DNA of 64,000 bases from Vulcanimicrobiota bacterium. Its GTDB lineage: Bacteria; Vulcanimicrobiota; Vulcanimicrobiia; Vulcanimicrobiales; Vulcanimicrobiaceae. Below the pieces are notes generated by a model, which worked only from the letters and a program-made list of their open reading frames with translations, was not told where the DNA came from and made no database searches. The position numbers and the translations under genes are program-made. Positions 1 to 64,000 of the stretch are shown piece by piece. The stretch's first letter is position 1; every line of letters begins with the position of its first letter. Location of the stretch: the NCBI GenBank assembly GCA_003140215.1, contig PLJL01000001.1, positions 1 to 64,000 of the forward strand. Direction: 5' to 3'.

Positions 1-32
1 GGGCACGATAATTCTCAGTTATCATCCTGGAA

Positions 33-938
33 TCACGCTTTCGTAGCGGTGAAGTTGCCGAGAACGTTCGCTCGGGCGATGGCGGTTTGCAGGGCGCGAT
101 CGCTTACGTGGGTATAAATCTGGGTCGTCAGGATGCTCCGGTGGCCGAGGAGGCGCTGGACGAAGCGGATGTCGGTTCCCGATTCGAGCAGCATCGTGGC
201 TGCGGTATGGCGCAACATGTGCGGTGTGACGCGGCGGGCGACGCCCGCGACGCGCCCCAGGTCAGCGATCGCCCTTCGTATCCGAGCGGGTGAAAGCGGA
301 CGGCCGACCGCGTCTACGAGGAGTCGGCGTTCCGCAACGGTGCTCTGCGCGCCGTGGCGGACGTCTATGTAGGATCGCAGTTCCTCGCGGATTCGTGCGT
401 CGGTGACGAAGACCGTTCGCTCGCGACTACCCTTGCCGAGAATCCGTAAGCGGCCAGCTGATGAATCCACGTCGCCGATGATTAACGTAGACAGCTCGCC
501 GACTCGCATCCCGGTAGCGAGAAGCAGCGCAATCGCAAGCGCTGAATCAGCCCCGCGCGCCGACCGGTGTAGCATGAGGCGCCGCAAGTCGCGGCCTTCT
601 AGGCAGCGTGGAAGGCGAGCGGGGAGGCGGATGCGCAACTCCGTCCGGGCAAATGGTGACACGTCGAGTACATCGCGGCGCACGAGCCAAGCAAACAGCG
701 CCCGCAGACACGCGAGACGGCGCTTCACAGTAGCGGCGGCCAGGCCGCGCGCGCTCGACAACACGTTTCGATAGGAAAGAATGTCGGCGGGCGCTATTCG
801 GGCTATAGCCCGCGGCTCCCCGAGATAGCTTTGGAATTCGGCGAGATCCTGACGGTAGGCGTTGATCGTGTTCGGGGCTAGGTGCTTTTCCTCGGAGCAG
901 TAGCGAAGAAAAGCCGCGGCAGCAGCAGAAACGCGCAT
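33..938 (-). CDS. Tyrosine recombinase (XerC/XerD type)
   Basis: Site-specific DNA recombinase of the phage-integrase superfamily, 301 aa. The N-terminal half is a SAM-like core-binding domain (about residues 5-95) and the C-terminal half the catalytic domain. All expected catalytic residues are visible: Arg145 in GMRVGEL, Lys169 in LGKGSRER, His240 and Arg243 in HMLRHTA, His266 in LLGHRS and the nucleophile Tyr275 in TQIYTHV. I chose the ATG at 938 because GGAGGT lies 4 nt upstream; an ATG 33 bases further out has no such site. Length and single-copy context fit a housekeeping Xer protein better than a large phage integrase, but no partner or dif site is seen, so a role in an integrative element cannot be excluded. 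Confidence 0.9.
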   Translation of the reverse strand: MRVSAAAAAFLRYCSEEKHLAPNTINAYRQDLAEFQSYLGEPRAIARIAPADILSYRNVLSSARGLAAATVKRRLACLRALFAWLVRRDVLDVSPFARTELRIRLPARLPRCLEGRDLRRLMLHRSARGADSALAIALLLATGMRVGELSTLIIGDVDSSAGRLRILGKGSRERTVFVTDARIREELRSYIDVRHGAQSTVAERRLLVDAVGRPLSPARIRRAIADLGRVAGVARRVTPHMLRHTAATMLLESGTDIRFVQRLLGHRSILTTQIYTHVSDRALQTAIARANVLGNFTATKA

Positions 939-1016
939 GGTGACCTCCGGTTGGGTACGGCAATCAAGCACCGGCGAACACCCAACCGGTCCGCCATTGT
1001 CTGACCCCGCGCCCTA

Positions 1017-1043
1017 GCCGTCCTGCGTCTCCGCAGGGACGGC
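1017..1043 (-). terminator. Hairpin just downstream of acs
   Basis: GCCGTCCTGCG pairs with CGCA and GGACGGC (one bulged G) around a four-base loop, starting 3 bp after the acs stop codon on the minus strand. No T-run follows, so it may be a transcript-end stabiliser or a weak or Rho-assisted terminator rather than a classic intrinsic one. Confidence 0.35.
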
Positions 1044-1045
1044 CG

Positions 1046-2929
1046 CTACTCTTCGAGCGTCGTTACGTCCCCGAGGTCTTGGCCCGTCTCTTGGGCTTTG
1101 AGCAGCCTGCGCATGATCTTGCCGCTGCGCGTCTTCGGCAGCTTTGCGGTGAACCGGATCGCAGCGGGCGTTGCGATCGGGCCGAGCTCGTGCCTAACGT
1201 GGTCGATCAGCCTTTTAGCAAGCTCGTCCGACTGCGTGTAGCCCGCGCGCAGCACCACGTAGGCGATGATCGCCTCTCCCTTGATCTCGTCTGGGACGCC
1301 GCAGACGCCGGCTTCGCCGCAGGCGGGAAACGATACGAGGGCGCTCTCCACGTCGGCGGTCGCAATGCGATGGCCTGCTACGCTGAGCACGTCGTCAGCG
1401 CGGCCGCGAACGGTGATGTAGCCTTGCTCGTCGATCGTCGCAACGTCGCCGGCGACGTATACGCCCCACTTGAAGTACTGCGCGTAGCGCTCCGGGTCGT
1501 TCCAAACCGAGGCGAACATGTACGGCAGCGGTGTCTCGACGACCAGTAGCCCGCCCGCATTCTGCGGTACCGGCGCACCGCCTCCGTCGCGAATGGAGTA
1601 CACGATCGGCCCGAGCGACTTGCCGCTGCGATCAGGGCGAACCGCCGTTGTCGGAAAGATACCGAGACAGGGCGCGGCCAATTCCGTTTGCCACCACTGA
1701 TTGCACACGGCGATCTTCGAGCCGCCGAGGGTTTCGTAGAGGAAGCGCCACGCCTCCGGGTTGAGCGGCTCGCCCGCGCAGTACATCGCTTTGAGCGAGG
1801 ATATGTCGTGGTTCGCGGCGAGTCCACCGCCGAGCCGCAGGAGCATGCGCGCCAGGGTCGGCGCCGTATAGAACTGCGTCACCTTCAGACGGTCGATGGT
1901 GGCGTACACCGCGTCCGGAGCCGGAAAATCGGGCGAGCCTTCACGCAGGACGCAATGGTAGCGGTTGGCCAGCGCGCCGTACACCATGATGCTGTGACCG
2001 ACGATCCAGCCGATGTCGCTGGTGCACCAATAGACGTCGTTGGGTGTGATCCCGGTCGTCAGCGCGAGCATCGCCGCGGCCCCCACCAGGTAGCCGCCGT
2101 GCGTCATCACCACACCCTTGGGCTTCCCGGTCGTCCCGCTCGTGTAGAGGATGAAGAGCGGGTGCTCCGAGCCGACGATCTCCGGGTCGCACTCCGTGCC
2201 CTGCCCGTCGCAATACGCCTCGAAGTTGACCTCGCGGGGATCGGCGGGCTCGGGGCTCGCCTCGCGGCGGTGCACGATGATCCGGCGCACCAGCTCGAGA
2301 CCGCGCACCGCATCGTCGACGATCGGCTTCAGCGTAACCGTCTTGCCCCGGCGGTAGGTCACGTCGCCCACGATCATCACCGTCGCACCGGCATCCACGA
2401 TGCGGTCGCGCAGCGAGGTCGCTCCGAGCCCGGCGTACACCACCGAGTGGATCGCGCCGATCCGCGCGCACGCCAGCATCGCGACGATCCCTTCGATCGT
2501 CAGCGGCATGTAGATGATGACGCGATCGCCGACGGCGACCCCGTCGAACCGCAGCGCGTTGGCGAGCTGATTCACGCGCGCCAACAGTTGAGCGTACGTG
2601 AACGTGCGCTCGTCGCCGTTCTCGCAGACGTAACGGTATGCGATCGCCTCGGCGTGATGCGCGGCGTGACGATCGAGGCACGAGACCGTTGCGTTGAGCT
2701 CTCCGTCAGGGAACCAATGCTGATCTTCGATCGCGCCGGTGAACACGGTCTGCGGCTCGGTCTCCCACGCAATGTCGCGCGCGCGTTCCCGCCAGAACGC
2801 GATCGGATCGCGCAGTGCTGCGGCGACGAACGCATCTTGATCCGCGATCGGGAACCATGACGAGACGCCCGGCGGCGGCGGAACCACCTCGCCTGTCGAG
2901 AGCAGACCTTCGATATGGGGCGACGACAT
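1046..2929 (-). CDS. acs: Acetyl-CoA synthetase (AMP-forming)
   Basis: Converts acetate, ATP and CoA to acetyl-CoA through an acetyl-adenylate. The 627 aa length is close to the usual 630-660. Visible signatures are the acetyl-CoA synthetase N-terminal cap, the nucleotide loop YTSGTTGKPKG (residues 262-272), and the C-terminal PKTRSGKIMRR, in which Lys604 is the adenylation lysine known in this family to be inactivated by acetylation. Its ATG overlaps the TGA of the upstream membrane protein gene (ATGA), so the two are probably translationally coupled. With aceA, aceB and the glycolate genes it fits a C2-assimilating lifestyle. Substrate is assigned from overall similarity; propionate activity is possible. 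Confidence 0.93.
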   Translation of the reverse strand: MSSPHIEGLLSTGEVVPPPPGVSSWFPIADQDAFVAAALRDPIAFWRERARDIAWETEPQTVFTGAIEDQHWFPDGELNATVSCLDRHAAHHAEAIAYRYVCENGDERTFTYAQLLARVNQLANALRFDGVAVGDRVIIYMPLTIEGIVAMLACARIGAIHSVVYAGLGATSLRDRIVDAGATVMIVGDVTYRRGKTVTLKPIVDDAVRGLELVRRIIVHRREASPEPADPREVNFEAYCDGQGTECDPEIVGSEHPLFILYTSGTTGKPKGVVMTHGGYLVGAAAMLALTTGITPNDVYWCTSDIGWIVGHSIMVYGALANRYHCVLREGSPDFPAPDAVYATIDRLKVTQFYTAPTLARMLLRLGGGLAANHDISSLKAMYCAGEPLNPEAWRFLYETLGGSKIAVCNQWWQTELAAPCLGIFPTTAVRPDRSGKSLGPIVYSIRDGGGAPVPQNAGGLLVVETPLPYMFASVWNDPERYAQYFKWGVYVAGDVATIDEQGYITVRGRADDVLSVAGHRIATADVESALVSFPACGEAGVCGVPDEIKGEAIIAYVVLRAGYTQSDELAKRLIDHVRHELGPIATPAAIRFTAKLPKTRSGKIMRRLLKAQETGQDLGDVTTLEE

Positions 2930-3753
2930 CAGACTTTGATGTAGTCGTGCTGGTCGATCACGGGGCCGGCCGGGCCGTTCGTCACGTGATAGGTCGCGAA
3001 GTACGAACCGCGTCCGTTGCTCAGCTCCACTTCGATCACGGCGCCGTTGGCGTCGCTCGAGGTCGTCCGGATCGAGGTGATGCGCGTCTGGCGGTCGATG
3101 AACGCTTCCTCGGACAGGCCGCCCGAGCCGGGCGGTTTGCCCAACTCGGCGTAGGCCGCATTTTCGTTACCGGCGATCAAGTCGGCGAGGTAGCGGCGCA
3201 CCGCGTTCTGTGCGACGCCGCCGAAGGTCAGCGGCGTGGGCGCGCTCGTCGGCGGTCGGGGCGTCTCGGGTCGCGGCGACGGTGTCGCCGGCGGCTTGGT
3301 TTGCGCCGGTCGCGGCGACGCCGTCGGCCGCGCCGTCGCGGTCGGACGCGCGGTCGCGGTCGGACGCGCGGTCGCAGTCGGTTCGGACGCCGGCGACTCG
3401 CTCGCTCGGGGCGACGGGGTCGCGCGCGGCGTCACGGTCGGCCGCGGCGTCGTCGCCGGGGTGGCGCTCACGCGCGGCGTCGGCGTCGGATGCGCGACGA
3501 GCGTCGCGATCGCTACCGGTCCACGCGTCGGCTGCGCGACCGGCGTCACCACGGGCATACCGTGCGGCGCGGTCGTAGCCGTCGACGTCGTCGTGCCGCC
3601 TTCCTTGTGCTGCAGGGCCGAAAGGAACGCGCCGATACCCAGCCCGGCGACGACCACGCCGATCCCCAGCGCGATCGTCGGCCACAAGCTCGATGCTTCG
3701 GAGGAGCGCCGCGACGGCGGCGTGGAGCGACGACGGCGAGGCGGTTCGGCCAT
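2929..3753 (-). CDS. Membrane-anchored protein with Pro/Thr/Ala-rich linker
   Basis: 274 aa, family not recognised. A short Arg-rich cytoplasmic start (residues 1-20, PPRRRRSTPPSRR) is followed by one transmembrane segment (about 24-46), a low-complexity linker of about 120 residues built from repeats such as TATARPTATARPTA and TPRPTVTPRATP, then a compact C-terminal domain (about 175-274) containing AVRRYLADLIAGNENAAYAEL. The order of parts suggests a type II membrane protein holding a domain outside the membrane on a disordered spacer. It is directly upstream of, and overlaps, acs. The C-terminal domain resembles small NTF2-like or lumenal accessory domains in general shape only; no function is claimed. 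Confidence 0.75.
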   Translation of the reverse strand: MAEPPRRRRSTPPSRRSSEASSLWPTIALGIGVVVAGLGIGAFLSALQHKEGGTTTSTATTAPHGMPVVTPVAQPTRGPVAIATLVAHPTPTPRVSATPATTPRPTVTPRATPSPRASESPASEPTATARPTATARPTATARPTASPRPAQTKPPATPSPRPETPRPPTSAPTPLTFGGVAQNAVRRYLADLIAGNENAAYAELGKPPGSGGLSEEAFIDRQTRITSIRTTSSDANGAVIEVELSNGRGSYFATYHVTNGPAGPVIDQHDYIKV

Positions 3754-3816
3754 TGCAAACCGTCTTCACCGGGGACCGGGAGGCGGCCCGCCGCGCCGGG
3801 AAAGAGCGTCGTCGGT

Positions 3817-4119
3817 ATGCTCCGGGTCGCCGTCCCGATCGACGTCTCCGCGGTCTCTCGCACCGCCTCGACCGCTTTCGCGCTCGCCACGCCGCTGCGC
3901 GTAGGAGACCTGCTGGCCGCGGCCGTCATCGAGGCGCTCGGCCCGCGCGCGCCGCAGGACAAGCGTGAACGCGTCGTACGCTCGACGCTGGCCGGGCTGA
4001 CCTCCGGAACCTACGTCGTCGAGATCGACGGGCGCACCTACGGCGACCCCGATGACGTCGCCGTTTGCTCGGGCACGGCGACGTTGCGCTTCTTCCTGCG
4101 CGCACTGCGCGCGGCGTGA
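3817..4119 (+). CDS. Small hypothetical protein (100 aa)
   Basis: Starts MLRVAVPIDVSAVSRTA and ends FFLRALRAA; not recognised. It is divergent from the membrane-anchored protein (63 bp between starts) and its TGA overlaps the GTG of the next gene in GTGA, which supports real translation and coupling. Composition is mixed alpha/beta with a conserved-looking YVVEIDGRTYGDPDDVAV stretch. A purine-rich AAAGAG lies about 11 nt before the ATG. Start and function are uncertain. Confidence 0.55.
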   Translation: MLRVAVPIDVSAVSRTASTAFALATPLRVGDLLAAAVIEALGPRAPQDKRERVVRSTLAGLTSGTYVVEIDGRTYGDPDDVAVCSGTATLRFFLRALRAA

Positions 4120-4895
4120 CCCCCGCCGAGCCTGCGGATCGACTGCCGCCCTCGATCGGCGGGCTGATCGGTTTCGCGGGTGCCGCGTTCGCCGAGCGCG
4201 CGCCTCTTTACGTGTTGCTCGCTATGGGAGCCTTCATCGCCGCGGGGATCACCGAGTACGCTCTCCCCGTGGCCGCCGAAACGACGCCGCACGGGCTTTT
4301 CAGAGGGATCGTGCTGACGCTGGTGCAGATCTTCGCCGACGCATTGGTGATCGCAGCCGTCGCCTTGGGTGTCGCGGCACGCGTCGCAGGCGAACCGGTT
4401 GCGACGCGTACCGTCGCGGGGGCCGCGATCGAACGCTGGCTTCCGGTCATCGGCGTCACCACGATAGCCCAACTGTTCGTCCTTCAGACGTTCCTGTTCA
4501 GCGGCTTGGTGCGACCGCCCGAGCCACGGGCGCTGGTCGTCGCGACGGCGCCGCTCACCTGGCTGTTGTGGGGCATGCTGAGCCTGACGGGTCCGATCGT
4601 GGCCTTGACGCGCGACAGACTGGCGGTACTAGCTGGCTTCGCGCGCGCGTTCACGCTCTCGCTCCGCCGCGAAAATCTCGTGCGCTTGGCGGTACTCTCG
4701 CTAATTTCGGTCACGCCGTCGGTGCTACAGGCGGTCGCGCTTCCCGTGCTCGTCCAGCACCATGCAATACGGCCCGACTTTTGGGCCAATATCCCGATCG
4801 ACGCGCTGACGGTCGGCCCGCTGGCCGCCGTCCAAACGGTATTCGCGCTCGATTTCGCGCGCCGAGCCGGCCAGCGAGAAACCCCGCCGCAGTAA
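4116..4895 (+). CDS. Polytopic membrane protein, unknown
   Basis: 259 aa if the GTG that overlaps the preceding stop codon is used. I see about five to six hydrophobic segments (about residues 15-35, 40-58, 65-95, 110-130, 145-170, 195-220, 230-250) separated by short charged loops. No catalytic motif stands out. It is co-oriented and overlapping with the 100-aa gene upstream, so the pair is likely one transcription unit. It converges on the GH125 gene, 10 bp away. A longer start in the same frame exists inside the upstream gene but would give an unlikely 51-bp overlap. Confidence 0.65.
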   Translation: MTPAEPADRLPPSIGGLIGFAGAAFAERAPLYVLLAMGAFIAAGITEYALPVAAETTPHGLFRGIVLTLVQIFADALVIAAVALGVAARVAGEPVATRTVAGAAIERWLPVIGVTTIAQLFVLQTFLFSGLVRPPEPRALVVATAPLTWLLWGMLSLTGPIVALTRDRLAVLAGFARAFTLSLRRENLVRLAVLSLISVTPSVLQAVALPVLVQHHAIRPDFWANIPIDALTVGPLAAVQTVFALDFARRAGQRETPPQ

Positions 4896-4905
4896 CCGCT
4901 AGGCG

Positions 4906-6210
4906 TTAGCGCTGGGCGTAGGTCTGGCCGCGCCGAGTGAGCACGAGCTCGGCGTAGAGCGCGTTGGGCCACGCGAAATCTTCACGCGTGTACGACTCGG
5001 GCCAATCGGAGTTGAACGATTCGTGCAGGCGGTGGTCGCCGACGTCGGAGACCGCGATCCAGCTGAAGAGCTGGTCGACCTCTTTGTCGTCGCTTGCGGT
5101 CAGCGCTTGCACGCACAGGGCGAGCGGCCATACGTAGCCGTGCGGTGTATGCGGGCTCCCGATCCCCTGCGCGTACTTGCCGCGGAAGAAGTACGGGTTG
5201 CGCTCGGAGAGGGCGAAGCGGCGGGTCGCCAGATAGAGCGAGTTCGTACGCGGAAGATACCCGAAGTAGGGGATCGAGAGGAGCGAGGGGATGTTGGCGT
5301 CGTCCATCACGTTGGCGTGGCCGCGCCCGTCGACTTCGTAGGCGTAGATGCGGCCGAACGGCGCCAGCTCGAGGGTGCCGTACTGCTCGATCCCGCGCTG
5401 GATCTCGACCGAGAGCCCCCACGCATTGCGCGCCATGCGCTCGTCGTGCCACACGTCGCGCGCGACCTTGGTGAGGTCCCGCATCACCACCGACGCGAAC
5501 ATGTTCACCGGGATGTTGTAGTGGTAGCGAACCGGGTCGTCGGAGGGGCGGAAGGCGGTCCACACCATCCCCGTGTAGCGCACCGCGCTGCCGCGCCCGT
5601 TGTTGGCAAGTTGCGGGTGTCGGTAGCGCGAGCGTCGCGGGTGGCGCTGCTCGACGCGCATCGTCGCCAGCACCCGATCGAACGCCCGGCGTACCTCGGG
5701 GGTGAAGATGCTGCGGTCTCCGGTTTCCTTGTAATAGTCGGAGGCGAACCACACCGGGTAGAGCAGCGAGTCGACTTCGAATTTTCGCTCGACCACGCGG
5801 TAGTTCTTGGAGAACGCGTTGGCGTAGGGGTCGAGCAGGATGTACTTGGCTTGGCGCGCGACGACCCCGCGCAACGTCCGGGCCACGTCGCCGTCGTGCC
5901 GCGAGAGCCCGATGTAGGGCCGAACGGTCGCGCTTGCGTCGCGCAGCCACTCGGCCTCGATGTCGCCGGTCGAAACGTAGGTCGTGCCGTCGCGCTGGGC
6001 GAGCGCGTGGCGCTGGATGGTCTCGTCGTAGGCCGTGAGGTAGAGCCGGTCGAGCTTGGCGTTGAGCACGGGGCTGAGGGTGAGCCCGTCGCCGGCGCGC
6101 ACGGGAACAGCGGTGGCGATAACGGAGAGCGCGACCACGGCGGTGAGAATCCGGCGGTGGATGCGATTCAGCAACTCACCATCCGTATCGGCACGTTTCC
6201 GTAGTACCAT
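4906..6210 (-). CDS. GH125 exo-alpha-1,6-mannosidase, secreted
   Basis: Glycoside hydrolase family 125 (metal-independent alpha-mannosidase, formerly DUF1237), which removes alpha-1,6-linked mannose by inversion. Family hallmarks present include GDIEAEWLRDASATVRPYI, RYHYNIPVNMFASVV, YAYEVDGRG followed by DDANIPSLLSIPYFGY, and HESFNSDWPESYTREDFAWPNA cut here to its core FNSDWPESYTREDF. The 434-aa protein begins with a basic stretch and a hydrophobic segment ending in VPVRA, a plausible signal peptide. The ATG at 6210 is chosen for that reason although no clear ribosome site precedes it; a TTG about 40 bases in, after GGTGAG, is the alternative. The next gene, divergent, is also exported. Confidence 0.85.
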   Translation of the reverse strand: MVLRKRADTDGELLNRIHRRILTAVVALSVIATAVPVRAGDGLTLSPVLNAKLDRLYLTAYDETIQRHALAQRDGTTYVSTGDIEAEWLRDASATVRPYIGLSRHDGDVARTLRGVVARQAKYILLDPYANAFSKNYRVVERKFEVDSLLYPVWFASDYYKETGDRSIFTPEVRRAFDRVLATMRVEQRHPRRSRYRHPQLANNGRGSAVRYTGMVWTAFRPSDDPVRYHYNIPVNMFASVVMRDLTKVARDVWHDERMARNAWGLSVEIQRGIEQYGTLELAPFGRIYAYEVDGRGHANVMDDANIPSLLSIPYFGYLPRTNSLYLATRRFALSERNPYFFRGKYAQGIGSPHTPHGYVWPLALCVQALTASDDKEVDQLFSWIAVSDVGDHRLHESFNSDWPESYTREDFAWPNALYAELVLTRRGQTYAQR

Positions 6211-6255
6211 AAACAGGGAACGTAAACTACCCCGGATTTCCGCCCGAGGCCCGAG

Positions 6256-7017
6256 ATGATCTTCCGCCGCGCCGTGCTTGCCGGCACGTTCGCGCTTCTG
6301 GTCGCCGCCGCGGCGCCGGCCGCGGCACGAGCAGACCAGGCGTATGCGGTGGAGGGGCACGATACGTTTCGCGTCGGTAACGGCGAGGTGCGCAGCGAGA
6401 CCGTGTATCACGGCGTGCAGCGCCTCACGATCCAGCGTAGCAAGGCAAAAACGACCTTCGTTGCGGTCGTCGAGTACGACCGGGACGCCGACGGCGCTAA
6501 GCAACATCAGCGCGCCTCGTTCACCTCGTTCTTGCTTCCCTCGGGCGAGCAAAAGGACGGTCCGGCCGCCGATCCCGACTATCTCACCGTCCTCAATCAA
6601 CCGTTTGCGGTGTTGCTCGACAAACCGACGATGCGTGATCTCGCTCACGTCAAACGTCCGGTTCCGTTCGACTTCCCGTCGCCGATGACGGGGGCGCCCT
6701 TACGCGGCACGCTGCGGCATTTACCCGACGCGCTGGTGGGCGGCAACCGCGCGATGGGGATCGCCTTCGAAGCCCATGGGCCGCTCCACGGGGCGCTTCC
6801 GGAGCGGCCCGCCATGCAGCTGGCGGGCTCGATCACGATGAAAGGGACGGCGTACTACGACTACGCGACCACCCTGCTCGTCGCGCTCGAGGCCACCCTG
6901 GCGATCGACGGCAACCTCGACGACGCCGCCCGCCGGGCGCCCGTCTCCATCGTCTACACGCGCTCGATCCGGGCCGCGGTCGGCCAGCAAGCAGCCCGAA
7001 TCGCTCCCGTGCCCTGA
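6256..7017 (+). CDS. Secreted protein of unknown function
   Basis: 253 aa with a clear signal peptide (about residues 1-26, MIFRRAVLAGTF then an Ala-rich core ending AARA). The mature part is predicted mostly beta, with no Cys and no motif I recognise. GAGG lies 7 nt before the ATG. It diverges from the GH125 mannosidase with 46 bp between starts, so they may share regulation, but nothing in the sequence links their functions. Confidence 0.7.
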   Translation: MIFRRAVLAGTFALLVAAAAPAAARADQAYAVEGHDTFRVGNGEVRSETVYHGVQRLTIQRSKAKTTFVAVVEYDRDADGAKQHQRASFTSFLLPSGEQKDGPAADPDYLTVLNQPFAVLLDKPTMRDLAHVKRPVPFDFPSPMTGAPLRGTLRHLPDALVGGNRAMGIAFEAHGPLHGALPERPAMQLAGSITMKGTAYYDYATTLLVALEATLAIDGNLDDAARRAPVSIVYTRSIRAAVGQQAARIAPVP

Positions 7018-7101
7018 GCCCCGGACCCCGGCCGAAGGCGAATTGATCGATTAAGGGAACACGCGCAACCGGCGCTTGGACGGGCCCGGTTGAGGACCCT
7101 G

Positions 7102-7755
7102 ATGAGTGCGCTCGCAGCACCGTTCATCGGAGACCACTACCGCGTGACCGCACCGGCGACGGTGTCGCAACCCGTTCCGGGTCCCGAGACCTTCGAAACG
7201 ATCGTCGACGATTTTCAGCGTCGGCTCTACGGCTTCGCGCTCCGCATGACGGGCAACCGCGAAGACGCCGAAGAGATCGTTCAGGATGCCTTCGTGCGCG
7301 CCTACCGGGCCCTGGCCAAGATGGACCCCCAACAGCGCGCCGAGCTGCGTTTGCAGCCCTGGCTCTACACGATCACGCTCAACGTCACCCGCAACCGGCT
7401 GCGCTCGAAGCGACCCACCAACGTCGCTCTCGACGCGCTGGCCGACCCCGACGCGCTCCTCAACGAGACCCAAGAAGGGCCCGATCAGCCGGAGCAGATC
7501 GTCGACCGCGCCGCCGACATGATCTTGGTCGAGCAGGCCTTGCTGCAGCTGCCGATGCACCTGCGGGCCGCTGCGACGCTGCGCTTCATCGAAGGCCGCA
7601 GCCACCCCGAGATCGCCGAGATCCTCAATCAGCCCATCGGCACGGTGAAATCGCACGTCCACCGGGCGGTGCGGATCCTGCGCCGCATCCTCGGGCCCCA
7701 AGTCGGACGAATCGTGCCGATCGATCGTCCGTCGCCCGGCGAGGAAGAGGAGTAA
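7102..7755 (+). CDS. ECF (group 4) RNA polymerase sigma factor
   Basis: 217 aa. Sigma region 2 is visible at FQRRLYGFALRMTGNREDAE with EIVQDAFVRAYRAL, and region 4 at LPMHLRAAATLRFIEGRSH with EIAEILNQPIGTVKSHVHRA as the helix-turn-helix that reads the -35 element. An unconserved 30-residue N-terminal tail precedes region 2. The ATG at 7102 is preceded by TGAGGA; a TTG 12 bases earlier is possible. The next gene begins 5 bp after the stop and has an anti-sigma zinc finger, so it is the likely partner that holds this sigma factor inactive. Confidence 0.93.
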   Translation: MSALAAPFIGDHYRVTAPATVSQPVPGPETFETIVDDFQRRLYGFALRMTGNREDAEEIVQDAFVRAYRALAKMDPQQRAELRLQPWLYTITLNVTRNRLRSKRPTNVALDALADPDALLNETQEGPDQPEQIVDRAADMILVEQALLQLPMHLRAAATLRFIEGRSHPEIAEILNQPIGTVKSHVHRAVRILRRILGPQVGRIVPIDRPSPGEEEE

Positions 7756-7760
7756 ACCCC

Positions 7761-8525
7761 ATGCGCTGCTGCGACGTCGAACGTCTATGGGACGAGATGC
7801 GCGAAGGGGTCGAGCCTCGACGCGAGCACGTCCTTGCCCATCTGCGCGCCTGTCCCGAGTGCCAGGAGATCTACCGCGAGAACGAGGGCATCGCGTACTG
7901 CCTGACCTGTCTGCCGCCGGTCGATCCGCCGCAAAGCCTGGTCCCGGGGATCCTCGACCACATCAAGACCGCGGTCAAAACCATGACCCCCGACTCGATC
8001 GCCAAGGTCGACTCGCCGATCGGGGGGCTCTACGTCGCCTTCCGGCACACCGGAATCACCGCCGTCGCGCTGGACCGCGGCGAAGGTGAGGAAGCGGTCT
8101 TCGGCAAGCTCCAGCGCCGGCTGGGCCGCGGCTTGATCCCGTCGCAGGCGCCGCAGTGGGTCAGCGACACGGTGGCCGCGTTCTTCCGGACCCACCGCCC
8201 CGATCTCGAGAAGGTCGATATCAGCGACCTCACGCCGTTCGAACAGTCCGCGCTGCGGGCCGCCGCGACGATTCCGCCGGGCGAGGTTCGTTCCTACGGT
8301 TGGATCGCCGAATCGATCGGGCAACCGGCCGCGTCGCGCGCCGTCGGGCGCGCCATGGCGCGCAATCCGGTCCCGTTTCTGTACCCCTGCCACCGCGTCG
8401 TCGATTCCAGCGGCGCGCTGCACCAGTACGCGTACGGCGTCGAACTCAAGGCCCGCATCCTGGCGATGGAAGGCTATAAGAGCGTCGGCCCGGTCCGAAT
8501 TGCGGTGAAGGTCCCGCGCGGGTAG
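7761..8525 (+). CDS. Anti-sigma zinc finger fused to O6-methylguanine-DNA methyltransferase
   Basis: 254 aa with two parts. Residues about 1-60 carry the anti-sigma ZAS signature H27-x3-C31-x2-C34 (AHLRACPEC) plus Cys3, Cys4, Cys47 and Cys50. Residues about 80-240 are an Ogt/MGMT suicide alkyltransferase: N-terminal beta domain starting VDSPIGGLYVAF, helix-turn-helix GEVRSYGWIAESIGQP, arginine finger region ASRAVGRAMARNP, and the active-site PCHRV with nucleophile Cys210. The canonical glycine after the active loop is replaced (HQYAYG rather than TGYAGG). It sits 5 bp after the ECF sigma gene with GAGGAG as ribosome site. Known MGMT enzymes move an alkyl group from O6-alkylguanine to the Cys; here I infer that this could report DNA alkylation to the sigma factor. 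Confidence 0.87.
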   Translation: MRCCDVERLWDEMREGVEPRREHVLAHLRACPECQEIYRENEGIAYCLTCLPPVDPPQSLVPGILDHIKTAVKTMTPDSIAKVDSPIGGLYVAFRHTGITAVALDRGEGEEAVFGKLQRRLGRGLIPSQAPQWVSDTVAAFFRTHRPDLEKVDISDLTPFEQSALRAAATIPPGEVRSYGWIAESIGQPAASRAVGRAMARNPVPFLYPCHRVVDSSGALHQYAYGVELKARILAMEGYKSVGPVRIAVKVPRG

Positions 8526-8594
8526 CGTAGCGTATACTCACCTCACAAAACGTCCGCGGCTCCTTCAGACGAGATATCAACGAAGGCTAACAGT

Positions 8595-8706
8595 CGGACA
8601 AGAGGAGGTGGTCATCGTTACTAGCGACAGTCCCAATCAATGTCTCACGATGATCGGAGGGCTCCGGACATAGTCCGGTCTCCGCAAACCGAACCAACCT
8701 TGTCCG
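8595..8706 (+). ncRNA. Candidate structured RNA (three-way junction)
   Basis: Between 8526 and 8874 no convincing gene is present, but the stretch folds by eye. P1: CGGACAAG (8595-8602) with CTTGTCCG (8699-8706), 8 bp. P2: 8610-8617 with 8648-8655, 8 bp with one G-U, enclosing GACA/TGTC. P3: GGAG (8656-8659) with CTCC (8680-8683) capped by CCGGAC-ATA-GTCCGG. The junction contains a perfect AGGAGGT (8603-8609). An intrinsic terminator starts at the last P1 base. A TATACT at 8533-8538 could be a -10 box. A 21-codon GTG reading frame (8608-8673) also fits, so a leader peptide is the alternative. No Rfam family recognised. Confidence 0.4.
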
Positions 8707-8732
8707 CCGCCCCGTCGGGGGCGGCTTTTTTT
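8706..8732 (+). terminator. Intrinsic terminator
   Basis: GCCGCCCC, a four-base loop GTCG, GGGGCGGC, then seven T residues: a textbook Rho-independent terminator for transcripts coming from the sigma/anti-sigma operon or from a small RNA promoted after 8526. It precedes the pcp gene by about 140 bp. Confidence 0.92.
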
Positions 8733-8874
8733 CACCATCCGGATCGGCATGCACGCAGGTCCGGATCGACAGGCTACCACCCTCGGCGTGGGCTTCGCCC
8801 GAAGGGCGAGGCTTCGGGCGCAAACCCGAATCCACCAGAGGTCCCGCGCGTCGATCGCAGAAAACCTGCGGTTC

Positions 8875-9570
8875 GTGTCCCGGCACGTTCTGCTGACCGG
8901 TTTCGAGCCGTTCGGATCCCATTCGACAAACCCCAGCGAGCTGCTCGTGCGCAGCCTCGAAGGCCGCATCGTCGGCGGGCGGCTTATCCGCGGACGCGTT
9001 TTCCCGGTGGAGAGCAGCTCGTTGCGCGGCCGCCTCGAAACGGCACTTAGCGAGGAACGCCCCGAGTTCGCGATCGGGCTCGGGTACGCGCCCGGACGCA
9101 CCGCGCTGGCGCTCGAACGGGTGAGCGTGAACGTCCTGGACTTCGCCATTCCCGACGCCTCGGGAGCGACGCGCAAGAACGAAGCCGTGCGGCCGGGCGG
9201 CCCCGACGCGTACCTCTCGACCGTGCCGTTGGATGAGATCGAGCGCGCCTGGACGAGCGCCGGCGTGCCGGGCTACGTCTCCGACAGCGCGGGCACCTAT
9301 CTGTGCAATCAATGGCTCTATGAGGCACTCTCGCTGACGTCCCAGACAAACCCGACCATCCCGGTCGGCTTCATCCACGTCCCCGCGCTCCCGGCCCAAG
9401 CCGCACAGCTCGGCGCCGCGAACACGCCCTCGATGACGGTCGAGCTCATGGTAAAAGGGATCGAGACCGCGATCGAAGCGCTCGGGCAGTGGATCGCGTC
9501 CAAGCCCGCGGCGCAGCCGCAACCCGCGGCGGACAAACTCTGGATCCCCGGCGGATTGGCGAAACGTTGA
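8875..9570 (+). CDS. pcp: Pyroglutamyl-peptidase I
   Basis: Cysteine peptidase (family C15) that removes N-terminal pyroglutamate from peptides. 231 aa from a GTG at 8875, close to the usual 200-230. Visible family blocks: LLTGFEPFGSHSTNPSE at the N-terminus, the Glu of the triad in LERVSVNVLDF, the nucleophile Cys in SDSAGTYLCNQWLYEAL, and the His in VGFIHVPALP. The C-terminus has a short Gln/Pro/Ala extension. The reading frame stays open upstream of the GTG, but that extension is not conserved-looking. Its TGA overlaps the TTG start of the next gene, and an oligopeptide-binding lipoprotein follows, suggesting a peptide-use unit. Confidence 0.88.
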   Translation: MSRHVLLTGFEPFGSHSTNPSELLVRSLEGRIVGGRLIRGRVFPVESSSLRGRLETALSEERPEFAIGLGYAPGRTALALERVSVNVLDFAIPDASGATRKNEAVRPGGPDAYLSTVPLDEIERAWTSAGVPGYVSDSAGTYLCNQWLYEALSLTSQTNPTIPVGFIHVPALPAQAAQLGAANTPSMTVELMVKGIETAIEALGQWIASKPAAQPQPAADKLWIPGGLAKR

Positions 9571-11405
9571 GCGACAACAACGAACCCGATCCACGCCTCT
9601 ACGCGATCCCCGACATCCACGGTCACGCGAAAGGCGAGCACAAGCCGTACACCGAGGAACGGCCGCTTCCGCTCACCGCGCGGATGTTGTTCCTGTGGTT
9701 CTATCACGCGTGCCGCCGCGGCTACCCGCGCTTCTTGATGGTCGCGGACCACATGAACTATCTGACCTTCGAGGACCCGGCGGCGGTCAACCTCGTGCGC
9801 CGTGCCCTCAAGCTCGCCCAAGCCGGCGACCTCTACGGCGCGGCGGAGACGGCCAACGTCGACGTCGGGCACGCCGCGGTCGTGAGCGAGGGGCTGCGCC
9901 GCGGGATGCGGTACTCGATCGGCGCCGAGGTCGACAACGACCCGCGCTCGCGCCCCGACGCACAGAACATCGTCGATGCGATGCGGCCCGACGGCATCAT
10001 ACGCTCGGTGCACTTCCTGCCGATCACGCACCCGGTCCACGGCGACAATTGGCCCTGGCCCTTCGACAATCCCGAGTTCCAGGAGCTGTTCGACGTCGTC
10101 GGCGTCGAGCGCACCTGGGAGCTGTACATCAACGCACTCGTCGACGCGATCGAGCGCCTCCCGGGGCACATCGTCGGACATTTCTTCGTTCCGGCGGTGT
10201 TCGGGCACTGGCCTGACGACGCCAAGCTCGACGCGTATGAGAATCGCGTCCTCGACGCCGCCGAGGCGCGTGGGATGGCGATCGAGTTCAACACGCGCTT
10301 CTTCTACCGCGATCACAGCAACGAGGAAAAGGACCGCTACCTCGACGCCAACCAGCGCCTGTTGCGCAAAGCCAAGGCGCGCGGCGTGCAGATCGCCATC
10401 GGTTCGGATGCGCACTCGCCCAAGGACCAGGGCGGCGCATTCGAGGTCGTGCTGCACGTCCTCGACGCGCTCGACATCAACGAGATCGTCTTTCCGCTCG
10501 GCGGCCAACTCCGCCGGGTTGCGTTGCGCGTGTTCCGCGAGCCCGAACCCGAACCGGTACCGGAGGCGCCGGCCCCGGAGCCGCAGCCGGTTGCGCAAGC
10601 CGCCGCCGAGCCCGCAAGACCCGTGCGCAAAGCTCGGGCAACCGCCGCCTCCACCCGCCCGGCGTCGACGTCTCCCGAACGGCCTCCGGAGCGTTCTGAG
10701 AACTCCGCGGCCGCCGCCGAAGCACCCCCCGAGCCGCCCCCCAAGGCCGCCCCCAAGCGCAAGGAAACGCCGTCCACGCCGGCCGCGGAACCGGTCACCC
10801 CGCCGGCGCCCAAGCCTCCCGCGAAGGCCGCCAAAGCGGCCCCCGTGAAGCCGCCGGCCGCCAAGACGCCCGCCAAAGCGGCGCACGTCGCGAAGCCGCC
10901 GCCGCCCAAGGCCGCCGCGAAGCCGCCGGCTCGACCCAAGCCCGCCGCGCCCAAGCCTCCCGCGCCCAAGGCTCCCGCGCCCAAGGCTCCCGCGCCCAAG
11001 CCTCCCGCGCCCAAGGCTGTGGCGAAGGCCGCAGCCCAAAAGGCCGCGCCTGTGAAGAAAGCCGCCAAGGCCGCACCGGCCGCGCGCGCCGCGGCGAAGA
11101 AAGCCGCCCCGTCCCGCAAGAGCGCACCCGCGAAGAAAGCCGCGCCCGCCAAGAAGCCGGCCCCGGCCAAGAAGGCCGTGCACGCGAAGAAGGCCGGTCC
11201 GGCCAAGAAGGTCGCGCCCGCCAAAAAGGCCGCACCGGCCAAGAAACCCGTCAAGAAAGCTGCGCCGGCCCGCCCGGTGCCGAAGCGCGCCGCGCCGAAG
11301 AAGCCCGCGACCCGCAAACCCGCGGCGGCCCGGAGCGCGCCGGCCCGTAAATCGGCCGCTGCAAAGAAGACGACTGCGAAAAAGACGGCGCCCAAACGCC
11401 GTTGA
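9567..11405 (+). CDS. PHP-domain phosphoesterase with histone-H1-like tail
   Basis: 612 aa from a TTG that overlaps the pcp stop (TTGA). Residues about 1-325 are a PHP metal-dependent phosphoesterase: DIHGH near residue 14, VADHMN, a middle HFFVPAVFGH region, and GSDAHSP, matching the DxHxH, ADH and SDAH metal-ligand motifs. From about 330 the protein becomes Pro/Glu-rich, then for about 200 residues is made of Lys/Ala/Pro repeats such as PAKKAAPAKKPAPAKKA, ending KKTAPKRR, like bacterial histone-H1-like proteins. The tail should bind DNA or RNA nonspecifically. The natural substrate of the PHP part is unknown. Fusion rather than frameshift: the frame is continuous. Confidence 0.85.
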   Translation: MSDNNEPDPRLYAIPDIHGHAKGEHKPYTEERPLPLTARMLFLWFYHACRRGYPRFLMVADHMNYLTFEDPAAVNLVRRALKLAQAGDLYGAAETANVDVGHAAVVSEGLRRGMRYSIGAEVDNDPRSRPDAQNIVDAMRPDGIIRSVHFLPITHPVHGDNWPWPFDNPEFQELFDVVGVERTWELYINALVDAIERLPGHIVGHFFVPAVFGHWPDDAKLDAYENRVLDAAEARGMAIEFNTRFFYRDHSNEEKDRYLDANQRLLRKAKARGVQIAIGSDAHSPKDQGGAFEVVLHVLDALDINEIVFPLGGQLRRVALRVFREPEPEPVPEAPAPEPQPVAQAAAEPARPVRKARATAASTRPASTSPERPPERSENSAAAAEAPPEPPPKAAPKRKETPSTPAAEPVTPPAPKPPAKAAKAAPVKPPAAKTPAKAAHVAKPPPPKAAAKPPARPKPAAPKPPAPKAPAPKAPAPKPPAPKAVAKAAAQKAAPVKKAAKAAPAARAAAKKAAPSRKSAPAKKAAPAKKPAPAKKAVHAKKAGPAKKVAPAKKAAPAKKPVKKAAPARPVPKRAAPKKPATRKPAAARSAPARKSAAAKKTTAKKTAPKRR

Positions 11406-11416
11406 GGAGGACCCGC

Positions 11417-13069
11417 TTGCGTAACCTCGTGATCGGTGCGCTCGCCTGCGTGCTGTCGATGAGCGCGTGTTCGAAGATCGGCGATCAAACCAACGCCGGC
11501 GGAAGCGCGCGCACCACCGGAACCGTTCCGGGCGAGCTGCGGGTCGCGATCCAGCGCGCGCCCAACACGCTCAACCCGATCCTCTCGGCCAACACGACCG
11601 AAGGTTTCTTGAACCGCTTGACGTTCGACACGCTGATCAGCGTCGACGGCACCACCAAGAAGACCATTCCGATCCTGGCAACCGAGGTTCCGACCGAACA
11701 GAACGGCGGCATCAGCAAGAACGGCCTGACGATCACCTACCACTTGCACACCGGCGTGAAGTGGCACGACGGCGTCCCCTTCACCAGCAAGGACGTAAAG
11801 TTCACCTGGCAAGCGATGATGAACACCGCCAACAACGTGAACGCGCGCATCGGCTACGAGGACGTGCAGTCCGTTCAGACGCCGGACGACACCACGGTCA
11901 TCTTCCAGCTCAAACACAAGTTCGCGCCGTTCGTCAACACCGTGTTCGCCGAAAGCGACAACCCGGTCTGCATCCTGCCCGAGCACCTGCTGGCGAAGTT
12001 TCCCAACCTCAATCAGATCCCGTTCAACCAGGCACCCATCGGCACGGGTCCGTTCAAGGTCGCAGCGTGGATCCGCGGCGATCACATCGAGCTGGTCGCC
12101 AACGACGACTACTTCCGCGGCAAGCCGAAGCTGCGCCGCATCTTGGTGCGCGAGATTCCCGCGGAGAACACGTCGATCAACGCCTTGCGCTCGCACGACA
12201 TCGACTGGATCTTCGAGGCCTCACCGCAAGTCTACAAACAGATCAAGACGCTGCCCGAGATCAAGGTCGTTTTCAACGACCAGCCGCAGACGTTGGGGAT
12301 GCAGATGAATACGTCGCGGCCGCTTTTGAGCGACGTTCGAGTGCGGCGCGCCATCGCATACGCGGTCGACAAACAGGCTCTCGTCGACAAGAACACCGGC
12401 GGCAGCGCTCAGGTCGCATGGGCCGACCAGCCGCCGTTTTCGTGGGCGTACGAACCCGACGTGACGAAGTATCCGCACGACGTTGCGAAAGCGAAGCAAC
12501 TCCTCACCGACGCCGGCTGGACCCCCGGCCCCGACGGGATCGTTCGTAAGAACGGACGCCCGCTCTCGCTGCAGCTCTCGTACAACGTCGAGAACGCGAC
12601 CCGCACGCTGGTCGCGGTGCAGATTCAATCGATGCTCAAAGAGGCCGGGATCGACGCGCAAATCAAGACCTACCCGGCCAATCTCCTGTTCGCGACCTAC
12701 GGTCAGGGCGGGATCATGACCACCGGAAAATACGATCTCGCGGTGACCGGCTGGATCGCCGGAGACGACCCCGACGATCACTCGCTCTTTGCGAGCGACC
12801 AAATCCCCAAACCTGGGCACCCCGACGGAGTGAACTACACGCGCTATCAGAATCCCGAAATGGACGCGGCGCAGCGAGCGGCGCTGTCCTCGTACGATGA
12901 GGCGGTGCGCAAGAAAGCGTACTCGCAGATTCAGAAGCTGCTCGCGCGCGACGTGCCCGAGGACTTCATCTGGTTCCCGCGCCAAGCCCAGCCGATCAAT
13001 CCGGAGTTCAAGGGCTTCGCCCCGAACCCGGTCAACGAGGCCTGGAACGCCTACGAGTGGGAAATCTAG
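11417..13069 (+). CDS. ABC transporter oligopeptide-binding lipoprotein
   Basis: Extracytoplasmic solute-binding protein family 5 (DppA/OppA type), 550 aa. I chose the TTG at 11417 because GAGGAGG ends 6 nt before it. The signal peptide ends in the lipobox MSAC, giving a lipid-anchored Cys at about residue 18. Family blocks include PNTLNPILSANTTEGF, GLTITYHLHTGVKWHDGVPF, TSKDVKFTWQAMM, APIGTGPFKV and DVRVRRAIAYAVDKQALV. No permease or ATPase genes are in the window, so the partner transporter is elsewhere. Neighbouring pyroglutamyl peptidase makes a peptide ligand likely. Confidence 0.92.
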   Translation: MRNLVIGALACVLSMSACSKIGDQTNAGGSARTTGTVPGELRVAIQRAPNTLNPILSANTTEGFLNRLTFDTLISVDGTTKKTIPILATEVPTEQNGGISKNGLTITYHLHTGVKWHDGVPFTSKDVKFTWQAMMNTANNVNARIGYEDVQSVQTPDDTTVIFQLKHKFAPFVNTVFAESDNPVCILPEHLLAKFPNLNQIPFNQAPIGTGPFKVAAWIRGDHIELVANDDYFRGKPKLRRILVREIPAENTSINALRSHDIDWIFEASPQVYKQIKTLPEIKVVFNDQPQTLGMQMNTSRPLLSDVRVRRAIAYAVDKQALVDKNTGGSAQVAWADQPPFSWAYEPDVTKYPHDVAKAKQLLTDAGWTPGPDGIVRKNGRPLSLQLSYNVENATRTLVAVQIQSMLKEAGIDAQIKTYPANLLFATYGQGGIMTTGKYDLAVTGWIAGDDPDDHSLFASDQIPKPGHPDGVNYTRYQNPEMDAAQRAALSSYDEAVRKKAYSQIQKLLARDVPEDFIWFPRQAQPINPEFKGFAPNPVNEAWNAYEWEI

Positions 13070-13131
13070 TGGCTTCGCTGACGCTCAGCCTCCCGTTCGG
13101 CCTGCGGCCGATCCGACAGAGGAATTTCTAG

Positions 13132-13689
13132 GTGTTCGACGAGCCGCTGCCGTCCACGAGCAGCCTCGCCCGGATCCCGGAACTGCGCTGGCTGCGTAAC
13201 GTCATCACCGAGCGCGCGCTCACCCGCGGCGACTACCTGCTCTCCGGTGGCGCGCGCAGCGACTACTACATCGACAAGTTCAAGCTCTTCGCGGATCCGC
13301 AGGTGCTGCGCCGCATCGCGCGGCTGTTCGCGCCGATCATCTCGGAGATCAACCCCGACGTCATCGGCGGCACCGAACTGGGCGGCGTGATCATCGCGAC
13401 CGCCGTATCGGGGATGACCGGGCTGCCCATGATCGTGGTGCGCAAGCAGCCCAAACAGTACGGCGCGTTCGCCGCGGAGTACGTCGAGGGCCCGTTCAAC
13501 GCCGGCCAGCACGTCCTGTTACTCGAGGACGTCGTCACCAGCGGGCGCGAGCTGCTCGCCGCGAAGGCGCGGCTCGAAGAGCTCAACCTGCGCGTCACGC
13601 CGCACGCGATCATCTCGCGCGGGCTCGCCCCGGTCAGCTCGCTCATCCAGTTCTCGCTGCCCCGCGACAGCGGCCCGCGCACGAACTAG
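13132..13689 (+). CDS. pyrE: Orotate phosphoribosyltransferase
   Basis: Joins orotate to PRPP to give OMP in pyrimidine synthesis. 185 aa. Family features: YLLSGGARSDYYIDKFKL near residue 45, the flexible-loop region VVRKQPKQYG, and the PRPP-binding motif VLLLEDVVTSGRELL near residue 130. The start is a GTG with AGAGGA about 10 nt upstream. It is the last gene of the rightward run and converges with the MBL hydrolase 13 bp further on. No other pyr genes are nearby. Confidence 0.88.
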   Translation: MFDEPLPSTSSLARIPELRWLRNVITERALTRGDYLLSGGARSDYYIDKFKLFADPQVLRRIARLFAPIISEINPDVIGGTELGGVIIATAVSGMTGLPMIVVRKQPKQYGAFAAEYVEGPFNAGQHVLLLEDVVTSGRELLAAKARLEELNLRVTPHAIISRGLAPVSSLIQFSLPRDSGPRTN

Positions 13690-13702
13690 TTAGCCTTCTA
13701 GC

Positions 13703-14482
13703 CTAACGATCGAGGTCGATCGTGCTGTGATCGTCGGCGACGAGGATCTCGCCGGGGAAGAGTTCGCGCGCCGACCCGTCGAGGTCGTGGTAGGTGGACT
13801 CTTGCGGGTAGTGGGTGAGCACCAGCCGCCGAACGCCGGCCTGGCGCGCCATCGCAGCGGCATCGGCGGCCGAACAGTGACCGCGCATCCCGATCTCGGC
13901 CTCGCCGCAGCGTAGCGTAGCCTCGCACAGAAAGACGTCCGTCTCCCGCGCGAGCGCGACGACGCGGTCGTCGGGCGCCGTGTCGGCGGAGTACGTCACG
14001 CTAGCGCCGTAGCGCTCCCAGCGCATCGCAAAGGCCGGAATGTAGTGCGCGGTATGGGCGAAGCGCACCGTCGCGCCGGCGATTGCGAGCGGCCGCGACG
14101 GGTCGTACTCGTGCAGCTCGAACACGTCGTCGAGAAACTCGCCGCCCTCGTGCGGAAACGCCGACACCAGCTTGCGCAGCATCGCCAACCCGCCCGGCGG
14201 CAGGTGGACCGGCAGCTTTGCAGAGCGGCGGCGCGGGCCGTAGCGCAGCGCGTAGCGCAGCGGGATGAGATCGATGAAGTGATCGGCGTGCATGTGGCTG
14301 ATGACGATCGCACCCAAGCGATCGTAGTCGACGTGACTGCGCAGATTCGACAGCGCTCCGGTGCCGAGGTCGAAGACGACCGGCGTGTCGCCGTCGTCGA
14401 CGAGGTACGAACTGCAGGCGCGTTCGGGCCGCGGTATCGACGAGCTCGATCCCGCGATGGTCAGCCGCGCCGTCGCCGTCAG
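13703..14482 (-). CDS. MBL-fold hydrolase, RNase Z-like
   Basis: Metallo-beta-lactamase fold protein, about 259 aa, with the zinc motif SHMHADHFIDL (HxHxDH), a further His in FAHTAHYIPAF, Asp in TYSADTAPDDRVVALA, and a late His in LVLTHYPQ. The arrangement is that of ribonuclease Z-like or phosphodiesterase members. The start is unclear: no ATG fits; a CTG at 14482 overlaps the stop of the upstream gene in CTGA, and AGGAGG lies 13 nt upstream, so coupled translation is likely. Substrate unknown. Confidence 0.78.
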   Translation of the reverse strand: MTATARLTIAGSSSSIPRPERACSSYLVDDGDTPVVFDLGTGALSNLRSHVDYDRLGAIVISHMHADHFIDLIPLRYALRYGPRRRSAKLPVHLPPGGLAMLRKLVSAFPHEGGEFLDDVFELHEYDPSRPLAIAGATVRFAHTAHYIPAFAMRWERYGASVTYSADTAPDDRVVALARETDVFLCEATLRCGEAEIGMRGHCSAADAAAMARQAGVRRLVLTHYPQESTYHDLDGSARELFPGEILVADDHSTIDLDR

Positions 14483-16179
14483 CGGGATCGGACTTCCTCC
14501 TGGCGCTGCGCGGGCGCCGGCTTGAACTGTGAGAGCGGAACGAGGAAGAGAAGCCGGTCGTACGGCTCCATCTCCTCGAACGCGTCGATGTGCAGGAAGT
14601 TGCCCTTCCGGAACACGCCGAGCGGTATGCAATGCTCCGCCGGAGGGGGCTGCGGGACCTCTCCTTGGAGCCGCTCCCCGACGTTGTAGGTGTCGTCGCC
14701 GAAGGCGATGCGGCCGCGCGTCCCCGGAAAGCGCGACAGACCCGCAAAGGCGGGCGCGGCCAGCGTGGTCGTCGAGTAGGTGTGGATCGCCTCGAACTGG
14801 CGCGCGATCGAGCCGGCGAAGGCTTCATCTTGCACGCGCATCACCACGTGGACGTGCGGGTTACGGGCGCGCACGCCCAGGGCCACCTCGAGGTTCGCGG
14901 TATCGCTGCCGGTCACCGCGACGACGGCGCGGACGTTGGCGATGTTGCACAGGTCCAACGTCGCATCGCTGGTCGCGTCGCCGGTGAGCAGCTCGATCCG
15001 CCGCGTGCGCGACATCTCCACCAGCGCCGGATCGGGGAGGGAGTCGACGACGACGACCTTGTGGTGGAGCTGGCGCAGATAGTCAACGGCCCGCGTCCCG
15101 ACATTACCGCTCCCGCAGACCAGCACGTGGCCCTTGGTGCGGATTCGGCGCAGCCCTTGCATCGCGGTGAACTGCGCGCGGGTCAGCGCCGAGGTTGCGA
15201 AGGCGATGAAGATCCCCGACGTCGCCAGCCCGGCATAGACCATGAAGCTTGCCAGGGCCATCGGTATCCGTCCCGCAGCGAGCGGCGTGCGGGCGTCGCC
15301 GGTGATCGAGAAGTTCGTCGCGATGAAAAAGAACGCGGTGAGCGGGTCGCGCCCGAGCCGGATCGAGAAGTACGTGATCGCCAGAGCGTAGATCGTCAAC
15401 ACCGCGACGAGGATCCGGCTCAGGATCGGATCGATCCGGCGCAGCCGGCGCAGCCGCCGCGACGTGCCGATCCGCAGCCGCAGCAGATGGTTATGGCGGC
15501 GCTCGACGCGCTCGGGGCGCATGGGGCTGGTGGCTTCGAGGTGCTGCACGCCGGCGAAGACGATGACCTCGTCGGCGGGCGCGAAGACGTGATCCGGGGG
15601 GATGTCGGGGACGCCGTTGAGCGCGATGACCCGGCCGCGCAGGCGCAGTTGCGCGGCCCGTTGGGTCAGCCCGACGATATCGAACGCCGCGGCGGTGCGC
15701 TGGGCGAAGCCGGTCTGCACGCCGTCGACGTCGGGAAACTGCAGCGCGTGGAAGCACGTCGGGTCCAGCGCGGTGCCGACGAACGCCGCCGCGGAGTGCG
15801 AGGCGAGCGACAGGACCGAGCAATTGGGAAGGTTCTGTTCGACCTTGCGCCCCAAGGCGCGGTTGAACTGGCGCAGCACGACCCGAATCGAGGGGTTGAG
15901 GTCGCGCGCCTTGAGCGCTACCTGGAGGTTCAAGCGGTCGTCGTCGGAGAGCGTCATGATCGACGCCGCGTCGAGGACGCCGGCGATCCGTAGCGCATCG
16001 TAGTCGTTGGGCGGGTGCGGGAAGTAGTCGCAGCCGAGCCGGCTGAGCTTCTCGCCGATGTCCTCGGAATGCATCCACAGCAGCGCAACACGGTGTCCCT
16101 GCGTAGCGAGCAGCTCTTCGCACACGCGCACCGCGAGCGCGTCACCGCCCACGACCAGGATCAGGGGAACCGCACTCAT
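14479..16179 (-). CDS. RCK-membrane-RCK potassium channel/TrkA-like protein
   Basis: 566 aa with two RCK/TrkA-N nucleotide-binding domains around a membrane part. RCK1 starts LILVVGGDALAVRVCEELL; hydrophobic segments lie at about residues 265-290, 305-320 and 325-350; RCK2 starts HVLVCGSGNVGTRAVDYLRQL and includes a TrkA-C-like end. The segment where a potassium channel has its selectivity filter reads NFSITGDARTP instead of a TVGYGD-type sequence. Family members gate K+ flux in response to nucleotides or divalent ions; here the pore function is doubtful. Its ATG and that of the divergent methyltransferase share the CATG at 16177-16180. Downstream it overlaps the MBL gene. Confidence 0.8.
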   Translation of the reverse strand: MSAVPLILVVGGDALAVRVCEELLATQGHRVALLWMHSEDIGEKLSRLGCDYFPHPPNDYDALRIAGVLDAASIMTLSDDDRLNLQVALKARDLNPSIRVVLRQFNRALGRKVEQNLPNCSVLSLASHSAAAFVGTALDPTCFHALQFPDVDGVQTGFAQRTAAAFDIVGLTQRAAQLRLRGRVIALNGVPDIPPDHVFAPADEVIVFAGVQHLEATSPMRPERVERRHNHLLRLRIGTSRRLRRLRRIDPILSRILVAVLTIYALAITYFSIRLGRDPLTAFFFIATNFSITGDARTPLAAGRIPMALASFMVYAGLATSGIFIAFATSALTRAQFTAMQGLRRIRTKGHVLVCGSGNVGTRAVDYLRQLHHKVVVVDSLPDPALVEMSRTRRIELLTGDATSDATLDLCNIANVRAVVAVTGSDTANLEVALGVRARNPHVHVVMRVQDEAFAGSIARQFEAIHTYSTTTLAAPAFAGLSRFPGTRGRIAFGDDTYNVGERLQGEVPQPPPAEHCIPLGVFRKGNFLHIDAFEEMEPYDRLLFLVPLSQFKPAPAQRQEEVRSR

Positions 16180-16747
16180 GTCATCGTCATCGGCAGAGAC
16201 CGCGCACCCGCTCGCCGAGCGTCTGATTCGACTCGCCCGGGAGCAACCTCTCGATGGCCCGGTCATCGAGGTAGGCACGGGTTCGGGGCGCAATGCGCGG
16301 GCCCTCGTCGCGGCGCGGATTCCCAACGTGAGCGTGCCCGACAGCACACCGTACACCCAGCTGCCGGGCAGCCGAGAGACCTACGGCGCCGCGCTGTCGA
16401 CCCACGCCTACCTGCACGGGACCAGCGCGAAGCTGCGCGCGGGGATCGCGGACCTGCGGCGGGTCCTCAAGCGCGAGGCGCCGGCCTTCATCACGCTGGG
16501 GTCGTTCAAGGACGCTCGCTACGGGCTGGGCATCCCGTTCGACGAACGCAGCTTCGCGCCGGGCGAAGGCGCCGAACTGGGGATTCCGCACGCCTACTTC
16601 GACCGCGACGGCGTGATCGAACTGCTCTTGGGGTTCCGCATCGAGTCCATGCAGGAGGTGGAGGTCGACGAGATCGTCGGGCGCTGGGCGCACGATGACG
16701 AGATCGTGGGCCGAGTGCACTGGTTCGTCGAGGCGCGCCGTCAGTAG
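16178..16747 (+). CDS. SAM-dependent methyltransferase (class I)
   Basis: 189 aa. Motif I is VIEVGTGSGRNARAL (about residues 28-42), followed by the alternating beta/alpha pattern of the Rossmann-like methyltransferase fold, with ITLGSFKDARYGLG in the substrate half. AGGGGA lies about 10 nt before the ATG. It starts inside the same CATG as the divergent RCK protein and its 3' end overlaps the rhodanese gene, which runs the other way. Substrate unknown. Confidence 0.72.
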   Translation: MSSSSAETAHPLAERLIRLAREQPLDGPVIEVGTGSGRNARALVAARIPNVSVPDSTPYTQLPGSRETYGAALSTHAYLHGTSAKLRAGIADLRRVLKREAPAFITLGSFKDARYGLGIPFDERSFAPGEGAELGIPHAYFDRDGVIELLLGFRIESMQEVEVDEIVGRWAHDDEIVGRVHWFVEARRQ

Positions 16748-17058
16748 CGCGGGACGCTCGAGTCGATCTCGGTCGACCACTCGTCGATGCCGCCGGCGAG
16801 GTTCACCGCGTTCTCGTATCCGTTTTCGTTGAGGAATTGGGTGACGCGCTCGCTGCGGCCGCCGTGGTGGCACATGCACACGATCGGTCTATTGCGCGGC
16901 AGCTCGCCGAGGTGCGCCGGGATCTCGCGCATGGGGATCGCCCGCGCCCAGGCGAGCGCGGCGGTCGCGACCTCGTCGGGCTCGCGCACGTCGAGCAGGA
17001 CGAAGTCCTCGCCCGCATCGTGACGGCGCTTGAGCTCGGCGACCGAGATCTCGGTCAC
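16741..17058 (-). CDS. Rhodanese-domain protein
   Basis: Single-domain sulfurtransferase, 105 aa, with [10 protein letters not shown] and the active loop CHHGGRS, Cys63 being the persulfide-carrying residue. Its ATG overlaps the thiG TGA (ATGA), so it is the last gene of a thiS-thiG-rhodanese run. Rhodanese domains can pass persulfide sulfur to ThiS during thiazole synthesis (as the one on ThiI does in enteric bacteria); the operon position suggests this role here, which is inference. Confidence 0.9.
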
Positions 17059-17864
17059 GCGCGCTCGCTGTGCCGGGTCGCGATCAGGTCCCGCATCGGG
17101 CTCGACGCGTTGGCATACAGCCGCTTCTCCATCCGCCCGGCTAAGAACGCCTCACGCCCTGCTTCGACCGCCAGCCGCATCGCGCAGGCCATCCGGACCG
17201 GGTCGCGAGCCAACGCGATCCCCGTGTTCATCAGGACCGCATCGACCCCGAGCTCCATGGCGATCGCGGCATCCGAAGCCGTGCCCACGCCCGCATCGAC
17301 GATCACCGGGATCGCCGATCGCTCCTTGATGAGCCGGATCGAATACGGGTTGCAGACGCCCAAGCCGCTGCCGATCGGCGCCGCCAGCGGCATGACGGCG
17401 GCGCAGCCGACGTCCTCGAGCCGCTTGCACGCGATCGGATCGTCGACGACATAGGGCAACACCACGAAGCCGTCGCGCACCAGCTCTTCCGCCGCCGCGA
17501 TGGTCTCGAGCGTGTCGGGATAGAGCGTCTCGGGGTCGCCGATCACCTCGACTTTGATCAAGTCGGTCCCGAGCGCTTCGCGCGCGAGCTTCGCCGTGAG
17601 CACCGCGTCCTTGGCGGTGTAGCAACCCGCGGTGTTGGGCAGCACGGTCATGTGCTTGCGGTCGATGTAGTCGACCAGCGTCTTCCCGCCGGCATCGTCG
17701 AGATGCATCCGGCGGATCGCGACGGTGACGACCTGGGCGCCGCTGCTCTCGTGGGCGTGCTGCATGATCTCGAGCGACGGGTATTTCCCCGTGCCGACGA
17801 ACAGCCGCGAGCGGAACTCGTACTTGCCGATGCGCAGCGTGTCGGTATCGGTATCGGTGTGCAT
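17055..17864 (-). CDS. thiG: Thiazole synthase
   Basis: Forms the thiazole phosphate ring of thiamine from deoxyxylulose phosphate, dehydroglycine and ThiS thiocarboxylate. 269 aa. Visible: [44 protein letters not shown], the Schiff-base Lys104 in [10 protein letters not shown], and [13 protein letters not shown] in the phosphate loop. The ATG at 17864 is preceded by GGAGG at the right spacing. Its first residues, a TDTDTD run, come from a short hexanucleotide tandem repeat. It starts 1 bp after thiS ends and is followed by an overlapping rhodanese gene. No thiamine riboswitch is seen upstream. Confidence 0.95.
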
Positions 17865-17865
17865 G

Positions 17866-18066
17866 CTATCCTCCGGCCACCGCGACGATGACCTCGATGC
17901 GGTCGCCGTCGTGCAACGCGACCGCGGCGTGGTGCGCGCGCGGCACGACGGCATCGTTGAGCGCGACCGCGGTACCGTCGCGAGGCGCACTCAGCGTCTC
18001 GAGCAGGGCCTCGACCGTCGCTCCGTCGGCAACCTCGCGCGTCTCACCGTTGATCGTGATCGTCAC
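17866..18066 (-). CDS. thiS: Sulfur carrier protein ThiS
   Basis: 66 aa ubiquitin-like protein, beginning [15 protein letters not shown] and ending in the obligatory di-glycine (VIVAVAGG) that is adenylated and thiocarboxylated. Start is a GTG 25 bp after the ETF-quinone oxidoreductase stop; no strong ribosome site is visible, so coupling to the upstream gene is likely. Directly followed by thiG. The ThiF-type activating enzyme is not in the window. Confidence 0.9.
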
Positions 18067-18091
18067 CGTGCGTTGTTCGCGCTCGCGCGCC

Positions 18092-19747
18092 TCACATCCC
18101 GGTGTAGACCGGACCCTCGCCGCCTTGCGGTGGGACCCAAGTGATGATCTGGTAGGGGTCCATGATGTCGCAGGTCTTGCAGTGCACGCAGTTGGCGAAA
18201 TTGATTTGCAGGCGGCCCTCGGCGGGCGCACTGCCGCTCTTGGTGAAGTGCGGCTCGTAGACGGCGGCTGGGCAGAAGTACTGACACGGGTTGCCGTACT
18301 CGACGGTGCACTTCTCGGCGCAGATGTTGGTGTCGGAGACGTGCAGGTGCGCGGGCTGGCTTTCGTCGTGCATCGTCCCGCTCTTGAACACGTCGGTCAC
18401 CTTGTCGAAGGTGAGCTTGCCGTCGGGGACGACGCGCTTGGTCACCTGCATAGGCGTCAGCTCGCTGAGCTTGCGCAGCCGCTCGTGGCCGTACTCGCCG
18501 GCGAGCTTGTCCTTGATCCCGAAACCGCGCCCACCCGTTATGATCCCCAGCTGGGCGTTCATCAGGCCGCCCCAGATGCCGCCGCTGAAGCCTTGGTGAA
18601 AGTTGCGCGCCGCGTGCAGCTCGCCGAACGCCCACGAGTCGCGGAACTTCTGCTCGTATGCGCCCAGTTTATTCGCCGACGTGTCGCCGGCTTGGAGTGC
18701 GTCGAAGATCGCCTCCGCGGCGAGCATCCCGGACTTCATCGCCAGATGGATCCCCTTGAGCCGCAGACCGTTGAGGAAGCCGGCGCTGTCGCCGACGATG
18801 CACAAGCCGTCGGCGTAGAAACGCGGCATCGCGTGCAGCCCGCCCTCGGGGATCGCTTTGGCGCCGTAGCGGATCATCTCGCCGCCTTCGAGCAGCGGCC
18901 GAATCGCGGGGTGCAGCTTGTAGCGCTGAAAGTTGTCGTGCGGGTCGGTCGTCGGGTCGGCGTAGTCCAGCCCGGTCACCAGCCCGATGTCGATGACGTC
19001 GCCCGTCATCGCGTAGATCCAGCCGCCGCCGAAGGTGTTCCACAGCGGCGCGCCCAGGGTGTGGATCACGCTTCCGGACGGCAGCCGGTTCGGCACCTTC
19101 CACAGCTCTTTGATGCCGACTGCGTACACTTGGGGATCGCGATCGCGGTCCAGGCCCAGCCGCGCGATCGCGGTCTTGGTCAGCGTGCCGCGCGGTCCTT
19201 CGCCCAGCACCACGACCTTGGCGGTGAGATCGGGACCCGGCTCGTAGTTGGATTTGTGCGAACCGTCCTGCGCGACGCCTTTGTCGCCGATGCGCACGCC
19301 GACCACGCGCTCCCCGTCCCACAGCAGCTCCTGTCCGGGGAAGGCCGGGAAGACGTCGACGCCGGCTGCTTCGGCTTTGGCGGCGAGCCACTTGGTGAGA
19401 TTCGAGAGCGACGCAACGTACTTGCCGTGATTGTTGAGCACGGGTGGTACGAACGGCGCCTTGATCTTCCCGCCGTTGGTGAGAAACCACATCGCGTCGC
19501 TGGTCACCGGCGTGTCGAGCCCGCCGGTGACGTCCTCGCCCGGCAACAGTTCGGCCAGCGCCTTGGGGTCGACGACGGCGCCCGAGAAACCGTGATTGCC
19601 GATCTCGCCGCCCTTCTCGATCACCATCACGGCGAGCTCGGTCCCGGCGGCCTTGGCGAGCTGCTGCAGCCGAATCGCGCCGCCTAGCGAGGCGGGGCCG
19701 GCTCCGACGAATAGGACATCGACTTCGAGGGAATCGCGCTGTGGCAT
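18092..19747 (-). CDS. Electron transfer flavoprotein-quinone oxidoreductase
   Basis: Membrane-associated FAD and 4Fe-4S enzyme that passes electrons from ETF (fatty acid and amino acid oxidation) to quinone. 551 aa, typical for a full-length member. N-terminal FAD motif VLFVGAGPASLGGAIRL; ubiquinone-binding region IYAMTGDVIDIGLVTGLDY; C-terminal cluster cysteines in ICAEKCTVEY, NPCQYFCPAAVYEP and NCVHCKTCDIMDP. First gene of the run ending in thiS-thiG; there is no obvious functional link to thiamine. ETF subunits are not in the window. Confidence 0.93.
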   Translation of the reverse strand: MPQRDSLEVDVLFVGAGPASLGGAIRLQQLAKAAGTELAVMVIEKGGEIGNHGFSGAVVDPKALAELLPGEDVTGGLDTPVTSDAMWFLTNGGKIKAPFVPPVLNNHGKYVASLSNLTKWLAAKAEAAGVDVFPAFPGQELLWDGERVVGVRIGDKGVAQDGSHKSNYEPGPDLTAKVVVLGEGPRGTLTKTAIARLGLDRDRDPQVYAVGIKELWKVPNRLPSGSVIHTLGAPLWNTFGGGWIYAMTGDVIDIGLVTGLDYADPTTDPHDNFQRYKLHPAIRPLLEGGEMIRYGAKAIPEGGLHAMPRFYADGLCIVGDSAGFLNGLRLKGIHLAMKSGMLAAEAIFDALQAGDTSANKLGAYEQKFRDSWAFGELHAARNFHQGFSGGIWGGLMNAQLGIITGGRGFGIKDKLAGEYGHERLRKLSELTPMQVTKRVVPDGKLTFDKVTDVFKSGTMHDESQPAHLHVSDTNICAEKCTVEYGNPCQYFCPAAVYEPHFTKSGSAPAEGRLQINFANCVHCKTCDIMDPYQIITWVPPQGGEGPVYTGM

Positions 19748-19787
19748 GAGCCGCCCGCCTTCGCGGACGGCGGCTACGGCTCCCTGG

Positions 19788-20570
19788 CTACAAGCGCGAA
19801 AGAGCAGCGGTTACTGCGACGCGGTGCGCGGCGATGCGCTCGGCCCACGGGCGCGGGAGCGGCGTCTCGAACGTCAGCGAGGACGGTGTGCCGCGATACA
19901 GCAGCGCAAACGAGCTGGGGAGTCCCGAGAACGCGCGCAGCTCGGCCTCGTAGTCGACCAGCACCGCGCCGCGCTCGAGCCGGTACATCGTCGTCGGATC
20001 GAAACCCGCCGGCGCCCCCACGTCGAAGCCGTCCTCGAGCGCCTGCACCGGGAGCCCGGCATCGTCGAGCGCGGCGACGACGACCGGCGAGTACCACGGA
20101 GCGAATCCCGGCCGCAGCGGTTCGTACACGTAGCAACCGGCGGCCTCGAAATCTTCGTGCAGATCGAGCGCAAACGCGAAGCGCCGGTCACGGTTGGCGG
20201 TGAACACGGCCCGCGCCTCGGGGCTCGTGCCGCCGCGCGAGAAGCTGCGGTTGACGTCCTGGCCCTCGGCGTTGGCGCGGGTTCCGGCCACGTAGCCGCT
20301 CGGATTGAGGCACGGCCAGATGCGGTATGCGAAGCGGCCGTCGAGCAGCCCGTCGCGGACCAGCGCGAGTAGCGCCCACGGTGCGGCGGGCTCGTCGCCG
20401 TGGACGCCCGCCGAGATCGAGATCGTCGCCGTCGCCGTCCCCGCGCCCAGCTCGGCGAAAAGCAGCGTACGCGGCGCGCCGACGCAGGCGACCTCGCGCA
20501 CGAGCACACCCCGCGGGCGTAACGCTCGCCAGCCCTGTGCGAGCTCCGCGTACGAACCAGCCTCGGTCAC
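19788..20570 (-). CDS. M14-family metallocarboxypeptidase-like protein
   Basis: 260 aa zinc hydrolase of the carboxypeptidase A/succinylglutamate desuccinylase superfamily. The HxxE motif is in SAGVHGDEPAAPWALL; a substrate-binding Asn-Arg pair is in DVNRSFSRGG; the third zinc His is in ALDLHEDFEAAG. The start is a GTG 7 bp after the glcF stop codon, so it is in one operon with glcF. The natural substrate is not evident; deacylation of small amides is as likely as peptide cleavage. Confidence 0.78.
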   Translation of the reverse strand: MTEAGSYAELAQGWRALRPRGVLVREVACVGAPRTLLFAELGAGTATATISISAGVHGDEPAAPWALLALVRDGLLDGRFAYRIWPCLNPSGYVAGTRANAEGQDVNRSFSRGGTSPEARAVFTANRDRRFAFALDLHEDFEAAGCYVYEPLRPGFAPWYSPVVVAALDDAGLPVQALEDGFDVGAPAGFDPTTMYRLERGAVLVDYEAELRAFSGLPSSFALLYRGTPSSLTFETPLPRPWAERIAAHRVAVTAALSRL

Positions 20571-20577
20571 GACCGGA

Positions 20578-21900
20578 TCAGGCCAGCGCCGTCCCGTTGA
20601 TCGCCGCGTCGAGCAGCTCGATGGGATGCGCGGCCCGCAGCGCGTGCCCGCGCTCGCGCGCGATCGCCTGCATCTGCAACGTACAGCCGGGATTGGCGCT
20701 GGCGACGAGATCCGGCGCGACGCTCTCGACGTTGTCGACCTTGCGCGTCCCGATCTCGTGGGCGGACTCGGGTTGGAAGAGGTTGTACGTTCCGGCGCTG
20801 CCGCAGCATTGCTCGCCGTCGGGGATCTCGAGCAGCTCCAGCCCGGGGATCGTGCGCAGCAGCTCGCGCGGCTGAAGCCGCACGCGCTGCGCGTGCGCGA
20901 GGTGGCAGGCGTCGTGATATGCGACGCGCATCTCCAGCGGCTTGCGCGGCGCACGGGGTTCCAAGGTAGCAAGGTACTCGTTGATGTCGCGAACCTTCAC
21001 CGCGAAGGCCTGCGCGCGCGCCTGCCAGGCGGGGTCGCCGGCGAGCAGCTCGCCGTATTCTTTGAGGGTCGAACCGCAGCCGGCAGCGTTGATGAGGATC
21101 GCGTCGACCTCGTGCTTCTCGAAGCGCGCTATCAGCGCTCGCGCGAACGCTTTGCCTTCCTCGAGCCGGCCGCTGTGCACCGAGAGCGCGCCGCAGCAGC
21201 CCTGGCCGCCGGGGACGAGCACCTCGCAGCCTTCGGCGCTGAGCACGCGGACCGTCGCGGCGTTCACGTTGGGGAAGTACACGCGCTGTACGCAGCCCGC
21301 GACGAGCGCGACGCGCGCCCGGCGCTGACCTTGCGCGGGCGTTCGGGCCGGAAGTGCAGCGAACGAGTCGCGCAGGTTGATCGGCGGCGCCATCGTCGCG
21401 AGCTGCCGCAGCTGCGACGGCAACAGGTTCCCGAGCGGACCCGCGACGAGGCGCGGCAGGCCCATTTTCGCCGCCAGCCACAGCGCCGGCAGCATCGCGC
21501 GCAGCCGCTTCGGGTACGGGAACAGCGCGAACACGAAGTTCCGGAACCCGGCATCGGCGGCGCTGCGCGGCAGCGTATCCTCAATCCGGGCACGGGTCGC
21601 TTCGATCAGCAGATCGTAGCGGACGCCCGACGGGCACGCCGGTACGCAGGCCATACACCCCAGGCACGCGTCGATGTGGCCGCGCACCACCTCGTCGAGC
21701 GGGATGAGCTGCTCCGAGAAGCCCTTCATCAGGTCGATCCGACCGCGCGGCGAGTCCATCTCCTCGCCCCAGGACTGGTACGTCGGGCACGCCGGCAAGC
21801 AGAACCCGCAGTGCACGCAGTCCGAGATCAACGAGTCGAAGCTGCGCGGCCCGGACTGCGCAGGAGAATCCGTTTGCCGAGTATCCGTGACGTCGGGCAT
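20578..21900 (-). CDS. glcF: Glycolate oxidase iron-sulfur subunit
   Basis: 440 aa, longer by about 30 than the E. coli protein. Two 4Fe-4S ferredoxin motifs are near the N-terminus (CVHCGFCLPACPTYQ and CLGCMACVPACPSG), then two CCG domains (GGQGCCGALSVHSG and GEQCCGSAGTYN) that bind the electron-carrying cofactors. With GlcD and GlcE it would oxidise glycolate to glyoxylate and pass electrons to quinone. Unusually it is not beside glcDE but 10 kb away, upstream of an M14 peptidase. Its first 34 codons and 5' flank are duplicated at 23535-23667. An alternative is a related lactate or heterodisulfide-type subunit. Confidence 0.88.
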   Translation of the reverse strand: MPDVTDTRQTDSPAQSGPRSFDSLISDCVHCGFCLPACPTYQSWGEEMDSPRGRIDLMKGFSEQLIPLDEVVRGHIDACLGCMACVPACPSGVRYDLLIEATRARIEDTLPRSAADAGFRNFVFALFPYPKRLRAMLPALWLAAKMGLPRLVAGPLGNLLPSQLRQLATMAPPINLRDSFAALPARTPAQGQRRARVALVAGCVQRVYFPNVNAATVRVLSAEGCEVLVPGGQGCCGALSVHSGRLEEGKAFARALIARFEKHEVDAILINAAGCGSTLKEYGELLAGDPAWQARAQAFAVKVRDINEYLATLEPRAPRKPLEMRVAYHDACHLAHAQRVRLQPRELLRTIPGLELLEIPDGEQCCGSAGTYNLFQPESAHEIGTRKVDNVESVAPDLVASANPGCTLQMQAIARERGHALRAAHPIELLDAAINGTALA

Positions 21901-21932
21901 CTCAGCCCACTTCGCCGTCGGTGCTCGATCCT
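21800..21932. repeat. glcF 5'-end repeat, copy A (functional gene)
   Basis: About 133 bp covering the first codons of glcF and 32 bp upstream. It matches copy B at 23535-23667 in the same orientation at roughly 85 percent by eye, with unbroken runs such as GAGAATCCGTTTGCCGAGTA. The two copies bracket an accessory segment with two genes. Confidence 0.85.
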
Positions 21933-21971
21933 TCTCTTGTGGGCCCCGCGGAGGCCCGCCGAAACGGTGGT

Positions 21972-22892
21972 TCAAGTACAGCCGACAGTGGGCTTGTCGA
22001 CCTTTACCGTTGCGACTCGATCGCTGCGGTTGAAGGTGATGACGATATGAGTCGACCACCCGCAGTCGACATCGAAAGCACCAGCGAGGTCAAGTTCTGC
22101 ATCTGGATTCGGCATCGGCTTGTAGCGACGATCAAGAGCGCAGAACCCCTCTTGTTTCGGGAGGGGCTCGTTCATGTAAGGCCATGCCCCGCTTGACCAA
22201 TCTCCCGTGTCGCAGCCTGCGAAAACCAGCCGATGCTTCGCTGGGCCCACCGCCGATATCGGTTTCCCTTTGACGAACGCCCAGTTGTAAGCAGTCAGTC
22301 CTTTTGACTTGAGCATGTGGTATGCGGCAGCTCGGGTGGTGCCTGGAACGACATGCTGGGGAATCCAAGCGGCTTCGTCGGCGGCGAGTGCTGCACTCTG
22401 ATCGCTCACAGCTTTGAAGGCGCGAGCGAAAGCATTGCCGAGTGCTTGACGCGATGCGCGGTCGCGCGGAGTTCTGGCATAAATCGCTTGCAAGGTCCGT
22501 CCGGCGTCACCGTTGTCCATCACCGCAAGTGCCAGCGCCGCAAGATACGCCTCGCCGTAGCGGGGATCGGCCCTTGATTTCTGAGCGGTTGACATCCAGA
22601 TGACCTGTCTTGCCGGAGGGCCAAGGTTCCTACCCTGGTAGGAGACGAGCGGCGCCTCGGACGGCATAGCCGCCGGATCCTTCGAGACTGCGTGGATCTG
22701 TGGTGATCGTGGACGACGCCGCAATCCGAACAGGCCATTCATGAATGCGGAGATGTCGCTCTTGGTGATGGTTTGCCGATCGATCACCAGGTCGCTCGGT
22801 GGGGGCGACCCCTGAGCGGCTACGGGACCTGCCAGAGCGGCTACCAGGAGACCTCCAATCGCGGCGACCTTCATTACGTTAGGAAAAGCCAT
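21972..22892 (-). CDS. Secreted hypothetical protein
   Basis: 306 aa with a signal peptide (residues about 1-25, MAFPNVMKVAAIGGLLVAAL ending GPVAA). The mature part has a helical middle (AYLAALALAVMDNGDAGRTL) and a C-terminal domain with three cysteines (FAGCDTGDW, GFCALDRRYK, VDCGWS) that could form a disulfide. Not recognised. It lies between the two glcF repeats, in the same orientation as glcF and 71 bp upstream of it, so read-through into glcF is possible. Confidence 0.65.
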   Translation of the reverse strand: MAFPNVMKVAAIGGLLVAALAGPVAAQGSPPPSDLVIDRQTITKSDISAFMNGLFGLRRRPRSPQIHAVSKDPAAMPSEAPLVSYQGRNLGPPARQVIWMSTAQKSRADPRYGEAYLAALALAVMDNGDAGRTLQAIYARTPRDRASRQALGNAFARAFKAVSDQSAALAADEAAWIPQHVVPGTTRAAAYHMLKSKGLTAYNWAFVKGKPISAVGPAKHRLVFAGCDTGDWSSGAWPYMNEPLPKQEGFCALDRRYKPMPNPDAELDLAGAFDVDCGWSTHIVITFNRSDRVATVKVDKPTVGCT

Positions 22893-22964
22893 GTACCTAG
22901 AGGTTCCCATTGCTGGCTGCCACATAATCCTCGCCAATTTGAGGCCTGCTCCGCCCGCCGCATT

Positions 22965-23522
22965 TTACCGATCCCAGCCAGGGATCGGGCGTTCGACGGC
23001 TTCGGCATGCGGTGGACGGTCAAGCATCGCCGATATCCAGGCGCGGTATCCGGGCTCGTCGAGGTCCACGCCATCTGCAGCGTGCCAAGCGAAGTACGCC
23101 TGGTACGCCGAACGGAGCGCGTCTCTCCGCTCAGCGGTCCAGTCCTTTGTCGAAATCCGACCGAGTTGCTTCATCACCATCGCATCTTCCAGCGCAACGC
23201 CGCGAAACTGCGCACGAAGCATTGCCGGAACGAAGTAAGCGATGTCATGCGGCGAGCCGATCGTCGACGTCAAACGAAATGCGATCTGGCCGATGTCGGA
23301 ATTCGTCATCTCCAAGGGCGGGACCGTGCGCAGGTATTCGATGTCATGATCACTGAAGCAGTGAGGGCACGCGGCGAAGTCGTCACTCAGGCGAGCCTCG
23401 GCGAAGGCAGCGGCGAGATCGCGCAGCGCCGACCGCACCTCCGCGGGGAGGTCCCACTGCACACGATCGCAGTCCTCATCGACGCCGAAGCGGTTCTGGC
23501 GCGGGGGGTCCATGTCGTCCAT
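22965..23522 (-). CDS. Hypothetical protein (185 aa)
   Basis: Starts MDDMDPPRQNRFGVDED. Mostly helical and acidic, with one CPHCFSDHDIEYL motif that could bind a metal, and AWHAADGVDLDEPGYRAWI near the end. Not recognised. The ATG follows the stop codon of the truncated glcF reading frame by only 2 nt, so translation may now depend on that remnant. No strong ribosome site is otherwise visible. The second in-frame ATG (23513) is an alternative start. Confidence 0.6.
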   Translation of the reverse strand: MDDMDPPRQNRFGVDEDCDRVQWDLPAEVRSALRDLAAAFAEARLSDDFAACPHCFSDHDIEYLRTVPPLEMTNSDIGQIAFRLTSTIGSPHDIAYFVPAMLRAQFRGVALEDAMVMKQLGRISTKDWTAERRDALRSAYQAYFAWHAADGVDLDEPGYRAWISAMLDRPPHAEAVERPIPGWDR

Positions 23523-23524
23523 GC

Positions 23525-23667
23525 TTACGAGCGCCAGAAGCCGCAGTGAACGCAGCCCGAGATCAGCGGGTCGAAGGTGCTCGGCCCGGACTGGGCGGGA
23601 GAATCCGTTTGCCGAGTATCGGTAGCGTCGGCCACCCTCGGACCCTTCGCTGTCGGGACTCGATCCT
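23525..23667 (-). pseudogene. Truncated duplicate of the glcF 5' end
   Basis: Encodes ATDTRQTDSPAQSGPSTFD and LISGCVHCGFW, then stops, matching the glcF N-terminus (VTDTRQTDSPAQSGPRSFD, LISDCVHCGFC) up to the third Cys of the first cluster motif. The glcF ATG is replaced; a GTG at about 23634 could still start a 36-residue peptide. The rest of glcF is missing. Confidence 0.85.
23535..23667. repeat. glcF 5'-end repeat, copy B (remnant)
   Basis: Second copy of the 133-bp repeat described at 21800-21932, direct orientation, about 1.7 kb away. It runs from just upstream of the 185-aa gene to the stop codon of the frameshifted remnant. Confidence 0.83.
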
Positions 23668-23956
23668 CTACCCATGGGCTTTTGAAAGGCGCTTGGCCTT
23701 CGCATCTCGCGCAAGCATGCGGGCATACCACGCGGGGATGACCCCCTTTGCCCTGTTGTCTGCTCCATAGGTATAGACGGTAAAGCCTTCGCTCCACATC
23801 CCGATGTCGAGCGCGCAACATTGGATGGTGAAGCCGCGGATATGCTCGCGGAAGCCCGGGCTGCGGCCGCGGGTCGAACCCGAGCCGACGGAGCATCCGC
23901 TGGCGGTCGAGCAACCAGACGGTATCGGTTTGGAACGGATCGGCGCGGTCTACCAC
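23668..23956 (-). pseudogene. Frameshifted gene remnant
   Basis: No intact gene covers this interval. Read on the minus strand, one frame gives EGVVDRADPFQTDTVWLLDR and QRMLRRLGFDPR; near 23850 (a G/C-rich GCCCGGGCTGCGG stretch) a second frame takes over with REHIRGFTIQCCALDIGMW, SEGFTVYTYGADNRAKGVIP and AWYARMLARDAKAKRLSKAHG, then TAG. Together these read like one continuous protein broken by a small indel. Family unknown. It may instead be two unrelated chance frames, but the residue composition is protein-like on both sides. Confidence 0.5.
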
Positions 23957-23990
23957 GCCTTCGAAGCGCAGCAGGCCGCAACGAACCGAG

Positions 23991-25094
23991 CTAGTGCGAA
24001 GGGCTCGGGGCGGGGCTCGGGGCCGGTGCCGATGACGGGTAAAGCTGGTCGAGCGCCGGGTCCATCGCGCGCTCCGAAACGCCGGTGACGGCCGCGCCGA
24101 AGTTGTACATGAACGCCTGACCCATGTCGGCCTCGGCGGCTCCGTGTCCCGTCACACTGCCGGTGCAGTTCAACTGGGTGAGATGCAACGAGGCGTGCGA
24201 GCGGCCGGACACCGACGACTGCTCGATACGGATGTTCGGCACGATGATCGCCTGCGCGGCGCTTGCCGTGCAGAGCTCCGCGGCGCGGGAGACCGCGGTG
24301 AGATGATCGATCGGCGTTCCGAGTTTGACGTCGGGCTTGCGCGCCTGCAAGTGGGTGAGCAGCGAATGCGACATGTCGGGGGCGTGCGGGTCACCGATCG
24401 TCGGCTGCTCGAAGGGTAGGAGCAAAAATGTCGTTGGCGGCGCGGCGGCCGCCGCAACCAAGGGCGCTGCAGCGGCTGGTGTAGCCGCCCCTTGCGGAAC
24501 GGTAGCGGCAGCGCGTGCTTTGACGGCAGCGTCGATCGCGCTGCGGAAAGCGCCGTCGACGGCCGAGCCCAGGTTTCCGACGGAGAACGCGCCGGTTCGC
24601 GCTTCATCTCCCATGGTCGTCGTGGTCCAGCGGATGTTGCCGTCGCAACCGATCTCGTCGAGCCGGAACTCGGCGTGCGTCGGATACCGCTCGATCATGA
24701 GCCACAGTCCGATCGGAAAGATTTTCTTGGTTTGCTCGTAGCGCCCCTCAGGGATGAGTATCCCCGACGCACCGTTGTCGGCGCAGACCTTCGCGGCGTT
24801 TGCTACCGCGTCCAGGTGATCGACTGCGGCGACGCCCTTGACGTTCACGCCGGCAGCGGGAAGATCGGCCAACAGCTTCTCCGAGATTGCCAACGCGTGC
24901 GGATCGGTACTGCCCGGCTCCTCATACGGCACCAGAACCAGCGGTATCGCCGGCGCCAGTTGAGCTGGGGGCGATGCCGCCGGCGTAGCCGGGGCGGTCG
25001 GGGTCTGCGCCAGAGCGGGCGCGATGCCAACGGCCAGCGCAACAGCGCAGGCGGCGATCAATGACTTCTTCTTCACGTTCGTTTTTCCGATCAT
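23991..25094 (-). CDS. Secreted protein with two related domains
   Basis: 367 aa with a signal peptide (IAACAVALAVGIAPALA). Two units of about 130 residues share a layout: VLVPYEEPGSTDPHA / LLLPFEQPTIGDPHA, AAVDHLDAVANAAKVC / TPIDHLTAVSRAAELC, ASGILIPEGRYEQ / AQAIIVPNIRIEQ, LDEIGCDGNI / LTQLNCTGSV. A Pro/Ala linker separates them and a Pro/Ser tail ends the protein. The paired Cys in each unit suggest a disulfide per domain. Function unknown. The start is either the ATG at 25094 or a GTG 18 bases inside. Confidence 0.7.
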   Translation of the reverse strand: MIGKTNVKKKSLIAACAVALAVGIAPALAQTPTAPATPAASPPAQLAPAIPLVLVPYEEPGSTDPHALAISEKLLADLPAAGVNVKGVAAVDHLDAVANAAKVCADNGASGILIPEGRYEQTKKIFPIGLWLMIERYPTHAEFRLDEIGCDGNIRWTTTTMGDEARTGAFSVGNLGSAVDGAFRSAIDAAVKARAAATVPQGAATPAAAAPLVAAAAAPPTTFLLLPFEQPTIGDPHAPDMSHSLLTHLQARKPDVKLGTPIDHLTAVSRAAELCTASAAQAIIVPNIRIEQSSVSGRSHASLHLTQLNCTGSVTGHGAAEADMGQAFMYNFGAAVTGVSERAMDPALDQLYPSSAPAPSPAPSPSH

Positions 25095-25200
25095 CGTTAG
25101 CGTAGACAAGCGGCCTCGCGGCAGCGCTAAGGAACGCTGCCGCAAACGGGTGCCACGGTCATCGTTCGCGACGACCGTCGAGAGTCATCGCCCCAAAGGG

Positions 25201-25923
25201 CTACAAACCCAACGCTTTACGCACCGCGGGCAGGAAATTGCGCGATACCGGAACTTCGCTGCGCGCTTTGTCGTCCACGCGCAACAAGTACGAGCCGCCG
25301 AAGAACGGCTCGACCTCGACCACGCGCTCGGGGTTGACGAGGTAAGCGCGATGGCAGCGGATCAAGCCGGCGGGCTCCAGGCGGGCGGCGCAGTCGGCGA
25401 GCGAGCCCTTCCAACGCAAATCGCCTTCGAACACGCGCGCCGTCACCAAATGACCGTTCGCTTGCACGTAGCGAATCTCGGCGATCTTGACGAGCCGCGT
25501 CCGCTCGCCGTCTTCGAGCGCGACGCGCGCCGCGCGGTTTTCGTTCGGTGCGACCGCGGCTTCGCCGCGCAGCCCGCGCACGCGCTCAACGGAACGCGCC
25601 AGCCGCGCTTCGGAGACGGGCTTGACCAGATAGTCCAGCGCTGCGAGCTCGAACGCATCGAGCGCGCGCGACTCGTCGGCGGTGACGAACACGACGTGCG
25701 GCGGGTTGGCGAGCGCCGCGATCACCTTGGTCGCCTCCAGCCCGCTCAACCCGGGCAGGCTGATGTCGAGGAACACGACGTCGTAGGGCCGCCGTGCAAG
25801 CTCGGCCAACGCTTCGACCGCATCGCCGGCCTCCGCAATCTCAACCTCGGGCGCGACGCGTTCGAGCGCGTAGACCAGCTCGCTGCGCACCAACGGCTCG
25901 TCATCGACGATCAGTGCCCTCAT
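25201..25923 (-). CDS. LytTR-type response regulator
   Basis: 240 aa. Receiver domain residues 1-120 with acidic pair DD (7-8), phospho-acceptor Asp53 in VVFLDISLP and Lys in YLVKPVS. C-terminal LytTR DNA-binding domain from about 140, with IRYVQANGHLVTARV, LIRCHRAYLVNPERV and PVSRNF. Activated by the histidine kinase whose gene overlaps its start (ATGA at 25920-25923). LytTR proteins bind paired direct repeats; the divergent aceA promoter region is the nearest candidate target. Confidence 0.94.
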   Translation of the reverse strand: MRALIVDDEPLVRSELVYALERVAPEVEIAEAGDAVEALAELARRPYDVVFLDISLPGLSGLEATKVIAALANPPHVVFVTADESRALDAFELAALDYLVKPVSEARLARSVERVRGLRGEAAVAPNENRAARVALEDGERTRLVKIAEIRYVQANGHLVTARVFEGDLRWKGSLADCAARLEPAGLIRCHRAYLVNPERVVEVEPFFGGSYLLRVDDKARSEVPVSRNFLPAVRKALGL

Positions 25924-26990
25924 CGCGCCGCGATCGGAATGCGCGAGGGGACGTAGAACGCAACGCGGGTTCCCGCGCCCGAGCTGCTGATCACGCGTAG
26001 CTCGCTCTGCGCGCCGAAGAGCTTCATGAGACGCTGGTTCACGTTGTCGAGCCCGATCCCCAAACCTTGCGGCGTCACGGTCGTTGCGTCGAAGCCGACG
26101 CCGTCGTCGTGCACGCTCAGCTCGATCCCCTCGCCCTCCGGGCGCGCTTCGATCCGCACCGTTCCCGCGCCGCTGCGCGGACCCAGCCCATGGACGATCG
26201 CGTTTTCGACCAGCGGCTGCACCGAAAGCACCGGCACGAGCGCCAAGCGTGCGCGCGGGTCGATTGTGAGCGCGACGCGCAGGCGCTCGCCGAAGCGGGC
26301 GTGCTCGAAGCGCAAATACTGCTCGACGTGTTCGAGCTCTTCGTCGAGCGTGACGAACTCCGTATGGCGCGCTAGCGAGTCGCGGAAGTACTCGGCGAAA
26401 TCGACCAACAGGTCGTGCGCGCGCCGGGCGTCGGTGCGGGTCAGCGCGGCGATGGTGGTGAGCGTGTTGAACAGGAAGTGCGGCGAGATGCGCGCGCGCA
26501 GCGCGTCGAGCTCGGCCTGGGTAACCAGCTCGCTGCGCGCGTCGAGCTCGGCCGCCTCGAGCGAGACCGAGAGCACGCGCGCCAAGCCGATCGCGATCTT
26601 CACGTCGTCGTCGCGCAACGGCGTTCCGGCGCGGTAGAGCTTGAGCGCGCCCACGGCCTGACCGCGCACGACGAAGGGGGCGATGATGACCGCGGTCAGC
26701 GGGCAGTCCGCCACCGGGCACTCGATCTCTTCGCGGCGGCGCGCCGAGTACGGTTCGCCCGTCGCGATCGCACGGTGGGTCAGTCCGGTGAGGGCCGGCC
26801 CGCCGACGTGATGGTGGTCCTCACCCCGGCCGACGTACGCGAGCACCAGCTCGCGGTCGACGACGGCGCACGCATCCAGCCCCAGGTTCTCGTAGAGCAA
26901 CTGGGCCGTAAATGCCGCCGACTCGCGGCGCAGCCCGCCGCGTAGGTGCGGGATCGCCTGCACGAGCAGGTCGAGAACGTTCGCGCTCAC
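25920..26990 (-). CDS. LytS-like histidine kinase with GAF-type sensor
   Basis: 356 aa, no transmembrane segments, so a cytoplasmic sensor. Residues about 20-140 form a GAF-like domain with the Cys pair CPVADCPL; the kinase part has the phospho-acceptor His171 in [11 protein letters not shown]-box [10 protein letters not shown] and G-boxes DDGVGF and GIGLDNV, typical of the LytS/YpdA group (His_kinase family with HATPase). Starts at a GTG with a purine-rich GGGGGCGAG leader. Unlike LytS itself it lacks the multi-spanning 5TM domain. Divergent from aceA with 157 bp between starts. Confidence 0.92.
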
Positions 26991-27147
26991 CTCGCCCCCT
27001 TTCGGCGTCCGCGCGCGAAAACGTGCGTTTCGTGCGCCGCCCGCGACCTTTCGCGCAGCATCGGTGGCAAAGCTGCCGCCGGCAGGCTACGGTCAGAGCA
27101 CGGTCCCCGTGCGGCACCGCCCTGCATTCCAACCTGAGGAGACGAAC
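26991..27147. promoter_or_regulatory. Divergent control region between lytS-like and aceA genes
   Basis: 157 bp without a gene. It contains GCGCGAAA (27013-27020) and its inverted copies TTTCGTGCGC (27028-27037) and TTTCGCGC (27049-27056), which could be regulator sites or part of a transcript hairpin. No confident sigma-70 hexamers seen. A GTG at 27064 could extend AceA but lacks a ribosome site. Confidence 0.35.
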
Positions 27148-28446
27148 GTGATCGACCCCCGCTTCATCACGCCCAATGGCCACAGCCACAACGGGAACGG
27201 AAACGGGCACGGTCACGCGGCGCAGCGCCCGTACACCGATGCGGACGTCGCGAAGCTGCGGGGTTCCCTGCCGATCGAGTACACGTTGGCACGCCGGGGC
27301 GCGAAACGGCTGCGCGAGATGCTCGCCGGCGACGAGCCGGTCACCGCGCTGGGCTGCCTGACCGGCGGCCAGGCGGTGCAAGCCGTGAAGGCCGGGCTCA
27401 ACGCGATCTACCTGTCGGGCTGGCAGGTCGCGGCCGATGCGAACACCTCGGGGCATACCTATCCCGACCAGTCGCTCTATCCGTACGATTCGGTACCCAA
27501 GGTGGTCGAACGCATCAATCGCGCCCTGCAGCGCGCCGATCAGATCGATACCGTCGAGGGGCGCTCGGGCGAGCGTGACTGGTTCGTGCCGATCGTGGCC
27601 GATGCCGAAGCGGGATTCGGCGGCCCGCTCAACTGCTTCGAGCTGATGAAGGCGATGATCGCCGCCGGCGCCGCGGCGGTGCATTTCGAAGATCAGCTCG
27701 CGTCCGAAAAGAAGTGCGGCCACCTGGGCGGCAAGGTCCTCATCCCGACGCAGCAAGCGGTGCGCAACCTCATCGCCGCGCGTCTCGCCGCCGACGTCTG
27801 CGGCGTGCCGACCGTGCTGGTCGCGCGCACCGATGCCGACGCGGCGACGCTGCTCCAAAGTGACATCGACGAGCGCGACCGGCGATTCGTCACCGGCGAA
27901 CGCACGCCCGAGGGCTTCTTCCGCATCACTGCGGGCATCGACCATGCCATCGCCCGCGCCTTGGCCTATGCTCCGTACGCGGATATGATCTGGTGCGAGA
28001 CGTCCACCCCGGACCTCGCGGCGGCCGAAGAGTTCGCACAGGCGGTTCACGCGAAGTTCCCCGGCAAGCTGCTGGCGTACAACTGCTCGCCGTCGTTCAA
28101 CTGGAAGCGCAAGCTCGACGAGGCGACCATCGAACGGTTCCGCGCCGAGCTGTTCCGGATGGGCTACCGGTTCCAGTTCATCACGCTGGCCGGCTGGCAC
28201 GCGCTCAACCACTCGATGTTCGAGCTGTCGCACGACTACGTGCAACGCGGCATGTCGGCCTACGCCGACTTCCAAGCGCGCGAGTTTGCCAGCGAGCCTA
28301 ACGGGTATACTGCGACGCGGCACCAGCGCGAAGCGGCCACCGGCTACTTTGACGAGGTCGCCAAGGTGATCGGCGGCGGGTTCTCGTCGACCGTGGCGCT
28401 CGAGGGCTCGACCGAGCAGGAGCAGTTCGAAACGGTTCCGGCATGA
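27148..28446 (+). CDS. aceA: Isocitrate lyase
   Basis: Cleaves isocitrate to glyoxylate and succinate, the first glyoxylate-shunt step. 432 aa. Catalytic loop [11 protein letters not shown] with Cys190 in the KKCGH signature; Mg/substrate blocks [19 protein letters not shown] and NCSPSFNWK. The GTG start has GAGGAG seven nt upstream. The N-terminus is oddly rich in His, Gly and Asn ([12 protein letters not shown], residues 12-23), not a usual feature. Followed by aceB, whose possible outer ATG overlaps this stop. Confidence 0.97.
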
Positions 28447-28472
28447 TCGACGTCCGCGAACGGGAGGAAACG

Positions 28473-29999
28473 ATGCTGACGCTGACCACCCACATCCCGC
28501 CTATGAACGCCGCGCCGGCCGGCTTCGCGATCGAACGCGATCTGCCGGCCGGATTCGCCGCTTTCTACCGTCCGCTGCACGACGCGTTCGCGCCGCGCCA
28601 GCGTATGGCGATCGCGGCACGCCGGCGCGCGCTCGAAGCGTCGCTCGCCGGCGACGGTCCGGCCTATCCGGCGCCGGGCGCGGCACAGGGCGATTGGCGC
28701 GTCACCATCCCCGAATGGTGCGCCGACCAGCGCAACCAGATGACTGGACCGGCCGACGATCACGAGCTCGTCGTGAAGCTGCTCAATTCGGGCTCGCCGG
28801 CGGTGATGATCGACCTGGAAGACTCGATGGCGAACACCTTCGATCGCGTTCTGGTCGGGATCGACAACACGGTCAAGGCGTACTACGGCGAGCTCACCTA
28901 CGTCGACGCCAAGCGCGGCGGGGCGACGATCGCGACCAAGCCGTCGACGACGGTGCTGTGGACGCGGGTGCGCGGGCTGCACCTTTCGCAGGCCGGAATC
29001 TACGCCGAGCCGACCCCGGCGGCGCTGTTCGATCTGGCGCTGCTGGCCTACCGGCTCGACTTCGCGCGCCTCAAGCACCCGCTCGCGATCTACATCCCCA
29101 AATCGGAGTCGGCCGACGAAGCGCTGTGGTGGCGCGACGTGTTCGGGGCCGTCGCGCGCGCGAAAGGCGAGGACCCACGCGCGATCAAGGCCATGGCGCT
29201 GGTCGAAGCGTTCCCGTTCGCCTACGAGATCGAGGAGTTCGCCTACCACCTGCGCGACCATCTGCTCGGTCTCAACTTGGGACGCTGGGACTACATGGCG
29301 TCGCTGATCCACTTCAACCTCAACGACCCCACTTGGGTGCTGCCGGATCGCAACACGATCCCGCACGACGTCGCGTTCTTCCAAAACCTGCGCGAGCGCA
29401 TCCCCGAGGTTTGCCATCGTCACGGCCTGCTCGCCGTCGGCGGGATGACGGCGCTGTTCCCCGACCGTTCGAATCCCGAGCTCAACGCGCGCGCGCTGGC
29501 CGCGCTCGAAGTCGACAAACGCAACGAGGCGACGGCGCTCTTCGACGGCGCCTGGACGGGGCATCCCGATCAGAACGCCATCGCGGTCGCGCAGTTCCCC
29601 GCGCCCAATCAAGGCTTCGCGCGCAAGGCCGGCGCCGACCCGACGCCCGATCTTCTGCCGCCCATCTCCGGCATCGGAACCCGCAGCGAGGCCGGGACGC
29701 GCGCCGCGGTGCGCACCGTGATCCGCTATCGCCACGGCTATCTGAGCGGGTTGGGCGCATCGCTGCTCGACGGCTACATGGAGGATCTTGCGACCGACCG
29801 CATCTACCGGCTCATGATCGCGCAGCGCATCCGCCACGGCGTCCACACGCGCGCCGAGGTCGAGTGCCTCTTCGACGAAGAGCTCGCGCGGCTGCTCGCC
29901 GAACCCGCCGCCGGCGACCCGGCCGAGGCGGAGATGTTCCGCGAAGCACGCCGGCAGAGCGCGACGATGATCCACGAGGGCCTCCACGACCCGATCTGA
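28473..29999 (+). CDS. aceB: Malate synthase A
   Basis: Condenses glyoxylate with acetyl-CoA to malate. 508 aa, the size of the A isoform (G is over 700). Visible blocks: VMIDLEDSMANTFDRV, YIPKSESADEALWWRDVF, GLNLGRWDYMASLIH, and GVHTRAEVECLFDEEL near the end. I prefer the ATG at 28473 because GGGAGG lies 6 nt before it; an ATG at 28443 overlapping the aceA stop would add ten residues. Forms an operon with aceA and converges on glcE, leaving only 3 bp. Confidence 0.96.
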   Translation: MLTLTTHIPPMNAAPAGFAIERDLPAGFAAFYRPLHDAFAPRQRMAIAARRRALEASLAGDGPAYPAPGAAQGDWRVTIPEWCADQRNQMTGPADDHELVVKLLNSGSPAVMIDLEDSMANTFDRVLVGIDNTVKAYYGELTYVDAKRGGATIATKPSTTVLWTRVRGLHLSQAGIYAEPTPAALFDLALLAYRLDFARLKHPLAIYIPKSESADEALWWRDVFGAVARAKGEDPRAIKAMALVEAFPFAYEIEEFAYHLRDHLLGLNLGRWDYMASLIHFNLNDPTWVLPDRNTIPHDVAFFQNLRERIPEVCHRHGLLAVGGMTALFPDRSNPELNARALAALEVDKRNEATALFDGAWTGHPDQNAIAVAQFPAPNQGFARKAGADPTPDLLPPISGIGTRSEAGTRAAVRTVIRYRHGYLSGLGASLLDGYMEDLATDRIYRLMIAQRIRHGVHTRAEVECLFDEELARLLAEPAAGDPAEAEMFREARRQSATMIHEGLHDPI

Positions 30000-30002
30000 G
30001 CG

Positions 30003-31205
30003 CTAGAGGCCACCGATAAAGCGGCCGGGATTGCACAGACCGTGCGGGTCGAACTTCGCCTTCATCGCGAGCATCAGCTCGAACGCGGGCGGCGGCGGGC
30101 CCCACGCATCGACCAGGCTTCGCGCCGCGTCGGGGATGGCGTCGAAGACCACGTGCCCGCGACCGTGCGTTGCGCGCGCGACGGTCTCGCGGAGGTCGCG
30201 CACGGGCCGGTCCGGTTGCGCGGCGGCGTCGCCTTCGACCGTCGCGCTAAACGCGTGCAGCCCGACGCCGAGCATCGGATAAGCCACGGGGACGGCCATC
30301 GGCGCCGCGGCGACGCCCCCCACGGCGGTAACGACCGGTTCGGACGGCGGCGCGATGACGCGCAAGCGCCAGGGACCGTCGCGGCGCACAGCGCGCTCGC
30401 GCTGCTCGTAGGCTTCGCGCTCGAGCTGGCTGAGCTCGGACGGCTCGGCGCCGCACGGTGACGCTATGTCGATCAACGCGCGCATCTGCGCGTCGACGCC
30501 GGCGGCCGTTCCGCTGAACGTCACGACGAGCGTGCGGTAGTTGTACAACGCCACGGACTCGGGCTCGAGCCGCCGGGCGACGATTTCGCGCGCGACGTCG
30601 CCGATCGGTTCGACTGCGGTAAACTGCAACAGCACGGCACGCGTCGCCGCGGGGATGGGGTAGAGCCGGAACGTGACCGTGGCGATCGCACCCAGCGTCC
30701 CCAGCGAGCCGACCATCAACTTGGGGAGATCGAAACCGGCGACGTTCTTGACCACCTTGCCGCCGCCGCGCGCGCGCACCCCGTCGGCGCGCACGATGCC
30801 GACGCCAACGATGAGATCCTTGGCGGTGCCGTAGCGCTGCCGCCGCCGGCCGTACGCGTTCACCGCGACGACGCCCCCGACGGTGGCGCGCGCGCGGTCG
30901 GCGACGTCGAGCGGGAGCATCTGGCCGTGCTCCGCGAGGATGCGGTCGAGCTCGGCGAACGTCATCCCGCCTTCGACGGTGACCGTCTGATCCTCGGGCG
31001 TGTAGTCGACCACGGCATCGAGCGCCAGCGTCCGAATCACCGTGTCGAGCGCGCGCGGCGCGTTACCCAGTTCGAGGTGCGTCCCGCCGCCGACGAGCGC
31101 GAACGGCTTGCGCGCGGCGTGCAGCTCCCGCACCGTATCGGCGAGCTCGGGGACGGTCCGCGGCGTGGCGACGTCGCGCGGCGTTACGCCGGCGACGCTG
31201 ATCAC
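30003..31205 (-). CDS. glcE: Glycolate oxidase FAD-binding subunit
   Basis: 400 aa. FAD-binding type 4 fold: FALVGGGTHLELGN, VTVEGGMTFAELDRILAEHG, ATVGGVVAVNAYGRRRQRYG, GVRARGGGKVVKNVAGFDL with LMVGSLGTLGAI. Ends KAKFDPHGLCNPGRF. With GlcD and GlcF it oxidises glycolate to glyoxylate. Starts at a GTG that overlaps the glcD stop (GTGA). Third gene of gntR-glcD-glcE. Confidence 0.92.
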   Translation of the reverse strand: MISVAGVTPRDVATPRTVPELADTVRELHAARKPFALVGGGTHLELGNAPRALDTVIRTLALDAVVDYTPEDQTVTVEGGMTFAELDRILAEHGQMLPLDVADRARATVGGVVAVNAYGRRRQRYGTAKDLIVGVGIVRADGVRARGGGKVVKNVAGFDLPKLMVGSLGTLGAIATVTFRLYPIPAATRAVLLQFTAVEPIGDVAREIVARRLEPESVALYNYRTLVVTFSGTAAGVDAQMRALIDIASPCGAEPSELSQLEREAYEQRERAVRRDGPWRLRVIAPPSEPVVTAVGGVAAAPMAVPVAYPMLGVGLHAFSATVEGDAAAQPDRPVRDLRETVARATHGRGHVVFDAIPDAARSLVDAWGPPPPAFELMLAMKAKFDPHGLCNPGRFIGGL

Positions 31206-32692
31206 CCGCGTCCCGCTTCGCCGGACTCCGCCGGGTGGGGTGCATAGACGCCGGCCCGGTCGCCGCACAGCCGCGGCGTCGGAAACATCTTCTCGGGGTT
31301 GAAGCGCTGGTCGGGGTCGAACGCCGTGCGCACCCACTGCATCGTCTCGAGATCGTCGACGGAGAACTGCTCGCCCAAGTAGCACGCCTTGTCGTGGCCG
31401 ACGCCGTGCTCGCCGGTGACCGAGCCGCCGTAGCGCAGACACACCCGCAGGATCTCGCCCGCGACGTGCTCGGCGGCGGCTTCTTGCCCCGGCACGCGCT
31501 CGTCGTAGAGCACCAGCGGGTGCAAGTTACCGTCACCGGCGTGGAACACGTTGGCGATGCGCAAGCCCGCCTCCGCGCCCAGCGCCGCGATCTCGCGTAG
31601 CACCGGCGCGATTTGCTTGCGCGGGATCACGCCGTCCTGCACGTAGTAGTTGGGCGAGATGCGTCCCATCGCCGCGAAAGCTGACTTGCGCCCCTTCCAC
31701 GCTAACAACCGTTCGGCTTCATCGCGCGGCGCGCGAATCTCGATCGCGCCCGCGGCGCTCAAATGGTCGTAGGCGCGATGGGCGGTCTCCTCGGCCTCGG
31801 CGTCGACGCCGTCGACGTCCATGAGCACCAGGGCGCCGACGTCGAGCGGCCAGTCGACGCCGGTCGCCGCAACGATCGCTTCGATCGCCAACTTGTCGCA
31901 CATCTCGATCGCCGCCGGAACGATCCCCGCGCCGATGATGCGCGAGACCGCATCGCCGGCCTCGTCGGTCGACGGAAACGTCGCGAACAGCGTCTGCGTG
32001 CGCTCCGCCGTACGCAGCACGCGCACCAGCACCTCGGTGACGATCCCGGTCATCCCCTCGCTGCCGACCACGACCCCGGCGAGGTCGTAACCCAGCACCT
32101 CGGGCTCCCCGGCCGTCGATCCGATCTGCACCGTCTCGCCCTCCGGCGTCACGAGCGTCAGCCCCAGCACGTGGTTCACCGTGAAGCCGTACTTGAGACA
32201 GTGCGCGCCGCCGGAGTTCTCGGCGACGTTACCGCCGATCGTGCAGACGCTCTGCGAGCTGGGGTCGGGCGCGTAGAAGTACCCGTCGGCTGCGAGCGCG
32301 CGCGAGATGTCGAGGTTGATGACGCCCGGCTGCACCCGCGCCGTACGGTTGGGCAGATCGATCGCCAGGATCTTGCGCATGCGTGAGAGCCCGATGACCA
32401 CGCAACCCTCGCTCGGCAGCGCTCCGCCCGAGAGTCCGGTCCCGGCCCCGCGCGGCACGACGGACAAGCCCAGCTCGCGTGAAAGCTTGACGCACGCCGC
32501 GACCTCGGGTGTCGACGCCGGCAAAACCACGATCTCCGGACGCACGCGATAGCCCGGCAAACCGTCGCACTCGTAGGTGCGCAGCGCACTCGCGCCGACG
32601 ATCGCGTTCTTCACCCCGACGATCGCCGCGAACTGCGCCTGCAGCACGGCGTCACTGAGCGCCGCTCGAACACCGGCCAGCGTCACGCTCAT
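31202..32692 (-). CDS. glcD: Glycolate oxidase catalytic subunit
   Basis: 496 aa FAD-linked oxidase, same length as the E. coli protein (499). FAD/PP-loop region VPRGAGTGLSGGALPS, GTIGGN-type block CTIGGNVAENSGGAHCLKYG, VVVGSEGMTGIVTEV, and the C-terminal FHAGDGNLHPLV and GGSVTGEHGVG motifs of this family. D-lactate dehydrogenase is the main alternative, but the adjoining glcE, gcl, hyi and garR point to glycolate. Its ATG overlaps the gntR stop (ATGA). Confidence 0.94.
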   Translation of the reverse strand: MSVTLAGVRAALSDAVLQAQFAAIVGVKNAIVGASALRTYECDGLPGYRVRPEIVVLPASTPEVAACVKLSRELGLSVVPRGAGTGLSGGALPSEGCVVIGLSRMRKILAIDLPNRTARVQPGVINLDISRALAADGYFYAPDPSSQSVCTIGGNVAENSGGAHCLKYGFTVNHVLGLTLVTPEGETVQIGSTAGEPEVLGYDLAGVVVGSEGMTGIVTEVLVRVLRTAERTQTLFATFPSTDEAGDAVSRIIGAGIVPAAIEMCDKLAIEAIVAATGVDWPLDVGALVLMDVDGVDAEAEETAHRAYDHLSAAGAIEIRAPRDEAERLLAWKGRKSAFAAMGRISPNYYVQDGVIPRKQIAPVLREIAALGAEAGLRIANVFHAGDGNLHPLVLYDERVPGQEAAAEHVAGEILRVCLRYGGSVTGEHGVGHDKACYLGEQFSVDDLETMQWVRTAFDPDQRFNPEKMFPTPRLCGDRAGVYAPHPAESGEAGRG

Positions 32693-33363
32693 GATGCGGC
32701 CGCGGCGGCTGCGCGGCGCAGCACGGCGGCCCGCGCGTTCGCGATGTGCGTGGCCGTACGCGCCGCGGCGGCGTCCTCGTCGTGGCCGCGGATCGCTTGC
32801 ACGATCGCGTCGTACTCGACGATCGTCGCCCGCCGGCGGTCGACGTCCGACAGCGACAACAGACGGTACGCGATGAGCTCCTCGCGCAGATCGGTCAACA
32901 TGCGCTTGAGCCGCTCGCCGCTGGCGCTAGCCAGGATGATGTCGTGGAAGGCGGTGTCGTGACGCTCCATCTCGCCGGCGTCGTCGATGCTTTCGCGCAT
33001 GGCGGCGACGTGCTGCTCGAGCTTGCGCAGCTCGCCGTCGCGCATCGAACGCGCGGCGCGGCGCGCGGCCAGCGATTCGAGCGCCTCGCGGATCTCGAAG
33101 ACGCACTCGACCTCATCGGCTTTGACCTCGCGCACGACGCTGCCGCGCAGCCCGCGCGGCTCGAGCAGCCCCTCGGCTTCGAGCCGGCGCAAGGCCTCCC
33201 GTACCGGGGTGCGACTGGCGCCCAGCCGCCCGGCGATCTCGGCCTCGATCACGGGGGTACCCGGCGAGAGCTCGCCCGAGATGATCGCGGTCCGCAGGCG
33301 GTCGTGGATGCGGTCCCGCAGCGGCAGCCCGCGGCGCAGCGGCTGCAGCGACTTCGCGTGCAT
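32689..33363 (-). CDS. GntR-family regulator (FadR/FCD subfamily)
   Basis: 224 aa. N-terminal winged helix: LRDRIHDRLRTAIISGELSPG, IAGRLGASRTPVREALRRLE. C-terminal helical FCD domain with likely metal or ligand residues in ERHDTAFHDIILASASG and a late His in THIANARAAV. In this subfamily the ligand is often a small carboxylate; from the neighbours, glycolate or glyoxylate is the natural guess. The gene heads glcD-glcE and is divergent from gcl-hyi-garR; two perfect palindromes between the starts are its probable operators, so autoregulation is expected. Confidence 0.92.
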   Translation of the reverse strand: MHAKSLQPLRRGLPLRDRIHDRLRTAIISGELSPGTPVIEAEIAGRLGASRTPVREALRRLEAEGLLEPRGLRGSVVREVKADEVECVFEIREALESLAARRAARSMRDGELRKLEQHVAAMRESIDDAGEMERHDTAFHDIILASASGERLKRMLTDLREELIAYRLLSLSDVDRRRATIVEYDAIVQAIRGHDEDAAAARTATHIANARAAVLRRAAAAAAS

Positions 33364-33403
33364 GCCTCCACGGTACGCCCGCACCGCGACGCCGTCAAGT
33401 TTC

Positions 33404-33418
33404 GGGATACCGTATCCC
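33404..33418. promoter_or_regulatory. Operator 1 (palindrome)
   Basis: GGGATACCGTATCCC, a perfect 7+1+7 inverted repeat, lies directly upstream of the -35 box of the gcl promoter and 41 bp before the gntR start. The same 15-mer recurs at 33457-33471. Predicted GntR dimer site. Confidence 0.85.
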
Positions 33419-33419
33419 A

Positions 33420-33449
33420 TTGACACGCCACCAACGGATCCGGTACACT
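33420..33449 (+). promoter_or_regulatory. Sigma-70 promoter for gcl-hyi-garR
   Basis: TTGACA (33420-33425) and TACACT (33444-33449) with an 18-bp spacer. Transcription would start near 33456, at the edge of operator 2. Operator 1 abuts the -35, so a repressor bound to either site would block polymerase. The distance to the gcl ATG leaves a leader of about 37 nt. Confidence 0.8.
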
Positions 33450-33453
33450 GGAA

Positions 33454-33474
33454 TACGGGATACCGTATCCCGTA
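33454..33474. promoter_or_regulatory. Operator 2 (palindrome over the start site)
   Basis: The same GGGATACCGTATCCC core (33457-33471), here extended by three further matching bases each side (TAC/GTA) to a 21-bp perfect palindrome. Its centre is 53 bp, about five helical turns, from that of operator 1, so two dimers would sit on the same DNA face. Confidence 0.87.
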
Positions 33475-33492
33475 ATCCGTCGAGGAGACCCC

Positions 33493-35223
33493 ATGCTGGC
33501 AACCGCTCCGCTCGCCCCGCCCACGACCATCACCGCCGCCGAAGCCGCCGTCCGCGTCATGGAAAGCGAAGGGGTCGACCTCGCGTTCGGGATCCCGGGC
33601 GCCTCGATTCTGCCGCTGTACCAGGCGCTGCGGCGCTCGACGATTCGCCACATCGTGGCACGGCACGAGGAGGGGGCGACCCACGCCGCCGACGGCTACG
33701 CCCGCGCGACCGGCAAGGTGGGCGTCGCGATCGCCACCTCGGGGCCCGGCGGCACGAACTTCGTCACCGGCCTCTACACGGCGATGGCCGACTCGATCCC
33801 CATCATCACGATCACCGGACAAGTCCCGGTGTCGCAGCTGCACCGCGAGGGATTTCAGGCCGTCGACATCTGCGAGATCGTCAAGCCGGTGGTCAAGAAG
33901 TCGTTTTTGTGCAAAGAGGCGGCGCAGATTCCGTGGATCTTCCGCGAAGCGTTCCGCATCGCACGCGAAGGGCGACCGGGCCCGGTCCACATCGACCTGC
34001 CGCAGGACGTGCAGCAGCAACTGATTTCGTACGACGTGACGCTCGACGAACCGCTGCCCGTCTTCAAGATGCCCCCCACGCCAGGCAAGATCCGGCGCGC
34101 CGTGCAGTGGCTCGCAAACGCCGAGCGGCCGGTGCTCATGCCCGGCGGCGGCGTGCTGATCGCCGAAGCCTGGGAGCCGCTGCTGGCGCTGGCGGAGCAC
34201 TTGCAGCTCGCGGTGTCGCCGACGCTCATGGGCAAGGGCGCGATCGATGAGGATCACCCGCTCTCCATGGGGATCGTCGGCACGCAGACCAATCAGCCCT
34301 ACGCCAACGCGCTGTTCCTCGAGAGCGACGTGGTGTGCGCGATCGGCGCGCGCTTCGCCAGCCGCCACACCGGCGATCTCGCGACCTACCGCGGCACGCG
34401 CCGCTTCGTGCACGTCGACGTCGAGGCGACCCAGATCGGGCGCATCTTCGAGCCCGACCTCGGCATCGTCGCCGACGCCAAGCTGGCGCTTGAGGCCATG
34501 CTCGCCGAAGCGCGCCGCGCCTATCCCGACGACGTGCAGCGCCCGGCGTGGACCGGACGGATCGCCGAGCTGCGCGTGAACCAGGCGCGCAGCACCGATT
34601 TCGACCAGGTCCCGATCAAGGCGCCGCGCGTGTTCGGCGAGCTCAACGCCTACTACGGTGATGACACGACCTTCGTCACCGCGATCGGCCTGTATCAGAT
34701 CTTTTCAGGTCAGTTCCAGACCACCCACAAGCCGCGCCGCTACTTCGTGTGCGGACAGGCCGGACCGCTGGGCTGGGAGATCAGCGCCTGCACCGGGATC
34801 AAGCTCGCGCAGCCCGAGCGCGAGGTGGTCGGCGTCGTCGGCGACTACTCCTTCGAGTTCCTCATGGAAGAGATCGCGGTGGCCGTGCAATACCGCATCC
34901 CGTTCGTCATCGTGATGCTCAACAACGCGCACCTGGGGCTGATCCGCCAGGCCGAGCGCGCCTCGTTCGGGTTCGACGAGGACTTCGAGGTCTCGATCGG
35001 CTACGGCGAAGACGGGTACGGGATGGACCATGTCAAAGCGATGGAGGCGATGGGCGCCGCCGGCGTGCGCGTGCGCCGTCCAGAAGAGATCCGCGATGCG
35101 CTGGCCTGGGCGACCAAGACGTCGAACGAGCGCAGCCTCCCGGTCCTCGTCGAAATCCTGACCGAGCCCAAAGAAGATGCCGCGATGGGAACGTCGATCG
35201 CGTCGATCAAGGAGGTCTACTAG
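33493..35223 (+). CDS. gcl: Glyoxylate carboligase
   Basis: Thiamine-diphosphate enzyme joining two glyoxylates to tartronate semialdehyde and CO2. 576 aa (E. coli 593). The Gcl-type block LHREGFQAVDICEIVKP, the FAD-region MGIVGTQTNQPYANALF and the ThDP motif GDYSFEFLMEEIAVAVQYRI with NNAHLGLIRQ all match. Odd point: the ThDP-activating position reads RHEEGATH, with Glu59 where E. coli Gcl has Val51. GAGGAG precedes the ATG. First gene of gcl-hyi-garR under the palindromic operators. Acetolactate synthase-like activity is the alternative, made unlikely by the operon. Confidence 0.92.
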   Translation: MLATAPLAPPTTITAAEAAVRVMESEGVDLAFGIPGASILPLYQALRRSTIRHIVARHEEGATHAADGYARATGKVGVAIATSGPGGTNFVTGLYTAMADSIPIITITGQVPVSQLHREGFQAVDICEIVKPVVKKSFLCKEAAQIPWIFREAFRIAREGRPGPVHIDLPQDVQQQLISYDVTLDEPLPVFKMPPTPGKIRRAVQWLANAERPVLMPGGGVLIAEAWEPLLALAEHLQLAVSPTLMGKGAIDEDHPLSMGIVGTQTNQPYANALFLESDVVCAIGARFASRHTGDLATYRGTRRFVHVDVEATQIGRIFEPDLGIVADAKLALEAMLAEARRAYPDDVQRPAWTGRIAELRVNQARSTDFDQVPIKAPRVFGELNAYYGDDTTFVTAIGLYQIFSGQFQTTHKPRRYFVCGQAGPLGWEISACTGIKLAQPEREVVGVVGDYSFEFLMEEIAVAVQYRIPFVIVMLNNAHLGLIRQAERASFGFDEDFEVSIGYGEDGYGMDHVKAMEAMGAAGVRVRRPEEIRDALAWATKTSNERSLPVLVEILTEPKEDAAMGTSIASIKEVY

Positions 35224-36021
35224 ATGCCGCGCTTCTCCGCCAACCTGTCGTTCCTGTTCCAGGATCTGCCGTTCTACGACCGCATCGATGCGGCCGCGGC
35301 GAACGGCTTCCTGGGCGTCGAGTACATGTCCCCGTACGACAGCGAGGTCGCGGAGATCAAGCGGCGGCTGCGCGCGAACGGGCTGACCCAGGTCCTCTTC
35401 AACCTGCCCGTCGGCGACTTCGCGAAGGGGGAGCGCGGCTTCGCGTCCGATCCCGAGCGCGTCGACGAGTTTCGGGAAGGCGTCATCGAGGCGGTCGACA
35501 TCGCGCGCGAGCTCGACTGCAAGCGCGTGAACATGCTGGTCGGAATCGCAATCCCCGGGCGGGATGGTGCATACGCCCGCGCGACGATGGTCAAGAACGC
35601 GCGCTACGCGGCGCGCGCGCTCGACGAGATCGGGGCCACGCTCGTCGTCGAGCCGCTCAACCGCATCGATACCCCCGGCTTCCTCATCGGCACGACGGCG
35701 GAAGCGCTGTCGCTGATCGCGGACACCGGGGCGTCGAACTTCAAGCTGCAGTACGACTGCTACCACGCGCAGCGCGTCGAGGGGAACCTAATCGCCACGA
35801 TCCGCGCGCACATCGCGCAGATCGGCCACGTGCAGATCGCCGACAGCCCCGGGCGCAACGAGCCCGGAACCGGAGAGCTGGCCTACGAACGCATCTTGCC
35901 GGTGTTCGACGAGCTTGGCTACGACGGCTGGATCGGGCTGGAGTACAAACCGTCGCGTCCCGCTCCCGAGACATTTTCGTGGATCGAAGCACTTCGCGCT
36001 CGTGAGGTCGTAGCACCGTAA
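35224..36021 (+). CDS. hyi: Hydroxypyruvate isomerase
   Basis: Interconverts hydroxypyruvate and tartronate semialdehyde. 265 aa TIM-barrel (xylose isomerase-like fold), with FSANLSFLFQDLPFYDRI, GFLGVEYMSPYD, LVVEPLNRIDTPGF (catalytic Glu), LQYDCYHAQ and QIADSPGRNEPGTGE, IGLEYKP. The ATG directly follows the gcl stop codon with GGAGG just before it, and the stop overlaps garR (TAATG). Position in the operon fixes the assignment. Confidence 0.94.
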   Translation: MPRFSANLSFLFQDLPFYDRIDAAAANGFLGVEYMSPYDSEVAEIKRRLRANGLTQVLFNLPVGDFAKGERGFASDPERVDEFREGVIEAVDIARELDCKRVNMLVGIAIPGRDGAYARATMVKNARYAARALDEIGATLVVEPLNRIDTPGFLIGTTAEALSLIADTGASNFKLQYDCYHAQRVEGNLIATIRAHIAQIGHVQIADSPGRNEPGTGELAYERILPVFDELGYDGWIGLEYKPSRPAPETFSWIEALRAREVVAP

Positions 36022-36917
36022 TGGCGGAGAACAAACCGGTCATCGGTTTCATCGGCTTGGGCATCATGGGCAAGCCCATGGCGCGCAACTTGCTGCGCGC
36101 GGGCTACGAGCTCGTCGTGCTGAACCGTTCGCGTGCCCCCGTCGACGAGCTCGTCGCCGACGGGGCGGCCGCGGGGACGACGCCGCGCGACGTCGCGTCG
36201 CGCAGCAACGTGGTCATCACCATGCTCCCCGACTCGCCCGACGTCGAAGCCGTCGCGCTCGGACCCGACGGCATCGCCGCCGGCATCAAGGACGGCGCGC
36301 TGTGGATCGACATGAGCACCATCGCGCCGGCGACGACCAAACGCGTCGCCGCCGAGCTCGCGGCGAAGGGCGTGACTTCGGTCGACGCGCCGGTGAGCGG
36401 CGGCGAGAAGGGCGCGATCGACGCTGCGCTCTCGATTATGATCGGCGGCAGCGAGGACGCGTTCGCGCGCGCCAAACCGATCTTCGAGGCGCTCGGCAAG
36501 AACATCGTCCACGTCGGCGAGCTGGGCGCGGGCCAAGTCACCAAAGCCTGCAATCAAATCGTCGTGGGCGTGACCATCGAAGCCGTCGCCGAAGCCCTCG
36601 CGCTCGCCGAAGCCTCGGGCGTCGATCCGTCCAAAGTGCGCGCCGCGCTGCTCGGCGGCTTCGCGCAGAGCAAGATCCTCGAAGTCCACGGCCAGCGCAT
36701 GATCGACCGCGCGTTCAACCCCGGCTTCAAGTCCAGGCTGCACCGCAAGGACATGAACATCGCCGCGAACGCCGGCGACGCATGCGGCCTCGACCTCGGC
36801 GCGGCCAAGCTGGTGCGCGAACGTTTCGACGCGCTGATCGAACGCGGCGACGGCGAAAAGGATCACAGCGCGTTACGGACGCTCTACCCCTTGCGCGACA
36901 CGGCACCGGTGGGATAG
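36021..36917 (+). CDS. garR: 2-hydroxy-3-oxopropionate (tartronate semialdehyde) reductase
   Basis: NAD(P)H-dependent beta-hydroxyacid dehydrogenase giving D-glycerate. 298 aa. Rossmann motif GFIGLGIMGKPMARNLL, substrate motif DAPVSGGEKGA, catalytic Lys in GAGQVTKACNQI, and HRKDMNIA near the end. Its last codons (LRDTAPVG then TAG) recur downstream as a direct repeat that marks the borders of small cassettes. Could also be called glxR. A kinase for glycerate is not in the window. Confidence 0.94.
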   Translation: MAENKPVIGFIGLGIMGKPMARNLLRAGYELVVLNRSRAPVDELVADGAAAGTTPRDVASRSNVVITMLPDSPDVEAVALGPDGIAAGIKDGALWIDMSTIAPATTKRVAAELAAKGVTSVDAPVSGGEKGAIDAALSIMIGGSEDAFARAKPIFEALGKNIVHVGELGAGQVTKACNQIVVGVTIEAVAEALALAEASGVDPSKVRAALLGGFAQSKILEVHGQRMIDRAFNPGFKSRLHRKDMNIAANAGDACGLDLGAAKLVRERFDALIERGDGEKDHSALRTLYPLRDTAPVG

Positions 36918-36920
36918 GAT
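36891..36920. repeat. Direct repeat DR1 (garR 3' end)
   Basis: TTGCGCGACACGGCACCGGT followed by GGGATAGGAT, ending three bases after the garR stop codon. Copies: DR2 at 37903-37930 and a weaker DR3 at 38298-38326, all in the same direction. They separate three small gene modules. Confidence 0.8.
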
Positions 36921-36924
36921 CGCC

Positions 36925-37545
36925 TCAATCGTCGACCGCGTCGGGATCGCCCCAGGCGAGAAGTACCGCGGGCAAGGAAATGCCCAGGAACAAATTGGTC
37001 GCGAGGAAGAGGCTGGGGAAGTCGACCGTTTTCGGTAACGCGATCGACACACGCGCAAACCACAGGACGCCTTCGACAGCGCACGCAAGAGCGAGCACCT
37101 GAAAAGCAATGGCAAACGTTTCATTGCGCCGCACGATGACTCGTTCATCGATGTTTCCGGACAGAGAGTCGTACATCTTCCGGTTCCACACGAAGATCAC
37201 GATGAGCGCGAGTCCGCCGATCAGCAGCGCAACGGTTCCAACGCTCAGCGCCTGAACAGCCTCACGTGACACGCCCGATATCGACGCGAATACCCGGGTG
37301 CATCCGAATATCAAGAATCCCGCATAAGCAACGGCGACCGTGAGGCGGCGCAGGCGCCGAGGGTTTCCCAGCTTCGGCACGCGCGAAAGGATTACGATCG
37401 GCACGATTGCGACGAACGCGGCGATACCGAGAAAGCCCAGCGTCCGTACGTTGTCAGCAGCGGCGTGGCCAGGAAACAATATCCAGACGGGAACCGCAAA
37501 CGCAACGGCCGGAACCACGAGATTGCGAAAGAGCCTTGCCGTCAT
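36925..37545 (-). CDS. DUF2178-like membrane protein
   Basis: 206 aa with about six hydrophobic segments in three pairs (about 8-25, 37-55, 66-88, 95-120, 150-168, 180-200). Between the fourth and fifth lies KMYDSLSGNIDERVIVRRNE, which resembles the DERxxxI stretch of DUF2178 membrane proteins that are commonly encoded beside a small XRE regulator. Here the XRE gene overlaps its start (ATGA), and GGAGG is correctly placed. Function of such pairs is not established. Confidence 0.72.
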   Translation of the reverse strand: MTARLFRNLVVPAVAFAVPVWILFPGHAAADNVRTLGFLGIAAFVAIVPIVILSRVPKLGNPRRLRRLTVAVAYAGFLIFGCTRVFASISGVSREAVQALSVGTVALLIGGLALIVIFVWNRKMYDSLSGNIDERVIVRRNETFAIAFQVLALACAVEGVLWFARVSIALPKTVDFPSLFLATNLFLGISLPAVLLAWGDPDAVDD

Positions 37546-37814
37546 GCGGATGCCTCCGAACGACCTCTGTGGAGCGCTGTGCGGATCGGTGGGAACGGGG
37601 TGCGGGAAAAGACTGACTCGATCGGGAGCTCGAAGTATGCGGAGATCCGCATGGCGAGGTCGAGCGAAGGGGCGTACTCGCGACGTTCGAGGTAGCCGAC
37701 GGTCTGATAGTTGACCCCTAGGATCTCCGCAAGTTGAGCGCGTGATAAGCCCCGCTCGGTCCGGAGCACGGCAATGCGATTGTGGAGCGCCTGGGCGGTC
37801 GACTTGACTGCCAT
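37542..37814 (-). CDS. XRE-family transcriptional regulator (small)
   Basis: 90 aa; helix-turn-helix in LHNRIAVLRTERGLSRAQLA and EILGVNYQTVGYLERREYAPS, then LDLAMRISAYFELPIESVFS, the usual end of YozG-type Cro/CI proteins, plus a 20-residue Arg-rich tail. Overlaps the membrane-protein gene downstream. A strong A/T-rich promoter sits so close to the ATG at 37814 that the mRNA would be leaderless or nearly so. An ATG nine bases upstream falls inside the predicted -10 region and is less likely. Confidence 0.9.
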   Translation of the reverse strand: MAVKSTAQALHNRIAVLRTERGLSRAQLAEILGVNYQTVGYLERREYAPSLDLAMRISAYFELPIESVFSRTPFPPIRTALHRGRSEASA

Positions 37815-37824
37815 GGATGTCATA

Positions 37825-37866
37825 CTTATACAACAAAAGATGCTGTAAATGCAACATGTCGTTGTA
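37825..37866 (-). promoter_or_regulatory. Promoter and dyad upstream of the XRE gene
   Basis: On the minus strand, TTGCAT (37854-37849) and TATAAG (37830-37825) are spaced 18 bp, pointing at the XRE gene. The dyad TGCAACATGTCGTTGTA (37850-37866 on the plus strand) overlaps the -35 box and could be the autoregulatory operator. The block is clearly more A/T-rich than its surroundings. Confidence 0.6.
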
Positions 37867-37902
37867 GATATACGATAGGCGCACCTTTTCGGGTACGCTG
37901 CC

Positions 37903-37930
37903 TTGCGCGATTCCGCCCCGGTGGGATAGG
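37903..37930. repeat. Direct repeat DR2
   Basis: TTGCGCGATTCCGCCCCGGT followed by GGGATAGG; 23-24 of 28 positions match DR1. It would still read LRDSAPVG-stop, that is, the garR C-terminus, so it is a displaced copy of the end of garR. Lies 62 bp before vapD. Confidence 0.8.
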
Positions 37931-37992
37931 CTGCGGGGATGATCGCAGCAGAGGCGGCGATCGTTCCCGGCATTCTGACGGGGACGCTCCGC

Positions 37993-38292
37993 ATGTACGC
38001 CATCGCATTCGACTTGGACGCCGAGACGCTGCAGCGCACGTACGGCGCCCCGGCATGGCGTCATGCCTACGCCGAGATCCGCAGGATCCTGGACGACGAA
38101 GGCTTCGCCTGGCAACAAGGCAGCGTGAACTTCGGCCGCCCCGACCGCGTCGACGCGATCGCCTGCGTGCTCGCGATCCAACGCCTCACCCGCGAGCTGC
38201 CATGGTTCTCCGCCGCCGCACGCGACGTGCGCATGCTACGCATCGAAGAGAACAACGACTTGCGCCCAGCGATCGATTCCGCAGCGCCCTAG
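37993..38292 (+). CDS. vapD: VapD-family endoribonuclease-like protein
   Basis: 99 aa from the ATG at 37993. MYAIAFDLDAETLQ at the N-terminus with the conserved Asp7, RHAYAEIRRILDDEGFAWQQGSV-type block (GFAWQQGSVNFG), and ELPWFSAAARDVRMLRIEE match VapD, a Cas2-like fold ribonuclease that acts as a toxin in toxin-antitoxin pairs in several bacteria. No adjoining antitoxin (VapX-like) gene is visible. An ATG 54 bases upstream would add 18 residues not found in the family. It lies between DR2 and DR3. Confidence 0.85.
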   Translation: MYAIAFDLDAETLQRTYGAPAWRHAYAEIRRILDDEGFAWQQGSVNFGRPDRVDAIACVLAIQRLTRELPWFSAAARDVRMLRIEENNDLRPAIDSAAP

Positions 38293-38297
38293 CGAAC

Positions 38298-38326
38298 TTG
38301 TCGAACATTGCCCTGGTGGGATGGAT
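38298..38326. repeat. Direct repeat DR3 (degenerate)
   Basis: TTGTCGAACATTGCCCTGGT followed by GGGATGGAT; aligns to DR1 with one gap, and the GGTGGGAT core is exact. Located just after vapD. Weaker than DR2, so homology is probable rather than certain. Confidence 0.5.
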
Positions 38327-38457
38327 CACCGCAGGAGCTGGGGCTATCGATCGACTGACCGCCCGATGTAACGCAACGCCGTCGCATCGCCAAATCGCCT
38401 CTTTCCTGCGGGAAGAGGGCACGGCTCCTGCGGTATTCTCCTCACGCGCTAGAGCAA

Positions 38458-38646
38458 ATGCACGCACGTGGAGCGACCCACGACGAAGTCGGGGAAACGA
38501 TCCGAAATCCGTTCGCGACGCGACCGGCTCGCCATCGGCGAACGAACTACTCTAAGACGATTAAGGGTAACAGTATTCGGGTGACGATTGCCCATGCCGG
38601 CCGAGAAGAGGTCGTCGTGTCGGTCTGGAAGGAGCCTCCTCCGTGA
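38458..38646 (+). CDS. DUF4258-family protein (putative toxin)
   Basis: 62 aa from the ATG; HARGATHDEVGETIRNP and SIRVTIAHAGREEVVVSVWK match DUF4258, a small family usually paired with DUF2283 and proposed to be toxin-antitoxin. The frame is open upstream and reads RYSPHALEQ just before this Met, which is family-typical (the His is conserved), so the true protein is longer. A CTG at 38428 with GAGGG 8 nt before it is a possible start; the alternative is that the 5' end was lost at the cassette border. The stop overlaps the next gene (GTGA). Confidence 0.78.
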   Translation: MHARGATHDEVGETIRNPFATRPARHRRTNYSKTIKGNSIRVTIAHAGREEVVVSVWKEPPP

Positions 38647-38903
38647 GACGCCCGCTGCGCATCAGCATAGACACCGCCCTCCCGAGTGGGGCGGCCTATG
38701 TGGGATATTCCACTTCGAAGGCGGTTCGCCAGGATGCGCTGGACGATGATTTCAGCGTTGCGGTCGATCTTGACGCTATTGGCGAAGTCGTGGGCGTCGA
38801 GCTGACCTTGCTCGATCGCCGCGCGTTCGAATTACTCGCCGAAGCCGGTCGAAAGTACGATCTCGAGATTCCCGACCTTCGCGGTTTAGGCGCAGCGTCC
38901 TGA
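38643..38903 (+). CDS. DUF2283-family protein (putative antitoxin)
   Basis: 86 aa from a GTG overlapping the DUF4258 stop. Contains AYVGYSTSKAV and VAVDLDAIGEVVGVELTLLD, matching the DUF2283 pattern of a D-x-D/G-E-VVGIE strand. GGAGCC lies just upstream. Forms a two-gene unit with the DUF4258 gene; together they end the cassette region, and the FAD oxidoreductase converges 7 bp away. Confidence 0.8.
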   Translation: MRRPLRISIDTALPSGAAYVGYSTSKAVRQDALDDDFSVAVDLDAIGEVVGVELTLLDRRAFELLAEAGRKYDLEIPDLRGLGAAS

Positions 38904-38910
38904 CGACGGC

Positions 38911-40155
38911 CTACTCGGCGGTCCAGTCGAAGAGGGCGCGGCGTTCGGGTTTGGGGAACCGTGCTTTGGTCTTGATCGCTTCGAGGTAGCGGCGCTTGCC
39001 GGCGCGGTTGCCCTTGCCGATGAGGACGGCTCCGACGAAACGGTCCTCGAGGAAGTACAGCGCGCGATACCAGCCTTTGTCGCGCTCGATCTGCATCTCG
39101 GTTTCGATGTCTTCGCGGTACTCCGGTGAGAGCCCGAACTGCGTGATCGTCTGCCCGCTGAAGACTAGCGACGAGTACTCGGGGACGGTGTCGAACTGCT
39201 TGCGCTCGGCGCCGTTCGCGGCGGCGGCCATGTTGTGTGCGGCCAGTTTGCCGTGCGCGCCGGCGCTGTTCCAGGTGCCCATCCGATAGTGCTGCTCGGC
39301 GATCGGGTCGTAGAACTCCGCGCAATCGCCGGCAGAAAAGATGCCCGGGACATCCGTTTCGAGGTGCTCGTCGGTAACGATTCCGGTGCGCGTGCGGATC
39401 CCGGTTCCTTCGCACAGCTCCATGTTGATCGTCAGACCGAGACCGATTCCGAACAAGTCGGCGTCGATCGTCTTGCCGCTCGTCGTGACGACCTTGTTGA
39501 CCACCCCGTTGGAGCGCACGAACTCGCGGACTTCTTCCCCGAAATGCAGGTGTACGCCGTCGGCACGCGCTGCGTCGTGAAGCAGCTCGCCGGCGGCCTC
39601 GTCGAGCATGCGGCGCAGAAACCGCGGCCCGCGAATCAGCCAGTGCGTCTCGACGCCGCGCGAGACGAAGGCCTCGGCGAGCTCGTAAGCGATGAACGAG
39701 CCGCCCACGGCGACCCCCACTTTCGCCGTCTCGAGCGCCTCGGAGATCGCCTTGGTCTCGGACATGTACTGGAAGTTGTAGACGTTTCCGGCGCCGGCCG
39801 CCCCGGGCGACGTGGCGGGGTTCGGGCGGCCGCCGGTGGCCAGCAGCAGCGCGTCCCACGGTTCCTCGCGGCCGTTCACCACCACGGTGCGGTCTGCGAC
39901 GTTGACCCGGTCGACCCGCGTCGACAACCGCAGATCGATCGCCAGCTTCTCGTGCCAGGCGATGTCGCGCATGATCACTTTCTGCTCGGTGACCTGCTTG
40001 CGCAGCATCGGCGGCAGCGCGATCCGGTTATACAGGCAGTAAGGCTCGTCCGCGAACAAGACGATGGAACACGCCGGGTCGGCCTTGCGTAGCTGCTCGG
40101 CACAGGTCGTCCCGGCGAACCCATTCCCCACGATGACATACCTGCGATCAGCCAC
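38911..40155 (-). CDS. FAD/NAD(P)-dependent oxidoreductase (NirB/rubredoxin reductase type)
   Basis: 414 aa from a GTG (an ATG 42 bases upstream is possible). FAD motif YVIVGNGFAGTTCAEQL, second motif LLLATGGRPNP, NAD motif VGVAVGGSFIAYELAEAFVSRG, and GIFSAGDCAEFYDP. No redox-active CxxC, so not a disulfide reductase. Resembles ferredoxin/rubredoxin reductases or the N-terminal half of assimilatory nitrite reductase. Electron acceptor unknown; no ferredoxin or nitrite reductase gene is adjacent. Confidence 0.82.
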   Translation of the reverse strand: MADRRYVIVGNGFAGTTCAEQLRKADPACSIVLFADEPYCLYNRIALPPMLRKQVTEQKVIMRDIAWHEKLAIDLRLSTRVDRVNVADRTVVVNGREEPWDALLLATGGRPNPATSPGAAGAGNVYNFQYMSETKAISEALETAKVGVAVGGSFIAYELAEAFVSRGVETHWLIRGPRFLRRMLDEAAGELLHDAARADGVHLHFGEEVREFVRSNGVVNKVVTTSGKTIDADLFGIGLGLTINMELCEGTGIRTRTGIVTDEHLETDVPGIFSAGDCAEFYDPIAEQHYRMGTWNSAGAHGKLAAHNMAAAANGAERKQFDTVPEYSSLVFSGQTITQFGLSPEYREDIETEMQIERDKGWYRALYFLEDRFVGAVLIGKGNRAGKRRYLEAIKTKARFPKPERRALFDWTAE

Positions 40156-40229
40156 AGCAGATGTTAATCGAGCGCGCCCACGGGGAATCCCGCTCATAGC
40201 ACCATCGCGAGCGCGCTCACGGTCGGGGG

Positions 40230-40252
40230 CCCCGCGTGCAAAGCACGTGGGG
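40230..40252. other. Hairpin in the divergent spacer
   Basis: CCCCGCGTGC, loop AAA, GCACGTGGGG: 10 bp with one G-T pair, no T-run. It lies between the divergent oxidoreductase and the 115-aa gene and could be a regulator site or leader structure. Confidence 0.45.
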
Positions 40253-40283
40253 GGCGCGGAGCCTCGGGCGGAGCGCCGTTAAA

Positions 40284-40631
40284 ATGAATACTAGGCTCGT
40301 TAACCTGCTTGCTAGCTTCATCCGCGGCACGAGCGAGTATGCGCTCGCGCGCCTGGAGTTCAGCCTGCGCTTCGGCGGGCTTGCGGCGCCGCCGGTCCTC
40401 GACCGGCTGCCCGACGCCTCCGAGGCGACGCTACGCGACCGCTGGGACGCGATCGAGGGGCAGCTCGAGACGGTCGTCGCCTACGTGAAACAGGCGGAAT
40501 CGTCGTTCGGTAAGGAGGAACGTGCCGACCCCGCGTTCCGCTGGCTGCGCCGGACGGTCCGGGAGCTCGACCAATACGCACGCGCGCTGCGCTGGGTCCT
40601 CACCGTCGGCGGAAGGGACCCTGCGCCGTAA
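40284..40631 (+). CDS. Hypothetical helical protein (115 aa)
   Basis: Starts MNTRLVNLLASFIRGTSEYA; predicted almost wholly helical, Arg-rich, with no motif I recognise. It is 16 bp upstream of a phasin-like gene and co-oriented, so both probably belong to one unit. The pairing suggests a role at polyhydroxyalkanoate granules or membranes, which is only inference. No clear ribosome site for this ATG. Confidence 0.55.
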   Translation: MNTRLVNLLASFIRGTSEYALARLEFSLRFGGLAAPPVLDRLPDASEATLRDRWDAIEGQLETVVAYVKQAESSFGKEERADPAFRWLRRTVRELDQYARALRWVLTVGGRDPAP

Positions 40632-40647
40632 GAGACGAGAGGGGTTC

Positions 40648-41055
40648 ATGGATTTCTTAAACCGGGCGATGGAGCAGGCTAAAGCGCTCCAACAGATGAC
40701 CGCCGAGGCGATGCAAAAAAGCGTTGAACAGGCCACGCCGATGGTCAAAGAGGCGGTCACCAAAGCGCAAGAGCTGCAGAAGACGCTCATCGACCAGGCA
40801 CCGAGCGTTACGGCCGCCGCGCAGGAGCAGTACAACGCCGCGCTCCAGCACGCCGGCGCGATGATCGCTACCGGCAAGACCGTCCTCGAGGCCGGGTCGG
40901 CGCAAGCCCAGCAACACCTCGCGATCCTGGCCGACCAGGCGAAGAAGGCCGCCGACGCGACGCGCGGTGCCGTCCATTCGGCGACCGCACCGCCGCAAGC
41001 CGAGACGCCGGTCGCGCCACCGCCGCCGCCGTACGGGACGACGGGCTCGACCTAG
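40648..41055 (+). CDS. Phasin-like amphipathic helical protein
   Basis: 135 aa: MDFLNRAMEQAKALQQMTAE, long Gln/Ala/Lys-rich amphipathic helices (about residues 1-105) and a Pro-rich tail (APPPPPYG). This layout is that of phasins, which coat polyhydroxyalkanoate granules, but no synthase gene is nearby and other coiled-coil proteins look similar. GAGAGGGG precedes the ATG. Four bp separate its end from the convergent PrsW-type gene. Confidence 0.55.
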   Translation: MDFLNRAMEQAKALQQMTAEAMQKSVEQATPMVKEAVTKAQELQKTLIDQAPSVTAAAQEQYNAALQHAGAMIATGKTVLEAGSAQAQQHLAILADQAKKAADATRGAVHSATAPPQAETPVAPPPPPYGTTGST

Positions 41056-41058
41056 AGC

Positions 41059-42117
41059 CTATGCCGGCGTGAGGACGCCTTCGTCGTCGTCGACCTCGAG
41101 CCCGAACCAGCGCTCGAACTGCGCCGCGAACGCGGCGTAGACCCCGAGCGAAACGATGCTCAGGCCGACGACGACGAGCGCCGCGATCGGCCAGCGATCG
41201 ACGAACGCGTCGTAGAGTCCGTGGTACGTCGCCGGGATCACGAGCGCCAGGACGATCAGCCCGGCGCGCGCCGACGGGATGCGCGCCGCGAACCAGATCA
41301 GGTATGCAGCGATGCCCGTCCACACGGCATGGAAGAACGGGAGCGACGTCAGGCGCAGCACGCTCTCGAGGTAAAACCCCGCGAACGCTCCGGTTTTTGT
41401 GGCCTCCGCGGCGTACGGCCCGAGTTGATAACCCACCCCCTCCTTGATGCCGAAGCCGAGCCCGGAGAGCAGTCCGTAGAAGAGGAATGCGCGCAGCGTC
41501 GGCAGCGGCCCGGCAAAGCGCCAGATCGCGAACAGCACCAGCGCTTTGGTGAGCTCCTCGGGAAAGCCGATGAAGACGATCGCTGACGGGATCGCGACCC
41601 ACAGGCTCTTCGCCGCCACGAGCCCGCCGCGCAGCAGCTCGACGTTGAGCACGAGCGAGATCATCAGCGCGGTCATCCCGACGAACACCGTGCCGAAATA
41701 GGCCGCCAGCCCCACCCGCCAGCGTATCCCGGTTGCGCGGAACGCCGATGCGAAGAACAGCGCCCACATCGCCGAGAAGTACAGGCCGAGCCCGCGGAAC
41801 GCGAGCACCGGGTCGTTGATCTTCTCGAAGTACGAGACCATCGCGAGCGGCGCGATCCCCATGAGCGCGATGAGCCCGACGTTGCGCCAGCGCCCCGCCC
41901 CGACGGCGTCCAAATGCCTGAACGGCTCGAAGAGAACCGGTAGCACGGCCCGGATCTCGCGCGGAGCGCGCCGGTAGAGCGCGGCATCGTGCGACCCGAG
42001 ATAGACGCCCTCTTGCCAGGTGCCGGCGGGGGCCGACAGATCGACGCCGCACGCTCCGCAGAAGCGCCCCGCCACGAGCGCCCCGCACGACCGGCAGACC
42101 GTTGCCGCCGCCGTCAT
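41059..42117 (-). CDS. PrsW-family intramembrane protease with zinc ribbon
   Basis: 352 aa. N-terminal zinc ribbon CRSCGALVAGRFCGACG (residues 8-24), then about eight to nine transmembrane segments. PrsW signature residues: FPEELTKALVLF, GFGIKEGVGY, LPFFHAVWTG and ATYHGLYDAF. PrsW cleaves anti-sigma factor RsiW in Bacillus; the substrate here is unknown. ATGA overlap with the upstream zinc-ribbon membrane protein suggests a joint function. Ends with an acidic tail. Confidence 0.87.
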   Translation of the reverse strand: MTAAATVCRSCGALVAGRFCGACGVDLSAPAGTWQEGVYLGSHDAALYRRAPREIRAVLPVLFEPFRHLDAVGAGRWRNVGLIALMGIAPLAMVSYFEKINDPVLAFRGLGLYFSAMWALFFASAFRATGIRWRVGLAAYFGTVFVGMTALMISLVLNVELLRGGLVAAKSLWVAIPSAIVFIGFPEELTKALVLFAIWRFAGPLPTLRAFLFYGLLSGLGFGIKEGVGYQLGPYAAEATKTGAFAGFYLESVLRLTSLPFFHAVWTGIAAYLIWFAARIPSARAGLIVLALVIPATYHGLYDAFVDRWPIAALVVVGLSIVSLGVYAAFAAQFERWFGLEVDDDEGVLTPA

Positions 42118-42584
42118 GCCGGGGTCTTCGCGAACACCACGGCCACGATCGTGACCGCCCACATCAGCGTCACGAAGAGCGTGGGCAGGAACAGGATCGC
42201 ACCCGCGATCGCCCAGGCCCGCTCGACGGCACGGAACTCCTGCGGATCCGCGTACCGGCGCCGCTGGAGCGCGACGCGGTTGCCGTTGAAGAACAGGAAG
42301 ATCGTGATCCCCAGCGACACCGGCGGGAGCGGAAACCAGAACAGCCAGTAGAGCGTCCCCAGGACGGGCGCACCGTGCGCGAACGTCCACAACCCGGGTG
42401 CGCCGCCGGCGCCGATGTTCACGCCGCGCATCAACGCGGCGGCGGCGCTCGATACGTGCTCGAGCGGAAGCCTCGCGCCGCCCGCGTCGGCACCGCAGTG
42501 TTCGCAAAAACGCGTCGTCACCGCGCTCCCGCACGCGACGCAGGTGCGCGACGAAACCTGCGCAGGTTGATCCGCGGCAGTCAT
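42114..42584 (-). CDS. Zinc-ribbon membrane protein
   Basis: 156 aa. Zinc ribbon CVACGSAVTTRFCEHCG (residues 15-31), a linker, then hydrophobic segments at about 67-85, 88-100 and 122-150. Not recognised beyond these parts. Its stop overlaps the start of the PrsW-like protein, and the two have near-identical ribbon domains, which suggests a shared membrane complex. Confidence 0.7.
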   Translation of the reverse strand: MTAADQPAQVSSRTCVACGSAVTTRFCEHCGADAGGARLPLEHVSSAAAALMRGVNIGAGGAPGLWTFAHGAPVLGTLYWLFWFPLPPVSLGITIFLFFNGNRVALQRRRYADPQEFRAVERAWAIAGAILFLPTLFVTLMWAVTIVAVVFAKTPA

Positions 42585-42679
42585 GATCGCGCATTCCGTA
42601 GCGGAGAGCAGCCAATCCTACCGCGCGCGGCGACGATCGCCGAACCGGGTCGAAACTTTACCCGCGGCTGCCGCAGCGG

Positions 42680-45600
42680 TTAGGTAACGAGTGTCGCCGC
42701 GCGCGGGACCGCGACCGCGAGGCGCACGAACGCATCGAGGTCGCCGCCCGCGTCGAGGTAGGCGCGGGCGCGCGACGAGCCGGTCGCCGCGGCGTGGCTT
42801 TCCAACAGTGCGCGCAATCGGTCGCGCGCCTCGGCGTCGAGATCGTGGGCGACCAGCGGGCTGGGTCCGAGCCGCGACGCATGCGCGCGCAAGACGAACA
42901 GCTCGCCGCCGGTCATCCCGCTGGCGAGATTGCGTCCCGCCGCGCCCAAGATCGCGACGGTGCCTTTGGTCATGTACTCGCAGGCGTGATCGCCGGCGCC
43001 CTCGACTACGATCGTCGCGCCGCTGTTGCGGACCGCGAGCCGCTCGCCGGCGGCGCCGCGCACGAACGACTCGCCGCCGCGCGCACCGTAGAAGCATGCG
43101 TTGCCGATCGCCGGTTCGTCGGGCTGTCCCGCGCCGCGCACGACGATGAGCCCGCCGCTCATCCCTTTGCCGACACCGTCGTTCGCCTCGCCGTCGAGCT
43201 CGAGCGTCATCCCCGCGGCGAGAAACGCGCCGAAGCTCTGCCCGGCGCTGCCGGCGTAGCGGTACGTCGCCGGCGCTACGTGCTCGCCGCGCCCCTTGCG
43301 AATCACCGCGTCGTAGGCGATGCGTGTGCCGACGGCGCGGTCGGCGGGCGTGATGCGCTGCGTCCCGCCGGCGATCGCTTCGTCGTCGAGGTGCGCGTTG
43401 TCGATCCGTGCCGAGTCGTACGGAGCGCGCGTCTCGGGTAAGCGCAGCACTTCGTCGAGATCGATGCCCCGCGCCCGGTGGTCGCGCGGCCGCACGAGAT
43501 CGCTGCGGCCGCGGATCTCGTCGAGCGATCGGGCGCCCAGTGCGGCCAGACGGCGCCGGACGTCCTTCGCCACGAAACGCAGGAAGGTCGCCGCATCCTC
43601 GGCGGTGCCCGGAAACTTGCCGCGCAGCACGGCGTCCTGGGTCGCGATTCCGACCGGACACGTGTTCTGATGGCATTGGTGGGCGTAGATGCAGCCCAGC
43701 GCGATCAGCAGCGCGGTGCCGAAACCGAACATGTCGGCGCCGAGCATCGACCCGACGATCACGTCACGGCCGGTCTTGAAGCCGCCGTCGACGCGTAAGG
43801 CAACCCGCCCGCGCAGCCCGTTGGCAACGAGCGTGTGGTGGGTTTCGACCAAGCCGAGTTCCCACGGCAAGCCGGCGTGCTTGATCGAGCCCAGCGGCGA
43901 GGCGCCCGTACCGCCGTCGTGGCCGGCGATGTGCACGACGTCGGCACGCGCTTTGGCCACGCCGCTCGCGACGTACCCGATCCCCGATTGCGCGACCAGC
44001 TTGACGGCGACCTTGGCTTTGGCGTTGGCCCGGCGCAAATCGTAGATGAGCTGGGCCAGATCCTCGATCGAGTAGATATCGTGATGCGGCGGCGGTGAGA
44101 CCAGCGACTGCCCTGTCACGGCGCCGCGCAGCGCCGCGATCTCCGCGGTCACCTTGAATCCCGGGATCTGTCCGCCTTCGCCGGGCTTTGCACCTTGGGC
44201 GATCTTGATCTCGAGCTCTTCGGCGGTGGCCAGGTACTCCGGCGCGACGCCGAAACGCGCCGACGCGACCTGCTTGATCGCGTTGAGCGTCCGCGCCGGA
44301 TCCTCACCGCCCTCACCGCCGTTGCTGCGCGCGCCGGCGAGTTTGGCGCCCAGTGCGACCGCTTCGTGCGCCTCGGGTCCCAGCGCGCCCAGCGACATCG
44401 CCGCGGTGACGAAGCGCGCGGCGATCGCGTCTTCGGACTCGACCTCGTCGAGCGCAACGGGTTCGCCGATCGCGACCGGTTCGACCAGATCGCGCAGCGC
44501 TATCGTTTCGCGCTCCTCGAGCAGATCGGAGAGCGCGAAAAAGGCGGCTTCGTCGCGCGCCACGATCGTCTTGCGCAAGTTCTTGAGCAGCGGCGGATCG
44601 AAATGGCGCTTGACGCCGTCGCGGCGGTAGCGGAACAGCCCGCGCTGCGGCGGCTCCCCGCCCTCCGCGGCGAGCACTTCCCAGGCGCGCAGGTCCTCTT
44701 CGAGCTCGTCGAAGCCCAGCGTCTGAACGTGCGTCGCCATCCCGGGAAAACACGTCGAGACGATCTCGGCTTTGAGTCCCAGCGTCTCGAACGTCTGCGC
44801 GCCGACGTACGATCGGAGCGTGCAGATGCCGAGCTTGGCCAGCACCTTCACCAACCCGGCACGTAGCGTTTCGAGCAGCCCCGTCGCCGACGCTTTCTCC
44901 GTGACGGCGACGCGCGCCGCAAGCCAGGGCGTCATCACGTTGGCTCCGGCGGCGATCACCGCTGCGCAGCCGTGCGCATCGCGCGCAAAACCGTCGCAGG
45001 CCGCGATCGATGCCTGCAGCCGCAATCCCACCGCGGTGAGGCGCTGGTGCACGGCGCCCGCCGCGAGCACCGCCGGCACCGGCAACGTCGCGCTGCGGTC
45101 GTCCAGAACCAAGTAGGTCTTACCGCGGCGCACCGCGCGCTCCGCCTCGTCACAGATCGTTGCGATCCGCGCGCGCAGCGTCGTCGCCGCGCAGTCCAGC
45201 TCGATCCGGTGCGGGACGAGGCGCGAATCGTAGGTCAGCGCGTCGAATGCGGTCTCGTCGAGCAGCGCGGTATCGACCGAGACGATGCTGCCGGGCGCCG
45301 GAACGTCGCCGTTGCTGTCGCCGCTGCCGACGAAGGCCCGCATGTCGAAGACGAATCCTTCGCGCAGCGCGTCGATCGGGGGGTTCGTCACCTGCGCGAA
45401 GCGCTGGCGAAGGTACTCCGTAACCGGGACGCGGCGTTCGAGGAACGCCGGCGCCGCGTCGTCGCCCATCGACCACATCGGCTCGATGCCGCCGGCCAGC
45501 GAAGAGACGACCTGTTTGAGCTCGTCGGCCGTGTACCCGAAACGCACCAAGTCGCGGCGCAGCGTGACGGCGTCGACGTCGCGCGGCGCTTCGGCGGGCG

Positions 45601-46828
45601 GATCGAAGTGCCACGACGCGACCGTCGCGCGAAAGTCGGAGCCCCCGCGCCGCAGCGCGCGAAACGCGTCGGGGCGGATCAGCTCGCCGGTGGCGAAGCG
45701 CACGACGATCCGTTGGCCCGGGCCCAGCCGGCCGCGCTCGACGATCGGATCGTCACCGAACTCGATGACGCCGGCCTCGGACGCGACGAGAACTTTCCCG
45801 GACTCGGTGCGGCACCAGCGCAGCGGACGAAAACCGCTGCGGTCGAGCGCGGCGCCGACGCGGTCGCCTTCCGCGAAGACGATCGCCGCCGGGCCGTCCC
45901 ACGGCTCGACGGTCGGAATGTGCGCATCGTAGTAGGCGCGCAGGACGTCGTCGTCATCGACGGCCGGCGAGAGCATCAGATCGACCGCCTCGTCGACGCG
46001 GTACCCGGCGCCGATCATCGCATCGAGCGCGACGTCGAACTCGAGCGAGTCGCTGGCGCCGCGCGGCGACAGCACGCCGCGCGCCTGCATCCAGGCGCGG
46101 TTGCCGGTGATCGTGTCGATCTCACCATTGTGTGCGATCGTCCCGAACGGCTGGACGAGCCGCCAGCTCGGCGACGTGTTGGTGCTGAAGCGCTGATGGA
46201 AGACCGCGTAGCGAGAGGTGCACAGCGGGTCGCGCAGATCGGCGAAGTACGCGCCGAGCTCGGTCGACGAGAGCAGCCCTTTGTAGACGACCTTCGTCGT
46301 CGACGCGCTGACCAGCGTGGCCAACTCGCCCTCGTCGCGGAGCGTGCGGATCACCGCTCGCCGCACCGAACGCATGCGCTCGCGGGCGTTGCCTGGACCG
46401 ACGTCGACGAGGACCTGCTCGTAAGACGGCGCCCCCGACGCCGCCTGCTTTCCGAGCACGCTGCGATCGACCGGCGGGACGCGCCAGCGCATCGGCTTGA
46501 CGCCCTCGGAGCGGATCGCGTGCTCGATCTTGGCGCGCATCGCGGCCGCGGCGTCCTCGCCGATCGGCAGGTACACGCAGACCGCGGCCAGATGCTGCTC
46601 CGGGACCCGGACGTGCGCTTGCGCGAGCTCGCGCTGCAGCAGGGCTCGGGGCGTCTCGAGCAAGATCCCCGCGCCGTCCCCGGTGCGTCCGTCGGCCGCG
46701 CGGGCGCCGCGGTGCTCCATGGCACCGACCGCCGTCAGAGCGAGCTCGACGACCTCGTGGGAGGGACCGCGGTGCGAGAGATCGGCAAGGAAGCCGACCC
46801 CGCAGGCGTCGTGCTCGTCCTGGCGCAT
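42680..46828 (-). CDS. gltB: Glutamate synthase large subunit
   Basis: Makes two glutamates from glutamine and 2-oxoglutarate. 1382 aa from the ATG at 46828 (AAGGA upstream); a TTG at 46906 would add 26 residues. N-terminal amidotransferase with the processed nucleophile Cys9 in DEHDACGVGFLA; central domain; FMN-binding synthase domain with GAKPGEGGQIPGFKV, SPPPHHDIYSIEDLAQL and HDGGTGASPLGSIKHAG; 3Fe-4S cysteines in YAHQCHQNTCPVGIATQ; C-terminal beta-helix with GXXGXXXG repeats. The small subunit gltD is not adjacent, so a ferredoxin-dependent form or a distant gltD is possible. Confidence 0.97.
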   Translation of the reverse strand: MRQDEHDACGVGFLADLSHRGPSHEVVELALTAVGAMEHRGARAADGRTGDGAGILLETPRALLQRELAQAHVRVPEQHLAAVCVYLPIGEDAAAAMRAKIEHAIRSEGVKPMRWRVPPVDRSVLGKQAASGAPSYEQVLVDVGPGNARERMRSVRRAVIRTLRDEGELATLVSASTTKVVYKGLLSSTELGAYFADLRDPLCTSRYAVFHQRFSTNTSPSWRLVQPFGTIAHNGEIDTITGNRAWMQARGVLSPRGASDSLEFDVALDAMIGAGYRVDEAVDLMLSPAVDDDDVLRAYYDAHIPTVEPWDGPAAIVFAEGDRVGAALDRSGFRPLRWCRTESGKVLVASEAGVIEFGDDPIVERGRLGPGQRIVVRFATGELIRPDAFRALRRGGSDFRATVASWHFDPPAEAPRDVDAVTLRRDLVRFGYTADELKQVVSSLAGGIEPMWSMGDDAAPAFLERRVPVTEYLRQRFAQVTNPPIDALREGFVFDMRAFVGSGDSNGDVPAPGSIVSVDTALLDETAFDALTYDSRLVPHRIELDCAATTLRARIATICDEAERAVRRGKTYLVLDDRSATLPVPAVLAAGAVHQRLTAVGLRLQASIAACDGFARDAHGCAAVIAAGANVMTPWLAARVAVTEKASATGLLETLRAGLVKVLAKLGICTLRSYVGAQTFETLGLKAEIVSTCFPGMATHVQTLGFDELEEDLRAWEVLAAEGGEPPQRGLFRYRRDGVKRHFDPPLLKNLRKTIVARDEAAFFALSDLLEERETIALRDLVEPVAIGEPVALDEVESEDAIAARFVTAAMSLGALGPEAHEAVALGAKLAGARSNGGEGGEDPARTLNAIKQVASARFGVAPEYLATAEELEIKIAQGAKPGEGGQIPGFKVTAEIAALRGAVTGQSLVSPPPHHDIYSIEDLAQLIYDLRRANAKAKVAVKLVAQSGIGYVASGVAKARADVVHIAGHDGGTGASPLGSIKHAGLPWELGLVETHHTLVANGLRGRVALRVDGGFKTGRDVIVGSMLGADMFGFGTALLIALGCIYAHQCHQNTCPVGIATQDAVLRGKFPGTAEDAATFLRFVAKDVRRRLAALGARSLDEIRGRSDLVRPRDHRARGIDLDEVLRLPETRAPYDSARIDNAHLDDEAIAGGTQRITPADRAVGTRIAYDAVIRKGRGEHVAPATYRYAGSAGQSFGAFLAAGMTLELDGEANDGVGKGMSGGLIVVRGAGQPDEPAIGNACFYGARGGESFVRGAAGERLAVRNSGATIVVEGAGDHACEYMTKGTVAILGAAGRNLASGMTGGELFVLRAHASRLGPSPLVAHDLDAEARDRLRALLESHAAATGSSRARAYLDAGGDLDAFVRLAVAVPRAATLVT

Positions 46829-46919
46829 CTGATCCTTGAGGATACCGCAATGCGGCGTCGTCGGGGTCCAACGATGGGTAAGCCGGGGCGGCCGTTCGTT
46901 CGACAAACGGCGAACCGGA

Positions 46920-47288
46920 TCAGCGCCGCTTAGGCCTCGTGCTGTGTGCGACGATCACCGTGCGGCGCACCGCGGAGCGAAGTTGCCGGTCGATGGCGGG
47001 CTGCGCGGAAAGCTCTTTCTTGACGGCGCGCTTCCAGTGCAAGCTGCGCGCGTCGAGGCGCACGTCGCGCCCCTCGGCCCGCGCCGCGGCGACGATGCCG
47101 GCGAGCGCATTCATCTGCGACTCGCCCAGGACTTGGATGTCGCGCACGTCGAGCACGATCGTGCCGCCCTGCGTTCCAACCAGCCCGCGTTCGAGCGCGC
47201 CGAACGCCGCGACGAGATCGGCGTCGAGAACGCCGATCAAACGAACGACCACAGGTGTTGGAATGGGCTGTATCTCCGGTGCGTACAC
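46920..47288 (-). CDS. STAS-domain protein
   Basis: 122 aa from the second GTG, which has AAGGAG five nt upstream; another GTG six bases out overlaps that site. STAS fold pattern VVRLIGVLDADLV, TIVLDVRDIQVLGESQMNALAGIVAAARAEG, resembling anti-sigma factor antagonists or MlaB-like proteins. The usual phospho-Ser region DSSG is altered to GESQ, so classic kinase control is uncertain. A basic C-terminal tail follows. It ends 92 bp upstream of gltB. Confidence 0.75.
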   Translation of the reverse strand: MYAPEIQPIPTPVVVRLIGVLDADLVAAFGALERGLVGTQGGTIVLDVRDIQVLGESQMNALAGIVAAARAEGRDVRLDARSLHWKRAVKKELSAQPAIDRQLRSAVRRTVIVAHSTRPKRR

Positions 47289-47417
47289 GGTCACTCCTTA
47301 GTGGCTGTACACCGAAGGTACGCTCGGCAGCTGGCAAAGGTTCAATAATCAGGTGAGAGGCCGCTGAGAAACAAACCTCCGCGCTCGCGGCGAGGCTGCG
47401 GGAGCGATGTCCAGGTT

Positions 47418-48617
47418 TTAGCTCGCTGTGCCCACGAGCCCGAGCGCGACCATCATGCGATAGCCGACGCCAAGCGCGCGTTCGTCGATGTCGAAACGCG
47501 CGTTGTGGTGCGGGACCGCGGAGCTGGGACCGCCCCGCGCGCCGACGATGAAGTATGCGCCGGGCCGCAGGTCCTGCATGAACGACATGTCCTCGGCCCA
47601 CATGACGATGTCGTGCTCCACCAGGTTCTGCGCGCCGAGCTCGCGCCGCGCGACCGCGCGCACGACGTCGTTGATCTCGCGGTTGTTGACGGTCGGCGGA
47701 TACGACCAGTGGTACGCGAAGTCGTACTCGAAGCGCATCGCTGCGGCGAGCCCAGCCAGGATGCGCTCCATCCGCTCGGGTATCGAGCGCCGCACCTCGG
47801 CGTCGAACGCGCGCACGGTGCCGCGCATCGTCGCCGCATCGGGGATCACGTTGAAGGTCGTGCCGCTGGTGAACTGCCCGACGGTGACGACGGCCGGGTC
47901 CTTCGGCGCGACCTCACGCGAGACGATCGTCTGCAACAGCGTGATGACGTACGCGCCCGCCGCGATCGGGTCGACCGCGAGCTGCGGCATCGCGCCGTGG
48001 CCGCCTTGGCCGCGTATCGTGAGATCGAACTCGTCGGCGGAGGCAAAAAACGCGCCGTCGCGCACGCCGACCTTCCCCACGTCGAGCCCGCTGTAGAGGT
48101 GCAGCGCGAACGTGCGGTCGACGTGCGGGTTCTCGAGCGCGCCGTCGTCGATCATCTTCTTGTTCCCGGCATGGCCCTCTTCGCCGGGCTGAAAGCAGAA
48201 GACGAGCGTCCCCGGGATCTCGGCCCGTCGCCCGGCCAGCGTTCGCGCCGCCGCAAGCAAGATCGAGACGTGGCCGTCGTGCCCGCAGGCATGCATCGCG
48301 CCGGCGCGCGTCGAGCGGTAGGGGACGTCGTTGAGCTCGGTCATCGGCAACGCGTCCATGTCGGCGCGCAGCAACGTGACCGGGCCCGGCCGGCCGCCAA
48401 CCAGGGTCCCGAGCACTCCGGTGACGCCGACCCCCGTCCGAACCTCGTCGAGATCGAGGCCGCGGAGCGTCTCGGCTACGTAGGCGGCGGTTTCGTGCTC
48501 CACCATGGAGAGTTCGGGCTGCGCGTGCAGCCGCCGCCGAGTCGCGACGAGATCGTCGTGCGGAATCGCGAGGGCGAGCATCGCCGGCAGGGGTTCGGCG
48601 CGGCGGTGCCGTCCCAT
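47418..48617 (-). CDS. M20-family amidohydrolase
   Basis: 399 aa metal-dependent amidohydrolase (hippuricase/IAA-amino acid hydrolase type). Blocks RRRLHAQPELSMVEHET, LRADMDALPM, MHACGHDGHVSILLAAA (metal His), FCFQPGEEGHAG (catalytic Glu pair), RGQGGHGAMPQLAVDPI and SGTTFNVIPD. The ATG at 48617 is 5 bp from the divergent acyl-CoA ligase start; an ATG at 48581 (MLALAIPHDD) would leave room for promoters and may be correct. Confidence 0.9.
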   Translation of the reverse strand: MGRHRRAEPLPAMLALAIPHDDLVATRRRLHAQPELSMVEHETAAYVAETLRGLDLDEVRTGVGVTGVLGTLVGGRPGPVTLLRADMDALPMTELNDVPYRSTRAGAMHACGHDGHVSILLAAARTLAGRRAEIPGTLVFCFQPGEEGHAGNKKMIDDGALENPHVDRTFALHLYSGLDVGKVGVRDGAFFASADEFDLTIRGQGGHGAMPQLAVDPIAAGAYVITLLQTIVSREVAPKDPAVVTVGQFTSGTTFNVIPDAATMRGTVRAFDAEVRRSIPERMERILAGLAAAMRFEYDFAYHWSYPPTVNNREINDVVRAVARRELGAQNLVEHDIVMWAEDMSFMQDLRPGAYFIVGARGGPSSAVPHHNARFDIDERALGVGYRMMVALGLVGTAS

Positions 48618-48622
48618 TCAGG

Positions 48623-50284
48623 ATGGCGCTTCCGTCCTACGCTCACGGGGCGAGCCCCGCCCCGCTCCTCGGGGAGACGATCGGCGACAACCTCGATCGG
48701 ATCGCGGGGCGTTTCCCCGACAACGACGCCGTCGTCTCGGTGCACCAGAACCGGCGCTTGACCTACGCGCGCTTCGTCGCCGAGACCGACCGGCTCGCCA
48801 AGGCGTTCGTCGCCGCCGGCGTCGAGCACGGCGAACGGGTCGGGATCTGGTCGCCCAACTCGCTCGAATGGGTGCTCGTCCAGTACGCCACGGCGAAGAT
48901 CGGCGCGATCCTGGTCAACGTGAACCCGGCCTACCGGCTCTCCGAGTTGGAGTACGCGTTGCGCCAGAGCGGCGTGAGCACGCTCGTCGTGCTGGACCGT
49001 TACAAGACCAGCGAGTATCTCGCCATGGTCCGCGAGGTGCGCGCGTCGTTGCCCGCGCTGCGCGAGGTCGTGATCGTCGGCGGTACCGAGCCCGGCGACG
49101 GCGAGACTGCCTGGGACGACTACGTCGCGTGTGCCGGTGAGTGTGACGAGGCGACCCTCGCGCAACGGCGGGCCCGCTGTCAGTTCGACGACGCGATCAA
49201 CATTCAGTACACCTCGGGGACGACCGGCTTCCCCAAAGGCGCGACGCTCTCGCATCACAACATCCTCAACAACGGCTTCTTCATCGGCGAGGGCTGCCGC
49301 TACACGGCGGCGGATCGCGTCTGCATCCCGGTCCCGTTCTATCACTGCTTCGGGATGGTGCTGGGCAACCTGGCCTGCACCACGCACGGTGCCGCGATCG
49401 TGATTCCGAACTGGACCTTCGACCCCGAGCTGACGCTCCAAGCCGTCGTGGCCGAGAGGTGCACGTCGCTCTACGGCGTCCCCACGATGTTCATCGCCGA
49501 GCTGGCCCTGCCGCGTTTCGCGGACTTCGATCTCTCGACGCTGCGTACCGGGATCATGGCCGGCTCACCGTGTCCGGTCGAAGTGATGAAGCGCGTGCAG
49601 AGCGAGATGCACATGCCCGAGGTCACGATCTGTTACGGCATGACCGAGACGTCGCCGGTCTCGACCCAGACGATGACCGACGATCCGCTCGCCAAGCGCA
49701 CCGGGACGGTCGGCCGCGTGCACCCGCACATCGAGGTCAAGATCGTCGACGCCGAAGGGGTCATCGTCGGCCGCGGGACGCCCGGCGAGCTGTGCACCCG
49801 CGGCTACAGCGTGATGCTCGGCTATTGGGAGAACCCCGATGCGACGGCCGGCGCGATCGATGCGGCGCGCTACATGCACACCGGCGACATCGCCTCGATG
49901 GACGAGGACGGGTACGTGAACATCAGCGGGCGGATCAAGGACATGGTGATCCGCGGCGGCGAGAACGTCTACCCGCGCGAGATCGAGGAGTTCCTCTACA
50001 CGCACCCGGCGGTCAAGGACGTGCAGGTGATCGGGGTTCCCGACGAGCGCTTCGGCGAGGAGCTTTGCGCCTGGGTGATCCTCAACGACGGCGCGACGGC
50101 GAGCGCCGGCGACATCAAGGAATACTGCAGCGGGCAGATCGCGCGCTACAAGATTCCGCGCTACGTGATGTTCGTCGAGGGCTGGCCGATGACGGTGAGC
50201 GGCAAGGTCCAAAAATACAAGATGCGCGAGGAATCGATCGAAAAGCTGGGCCTGGAGAGCGCCGCGAAAATCGTCACCGCATGA
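48623..50284 (+). CDS. Acyl-CoA synthetase (AMP-binding, FadD/AcsF type)
   Basis: 553 aa adenylate-forming ligase. YTSGTTGFPKGATLSHHNI (ATP loop), PFYHCFGMVLGN, ICYGMTETSPVSTQT, YMHTGDIASMDEDGY, GRIKDMVIRGGENVYPREIE and C-terminal Lys in TVSGKVQKYKMRE. Activates a fatty or medium-chain acid for beta-oxidation or lipid synthesis; chain length cannot be read from sequence. Its stop overlaps the transglutaminase-like gene (ATGA). Confidence 0.9.
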   Translation: MALPSYAHGASPAPLLGETIGDNLDRIAGRFPDNDAVVSVHQNRRLTYARFVAETDRLAKAFVAAGVEHGERVGIWSPNSLEWVLVQYATAKIGAILVNVNPAYRLSELEYALRQSGVSTLVVLDRYKTSEYLAMVREVRASLPALREVVIVGGTEPGDGETAWDDYVACAGECDEATLAQRRARCQFDDAINIQYTSGTTGFPKGATLSHHNILNNGFFIGEGCRYTAADRVCIPVPFYHCFGMVLGNLACTTHGAAIVIPNWTFDPELTLQAVVAERCTSLYGVPTMFIAELALPRFADFDLSTLRTGIMAGSPCPVEVMKRVQSEMHMPEVTICYGMTETSPVSTQTMTDDPLAKRTGTVGRVHPHIEVKIVDAEGVIVGRGTPGELCTRGYSVMLGYWENPDATAGAIDAARYMHTGDIASMDEDGYVNISGRIKDMVIRGGENVYPREIEEFLYTHPAVKDVQVIGVPDERFGEELCAWVILNDGATASAGDIKEYCSGQIARYKIPRYVMFVEGWPMTVSGKVQKYKMREESIEKLGLESAAKIVTA

Positions 50285-50889
50285 CGGGCCTGGTTACGGA
50301 GGCGCCGTTCGAAGATTTCCTCGCTGCGGCGCCGCTAATCGAGGTCGATGCTCCGGGGATCGCGGCCTTCGTGGACACGCGGCTGCGCGGGCTCTACGAG
50401 GTGGACGCGGCGCGCGAAGTCTTCCGCTTCGTGCGCGACGACGTTGCGCACTCCTGGGACGTCCAGGGACATCGCGTCACGCGCTCGGCGGTCGACGTGC
50501 TGGCATACCGGGAGGGGATTTGCTACGCCAAGAGCCACCTCGTCGCCGCCTTGTTGCGCCGCGCCGGGATTCCCAGCGGGATCTGCTACCAGCGGCTGAC
50601 GCTGTTCGACGATGCGTCGGGCGGCCACGCCGTGCACGCGCTCAACACCGTCTACTTGGGCTCGCTGGACCGCTGGATCCGGATCGACGCGCGCGGCAAC
50701 AAACCCGGCGTCGATGCCCAATTCGCGGTCGACGAAGAGCGGCTCGCGTTCGCCATCCGGCCCGAGCAAGGCGAGATCGACTACCGGCGCAATCACGCCG
50801 CGCCGCACCCGGAGATCATCCGCACGCTCGAGGCGAACGATGACGTGCTGGTGATGTACCGCGAGCGCCTCCCGGCCGCGCTCGCGTAG
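50281..50889 (+). CDS. Transglutaminase-like cysteine protein
   Basis: 202 aa. Catalytic triad pattern of the transglutaminase-like superfamily: Cys in REGICYAKSHLVAALLRRAG, His in GGHAVHALNTVYL, Asp in WIRIDARGN. No signal peptide. Family members act as peptidases or amidases as well as transamidases. Translationally coupled to the acyl-CoA ligase, but no functional link is known. Confidence 0.84.
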   Translation: MTGLVTEAPFEDFLAAAPLIEVDAPGIAAFVDTRLRGLYEVDAAREVFRFVRDDVAHSWDVQGHRVTRSAVDVLAYREGICYAKSHLVAALLRRAGIPSGICYQRLTLFDDASGGHAVHALNTVYLGSLDRWIRIDARGNKPGVDAQFAVDEERLAFAIRPEQGEIDYRRNHAAPHPEIIRTLEANDDVLVMYRERLPAALA

Positions 50890-50926
50890 CACCGGCGTTT
50901 CGATTCGCCCGGGCGGGTTGTGTCGC

Positions 50927-51310
50927 TTAGGCGCTCTTCTTGCTCGCGCGTCGGCGCGCCGTCTTTTTCTTGACCGCTCCGGCCCCTTTGCGGGCCGCGC
51001 CGGCAGCCTTGTCGGTGATCGTATCGACCACGTCCGCTCCGGCACCGATGAGCTTGCCGGCCTGCTCCAACACCGTCCCGACCTTGCGTGCGGTGCGCGT
51101 CGCTTTCTTCGCCGTCTTGGCTGCCTTCTTCGCGACGCCGGTCGCTTTTTTCGCGGCTCCGGCAACCGCCTTACCGGTTTTGCGCGCGGCCTTGCGGGTA
51201 GCCCCGACGGCCTTCTTCGCGCCGCCGGCGGCTTTGGCTACCGCGCTCTTCTTGCGCGCCGGACTCTTCTTCTTGGCGGCCTTCTTGCGGCCACGTTTCG
51301 CTGCTGCCAT
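50927..51310 (-). CDS. Histone-H1-like Lys/Ala-rich protein
   Basis: 127 aa, about a third Lys or Arg: GRKKAAKKKSPARKKSAVAK, GAAKKATGVAKKAAKTAKKA and KKKTARRRASKK, around a less basic helix VLEQAGKLIGAGADVVDTI (about 79-97). Likely a nucleoid-associated protein binding DNA through its tails, as in bacterial H1-like proteins. GGAGGG precedes the ATG. A second protein in this window (the PHP fusion) has a similar tail. Confidence 0.82.
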   Translation of the reverse strand: MAAAKRGRKKAAKKKSPARKKSAVAKAAGGAKKAVGATRKAARKTGKAVAGAAKKATGVAKKAAKTAKKATRTARKVGTVLEQAGKLIGAGADVVDTITDKAAGAARKGAGAVKKKTARRRASKKSA

Positions 51311-51428
51311 GGTGTCGCGTTCCCTCCAGTTGGAGCGATGGAAATCGTTGCTACCACACGTTCCCGCCACTCGACACCGGCAAACGGAACGAATAGAGCC
51401 CGCCGTGGTCTCGCGGCGCCTCGGTGCA

Positions 51429-53075
51429 TCAGTACACCAGCTTTCCGATCTTACCGGCGGACGCTTCACAGAACCACAGCGAGCCGTCCGGCGCCGAAAA
51501 AATGCCCATAAGGCTGGAAGTACTTGGGGTCGGGAACTCGGTGACCATTCCGGTCGTCGTGATGCGTCCGATCCGGCCTTGGAGCTCCGTGAACCACAGC
51601 GCACCATCCTGGCCCACCGTGATCCCCACCGGCCCGCTGTTGGTCGGAAACTCGTTGATGACCGAGAACGAGGCCGGCGAGAGCTGCCCGATCTTACTCG
51701 TTCCGGTCTCCGCGAACCAGAGGTTTCCGTCGGGGCCCCGAACGATCTGGCCCGGGTTGCTTCCCGGCGCGAGCGAGATCTCGCTGATCGGTGCACCCAA
51801 ATTGCTGAGGCGACCGATCTTGTCGTTTAACGCGGTGTAGTAGATCTTGTTGTCGGGTGCGGTCGTGATCCCGTTCGGAGACTCGTTGGCGGTGGGAGTC
51901 GACGTCTCGGTGACGACGCCGGTGGCCATGTTCACGGAGCCGATGTTGCAGGTGGTACCGGGACAGTTGGGCGCGGTAAACCAGACGGTGCCATCGCCGC
52001 GGTCGACCAGAAACACGGGTACGTCCGCAGTGTGCGTCGTGGGGAACTCCTGGAACACCCCGCTGGTCGTGACCGCCGCGATATAGCTAGACGGCCCAGC
52101 ATTGGACTCCGTGAACCACAGTCGCCCGTCGCTTGCCGCGATGATCCCCGACATGGTCGCCATGAACGTCGGGACGGGGAACTCGGTAACCACGCCGGCC
52201 GACGTGATTCGCGCGACGCGGTGGGGGAACTCCGTGAACCACATGTTGCCGTCCGCGCCGGCCGTGATCCATTGCGGCGTATGTGTCGGCGTGAGGATCG
52301 TGAACTCGTAGATCGTGGGCTTCGGGGCGAACGTCGCCGACGCGCTCGGAATTCCGGTCCCCGTCGCCACGACGGTCGCGCTGGTCAGCGTGCCGCCGTT
52401 GTATGCGAGCGTCGCGGTCGTCGATGCGTTCGGGATGGTGTTGGCCGAGAGCGCGAGCGTCCCGCTCTCCGACGGCGACGGGATGATGATCGCCAGGTGA
52501 ATCGGCTGGCTGTAGTCACCGGGGCCGGTAATCGTGTCGCCGTCGGCATCGAGCGCCGCTACGTTCACCGGCACCGTCGCCGGCACACCGGCGTTCGGCG
52601 TCGGGTTGGCGACCGTGACCACCACCGACGCGACGACGCCGCCCAGCGTCGCGGAGACCGTGTTCGCCACGCCCAGCGCGATCTGCTTCGTCACCGACGC
52701 GCGGCTCAGGACGTTGCCGAGACCGTTCTGCTCGTCGAAGGTGGCGAACGCGAAGGTGTCGGTGCCGACCGGCGCGTCGATCGTCAGCGTGCTAGCCGGA
52801 AAGTTGAGGAACTGCGGCGCTCCGCCGTTCACCGCGACCGAGACGCTGCGGGCGGTCGCCGGGACGAAGCGCGGGCTGCGCTGTGCGGCTTGCGGGGCCG
52901 AACTCCACTTCATCGTGAAGGTCACGCTCACCGTGCCTGACTTGGGAGCCGTCTGAGCGACCACGGGGGGTGCGCTGCTGCTTCCGCCGCCGGAACATCC
53001 CGCGGCCAGCACGAGCATCAGCGGGACGCTGAACAAACGTCTTGCCGAAGGCAATGCTCGCTGACCCACCCTCAT
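51429..53075 (-). CDS. Vgb-like beta-propeller lipoprotein (copy 1)
   Basis: 548 aa lipoprotein (lipobox LAAGC). Residues about 40-240: two Ig-like beta domains; from about 255: a seven-bladed propeller made of DGNMWFTE, DGRLWFTE, DGTVWFTA, DNKIYYTA, DGNLWFAE, DGALWFTE, DGSLWFCE units, as in virginiamycin B lyase (Vgb). The final blade has LMGI where Vgb lyases have a catalytic His, so antibiotic lyase activity is unlikely. Third of three tandem copies; all end in GKLVY. Confidence 0.85.
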   Translation of the reverse strand: MRVGQRALPSARRLFSVPLMLVLAAGCSGGGSSSAPPVVAQTAPKSGTVSVTFTMKWSSAPQAAQRSPRFVPATARSVSVAVNGGAPQFLNFPASTLTIDAPVGTDTFAFATFDEQNGLGNVLSRASVTKQIALGVANTVSATLGGVVASVVVTVANPTPNAGVPATVPVNVAALDADGDTITGPGDYSQPIHLAIIIPSPSESGTLALSANTIPNASTTATLAYNGGTLTSATVVATGTGIPSASATFAPKPTIYEFTILTPTHTPQWITAGADGNMWFTEFPHRVARITSAGVVTEFPVPTFMATMSGIIAASDGRLWFTESNAGPSSYIAAVTTSGVFQEFPTTHTADVPVFLVDRGDGTVWFTAPNCPGTTCNIGSVNMATGVVTETSTPTANESPNGITTAPDNKIYYTALNDKIGRLSNLGAPISEISLAPGSNPGQIVRGPDGNLWFAETGTSKIGQLSPASFSVINEFPTNSGPVGITVGQDGALWFTELQGRIGRITTTGMVTEFPTPSTSSLMGIFSAPDGSLWFCEASAGKIGKLVY

Positions 53076-53105
53076 GGCAAGTCGCCTTCCCCGACGTTGC
53101 GCGAC

Positions 53106-53135
53106 AGCCCCGCCGCGGCCGGAGCCGTGGCGGGG
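53106..53135 (-). terminator. Strong hairpin between Lp1 and Vgb copy 1
   Basis: 13-bp stem GCCCCGCCGCGGC / GCCGTGGCGGGGC (one G-T) with a four-base loop, no T-run. Situated between the small lipoprotein stop and the propeller start; may attenuate or stabilise transcripts. Confidence 0.45.
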
Positions 53136-53162
53136 CGTCGGGTCTCGATCGGCGTGGTTGCG

Positions 53163-53663
53163 TTACTGACGTTGCTTCGAGCTGATGGTACCCGTCGTCG
53201 TCGTGACGGTGACGTTCACGCCGACCGACCCGCCGTGGTTGTCGCTCACGACGATCGTGCAGGTGCCCGCGGCTACCGCCGTGACGGTGAACGTTCCGCT
53301 GGGACCGGTGTTCGACGCCGGCGCGAACGTCGCGATCCCGGTGCACGACGGGCTGCCGTTGGCCGCGTTGAACGGGCCGGTGTAGGTGTTTTCGGTGACC
53401 GTGAACTGGGCCGACGAGCCGGCCGTCGTCAACGACAGCGAGACGGCGCTCCCGCCGATCGCCGCCGGAACCGGGGTCGGGGTCGGCGTCGGCGTCGCCG
53501 TCGGCACCGGTGTCGGCGTTGCGGTCGGGCCGGGAGTCGGGGTCGGCGTCGCCGTGACGACACCGGTGCTGAAGGTCGGCGGGGCCGAACTGCCGCCGTT
53601 GCAGCCCGCAATGGCCGCGGCCGTTGCGACCGCAAACGCGGCGAGCGCGGCGCGCAAGCTCAT
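53163..53663 (-). CDS. Small Ig-like lipoprotein with Thr-Pro linker (Lp1)
   Basis: 166 aa. Signal peptide with lipobox AIAGC, then a TPTPTPGPTATPTPVPTAT linker (about 38-65) and one beta-sandwich domain (about 70-160) ending VGVNVTVTTTTGTIS. The domain holds SPSCTGIATF and AGTCTIVV, two Cys that could pair. Near-duplicate of Lp2 at 55579-56082. AGAGAGG lies 10 nt before the ATG. Follows Vgb copy 2 by 28 bp. Confidence 0.8.
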   Translation of the reverse strand: MSLRAALAAFAVATAAAIAGCNGGSSAPPTFSTGVVTATPTPTPGPTATPTPVPTATPTPTPTPVPAAIGGSAVSLSLTTAGSSAQFTVTENTYTGPFNAANGSPSCTGIATFAPASNTGPSGTFTVTAVAAGTCTIVVSDNHGGSVGVNVTVTTTTGTISSKQRQ

Positions 53664-53691
53664 CTTCGAGGTGCCTCTCTGCTCGCGCATC

Positions 53692-55413
53692 TCAGTACAC
53701 CAGCTTTCCGACGCGGCCCGGATTGAGGCCGGTGCCCGATTCGGCAAACCAGATCGAACCGTCAGGCGCGACCGCGATCCCCTTCAGACCTAGGCCGGTG
53801 ACCGGCGACGTGTACTCGCTGACCGTACCGAAAATGCTGACGCGGCCGATGCGGTCGAGCCCGGACTCGGTGACCCACAAGCCGTCGTCCTTACCGGCGG
53901 TAATCCCGATCGGATTGGAGGTCGCTGTCGTCGTCGGGAACTCGTCGATGGTCGGTGCCGGCCAGCCGGCCGGGTTCAGCCGAGCCACCCGGCTCGTACC
54001 GAACTCGGTGAACCACATGCAAGGGCTGCCGCCGCAGGTCGTCTCGGCGGCAGGTCCGCGCACGATCTGCGCCGGCGCGCTTCCCGTCGGCAGCGGCACT
54101 TCGGTGATGGCGCCGAAGAGCATCGGGATCCGGCCGAGCTGATCGACCGCGTTCTCGGTGAAGTAGAGGTTGAGGTCCGGCGCCGGTGCGATGCCGAACG
54201 GCTTCGAGTTCGGCGTCGGAATCGTCGTCTCGCCGGAAACGCCCGACGTGAGACCTTGGAATCCGACGTGGTTGCCGGTGTTGCCGGTGAACCACACGTT
54301 GCCGTCACCGCGGTCGGTCAGCAGTTGCGGACCGTCGGTGGCGAACAACGTGCTGAACTCGGTGTATGCACAGGCCGTCGTCACGCGGGTGATCTTGCTG
54401 CCGGCGAACTCCGTGAACCACAGGTTGCCGTCGGACGCGCTGATGATCCCCCGCGGGTCCGATGCCGCCGTCGGGATGGCCGGGCACTCGGTTACGACGC
54501 CGGCGGGGGTGATCTTCGCAATGGTGTTGCCCGGGTTTTCGGTGAACCACATGTTGCCGTCGCTGCCCGCCGCGATCCACTGCGGCCGGTTGGCGGCGAC
54601 CGGGATCGAGAACTGGTAGAAGGTCGGCGTCGGGGTGAAGGCCGCGGCCTGCGTGCTGACGCCGGTCGCTCGCGCAACCACGAACGCGATGGGGCCATCG
54701 GGCAATCCGCTATTCAGCGTTGCCCCGTTGTAGGTCAGGGTCGCGGTGGTGGACGAGTTCGGAAGCGTCGTGGTCGAGAGCGCGAGCGTGCCGCTGTTCG
54801 TGTCGTCCTGGATCGAGAGCCGGATCGGCGTGCTGTAGTCTCCCGGCCCGACGATCGTATTCCCGTCGGCGTCCTTCGCGGATGCGTTGACGTTGACCGT
54901 CGCCGGAACGCCCGCATTGGGCGCCGGATTGCTGAGTGCGATCGTCAGGGAGGCCACGACGCCGTTGAGCACCGCAGAGACGGTATTGGCGGCGCCGAGG
55001 ACGATTGCTTTCGACACCGACGCGCGGCTGAGGACGTTGCCCTGACCGTTCTGGTCATCGTACGTCGCGAAGGCGAACGTGTCGGTGCCGACCGGAGCGT
55101 CGATCACGATCGTGGTGAGCGGCGCATTCAGGAACTGCGCGTTGCCGCCGTTGACGGTAACCGAGACGCTCCGCGCCGTCGCCGGAACGTAGCGCGGACT
55201 GCGCCGCACGGTCTGCGTCGTGTCGTTCCACTTCATCGTGAACGTCACGCTGGCGGTCCCCTTGCTCGGGGCCTGCGGCGCTGTCGGCGGCGTTGGGGAC
55301 GTACTCCCACCGCCGCCCGAGCAGCCCGCGACGAACAGGGCCATCGTCGCCGCGCATGCGAGGCGTCTCGCAAGAGGCGACCGCCGAGCAAGAATCATGG
55401 TAACAGCGCCCAT
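53692..55413 (-). CDS. Vgb-like beta-propeller lipoprotein (copy 2)
   Basis: 573 aa from the ATG at 55413 (GAGGAGG seven nt upstream); lipobox VAGC. Same architecture as copy 1: Ig-like region with NPAPNAGVPATVNVNASAKD, then propeller blades NMWFTEN, LWFTEFA, VWFTGN, LYFTEN, MWFTEFG, LWVTES, IWFAES. Final blade has LKGI in place of the Vgb His motif. An extra Cys pair (ETTCGGSPCMWF) is unique to this copy. Preceded by a terminator and a leader motif shared with copy 3, so it has its own promoter. Confidence 0.85.
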   Translation of the reverse strand: MGAVTMILARRSPLARRLACAATMALFVAGCSGGGGSTSPTPPTAPQAPSKGTASVTFTMKWNDTTQTVRRSPRYVPATARSVSVTVNGGNAQFLNAPLTTIVIDAPVGTDTFAFATYDDQNGQGNVLSRASVSKAIVLGAANTVSAVLNGVVASLTIALSNPAPNAGVPATVNVNASAKDADGNTIVGPGDYSTPIRLSIQDDTNSGTLALSTTTLPNSSTTATLTYNGATLNSGLPDGPIAFVVARATGVSTQAAAFTPTPTFYQFSIPVAANRPQWIAAGSDGNMWFTENPGNTIAKITPAGVVTECPAIPTAASDPRGIISASDGNLWFTEFAGSKITRVTTACAYTEFSTLFATDGPQLLTDRGDGNVWFTGNTGNHVGFQGLTSGVSGETTIPTPNSKPFGIAPAPDLNLYFTENAVDQLGRIPMLFGAITEVPLPTGSAPAQIVRGPAAETTCGGSPCMWFTEFGTSRVARLNPAGWPAPTIDEFPTTTATSNPIGITAGKDDGLWVTESGLDRIGRVSIFGTVSEYTSPVTGLGLKGIAVAPDGSIWFAESGTGLNPGRVGKLVY

Positions 55414-55505
55414 GTGCATGCCTCCTCGTATGGAAGTCGAGCGGGGACAACAGCGATACCTGGATGCGCCGTTCCGTGCGGTTTCGCTGCCTTGTAAGCT
55501 CACGT

Positions 55506-55519
55506 GCGCAATTTCCTGG
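55506..55519 (-). promoter_or_regulatory. Leader motif shared by Vgb copies 2 and 3
   Basis: Plus-strand GCGCAATTTCCTGG, read as CCAGGAAATTGCGC toward the gene, about 95 bp upstream of the copy 2 start. The same 14-mer with one change occurs about 125 bp upstream of copy 3 (57944-57957), and similarity extends on both sides. Confidence 0.5.
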
Positions 55520-55529
55520 TTCCGGGACG

Positions 55530-55562
55530 AAAAAGCCCGCCGCAACCGAAGTTGCGACGGGC
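55530..55562 (-). terminator. Intrinsic terminator after Lp2
   Basis: On the minus strand GCCCGTCGCAAC, loop TTCG, GTTGCGGCGGGC, then TTTTT. Ends the Vgb3-Lp2 transcript 17 bp after the Lp2 stop and separates it from Vgb copy 2. Confidence 0.92.
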
Positions 55563-55578
55563 TTTCGTGCGGGAAGCG

Positions 55579-56082
55579 TCAGTGTTGACTGCGCCGAACG
55601 CCGCTGATCGTGCCCGTTGTCGTCGTGACGGTGACGTTCACGCCGACCGAGCCGCCGTGGTTGTCGGTCACGACGATCGTGCAGGTGCCCGCGGCCACCG
55701 CGGTTACGGTGAACGTTCCGCTGGGGCCGGTGTTCGAAGCCGGCGCGAACGTCGCGATCCCGGCGCACGACGGGCTACCGTTGGCCGCGCTGAACGGGCC
55801 GGTGTAGTTGTTCTCGGTGACCGTGAACTGGGCCGATGAGCCGGCCGCCGTCAACGACAGCGCGACGGCGCTCCCGCCGATCGCCGCCGGAACCGGAGTC
55901 GGGGTTGGGCTCGGCGTCGGCGTTGCCGTCGGCACCGGCGTCGGCGTCGCCGTCGGACCGGGGGTCGGGGTTACGACGACACCCGTGCTGAAGCTCGGCG
56001 GGGCCGAACTGCCGCCGTTGCAGCCCGCGATCGCCGCCGCAGCGACGATGGCGAATGCGGCGAGCGCGGTGCGCAAGCTCAT
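55579..56082 (-). CDS. Small Ig-like lipoprotein with Thr-Pro linker (Lp2)
   Basis: 167 aa; lipobox AIAGC, Thr-Pro linker TPTPVPTATPTPSPTPTPVP, then the same beta domain as Lp1 with only scattered substitutions (for example NNYTGPFSAANGSPSCAG against NTYTGPFNAANGSPSCTG). Differs at the C-terminus (SGVRRSQH against SSKQRQ). Follows Vgb copy 3 by 28 bp and is closed by an intrinsic terminator. Confidence 0.8.
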   Translation of the reverse strand: MSLRTALAAFAIVAAAAIAGCNGGSSAPPSFSTGVVVTPTPGPTATPTPVPTATPTPSPTPTPVPAAIGGSAVALSLTAAGSSAQFTVTENNYTGPFSAANGSPSCAGIATFAPASNTGPSGTFTVTAVAAGTCTIVVTDNHGGSVGVNVTVTTTTGTISGVRRSQH

Positions 56083-56110
56083 CGTCGAGGTTCCTCTCTG
56101 CTCGCGCATC

Positions 56111-57823
56111 TCAGTACACCAGCTTTCCGATGCGGCCCGGATTGAGGCCGGTGCCTGGTTCGCAGAACCACAGCGAGCCGTCCGGCGCAACCGCGATCCC
56201 CCGGAGCCCGAGTCCGCTAAGAGGCGAGGTGAACTCGGTGACCGTTCCACCCGTCGTAATGCGGCCGATCTTGTCGAGACCGGTCTCGGTGAACCAAAGG
56301 GCACCGTCTTGACCGACCGTGATGCCGGTCGGCGCTCCGTTCGGCGTGAGCGTCGGAAACTCGCCCGTCACCGAGAACGAGTTCGGAGAGAGCCGGCCGA
56401 TCTTGTTGCTGCCGAACTCGGTGAACCAGAGGTTACCGTCAGGGCCGCGCACGATCGACTCGGGCACGGAACCGGCGGTCAGGCTGATCTCGCTTTGCGC
56501 GGTGAACAGGTTGGCGATGCGGCCGATCTTGTCGACGGCGGACTCTGTGTAGTACAGGTTGTTGTCCGGCGCGGTCGCGATCCCGAACGGTCCGGAATTC
56601 GCGGTCGGGATGCTCGTCTCACCCGCGACACCCGAGCTGATCCCCTGGAAGCCGACGCGGCTGCTGCCGTTGGCGACGTACCAGATGTTGCCGTCGAGCC
56701 GGTCGACCAATCCAATCGGATTGTCGGGCGGCGGCGGCGCGAACAGGGTCGAGAACTCGGTGAACGTGCCGGTCGTCGTGACCTTCGCGATCTTGCTCGT
56801 GCCCGGCGGCGGCGTCGTCGAGAACTCGGTGAACCACAGGTTCCCGTCGGACGCGCCGATGATCATCTGCGGCTGCGCGTTCGCGGTCGGGACGGTGAAC
56901 TCGGTGACCACACCGGCCGGCGTGATCCGAGCGACCGCGCCGCCAGGGTTCTCGGTGAACCACATGTTGCCGTCGGACCCTTGCGCGATCCATTGCGGCC
57001 TGTTGGCCGCGACCGGGATCGAGAATTGGTAGAACGTCGGTGTCGGAGTGAAAGCCGTCGACACGGTGCTGATCCCGGTGCCGCTCGCGGCGATGGTCGC
57101 GGTGGGACCACCGGGCAGACCGCTGTTGAGCGTTCCGCCGTTGTAGGTCAGCGTCGCCGTCGTCGCCGGGCTCGTGAGGTTATTGGTCGAGAGCGACAAC
57201 GTGCCGCTGGCGGTCGAATCGTTGATCGCGAGGTGGATCGGGACGCTGTAGTTCCCCGGTCCGACGATCGTGTTGCCGTCGGCATCTCTCGCGGCGACGT
57301 TGACGTTGACGGTCGCCGGTACGCCTGCGTTCGGCGCGGGGTTGCTCAGCGAGATGGCGATCGAGGCGACGATGCCGTCCAGAACCGCCGTGACCGTGTT
57401 CGCGGTCCCGATCACGACGGCTTTCGTGACCGAGGCGCGGCTAAGGGCGTTGCCCTGACCGTTCGGCTGGTCGAACGTCGTGAACACGAAGGTATCGGTT
57501 CCGACCGGCGCATCGATCACGATCGTGCTCGCCGGCGCGTTCAGGAACTGCGGAACGCCGCCGTTCACCGAGACCGAGACACTGAGGGCCGTGGCGGGAA
57601 CGTAGCGCGGATTGCGCGTCACGCTTTGCGTCCCGTCGGTCCAATGCATGGTGAAAGTGACGCTCGCCATCTGATTCGACGTCGGCTGCTGCCCGCCGGC
57701 CGGCGGCACGGCACGCGCGCCCCCGCCGCCCGAGCAGGCCGCCAGACCCGCGACGATCGCTAAGCTGATCAGGCGCATTCCAGCGCGAGTCGCTCGACCA
57801 AAACGCAAAGATGAAACGCCCAT
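56111..57823 (-). CDS. Vgb-like beta-propeller lipoprotein (copy 3)
   Basis: 570 aa; lipobox LAAC. Ig-like region NPAPNAGVPATVNVNVAARD, then blades NMWFTEN, LWFTEFS, IWYVAN, LYYTES, LWFTEFG, LWFTETG, LWFCEPG. Final blade LRGI, without the Vgb catalytic His. The ATG at 57823 has GGGAG nine nt upstream; an ATG at 57778 would still keep a signal peptide. First gene of the array; divergent from the 2-oxoacid dehydrogenase operon. Confidence 0.85.
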   Translation of the reverse strand: MGVSSLRFGRATRAGMRLISLAIVAGLAACSGGGGARAVPPAGGQQPTSNQMASVTFTMHWTDGTQSVTRNPRYVPATALSVSVSVNGGVPQFLNAPASTIVIDAPVGTDTFVFTTFDQPNGQGNALSRASVTKAVVIGTANTVTAVLDGIVASIAISLSNPAPNAGVPATVNVNVAARDADGNTIVGPGNYSVPIHLAINDSTASGTLSLSTNNLTSPATTATLTYNGGTLNSGLPGGPTATIAASGTGISTVSTAFTPTPTFYQFSIPVAANRPQWIAQGSDGNMWFTENPGGAVARITPAGVVTEFTVPTANAQPQMIIGASDGNLWFTEFSTTPPPGTSKIAKVTTTGTFTEFSTLFAPPPPDNPIGLVDRLDGNIWYVANGSSRVGFQGISSGVAGETSIPTANSGPFGIATAPDNNLYYTESAVDKIGRIANLFTAQSEISLTAGSVPESIVRGPDGNLWFTEFGSNKIGRLSPNSFSVTGEFPTLTPNGAPTGITVGQDGALWFTETGLDKIGRITTGGTVTEFTSPLSGLGLRGIAVAPDGSLWFCEPGTGLNPGRIGKLVY

Positions 57824-57924
57824 ACGCGAGTCTCCCTAACCGAGTAGGCAACGAGAAGAATCGTGCAAACACCAGCCCCTGCACGGCCGGTCCGCGGTCG
57901 CTGTAGGCGCCCTCGAACCCGGAC

Positions 57925-57957
57925 GGCTTCCTTGGAAGCCTGCGCGCACTTTCCTGG
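57925..57957 (-). promoter_or_regulatory. Leader element upstream of Vgb copy 3
   Basis: Contains plus-strand GCGCACTTTCCTGG (57944-57957), one base different from the copy 2 motif, next to a 7-bp palindrome GGCTTCC-TT-GGAAGCC (57925-57940). The 283-bp gap 57824-58106 holds this and no gene; promoters for both directions must lie here but I could not place them. Confidence 0.5.
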
Positions 57958-58106
57958 CTCGAGGAACCAAAGTGGGCCGTTTTTCCGCATTTTGTGATAG
58001 CCAAGCAAGTGCTCGGCTGCAGATGCCGCGGATCCGGCCCGCAGGAGTCGCATCCACTCGCGCGCGAGTACCCGCGGTTCTCACTTGGGCCCCAGGGATC
58101 GACTCG

Positions 58107-59138
58107 ATGGCGAAAACCACGGCCGCGCGCGGACGCGATTTGGACCGCGGCGGCCTGAGCGACGAGCAGCTCGTCGCGATGCTTCGGAACATGCTCCTGC
58201 AGCGGCAGCTCGACAACCGCGGCTTTCAGCTCAATCGTCAAGGCAAGATCCCGTTCGCGCTGGGCTCCGAGGGGCACGAGGCCGTCCAGGCTGGGGCAGC
58301 GATGGCATTCGAGCGTGGCCGCGACGTCCTCGCCCCGTACTACCGGGACTTGGGCCTGGCGCTGGGCGTCGGGATGTCGCCCTTCGAGATCCTCTCCTCG
58401 CTGTTCGCGCGCCAGACCGATCGTTCGATGGGCCGGCAGTTCCCCAACCACTACACCAATCACGACCTCGGCGTCATGTCGATCTCGTCGATCATCGCCG
58501 GCCACTGCACCCATGCCGTCGGCGTCGCCGCAGCCTTCAAGTATCGCGGCGAAAGCGGCCGCGCCGTGCTCTGCACTACCGGCGAAGGCGCGACGTCGCA
58601 AGGCGAATGGCACGAATCCGTCAACTATGCGGCCGTCCACGGCCTGCCCATCGTGTTCTTGGTGCAAAACAACGAGTGGGCGATCTCGACGCCGCAAGAC
58701 ATGCAGATGAAGGTCGCCAACGTCGCCGACAAAGCGCCGGGTTACGGGCTTCCCGGGGTCGTCTGTGACGGGTTCAGCCCCATCGCAACCTACCGCGTCA
58801 TGCACGAAGCGCTCGAGCGCGCTCACGCCGGCGGCGGCCCGACCATCGTCGAGGCCAAGTGCTATCGTTTCCTATCGCACTCGACCGACGACGACGACCG
58901 CACCTACCGCTCGCGCGACGCGATCGAGGAGCGCCGTAAGCTCGATCCGGTCCCGCGCTTCGAGCAGGCCCTCATCGAAGCCGGCGTCATCGACGAAGCG
59001 CTCGCGAAACGGCTCAAGCAAGACGTGCTGCGCGAGACCAACGAGGCCACCGACGCGGCCGAAGCGCAGCCCTATCCGACCGCCGAAAGCCTCTACACGA
59101 ACGTCGTCGCGGGAGACTACAAACCATGGCAAGACTGA
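58107..59138 (+). CDS. 2-oxoacid dehydrogenase E1 alpha subunit
   Basis: 343 aa. Thiamine-diphosphate binding motif GEGATSQGEWHESVNYAAVH then LVQNNEWAIS; phosphorylation-loop-like KCYRFLSHSTDDDDRTYR. Belongs to the branched-chain (BkdA) or acetoin/pyruvate (AcoA/PdhA) E1 alpha group; alpha/beta split form. Operon with E1 beta and E2. The GEG in place of the commoner GDG in the ThDP motif is a conservative change. AGGGA precedes the ATG. Confidence 0.9.
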   Translation: MAKTTAARGRDLDRGGLSDEQLVAMLRNMLLQRQLDNRGFQLNRQGKIPFALGSEGHEAVQAGAAMAFERGRDVLAPYYRDLGLALGVGMSPFEILSSLFARQTDRSMGRQFPNHYTNHDLGVMSISSIIAGHCTHAVGVAAAFKYRGESGRAVLCTTGEGATSQGEWHESVNYAAVHGLPIVFLVQNNEWAISTPQDMQMKVANVADKAPGYGLPGVVCDGFSPIATYRVMHEALERAHAGGGPTIVEAKCYRFLSHSTDDDDRTYRSRDAIEERRKLDPVPRFEQALIEAGVIDEALAKRLKQDVLRETNEATDAAEAQPYPTAESLYTNVVAGDYKPWQD

Positions 59139-59148
59139 GACTGCCGCG

Positions 59149-60159
59149 ATGACGGCCACCACCCAGCAGCAAACCGGCGTGACGATGACCAACGTCGAGG
59201 CGGTGCGGACGACGCTGCACGCAGCGTTGGTGCGCGACGATCGCGTGCTCGTCATGGGCGAGGACGTGGGCGCACGCGGCAACGTCTTCCTGATCACCAA
59301 GGGGTTTCTCGAGGAGTTCGGGCCGCAGCGCATCATCGACACGCCGCTGGCCGAAGCATCGATCGTCGGCATCGCGATCGGGATGGCGATGGAAGGGCTG
59401 CGGCCGATCGCCGAGATCCAGTTCGCCGACTTCATCTATCCCGCGTTCAACCAGATCGTCGGCGAGGCGGCCAAGGTTCGCTACCGGTCCAACGGGGACT
59501 ACACCTGTCCGCTGGTCATTCGCACGCCCTACGGCGGCGGCGTGCGCGGCGCGCTCTCGCACTCGGTTTCGATCGAAGCGCTGTTCTACCACGTTCCGGG
59601 GCTGACGATTCTGGCGCCGTCGACGCCGGCGGACATCAAGGGTTTGCTCAACGCCGCGATCGAGTGCCCCGACCCCGTGCTATTCCTGGAGCACAAGAAG
59701 ACGTACCGCAGCGTCAAAGGCGAGGTCCCCGGCGGGTACTACACGATCCCGATCGGCAAGGCCGACGTGAAGAAGGCCGGGACGCAGCTCAGCGTCGTCT
59801 CGTACGGCTACAACCTGCACCAAGCGCTCGACGCGGCGAACCGGCTCGAGGGCGACGGGATCTCGGTCGAAGTCATCGACCTGCGGTCGATCCGTCCCAT
59901 GGACAAAGGCACGATCCTCGAGAGCGTGCGCAAGACGCGCAAGCTGCTCATCGTGCACGAGGACAACAAATTCGGCGGGATCGGCGCCGAGATCAGCGCG
60001 ATGGTCGCCGAGGAGGCGTTCTTCGAGCTCGACGCGCCGATCCGCCGCCTGGCCGGCCCCGACGTCCCCGCCATGGGCTATGCGCTACCGCTCGAAGAAG
60101 AGTTCATGACGTCGACCGAGGAGATGGTTGACGCGATGCGAGAGTTGGCGAGATTTTAG
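59149..60159 (+). CDS. 2-oxoacid dehydrogenase E1 beta subunit
   Basis: 336 aa. MGEDVGARGNVFLITKGF, IDTPLAEASIVGIAIGMAMEG, EIQFADFIYPAFNQIVGEAAK, RTPYGGGVRGALSHS and EVIDLRSIRPMD are E1 beta signatures. Starts 10 bp after E1 alpha ends; a GTG and an ATG 33-39 bases in are alternative starts. Together with E1 alpha it decarboxylates the 2-oxoacid and acylates E2. Confidence 0.92.
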   Translation: MTATTQQQTGVTMTNVEAVRTTLHAALVRDDRVLVMGEDVGARGNVFLITKGFLEEFGPQRIIDTPLAEASIVGIAIGMAMEGLRPIAEIQFADFIYPAFNQIVGEAAKVRYRSNGDYTCPLVIRTPYGGGVRGALSHSVSIEALFYHVPGLTILAPSTPADIKGLLNAAIECPDPVLFLEHKKTYRSVKGEVPGGYYTIPIGKADVKKAGTQLSVVSYGYNLHQALDAANRLEGDGISVEVIDLRSIRPMDKGTILESVRKTRKLLIVHEDNKFGGIGAEISAMVAEEAFFELDAPIRRLAGPDVPAMGYALPLEEEFMTSTEEMVDAMRELARF

Positions 60160-60160
60160 C

Positions 60161-61546
60161 ATGGCCACCACGATCACGATGCCGCAACTGGGCGAAACGG
60201 TCACCGAGGGCACCGTCGCGCAGTGGCTCAAGAAGCCGGGCGACAGCGTGGAGAAGTACGAAGCGTTCGTCGAGGTATCGACCGACAAGGTCAATGCCGA
60301 AGTGCCGTCGCCCGTCACCGGGATCATTCGCGAGCTGATCGTCAAGGAAGGCGAGACCGTACCGACCGGTACGCCGATCGCCATCATCGACGACGTCGCG
60401 ACCGAGAGCACGCCGCTCCCCAACGGGAGCGCCCTTCGACAGGCTCAGGACAGGCTCTCTCCCTCCGAACAGGTCGCGGAAGCGAATCATCAGGCGAGCG
60501 ACGAGCCCGTACCGGGAGGCAACGTGGGCCTCGGCGGCCCCGCCTACAACGCGCCGCCCCCGCCCTCCAACGGCGCGTCGGGCGCCTCGGCGGCAACCAC
60601 GCCGGGCGGAACGCGCGTCTCTCCTGCTGTTCGGCGCCTGGCACGCGAGCATCGGATCGACCTCGCGCAGGTGCGCGGGAGCGGCGATCACGGCCGCATC
60701 ACCGCGAACGACATTCTCGCGGCCGCGGCTCCCGCCGCTGCGGGAGCCGTCGCGCTGCCGCCTACGGCGGCTAGCGCAACCGCGGTAGCCGTCACGCCGG
60801 CGCCGACTGCGGCGCGAACCACTGGGAAGCCGACGTACGGTTCGGCGCGGCCGGGCGACGTCATCCCGTTGACGCAAGCGCGCAAGATCATCGCCGCGCG
60901 CATGGTCGACTCCAAGCGCAACGCGCCGCACGCCTGGACCATGACCGAAGTCGACGTCACCAACGTGTGGAAGTGGCGCGCGCGCGAAAAGGACGCGTTC
61001 GAGCGCAGCAACGGCGTCAAGCTCACGCTGCTGCCCTTCTTCATCCGCGCCGCGGTGGAGTCGCTGGCCGCGTTTCCGCTCATGAACTCGACCTTTGCCG
61101 AGGATGGGATCCACGTCCACGGCGAGATCAACATCGGGCTCGCGATCGCGGCAGGCGGCAACCTCGTCGTGCCGGTGATCCGCAACGCGGACCAGCTGTC
61201 GATCACCGGGATCGCGCTTGCGGCGGGCGAGCTGATCGACAAGGCGCGCCGCAACCGGCTCGGCGCGGACGACCTCGCGGGCGGAACGTTTACGGTCAAC
61301 AACACCGGCGCCAACGGATCGATCTTGAGCGCGCCGATCCTCGTCCCGGGTCAGACCGGGATCGTGACCACCGAAGCTGTCGTGAAGCGGGCGGTGGTTC
61401 GCGACGACGATTCGATCGCGATCCGCTCGATGATGAACGTTTGCCTGTCGCTCGACCACCGGGTCGTCGACGGAGCCGTCGCGAGCGGTTTCTTGAGCGA
61501 TCTCCGCAAGCGCTTCGAAGCAATGGGACCGACGGGCGCGCTGTGA
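60161..61546 (+). CDS. Dihydrolipoamide acyltransferase E2
   Basis: 461 aa. Lipoyl domain residues 1-78 with modified Lys in EVSTDKVNAEVPSP; linker 80-150; peripheral-subunit-binding domain VSPAVRRLAREHRIDLAQV and GSGDHGRITANDIL; Ala/Pro linker; catalytic domain with SLDHRVVDGAVASGFL (His and Asp of the active site). Starts 1 bp after E1 beta. The first linker carries ALRQAQDRLSPSEQ, encoded by a palindromic element known to be scattered in many genomes. E3 is not in the window. Confidence 0.93.
   Translation: MATTITMPQLGETVTEGTVAQWLKKPGDSVEKYEAFVEVSTDKVNAEVPSPVTGIIRELIVKEGETVPTGTPIAIIDDVATESTPLPNGSALRQAQDRLSPSEQVAEANHQASDEPVPGGNVGLGGPAYNAPPPPSNGASGASAATTPGGTRVSPAVRRLAREHRIDLAQVRGSGDHGRITANDILAAAAPAAAGAVALPPTAASATAVAVTPAPTAARTTGKPTYGSARPGDVIPLTQARKIIAARMVDSKRNAPHAWTMTEVDVTNVWKWRAREKDAFERSNGVKLTLLPFFIRAAVESLAAFPLMNSTFAEDGIHVHGEINIGLAIAAGGNLVVPVIRNADQLSITGIALAAGELIDKARRNRLGADDLAGGTFTVNNTGANGSILSAPILVPGQTGIVTTEAVVKRAVVRDDDSIAIRSMMNVCLSLDHRVVDGAVASGFLSDLRKRFEAMGPTGAL
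60431..60465. repeat. Interspersed palindromic element inside the E2 gene
   Basis: GCCCTTCGACAGGCTCAGGA with CAGGCTCTCTC continues in frame and adds about 11 residues to the E2 linker. The core CTTCGACAGGCTCAGGACAG resembles a short repeat I know from many unrelated bacterial genomes, where it is translated as LRQAQDRL, STGSGQA or LSLSKG depending on frame. All three readings are open here. Confidence 0.75.
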
Positions 61547-63108
61547 AGGGTTCGGCCGCCGGCCGAGCCCAGCAGATACGGCGAGGGGCATTGCTTCTCG
61601 CCGTATTCGTAGCTGCCGCGGTCCCTGCGGCAGCCGCGATCGACGACCAGCCGGCCGGCCTGATTCCCTCGAGCGCGACGTTGGCGCGCGTGCGCGCATT
61701 GTACGAGCGCGGTCACAACCGCGAGCATTCGCGCACGGTGACGATCGAGGAAGAGTGGCGCCTGTTTCAGGACGGGACCGTCGGCGCGTTCAAGGTGAAC
61801 CGCTGGGGCAAGGACATCCGTGAGACCACCACGCTGGGGCCGCTTTCGTACGAGCGCGGCGTACTGCACGGCGTGCGCTGGGAGCAGAACCGCAACGGCG
61901 TCACCTTCACGCTTACCGGGATCCACGAGCAGCGCGACGCGATCACCGATCGCGCCTTTCGCGATCCGAACGACGATCGCGACGTCCGTGTCGTGGGCGA
62001 CTCCGTCCCGCTCAACGCGTACGTCGTCGAGGTCAACCCGCCGGCGGGTCGCCGCGAGTGGTTGTTCATCGACAAGCGCAGCGGCAACATCGTGCGCCGC
62101 GAGTACGTCGAGCGGCGGCGCCGGTACGTCAGCACGTACGACGACTACCGCTCGGTCGAGGGGGTTCCGGAGCCGTCTCGGGTGCGGACGACCGATTCGC
62201 TGGGCAACGAGCGCGAACAGATCTTGGTGACCCGGCTGCTCGACCCGACGCCCGATCCGCAAGAGGTCGAGATGCCGTCGTCGCGCCGGGTTGTGGAGTT
62301 CCCCGAACGTCAGACGACGGTGCGGCTGCCGGTGCGCTTCATCAACGGCTTGGCGGTCGTGCGCGTCATCGTGGGCCGGGCCGGCTACGACTTCTTGCTC
62401 GACTCAGGCGCCGCGGGGATCGTGATCGATCCCTCGGTCGTCGACCAGCAGGGTTACGAGCGCTACGGCCAACGCATGGGGTCGACGCTAGGCTCCTTCC
62501 CGGAGTCGACGACGATCGTTCCGCAGATGACGATCGGCGGGCTGCGCATGCGCAACATCGTCGCCCGCGTGGTGCAGATACCGTTTCACGTCGACAATCG
62601 CACGCGCGTCGCCGGACTGCTCGGCTTCGACTTTTTTGCCGACACCGTCGTCCACATCGATCTCGACAAGAGCGTGGCCGAAGCGATCGCGCCGGACCAC
62701 TTTCACGCCCCGGCTGACGCGAGCTCGGTCAGCGTGGCGCTCGACGACAAGACGCCGGCCGTCCGCGCGCGCGCCGGTACCGCCAGCGGTCGGGTCGTCC
62801 TCGACACCGGCGCGAACCGGACCGTTTTCGAATCCGCCTTCGCCGAGCGCGGCGACTTCTCGCCCGAGCGGTTGGCGACGACGATGCACGTTCGGGGGAT
62901 GGGCGGCTTCGCCACCGCCGAACCGACCCGCGTGCCGACCTTCGAACTGGGCGGCATCTACACGCGCCAAGCCACCGCCGACGTCTCCAACGCGGACCTC
63001 GGAACCGAAGACCTCGACGGCGTGATCGGCACCGACCTGCTGCGCTCCTACGATCTGTGGTTCAACTACCGCCTCAACTCCGTCGTCCTGCGCCGCGCCA
63101 AACGCTAG
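61543..63108 (+). CDS. Secreted retropepsin-like aspartic protease, two lobes
   Basis: 521 aa from a GTG overlapping the E2 stop (GTGA). Signal peptide (ALLLAVFVAAAVPAAAA). Residues about 30-240 form a beta-rich domain of outer-membrane carrier type; then two aspartyl-protease-like lobes, one with FLLDSGAAGIVID, one with VVLDTGANRTVFES, each followed by a GLLGFDFF/GVIGTDLL turn typical of retropepsins. The first motif has DSG and the second DTG. Possibly a clan AA peptidase active as a single chain. Function in this operon unknown. Confidence 0.82.
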   Translation: MKGSAAGRAQQIRRGALLLAVFVAAAVPAAAAIDDQPAGLIPSSATLARVRALYERGHNREHSRTVTIEEEWRLFQDGTVGAFKVNRWGKDIRETTTLGPLSYERGVLHGVRWEQNRNGVTFTLTGIHEQRDAITDRAFRDPNDDRDVRVVGDSVPLNAYVVEVNPPAGRREWLFIDKRSGNIVRREYVERRRRYVSTYDDYRSVEGVPEPSRVRTTDSLGNEREQILVTRLLDPTPDPQEVEMPSSRRVVEFPERQTTVRLPVRFINGLAVVRVIVGRAGYDFLLDSGAAGIVIDPSVVDQQGYERYGQRMGSTLGSFPESTTIVPQMTIGGLRMRNIVARVVQIPFHVDNRTRVAGLLGFDFFADTVVHIDLDKSVAEAIAPDHFHAPADASSVSVALDDKTPAVRARAGTASGRVVLDTGANRTVFESAFAERGDFSPERLATTMHVRGMGGFATAEPTRVPTFELGGIYTRQATADVSNADLGTEDLDGVIGTDLLRSYDLWFNYRLNSVVLRRAKR

Positions 63109-63123
63109 CCGATCGTCGCGTAT

Positions 63124-63669
63124 CTAGTGGCCGTCGCTCGACCAGTGTAGCGGGTCGTTGGCGAGCTTCATCACGCCGAACGACGCGCCGATCCCCCACA
63201 GCGCCTGATTCGTTCCGTCGCGCGGGCCGGTGTCGACCGCGAGATGATGACCTTTGGCGTCGGCGATCGCGAGATCGCCGACCCACGCGATCTCCAGGTC
63301 GATCGCCAAGCCTTGGGTGTGTCGCGAAGTCAGCAGCGGCTCGTACGCGATCCCGTACGCCGCCACCATCGCCGCGGCCGCCGCCACGGATTCGTCGACG
63401 GTCGGGTGAACCCAATTGATCTCCACGCCCGACATCGGCGGCACGGCGCGCGGCGCGATCTTACGGTTCGCGATCTGCCATGCGTAGTGCATGAGGTATG
63501 CCAGCTGTTTGGGGCGGAAGGTGGCGCCGATCGAGACGGCCGCATCGCCCGCGCCCAGCGCATCCAAGAAGCGCTTCACCTTGTCGCGGAACGGCACCAT
63601 GAGGCGGTCGACGCTGTCGCTCGCCGGAAAGCGCGTGCACCACTCCGGCCCGCTCAACTCGTTCGCCAT
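63124..63669 (-). CDS. M15-family peptidase-like protein
   Basis: 181 aa. Motif SRHTQGLAIDLEI (SxHxxGxAxD) and C-terminal DPLHWSSDGH supply the zinc His, Asp and His of D-Ala-D-Ala carboxypeptidase or endolysin-type M15 enzymes. No signal peptide is visible, so it may be a phage-lysin-like or cytoplasmic form. Converges on the aspartic protease gene, 15 bp apart. Confidence 0.75.
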   Translation of the reverse strand: MANELSGPEWCTRFPASDSVDRLMVPFRDKVKRFLDALGAGDAAVSIGATFRPKQLAYLMHYAWQIANRKIAPRAVPPMSGVEINWVHPTVDESVAAAAAMVAAYGIAYEPLLTSRHTQGLAIDLEIAWVGDLAIADAKGHHLAVDTGPRDGTNQALWGIGASFGVMKLANDPLHWSSDGH

Positions 63670-63742
63670 CCGGCTACCTCACTGACTACGCGATGCTCGC
63701 GCCCTTCTCGCGCCGGTGCGCCGCCACCCCCGGGACTCGGGG

Positions 63743-64000
63743 CTAGCGGCGCCGCTCCCGGCGGCGGTCCTCACGCGCGTCGAGCAGCACCGAGGTGATG
63801 AACGCCGTCTTGCCTTCGGCGTACGAATCCCGGTCGTCGCGGAAGCGCTCGGCCAGGCTCCGCTTGAGGGTGCCGTAGGCGGCGGCGAGCGCCGCATCGG
63901 CGCGCAGCGTGTCGCGCAGGATCAGATGGGCTTGCAATGCCGCGGACCCCGAGGCGCAGACGTAGAGGTGTTGCCGCGGCAACTCGGCCGGCGCGCGAAA
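63743..64000 (-). CDS. GrpB-family (UPF0157) protein, 5' part outside the window
   Basis: Only the C-terminal 85 codons are present; the frame is open to the window edge (reads RAPAELPRQHLYVCASGS inward). LILRDTLRADAALAAAYGTL and KRSLAERF, then SYAEGKTAFI match the GrpB/UPF0157 nucleotidyltransferase-like family. Ends in an Arg-rich tail. The start lies beyond base 64000. Confidence 0.75.
   Translation of the reverse strand, partial: FRAPAELPRQHLYVCASGSAALQAHLILRDTLRADAALAAAYGTLKRSLAERFRDDRDSYAEGKTAFITSVLLDAREDRRRERRR

Follow-up and report, generated by a model that had tools for sequence, protein, structure and literature searches.

A predicted thiol-responsive anti-sigma factor fused to an O6-alkylguanine alkyltransferase domain in one order of Candidatus Eremiobacterota

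We detected an ECF sigma factor gene followed directly by a gene for a single protein that joins a ZAS anti-sigma-like domain to an Ogt/MGMT domain, and we read this pair as a thiol/electrophile switch of the SigR/RsrA type whose anti-sigma factor bears an autoregulated repair domain, so far in one order of Candidatus Eremiobacterota. We place the probability of this reading at roughly 0.57. The architecture, its conservation, the adjacency to the ECF gene, and a promoter motif shared with other genes were read directly from the DNA, and from these sequences we infer sigma binding, zinc binding, redox release, and repair activity of the fusion. As long as the cell is reduced, the ECF sigma factor would be held by the zinc domain (Cys3, His27, Cys31, and Cys34); once the zinc-bound thiolates are oxidized or modified by electrophiles, the zinc would be ejected and the sigma freed. 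The freed sigma factor would then transcribe its own operon, trxB, lineage-specific stress genes, and occasionally an alkB-like gene. Thioredoxin reductase would return the system to its reduced state, and freshly synthesized fusion protein would capture the sigma again. The C-terminal Ogt domain would be an active suicide O6-alkylguanine repair module and, because it is located on the anti-sigma factor, would be induced with the response. Such a switch fits the candidate ZAS ligands, the predicted autoregulation of the operon, and trxB as a common predicted target.

The window, meaning the whole 64-kb stretch of DNA that was analyzed, belongs to a genome of 3.9 Mb in 7 contigs. Its ECF gene (7102–7755, forward strand) encodes 217 aa with Pfam matches to Sigma70_r2 (PF04542, 1.6e-16) and r4_2 (PF08281, 7.5e-14). 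After a gap of 5 bp on the same strand lies the fusion ORF (7761–8525), a single continuous frame of 254 aa, and these coordinates confirm the first-pass annotation, which had described an ECF gene and then one unbroken fusion protein. Residues 1–72 (7761–7976, forward strand) make up the anti-sigma-like domain with the candidate zinc ligands, and residues 78–240 (7992–8480, forward strand) the Ogt/MGMT domain (PF01035, E 1.7e-28), whose nucleophile Cys210 lies in a PCHRV motif (codon 8388–8390). The H27-x3-C31-x2-C34 finger and the PC210HRV motif were both found in the fusion sequence as that annotation had them; the annotation made no mention of a fourth candidate ligand, Cys3, which is invariant too. 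The predicted ECF-type promoter of the operon occupies 7065–7095 (forward strand), with GCAACC at 7065–7070, a 17-bp spacer, and GGTT at 7088–7091, and the ATG of the ECF gene at 7102 would make the operon near-leaderless from this promoter. Nearby we observed a GH125 alpha-mannosidase-like gene (4906–6150, reverse strand) and a pyroglutamyl peptidase gene (8749–9570, forward strand), with no evident link to the sigma/fusion pair. Of two further Ogt-domain matches in the same genome, L003 has no ECF neighbor and L002 immediately follows another ECF gene.

The fusion is widespread in the window's order. A protein search over 98 genomes, consisting of the 65 of this order (G000–G064, Candidatus Eremiobacterota) and 33 others, detected it in 64 of the 65, with 62 full-length copies and two interrupted by contig ends (G009 and G054); the search did not find it in the remaining order genome, G010, itself 81% complete. 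Among the matches listed for the 33 genomes outside the order, only the Ogt part was covered. An assembly artifact or chance fusion was considered and ruled out because the 62 full-length copies occur in separate genomes. The 64 fusion loci were read with the start codons chosen as those nearest the aligned start, the N-terminus being kept in 63 and the C-terminus in 63. Wherever the corresponding half was kept, Cys3, Trp10, Asp11, His27, Cys31, and Cys34 in the N-terminal half and Tyr179, Asn202, Pro209-Cys210-His211-Arg212, and Glu237 in the C-terminal half were each found in 63/63.

The first-pass annotation had asked whether the ZAS-Ogt order always comes after an ECF gene, and in all 63 loci that extend far enough an ECF gene does lie directly upstream on the same strand; among these loci there was no fusion without the zinc ligands or without an ECF neighbor. 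The two reading frames overlap by 14 bp in 46 loci and by 11 bp in 5, and are separated by 0–8 bp in 12. Scanning named genomes gave 256 confirmed relatives, and among the best 80 of these, which were kept, the titles were mostly Candidatus Eremiobacterota, Eremiobacteria, WPS-2, UBP12, or Vulcanimicrobiota, with several given only as "bacterium." Two contigs titled Rhodospirillales (L269 and L270) carry the window family at 57–59% identity and are probably mislabeled Eremiobacterota bins.

The N-terminal domain is anti-sigma-like and resembles the ZAS domains of RsrA and RsiW, each model matching weakly. On the window protein alone, Pfam zf-HC2 gave E 0.22, which is under the Pfam cut-off, and the scores against the curated cut-offs of the ZAS models were 19.5 bits versus 100 (NF052375) and 11 versus 62.5 (TIGR03988). 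Across the family, zf-HC2 matched 31 of the 61 members, the NCBIfam model NF052375 ("anti-sigma factor") matched all 32 sampled N-terminal domains at E<=0.05 (best 7.6e-7), the RsrA model TIGR03988 matched 21 of these 32 at the same threshold (best 7e-6), and the ChrR model produced weak matches in 6 of the 32, so it is the family-wide matches, not the single window sequence, that support the zinc-finger assignment. The H-x3-C-x2-C pattern with its upstream fourth candidate ligand was present in the ZAS domain in 63/63. A profile of this domain found the solved chains of RsiW (5wuq_C, E 1.6e-4) and of 3hug_B (E 0.0096), which is listed as a conserved membrane protein and which we take to be RslA, and the ECF sigma factor matched the partner chains of the same entries, 3hug_A and 5wuq_A (SigW, its closest solved chain, E 3.9e-24). 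Helices were predicted at residues 4–14, 21–30, 32–49, and 60–71 in a structure model with a mean pLDDT of 84.5 and block means of only 58–75 over the first 80 residues.

The Ogt domain appears intact and is predicted to be capable of alkyl transfer and repair. PF01035 was found in 61 of 61 fusion-family members, and the domain combines this match with the PCHR[VI] nucleophile motif. Its structure model matches OGT of Mtb (E 1.2e-12) and Ada-C of E. coli (TM by target length 0.84). Alkyltransferase-like proteins have lost the nucleophile cysteine, and a protein of this kind was ruled out by the presence of Cys210 in 63/63. Pfam and family-model searches of the window protein found neither an Ada zinc domain nor an AraC-type domain.

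Upstream of the ECF gene, a two-part motif, GNAAC[CT]-N14-17-GGT, given more narrowly as G[AC]AAC[CT]-N14-17-GGT, is conserved; of 61 loci, 54 have a match to a loose promoter pattern there, and a few of these matches are off-target. The promoter matrix was trained only on ECF promoters, from 53 of the 61 upstream stretches; L016 and L046 were of insufficient length. Among 52 scored loci, the first ATG comes 9–14 nt after the -10 GGT+1 in 49, and 35 have a spacer of 17. The operon promoter (7065 on) is the best-scoring site of the 64-kb window on either strand (score 18.4). Matches to the ECF-promoter pattern TGAAACC-N16,17-GGTY-N5,20-ATG occurred in 30 of 44 genomes versus 2 for the backwards control, and the loose pattern GMAACCN{16,17}CGGTY gave 112 matches in four same-genus genomes versus 78 for its backwards control.

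Besides the operon itself, trxB was the most widespread predicted target, a mark of SigR/SigH thiol stress. With the ECF-only matrix, 39 of 53 trxB loci (51 genomes) had sites scoring at least 12, versus 13 of 764 background ORFs (stop-free frames of at least 200 aa, sense and antisense; Fisher 1.6e-43). Counted by genome, a trxB site was present in 39 of 55 order genomes versus 0 of 25 trxB loci (22 genomes) outside the order, in a test that took in 55 of the 65 order genomes, G010 with no detected fusion among them, and in which relatedness was not controlled. TIGR01292 names both tested trxB products thioredoxin-disulfide reductase, above cut-off. In the window's genus only 2 of 8 trxB loci match the loose pattern, and the trxB site of the window's own genome is a weak variant, GGAACC-N17-GGGTTGAA, with a score of 6.2. 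The strict pattern MAACCGGN{14,16}GGTYGAA was detected in 40 of 51 order genomes at 59 sites, 33 of them at trxB, with 6 control sites; outside the order it was detected in 5 of 25 genomes at 5 sites versus 13 control sites. Because this pattern was read off trxB promoters, its 33 trxB matches are not independent evidence, and the result is informative only as a contrast with the control and with the genomes outside the order. The promoter motif common to the operon and trxB is of the kind expected for a SigR/SigH-type system, as judged by motif only.

The TGAAACC pattern yielded about 50 distinct sites, of which 17 were the operon itself, as expected by construction, and 33 were non-self. Thirteen of these 33 lie just before a recognized gene: trxB (3), htrA-like protease (3), zinc dehydrogenase (2), and one each of Dps-like ferritin, aldo/keto reductase, MFS, EamA, and PilZ. 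Sites were also found before uvrB and thyX (one each) and before an aldehyde dehydrogenase gene, and less well-placed ones near a thioredoxin gene (one genome) and a lipoyl synthase gene. When 26 strict-pattern sites were read closely, 6 were well placed before a named gene and 20 were without a well-placed start of a recognized gene. With only 13/33 and 6/26 sites well placed before named genes, many pattern matches are thus chance, and targets other than trxB, htrA-like, and alkB-like genes were mostly limited to one genome each.

Genes related to alkylation were rarely preceded by a site. Among 57 loci with an alkB-like gene (PF13532), 4 have a strict site just before that gene, 3 of them among the 29 loci of the first gene set and 1 among the 28 of the second; other ORFs of at least 150 aa in these loci have none. 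By matrix, with 54 loci after 3 of the 57 gave no ORF and were left out, alkB-like genes had sites in 12/54 versus 38/764 background ORFs at 8 bits (p 3.6e-5), 7 versus 24 at 10 bits (p 0.003), 4 versus 13 at 12 bits (p 0.02), and 3 versus 7 at 14 bits (p 0.02), an enrichment that depends on the score threshold. Promoter sites were found at 0 of 8 AlkA_N-domain genes and at 0 of the 13 Ogt-domain genes without an ECF neighbor that were examined (4 outside the order, 1 incomplete). Given so few sites at alkB-like, AlkA_N, and Ogt genes, alkylation repair is therefore at most an occasional part of the predicted regulon. A pure Ada-like regulon was rejected as the main reading on the strength of the site-free AlkA_N and Ogt genes and the dominance of trxB.

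A sister family, which we call family B, occurs at 14 loci of the order (L002 and L067–L079), each with an ECF gene and then an Ogt domain whose C-terminal end is Cys-rich and Ada-like; the window's own genome contributes L002 (C4, about 1.02 Mb). The H-x3-C-x2-C pattern was absent after the start codon in all 14 of these proteins, the one regex match, in L078, preceding the start, and Pfam Ada_Zn_binding matched 5 of 5 order members tested, above cut-off in 3. In one of the 14, L072 (G003:C310), the sigma gene is split over two frames, by assembly error or as a broken gene. The same arrangement was found in three actinomycete records, from Nonomuraea gerenzanensis, Rubrobacter radiotolerans, and Streptomyces sp. 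NBC_01022 (L093:3396–4705; L452:2328–3696; L453:1566–3582), the Streptomyces pair being on a plasmid with a further Ogt gene behind it; 6 of the 390 plasmid-collection records with an Ogt match were examined. By eye, GNAAC[CT]-N14-CNGTGTT stands just before the ECF start in all three records and is of the type of many window-family promoters, which favors the view that the motif belongs to this sigma lineage. Within the order, the motif is missing from the family-B ECF genes, save three loose partial matches. The Ogt tree puts the window family in a single clade (96/94), whose sister group, joined at only 89/73, is family B together with two further rows; the sigma tree has three outgroup rows, and with so few of them, and long branches that meet, its union of the window family and family B in one clade is weak. 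L085 (G071), in a family outside the order, has an Ogt gene that groups with family B in the Ogt tree and no detected ECF neighbor; loss or gain of the ECF link may lie behind this. Family B is a better candidate than the window's pair for a sigma-based alkylation response.

The main competitor to a thiol switch is the reading that the first-pass annotation had offered, in which the sigma factor is freed when Cys210 takes up an alkyl group from DNA, or when the alkylated protein is turned over, in a self-titrating, Ada-free response. The invariant acceptor motif, Asn202, Tyr179, and Glu237 argue for it, as does the sister family, which couples a related ECF to an Ogt domain and an Ada zinc domain and in the Streptomyces plasmid is followed by another Ogt gene. 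Alkylated MGMT-type proteins are also destabilized, and strict sites do precede alkB-like genes in 4/57 loci and uvrB in one genome. However, alkylation as the main signal sits poorly with a predicted regulon dominated by trxB (39/55 genomes) rather than by repair genes, with site-free AlkA_N genes (0/8) and Ogt genes without an ECF (0/13 examined), with alkB-like sites as sparse as 4/57, and with ZAS ligands that by themselves resemble a redox sensor, and we consider it doubtful. With about the same reserve, we consider that the protein may be a dual sensor, its ZAS half sensing thiol oxidation or electrophiles and its Ogt half sensing alkylated DNA by suicide transfer, with either freeing the same sigma. 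If so, an Ada-independent, sigma-based alkylation response would be fixed across an order, and the sister branch (ECF, Ogt, and Ada zinc domain, also in actinomycetes) would keep the alkylation input alone.

Two further readings carry less weight with us. The trxB-type motif could be read by a different sigma factor, the fusion operon being merely one target of that promoter type, and the window's genome does have five other, stronger zf-HC2 matches, several of them beside ECF genes. Yet none of these five loci is within 10 kb of a GMAACCN16-17CGGTY site, no trxB site was found outside the order where the pair was not found (0/25; relatedness not controlled), and related actinomycete ECF genes bear the same motif type, making this explanation improbable. 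It seems to us very improbable that the Ogt domain serves just to position the anti-sigma factor, as a DNA tether or inert scaffold: although His221 (62/63) and Tyr225 (61/63), in the active-site loop, are characteristic of the window's fusion family where human MGMT has glycines, the nucleophile and its catalytic neighbors are invariant over an order.

The thiol/electrophile switch that we prefer has close parallels in known systems. SigR-RsrA of Streptomyces and SigH-RshA of Corynebacterium and Mycobacterium are described in PMC3961337 as autoregulated pairs of an ECF and a ZAS protein with thioredoxin reductase as a target, and in one of its two ligand models RsrA uses Cys11-His37-Cys41-Cys44, a set that the window's four candidate ligands resemble. 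The SigH-RshA network of C. glutamicum, as given in PMC3489674, includes trxB, lipA, a quinone reductase, uvrA/uvrC/uvrD3, and a putative methylated-DNA-cysteine methyltransferase, so an Ogt protein under such a regulon is not strange; its fusion to the anti-sigma itself is, whereas the methyltransferase gene of C. glutamicum is a separate target. According to a 2022 review (PMC8999054), RpoE-ChrR of Rhodobacter sphaeroides likewise has a soluble ZAS domain and then a second domain proposed as the sensor. That domain is cupin-like and the signal is singlet oxygen, where the window has Ogt. The same review assigns ECF122 a conserved 6-O-methylguanine methyltransferase neighbor, classes it without an anti-sigma factor, and gives its mechanism as unknown. 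Compared by description only, the window ECF pairs with an MGMT domain as ECF122 does with an MGMT gene but belongs to a family with a ZAS domain, and family B probably belongs with ECF122.

Like Ada, the window protein would link a suicide alkyl acceptor to transcription, but its control would act via a sigma factor, and it is without the Ada zinc domain that family B has. Stress signals commonly reach anti-sigma factors, but in the open-access literature searched, outside of which lies the main ECF classification paper, we found no description of one that bears a suicide enzyme of DNA repair. If the Ogt half only repairs, the supply of repair protein would be coupled to a thiol-stress regulon, and if it also senses, it would represent a second evolutionary solution to the problem that Ada solves; a single protein may thus connect the repair of DNA with chemical stress acting on proteins. 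The analysis also supplies predicted promoters for the window's phylum, which has few cultured members. Three ECF-promoter-like sites (G000:C5:786750–786776, G004:C12:252589–252615, and G005:C1:314279–314305) contain TTAGCACTC, which resembles half a CIRCE element, and groE-type genes may therefore share the promoter.
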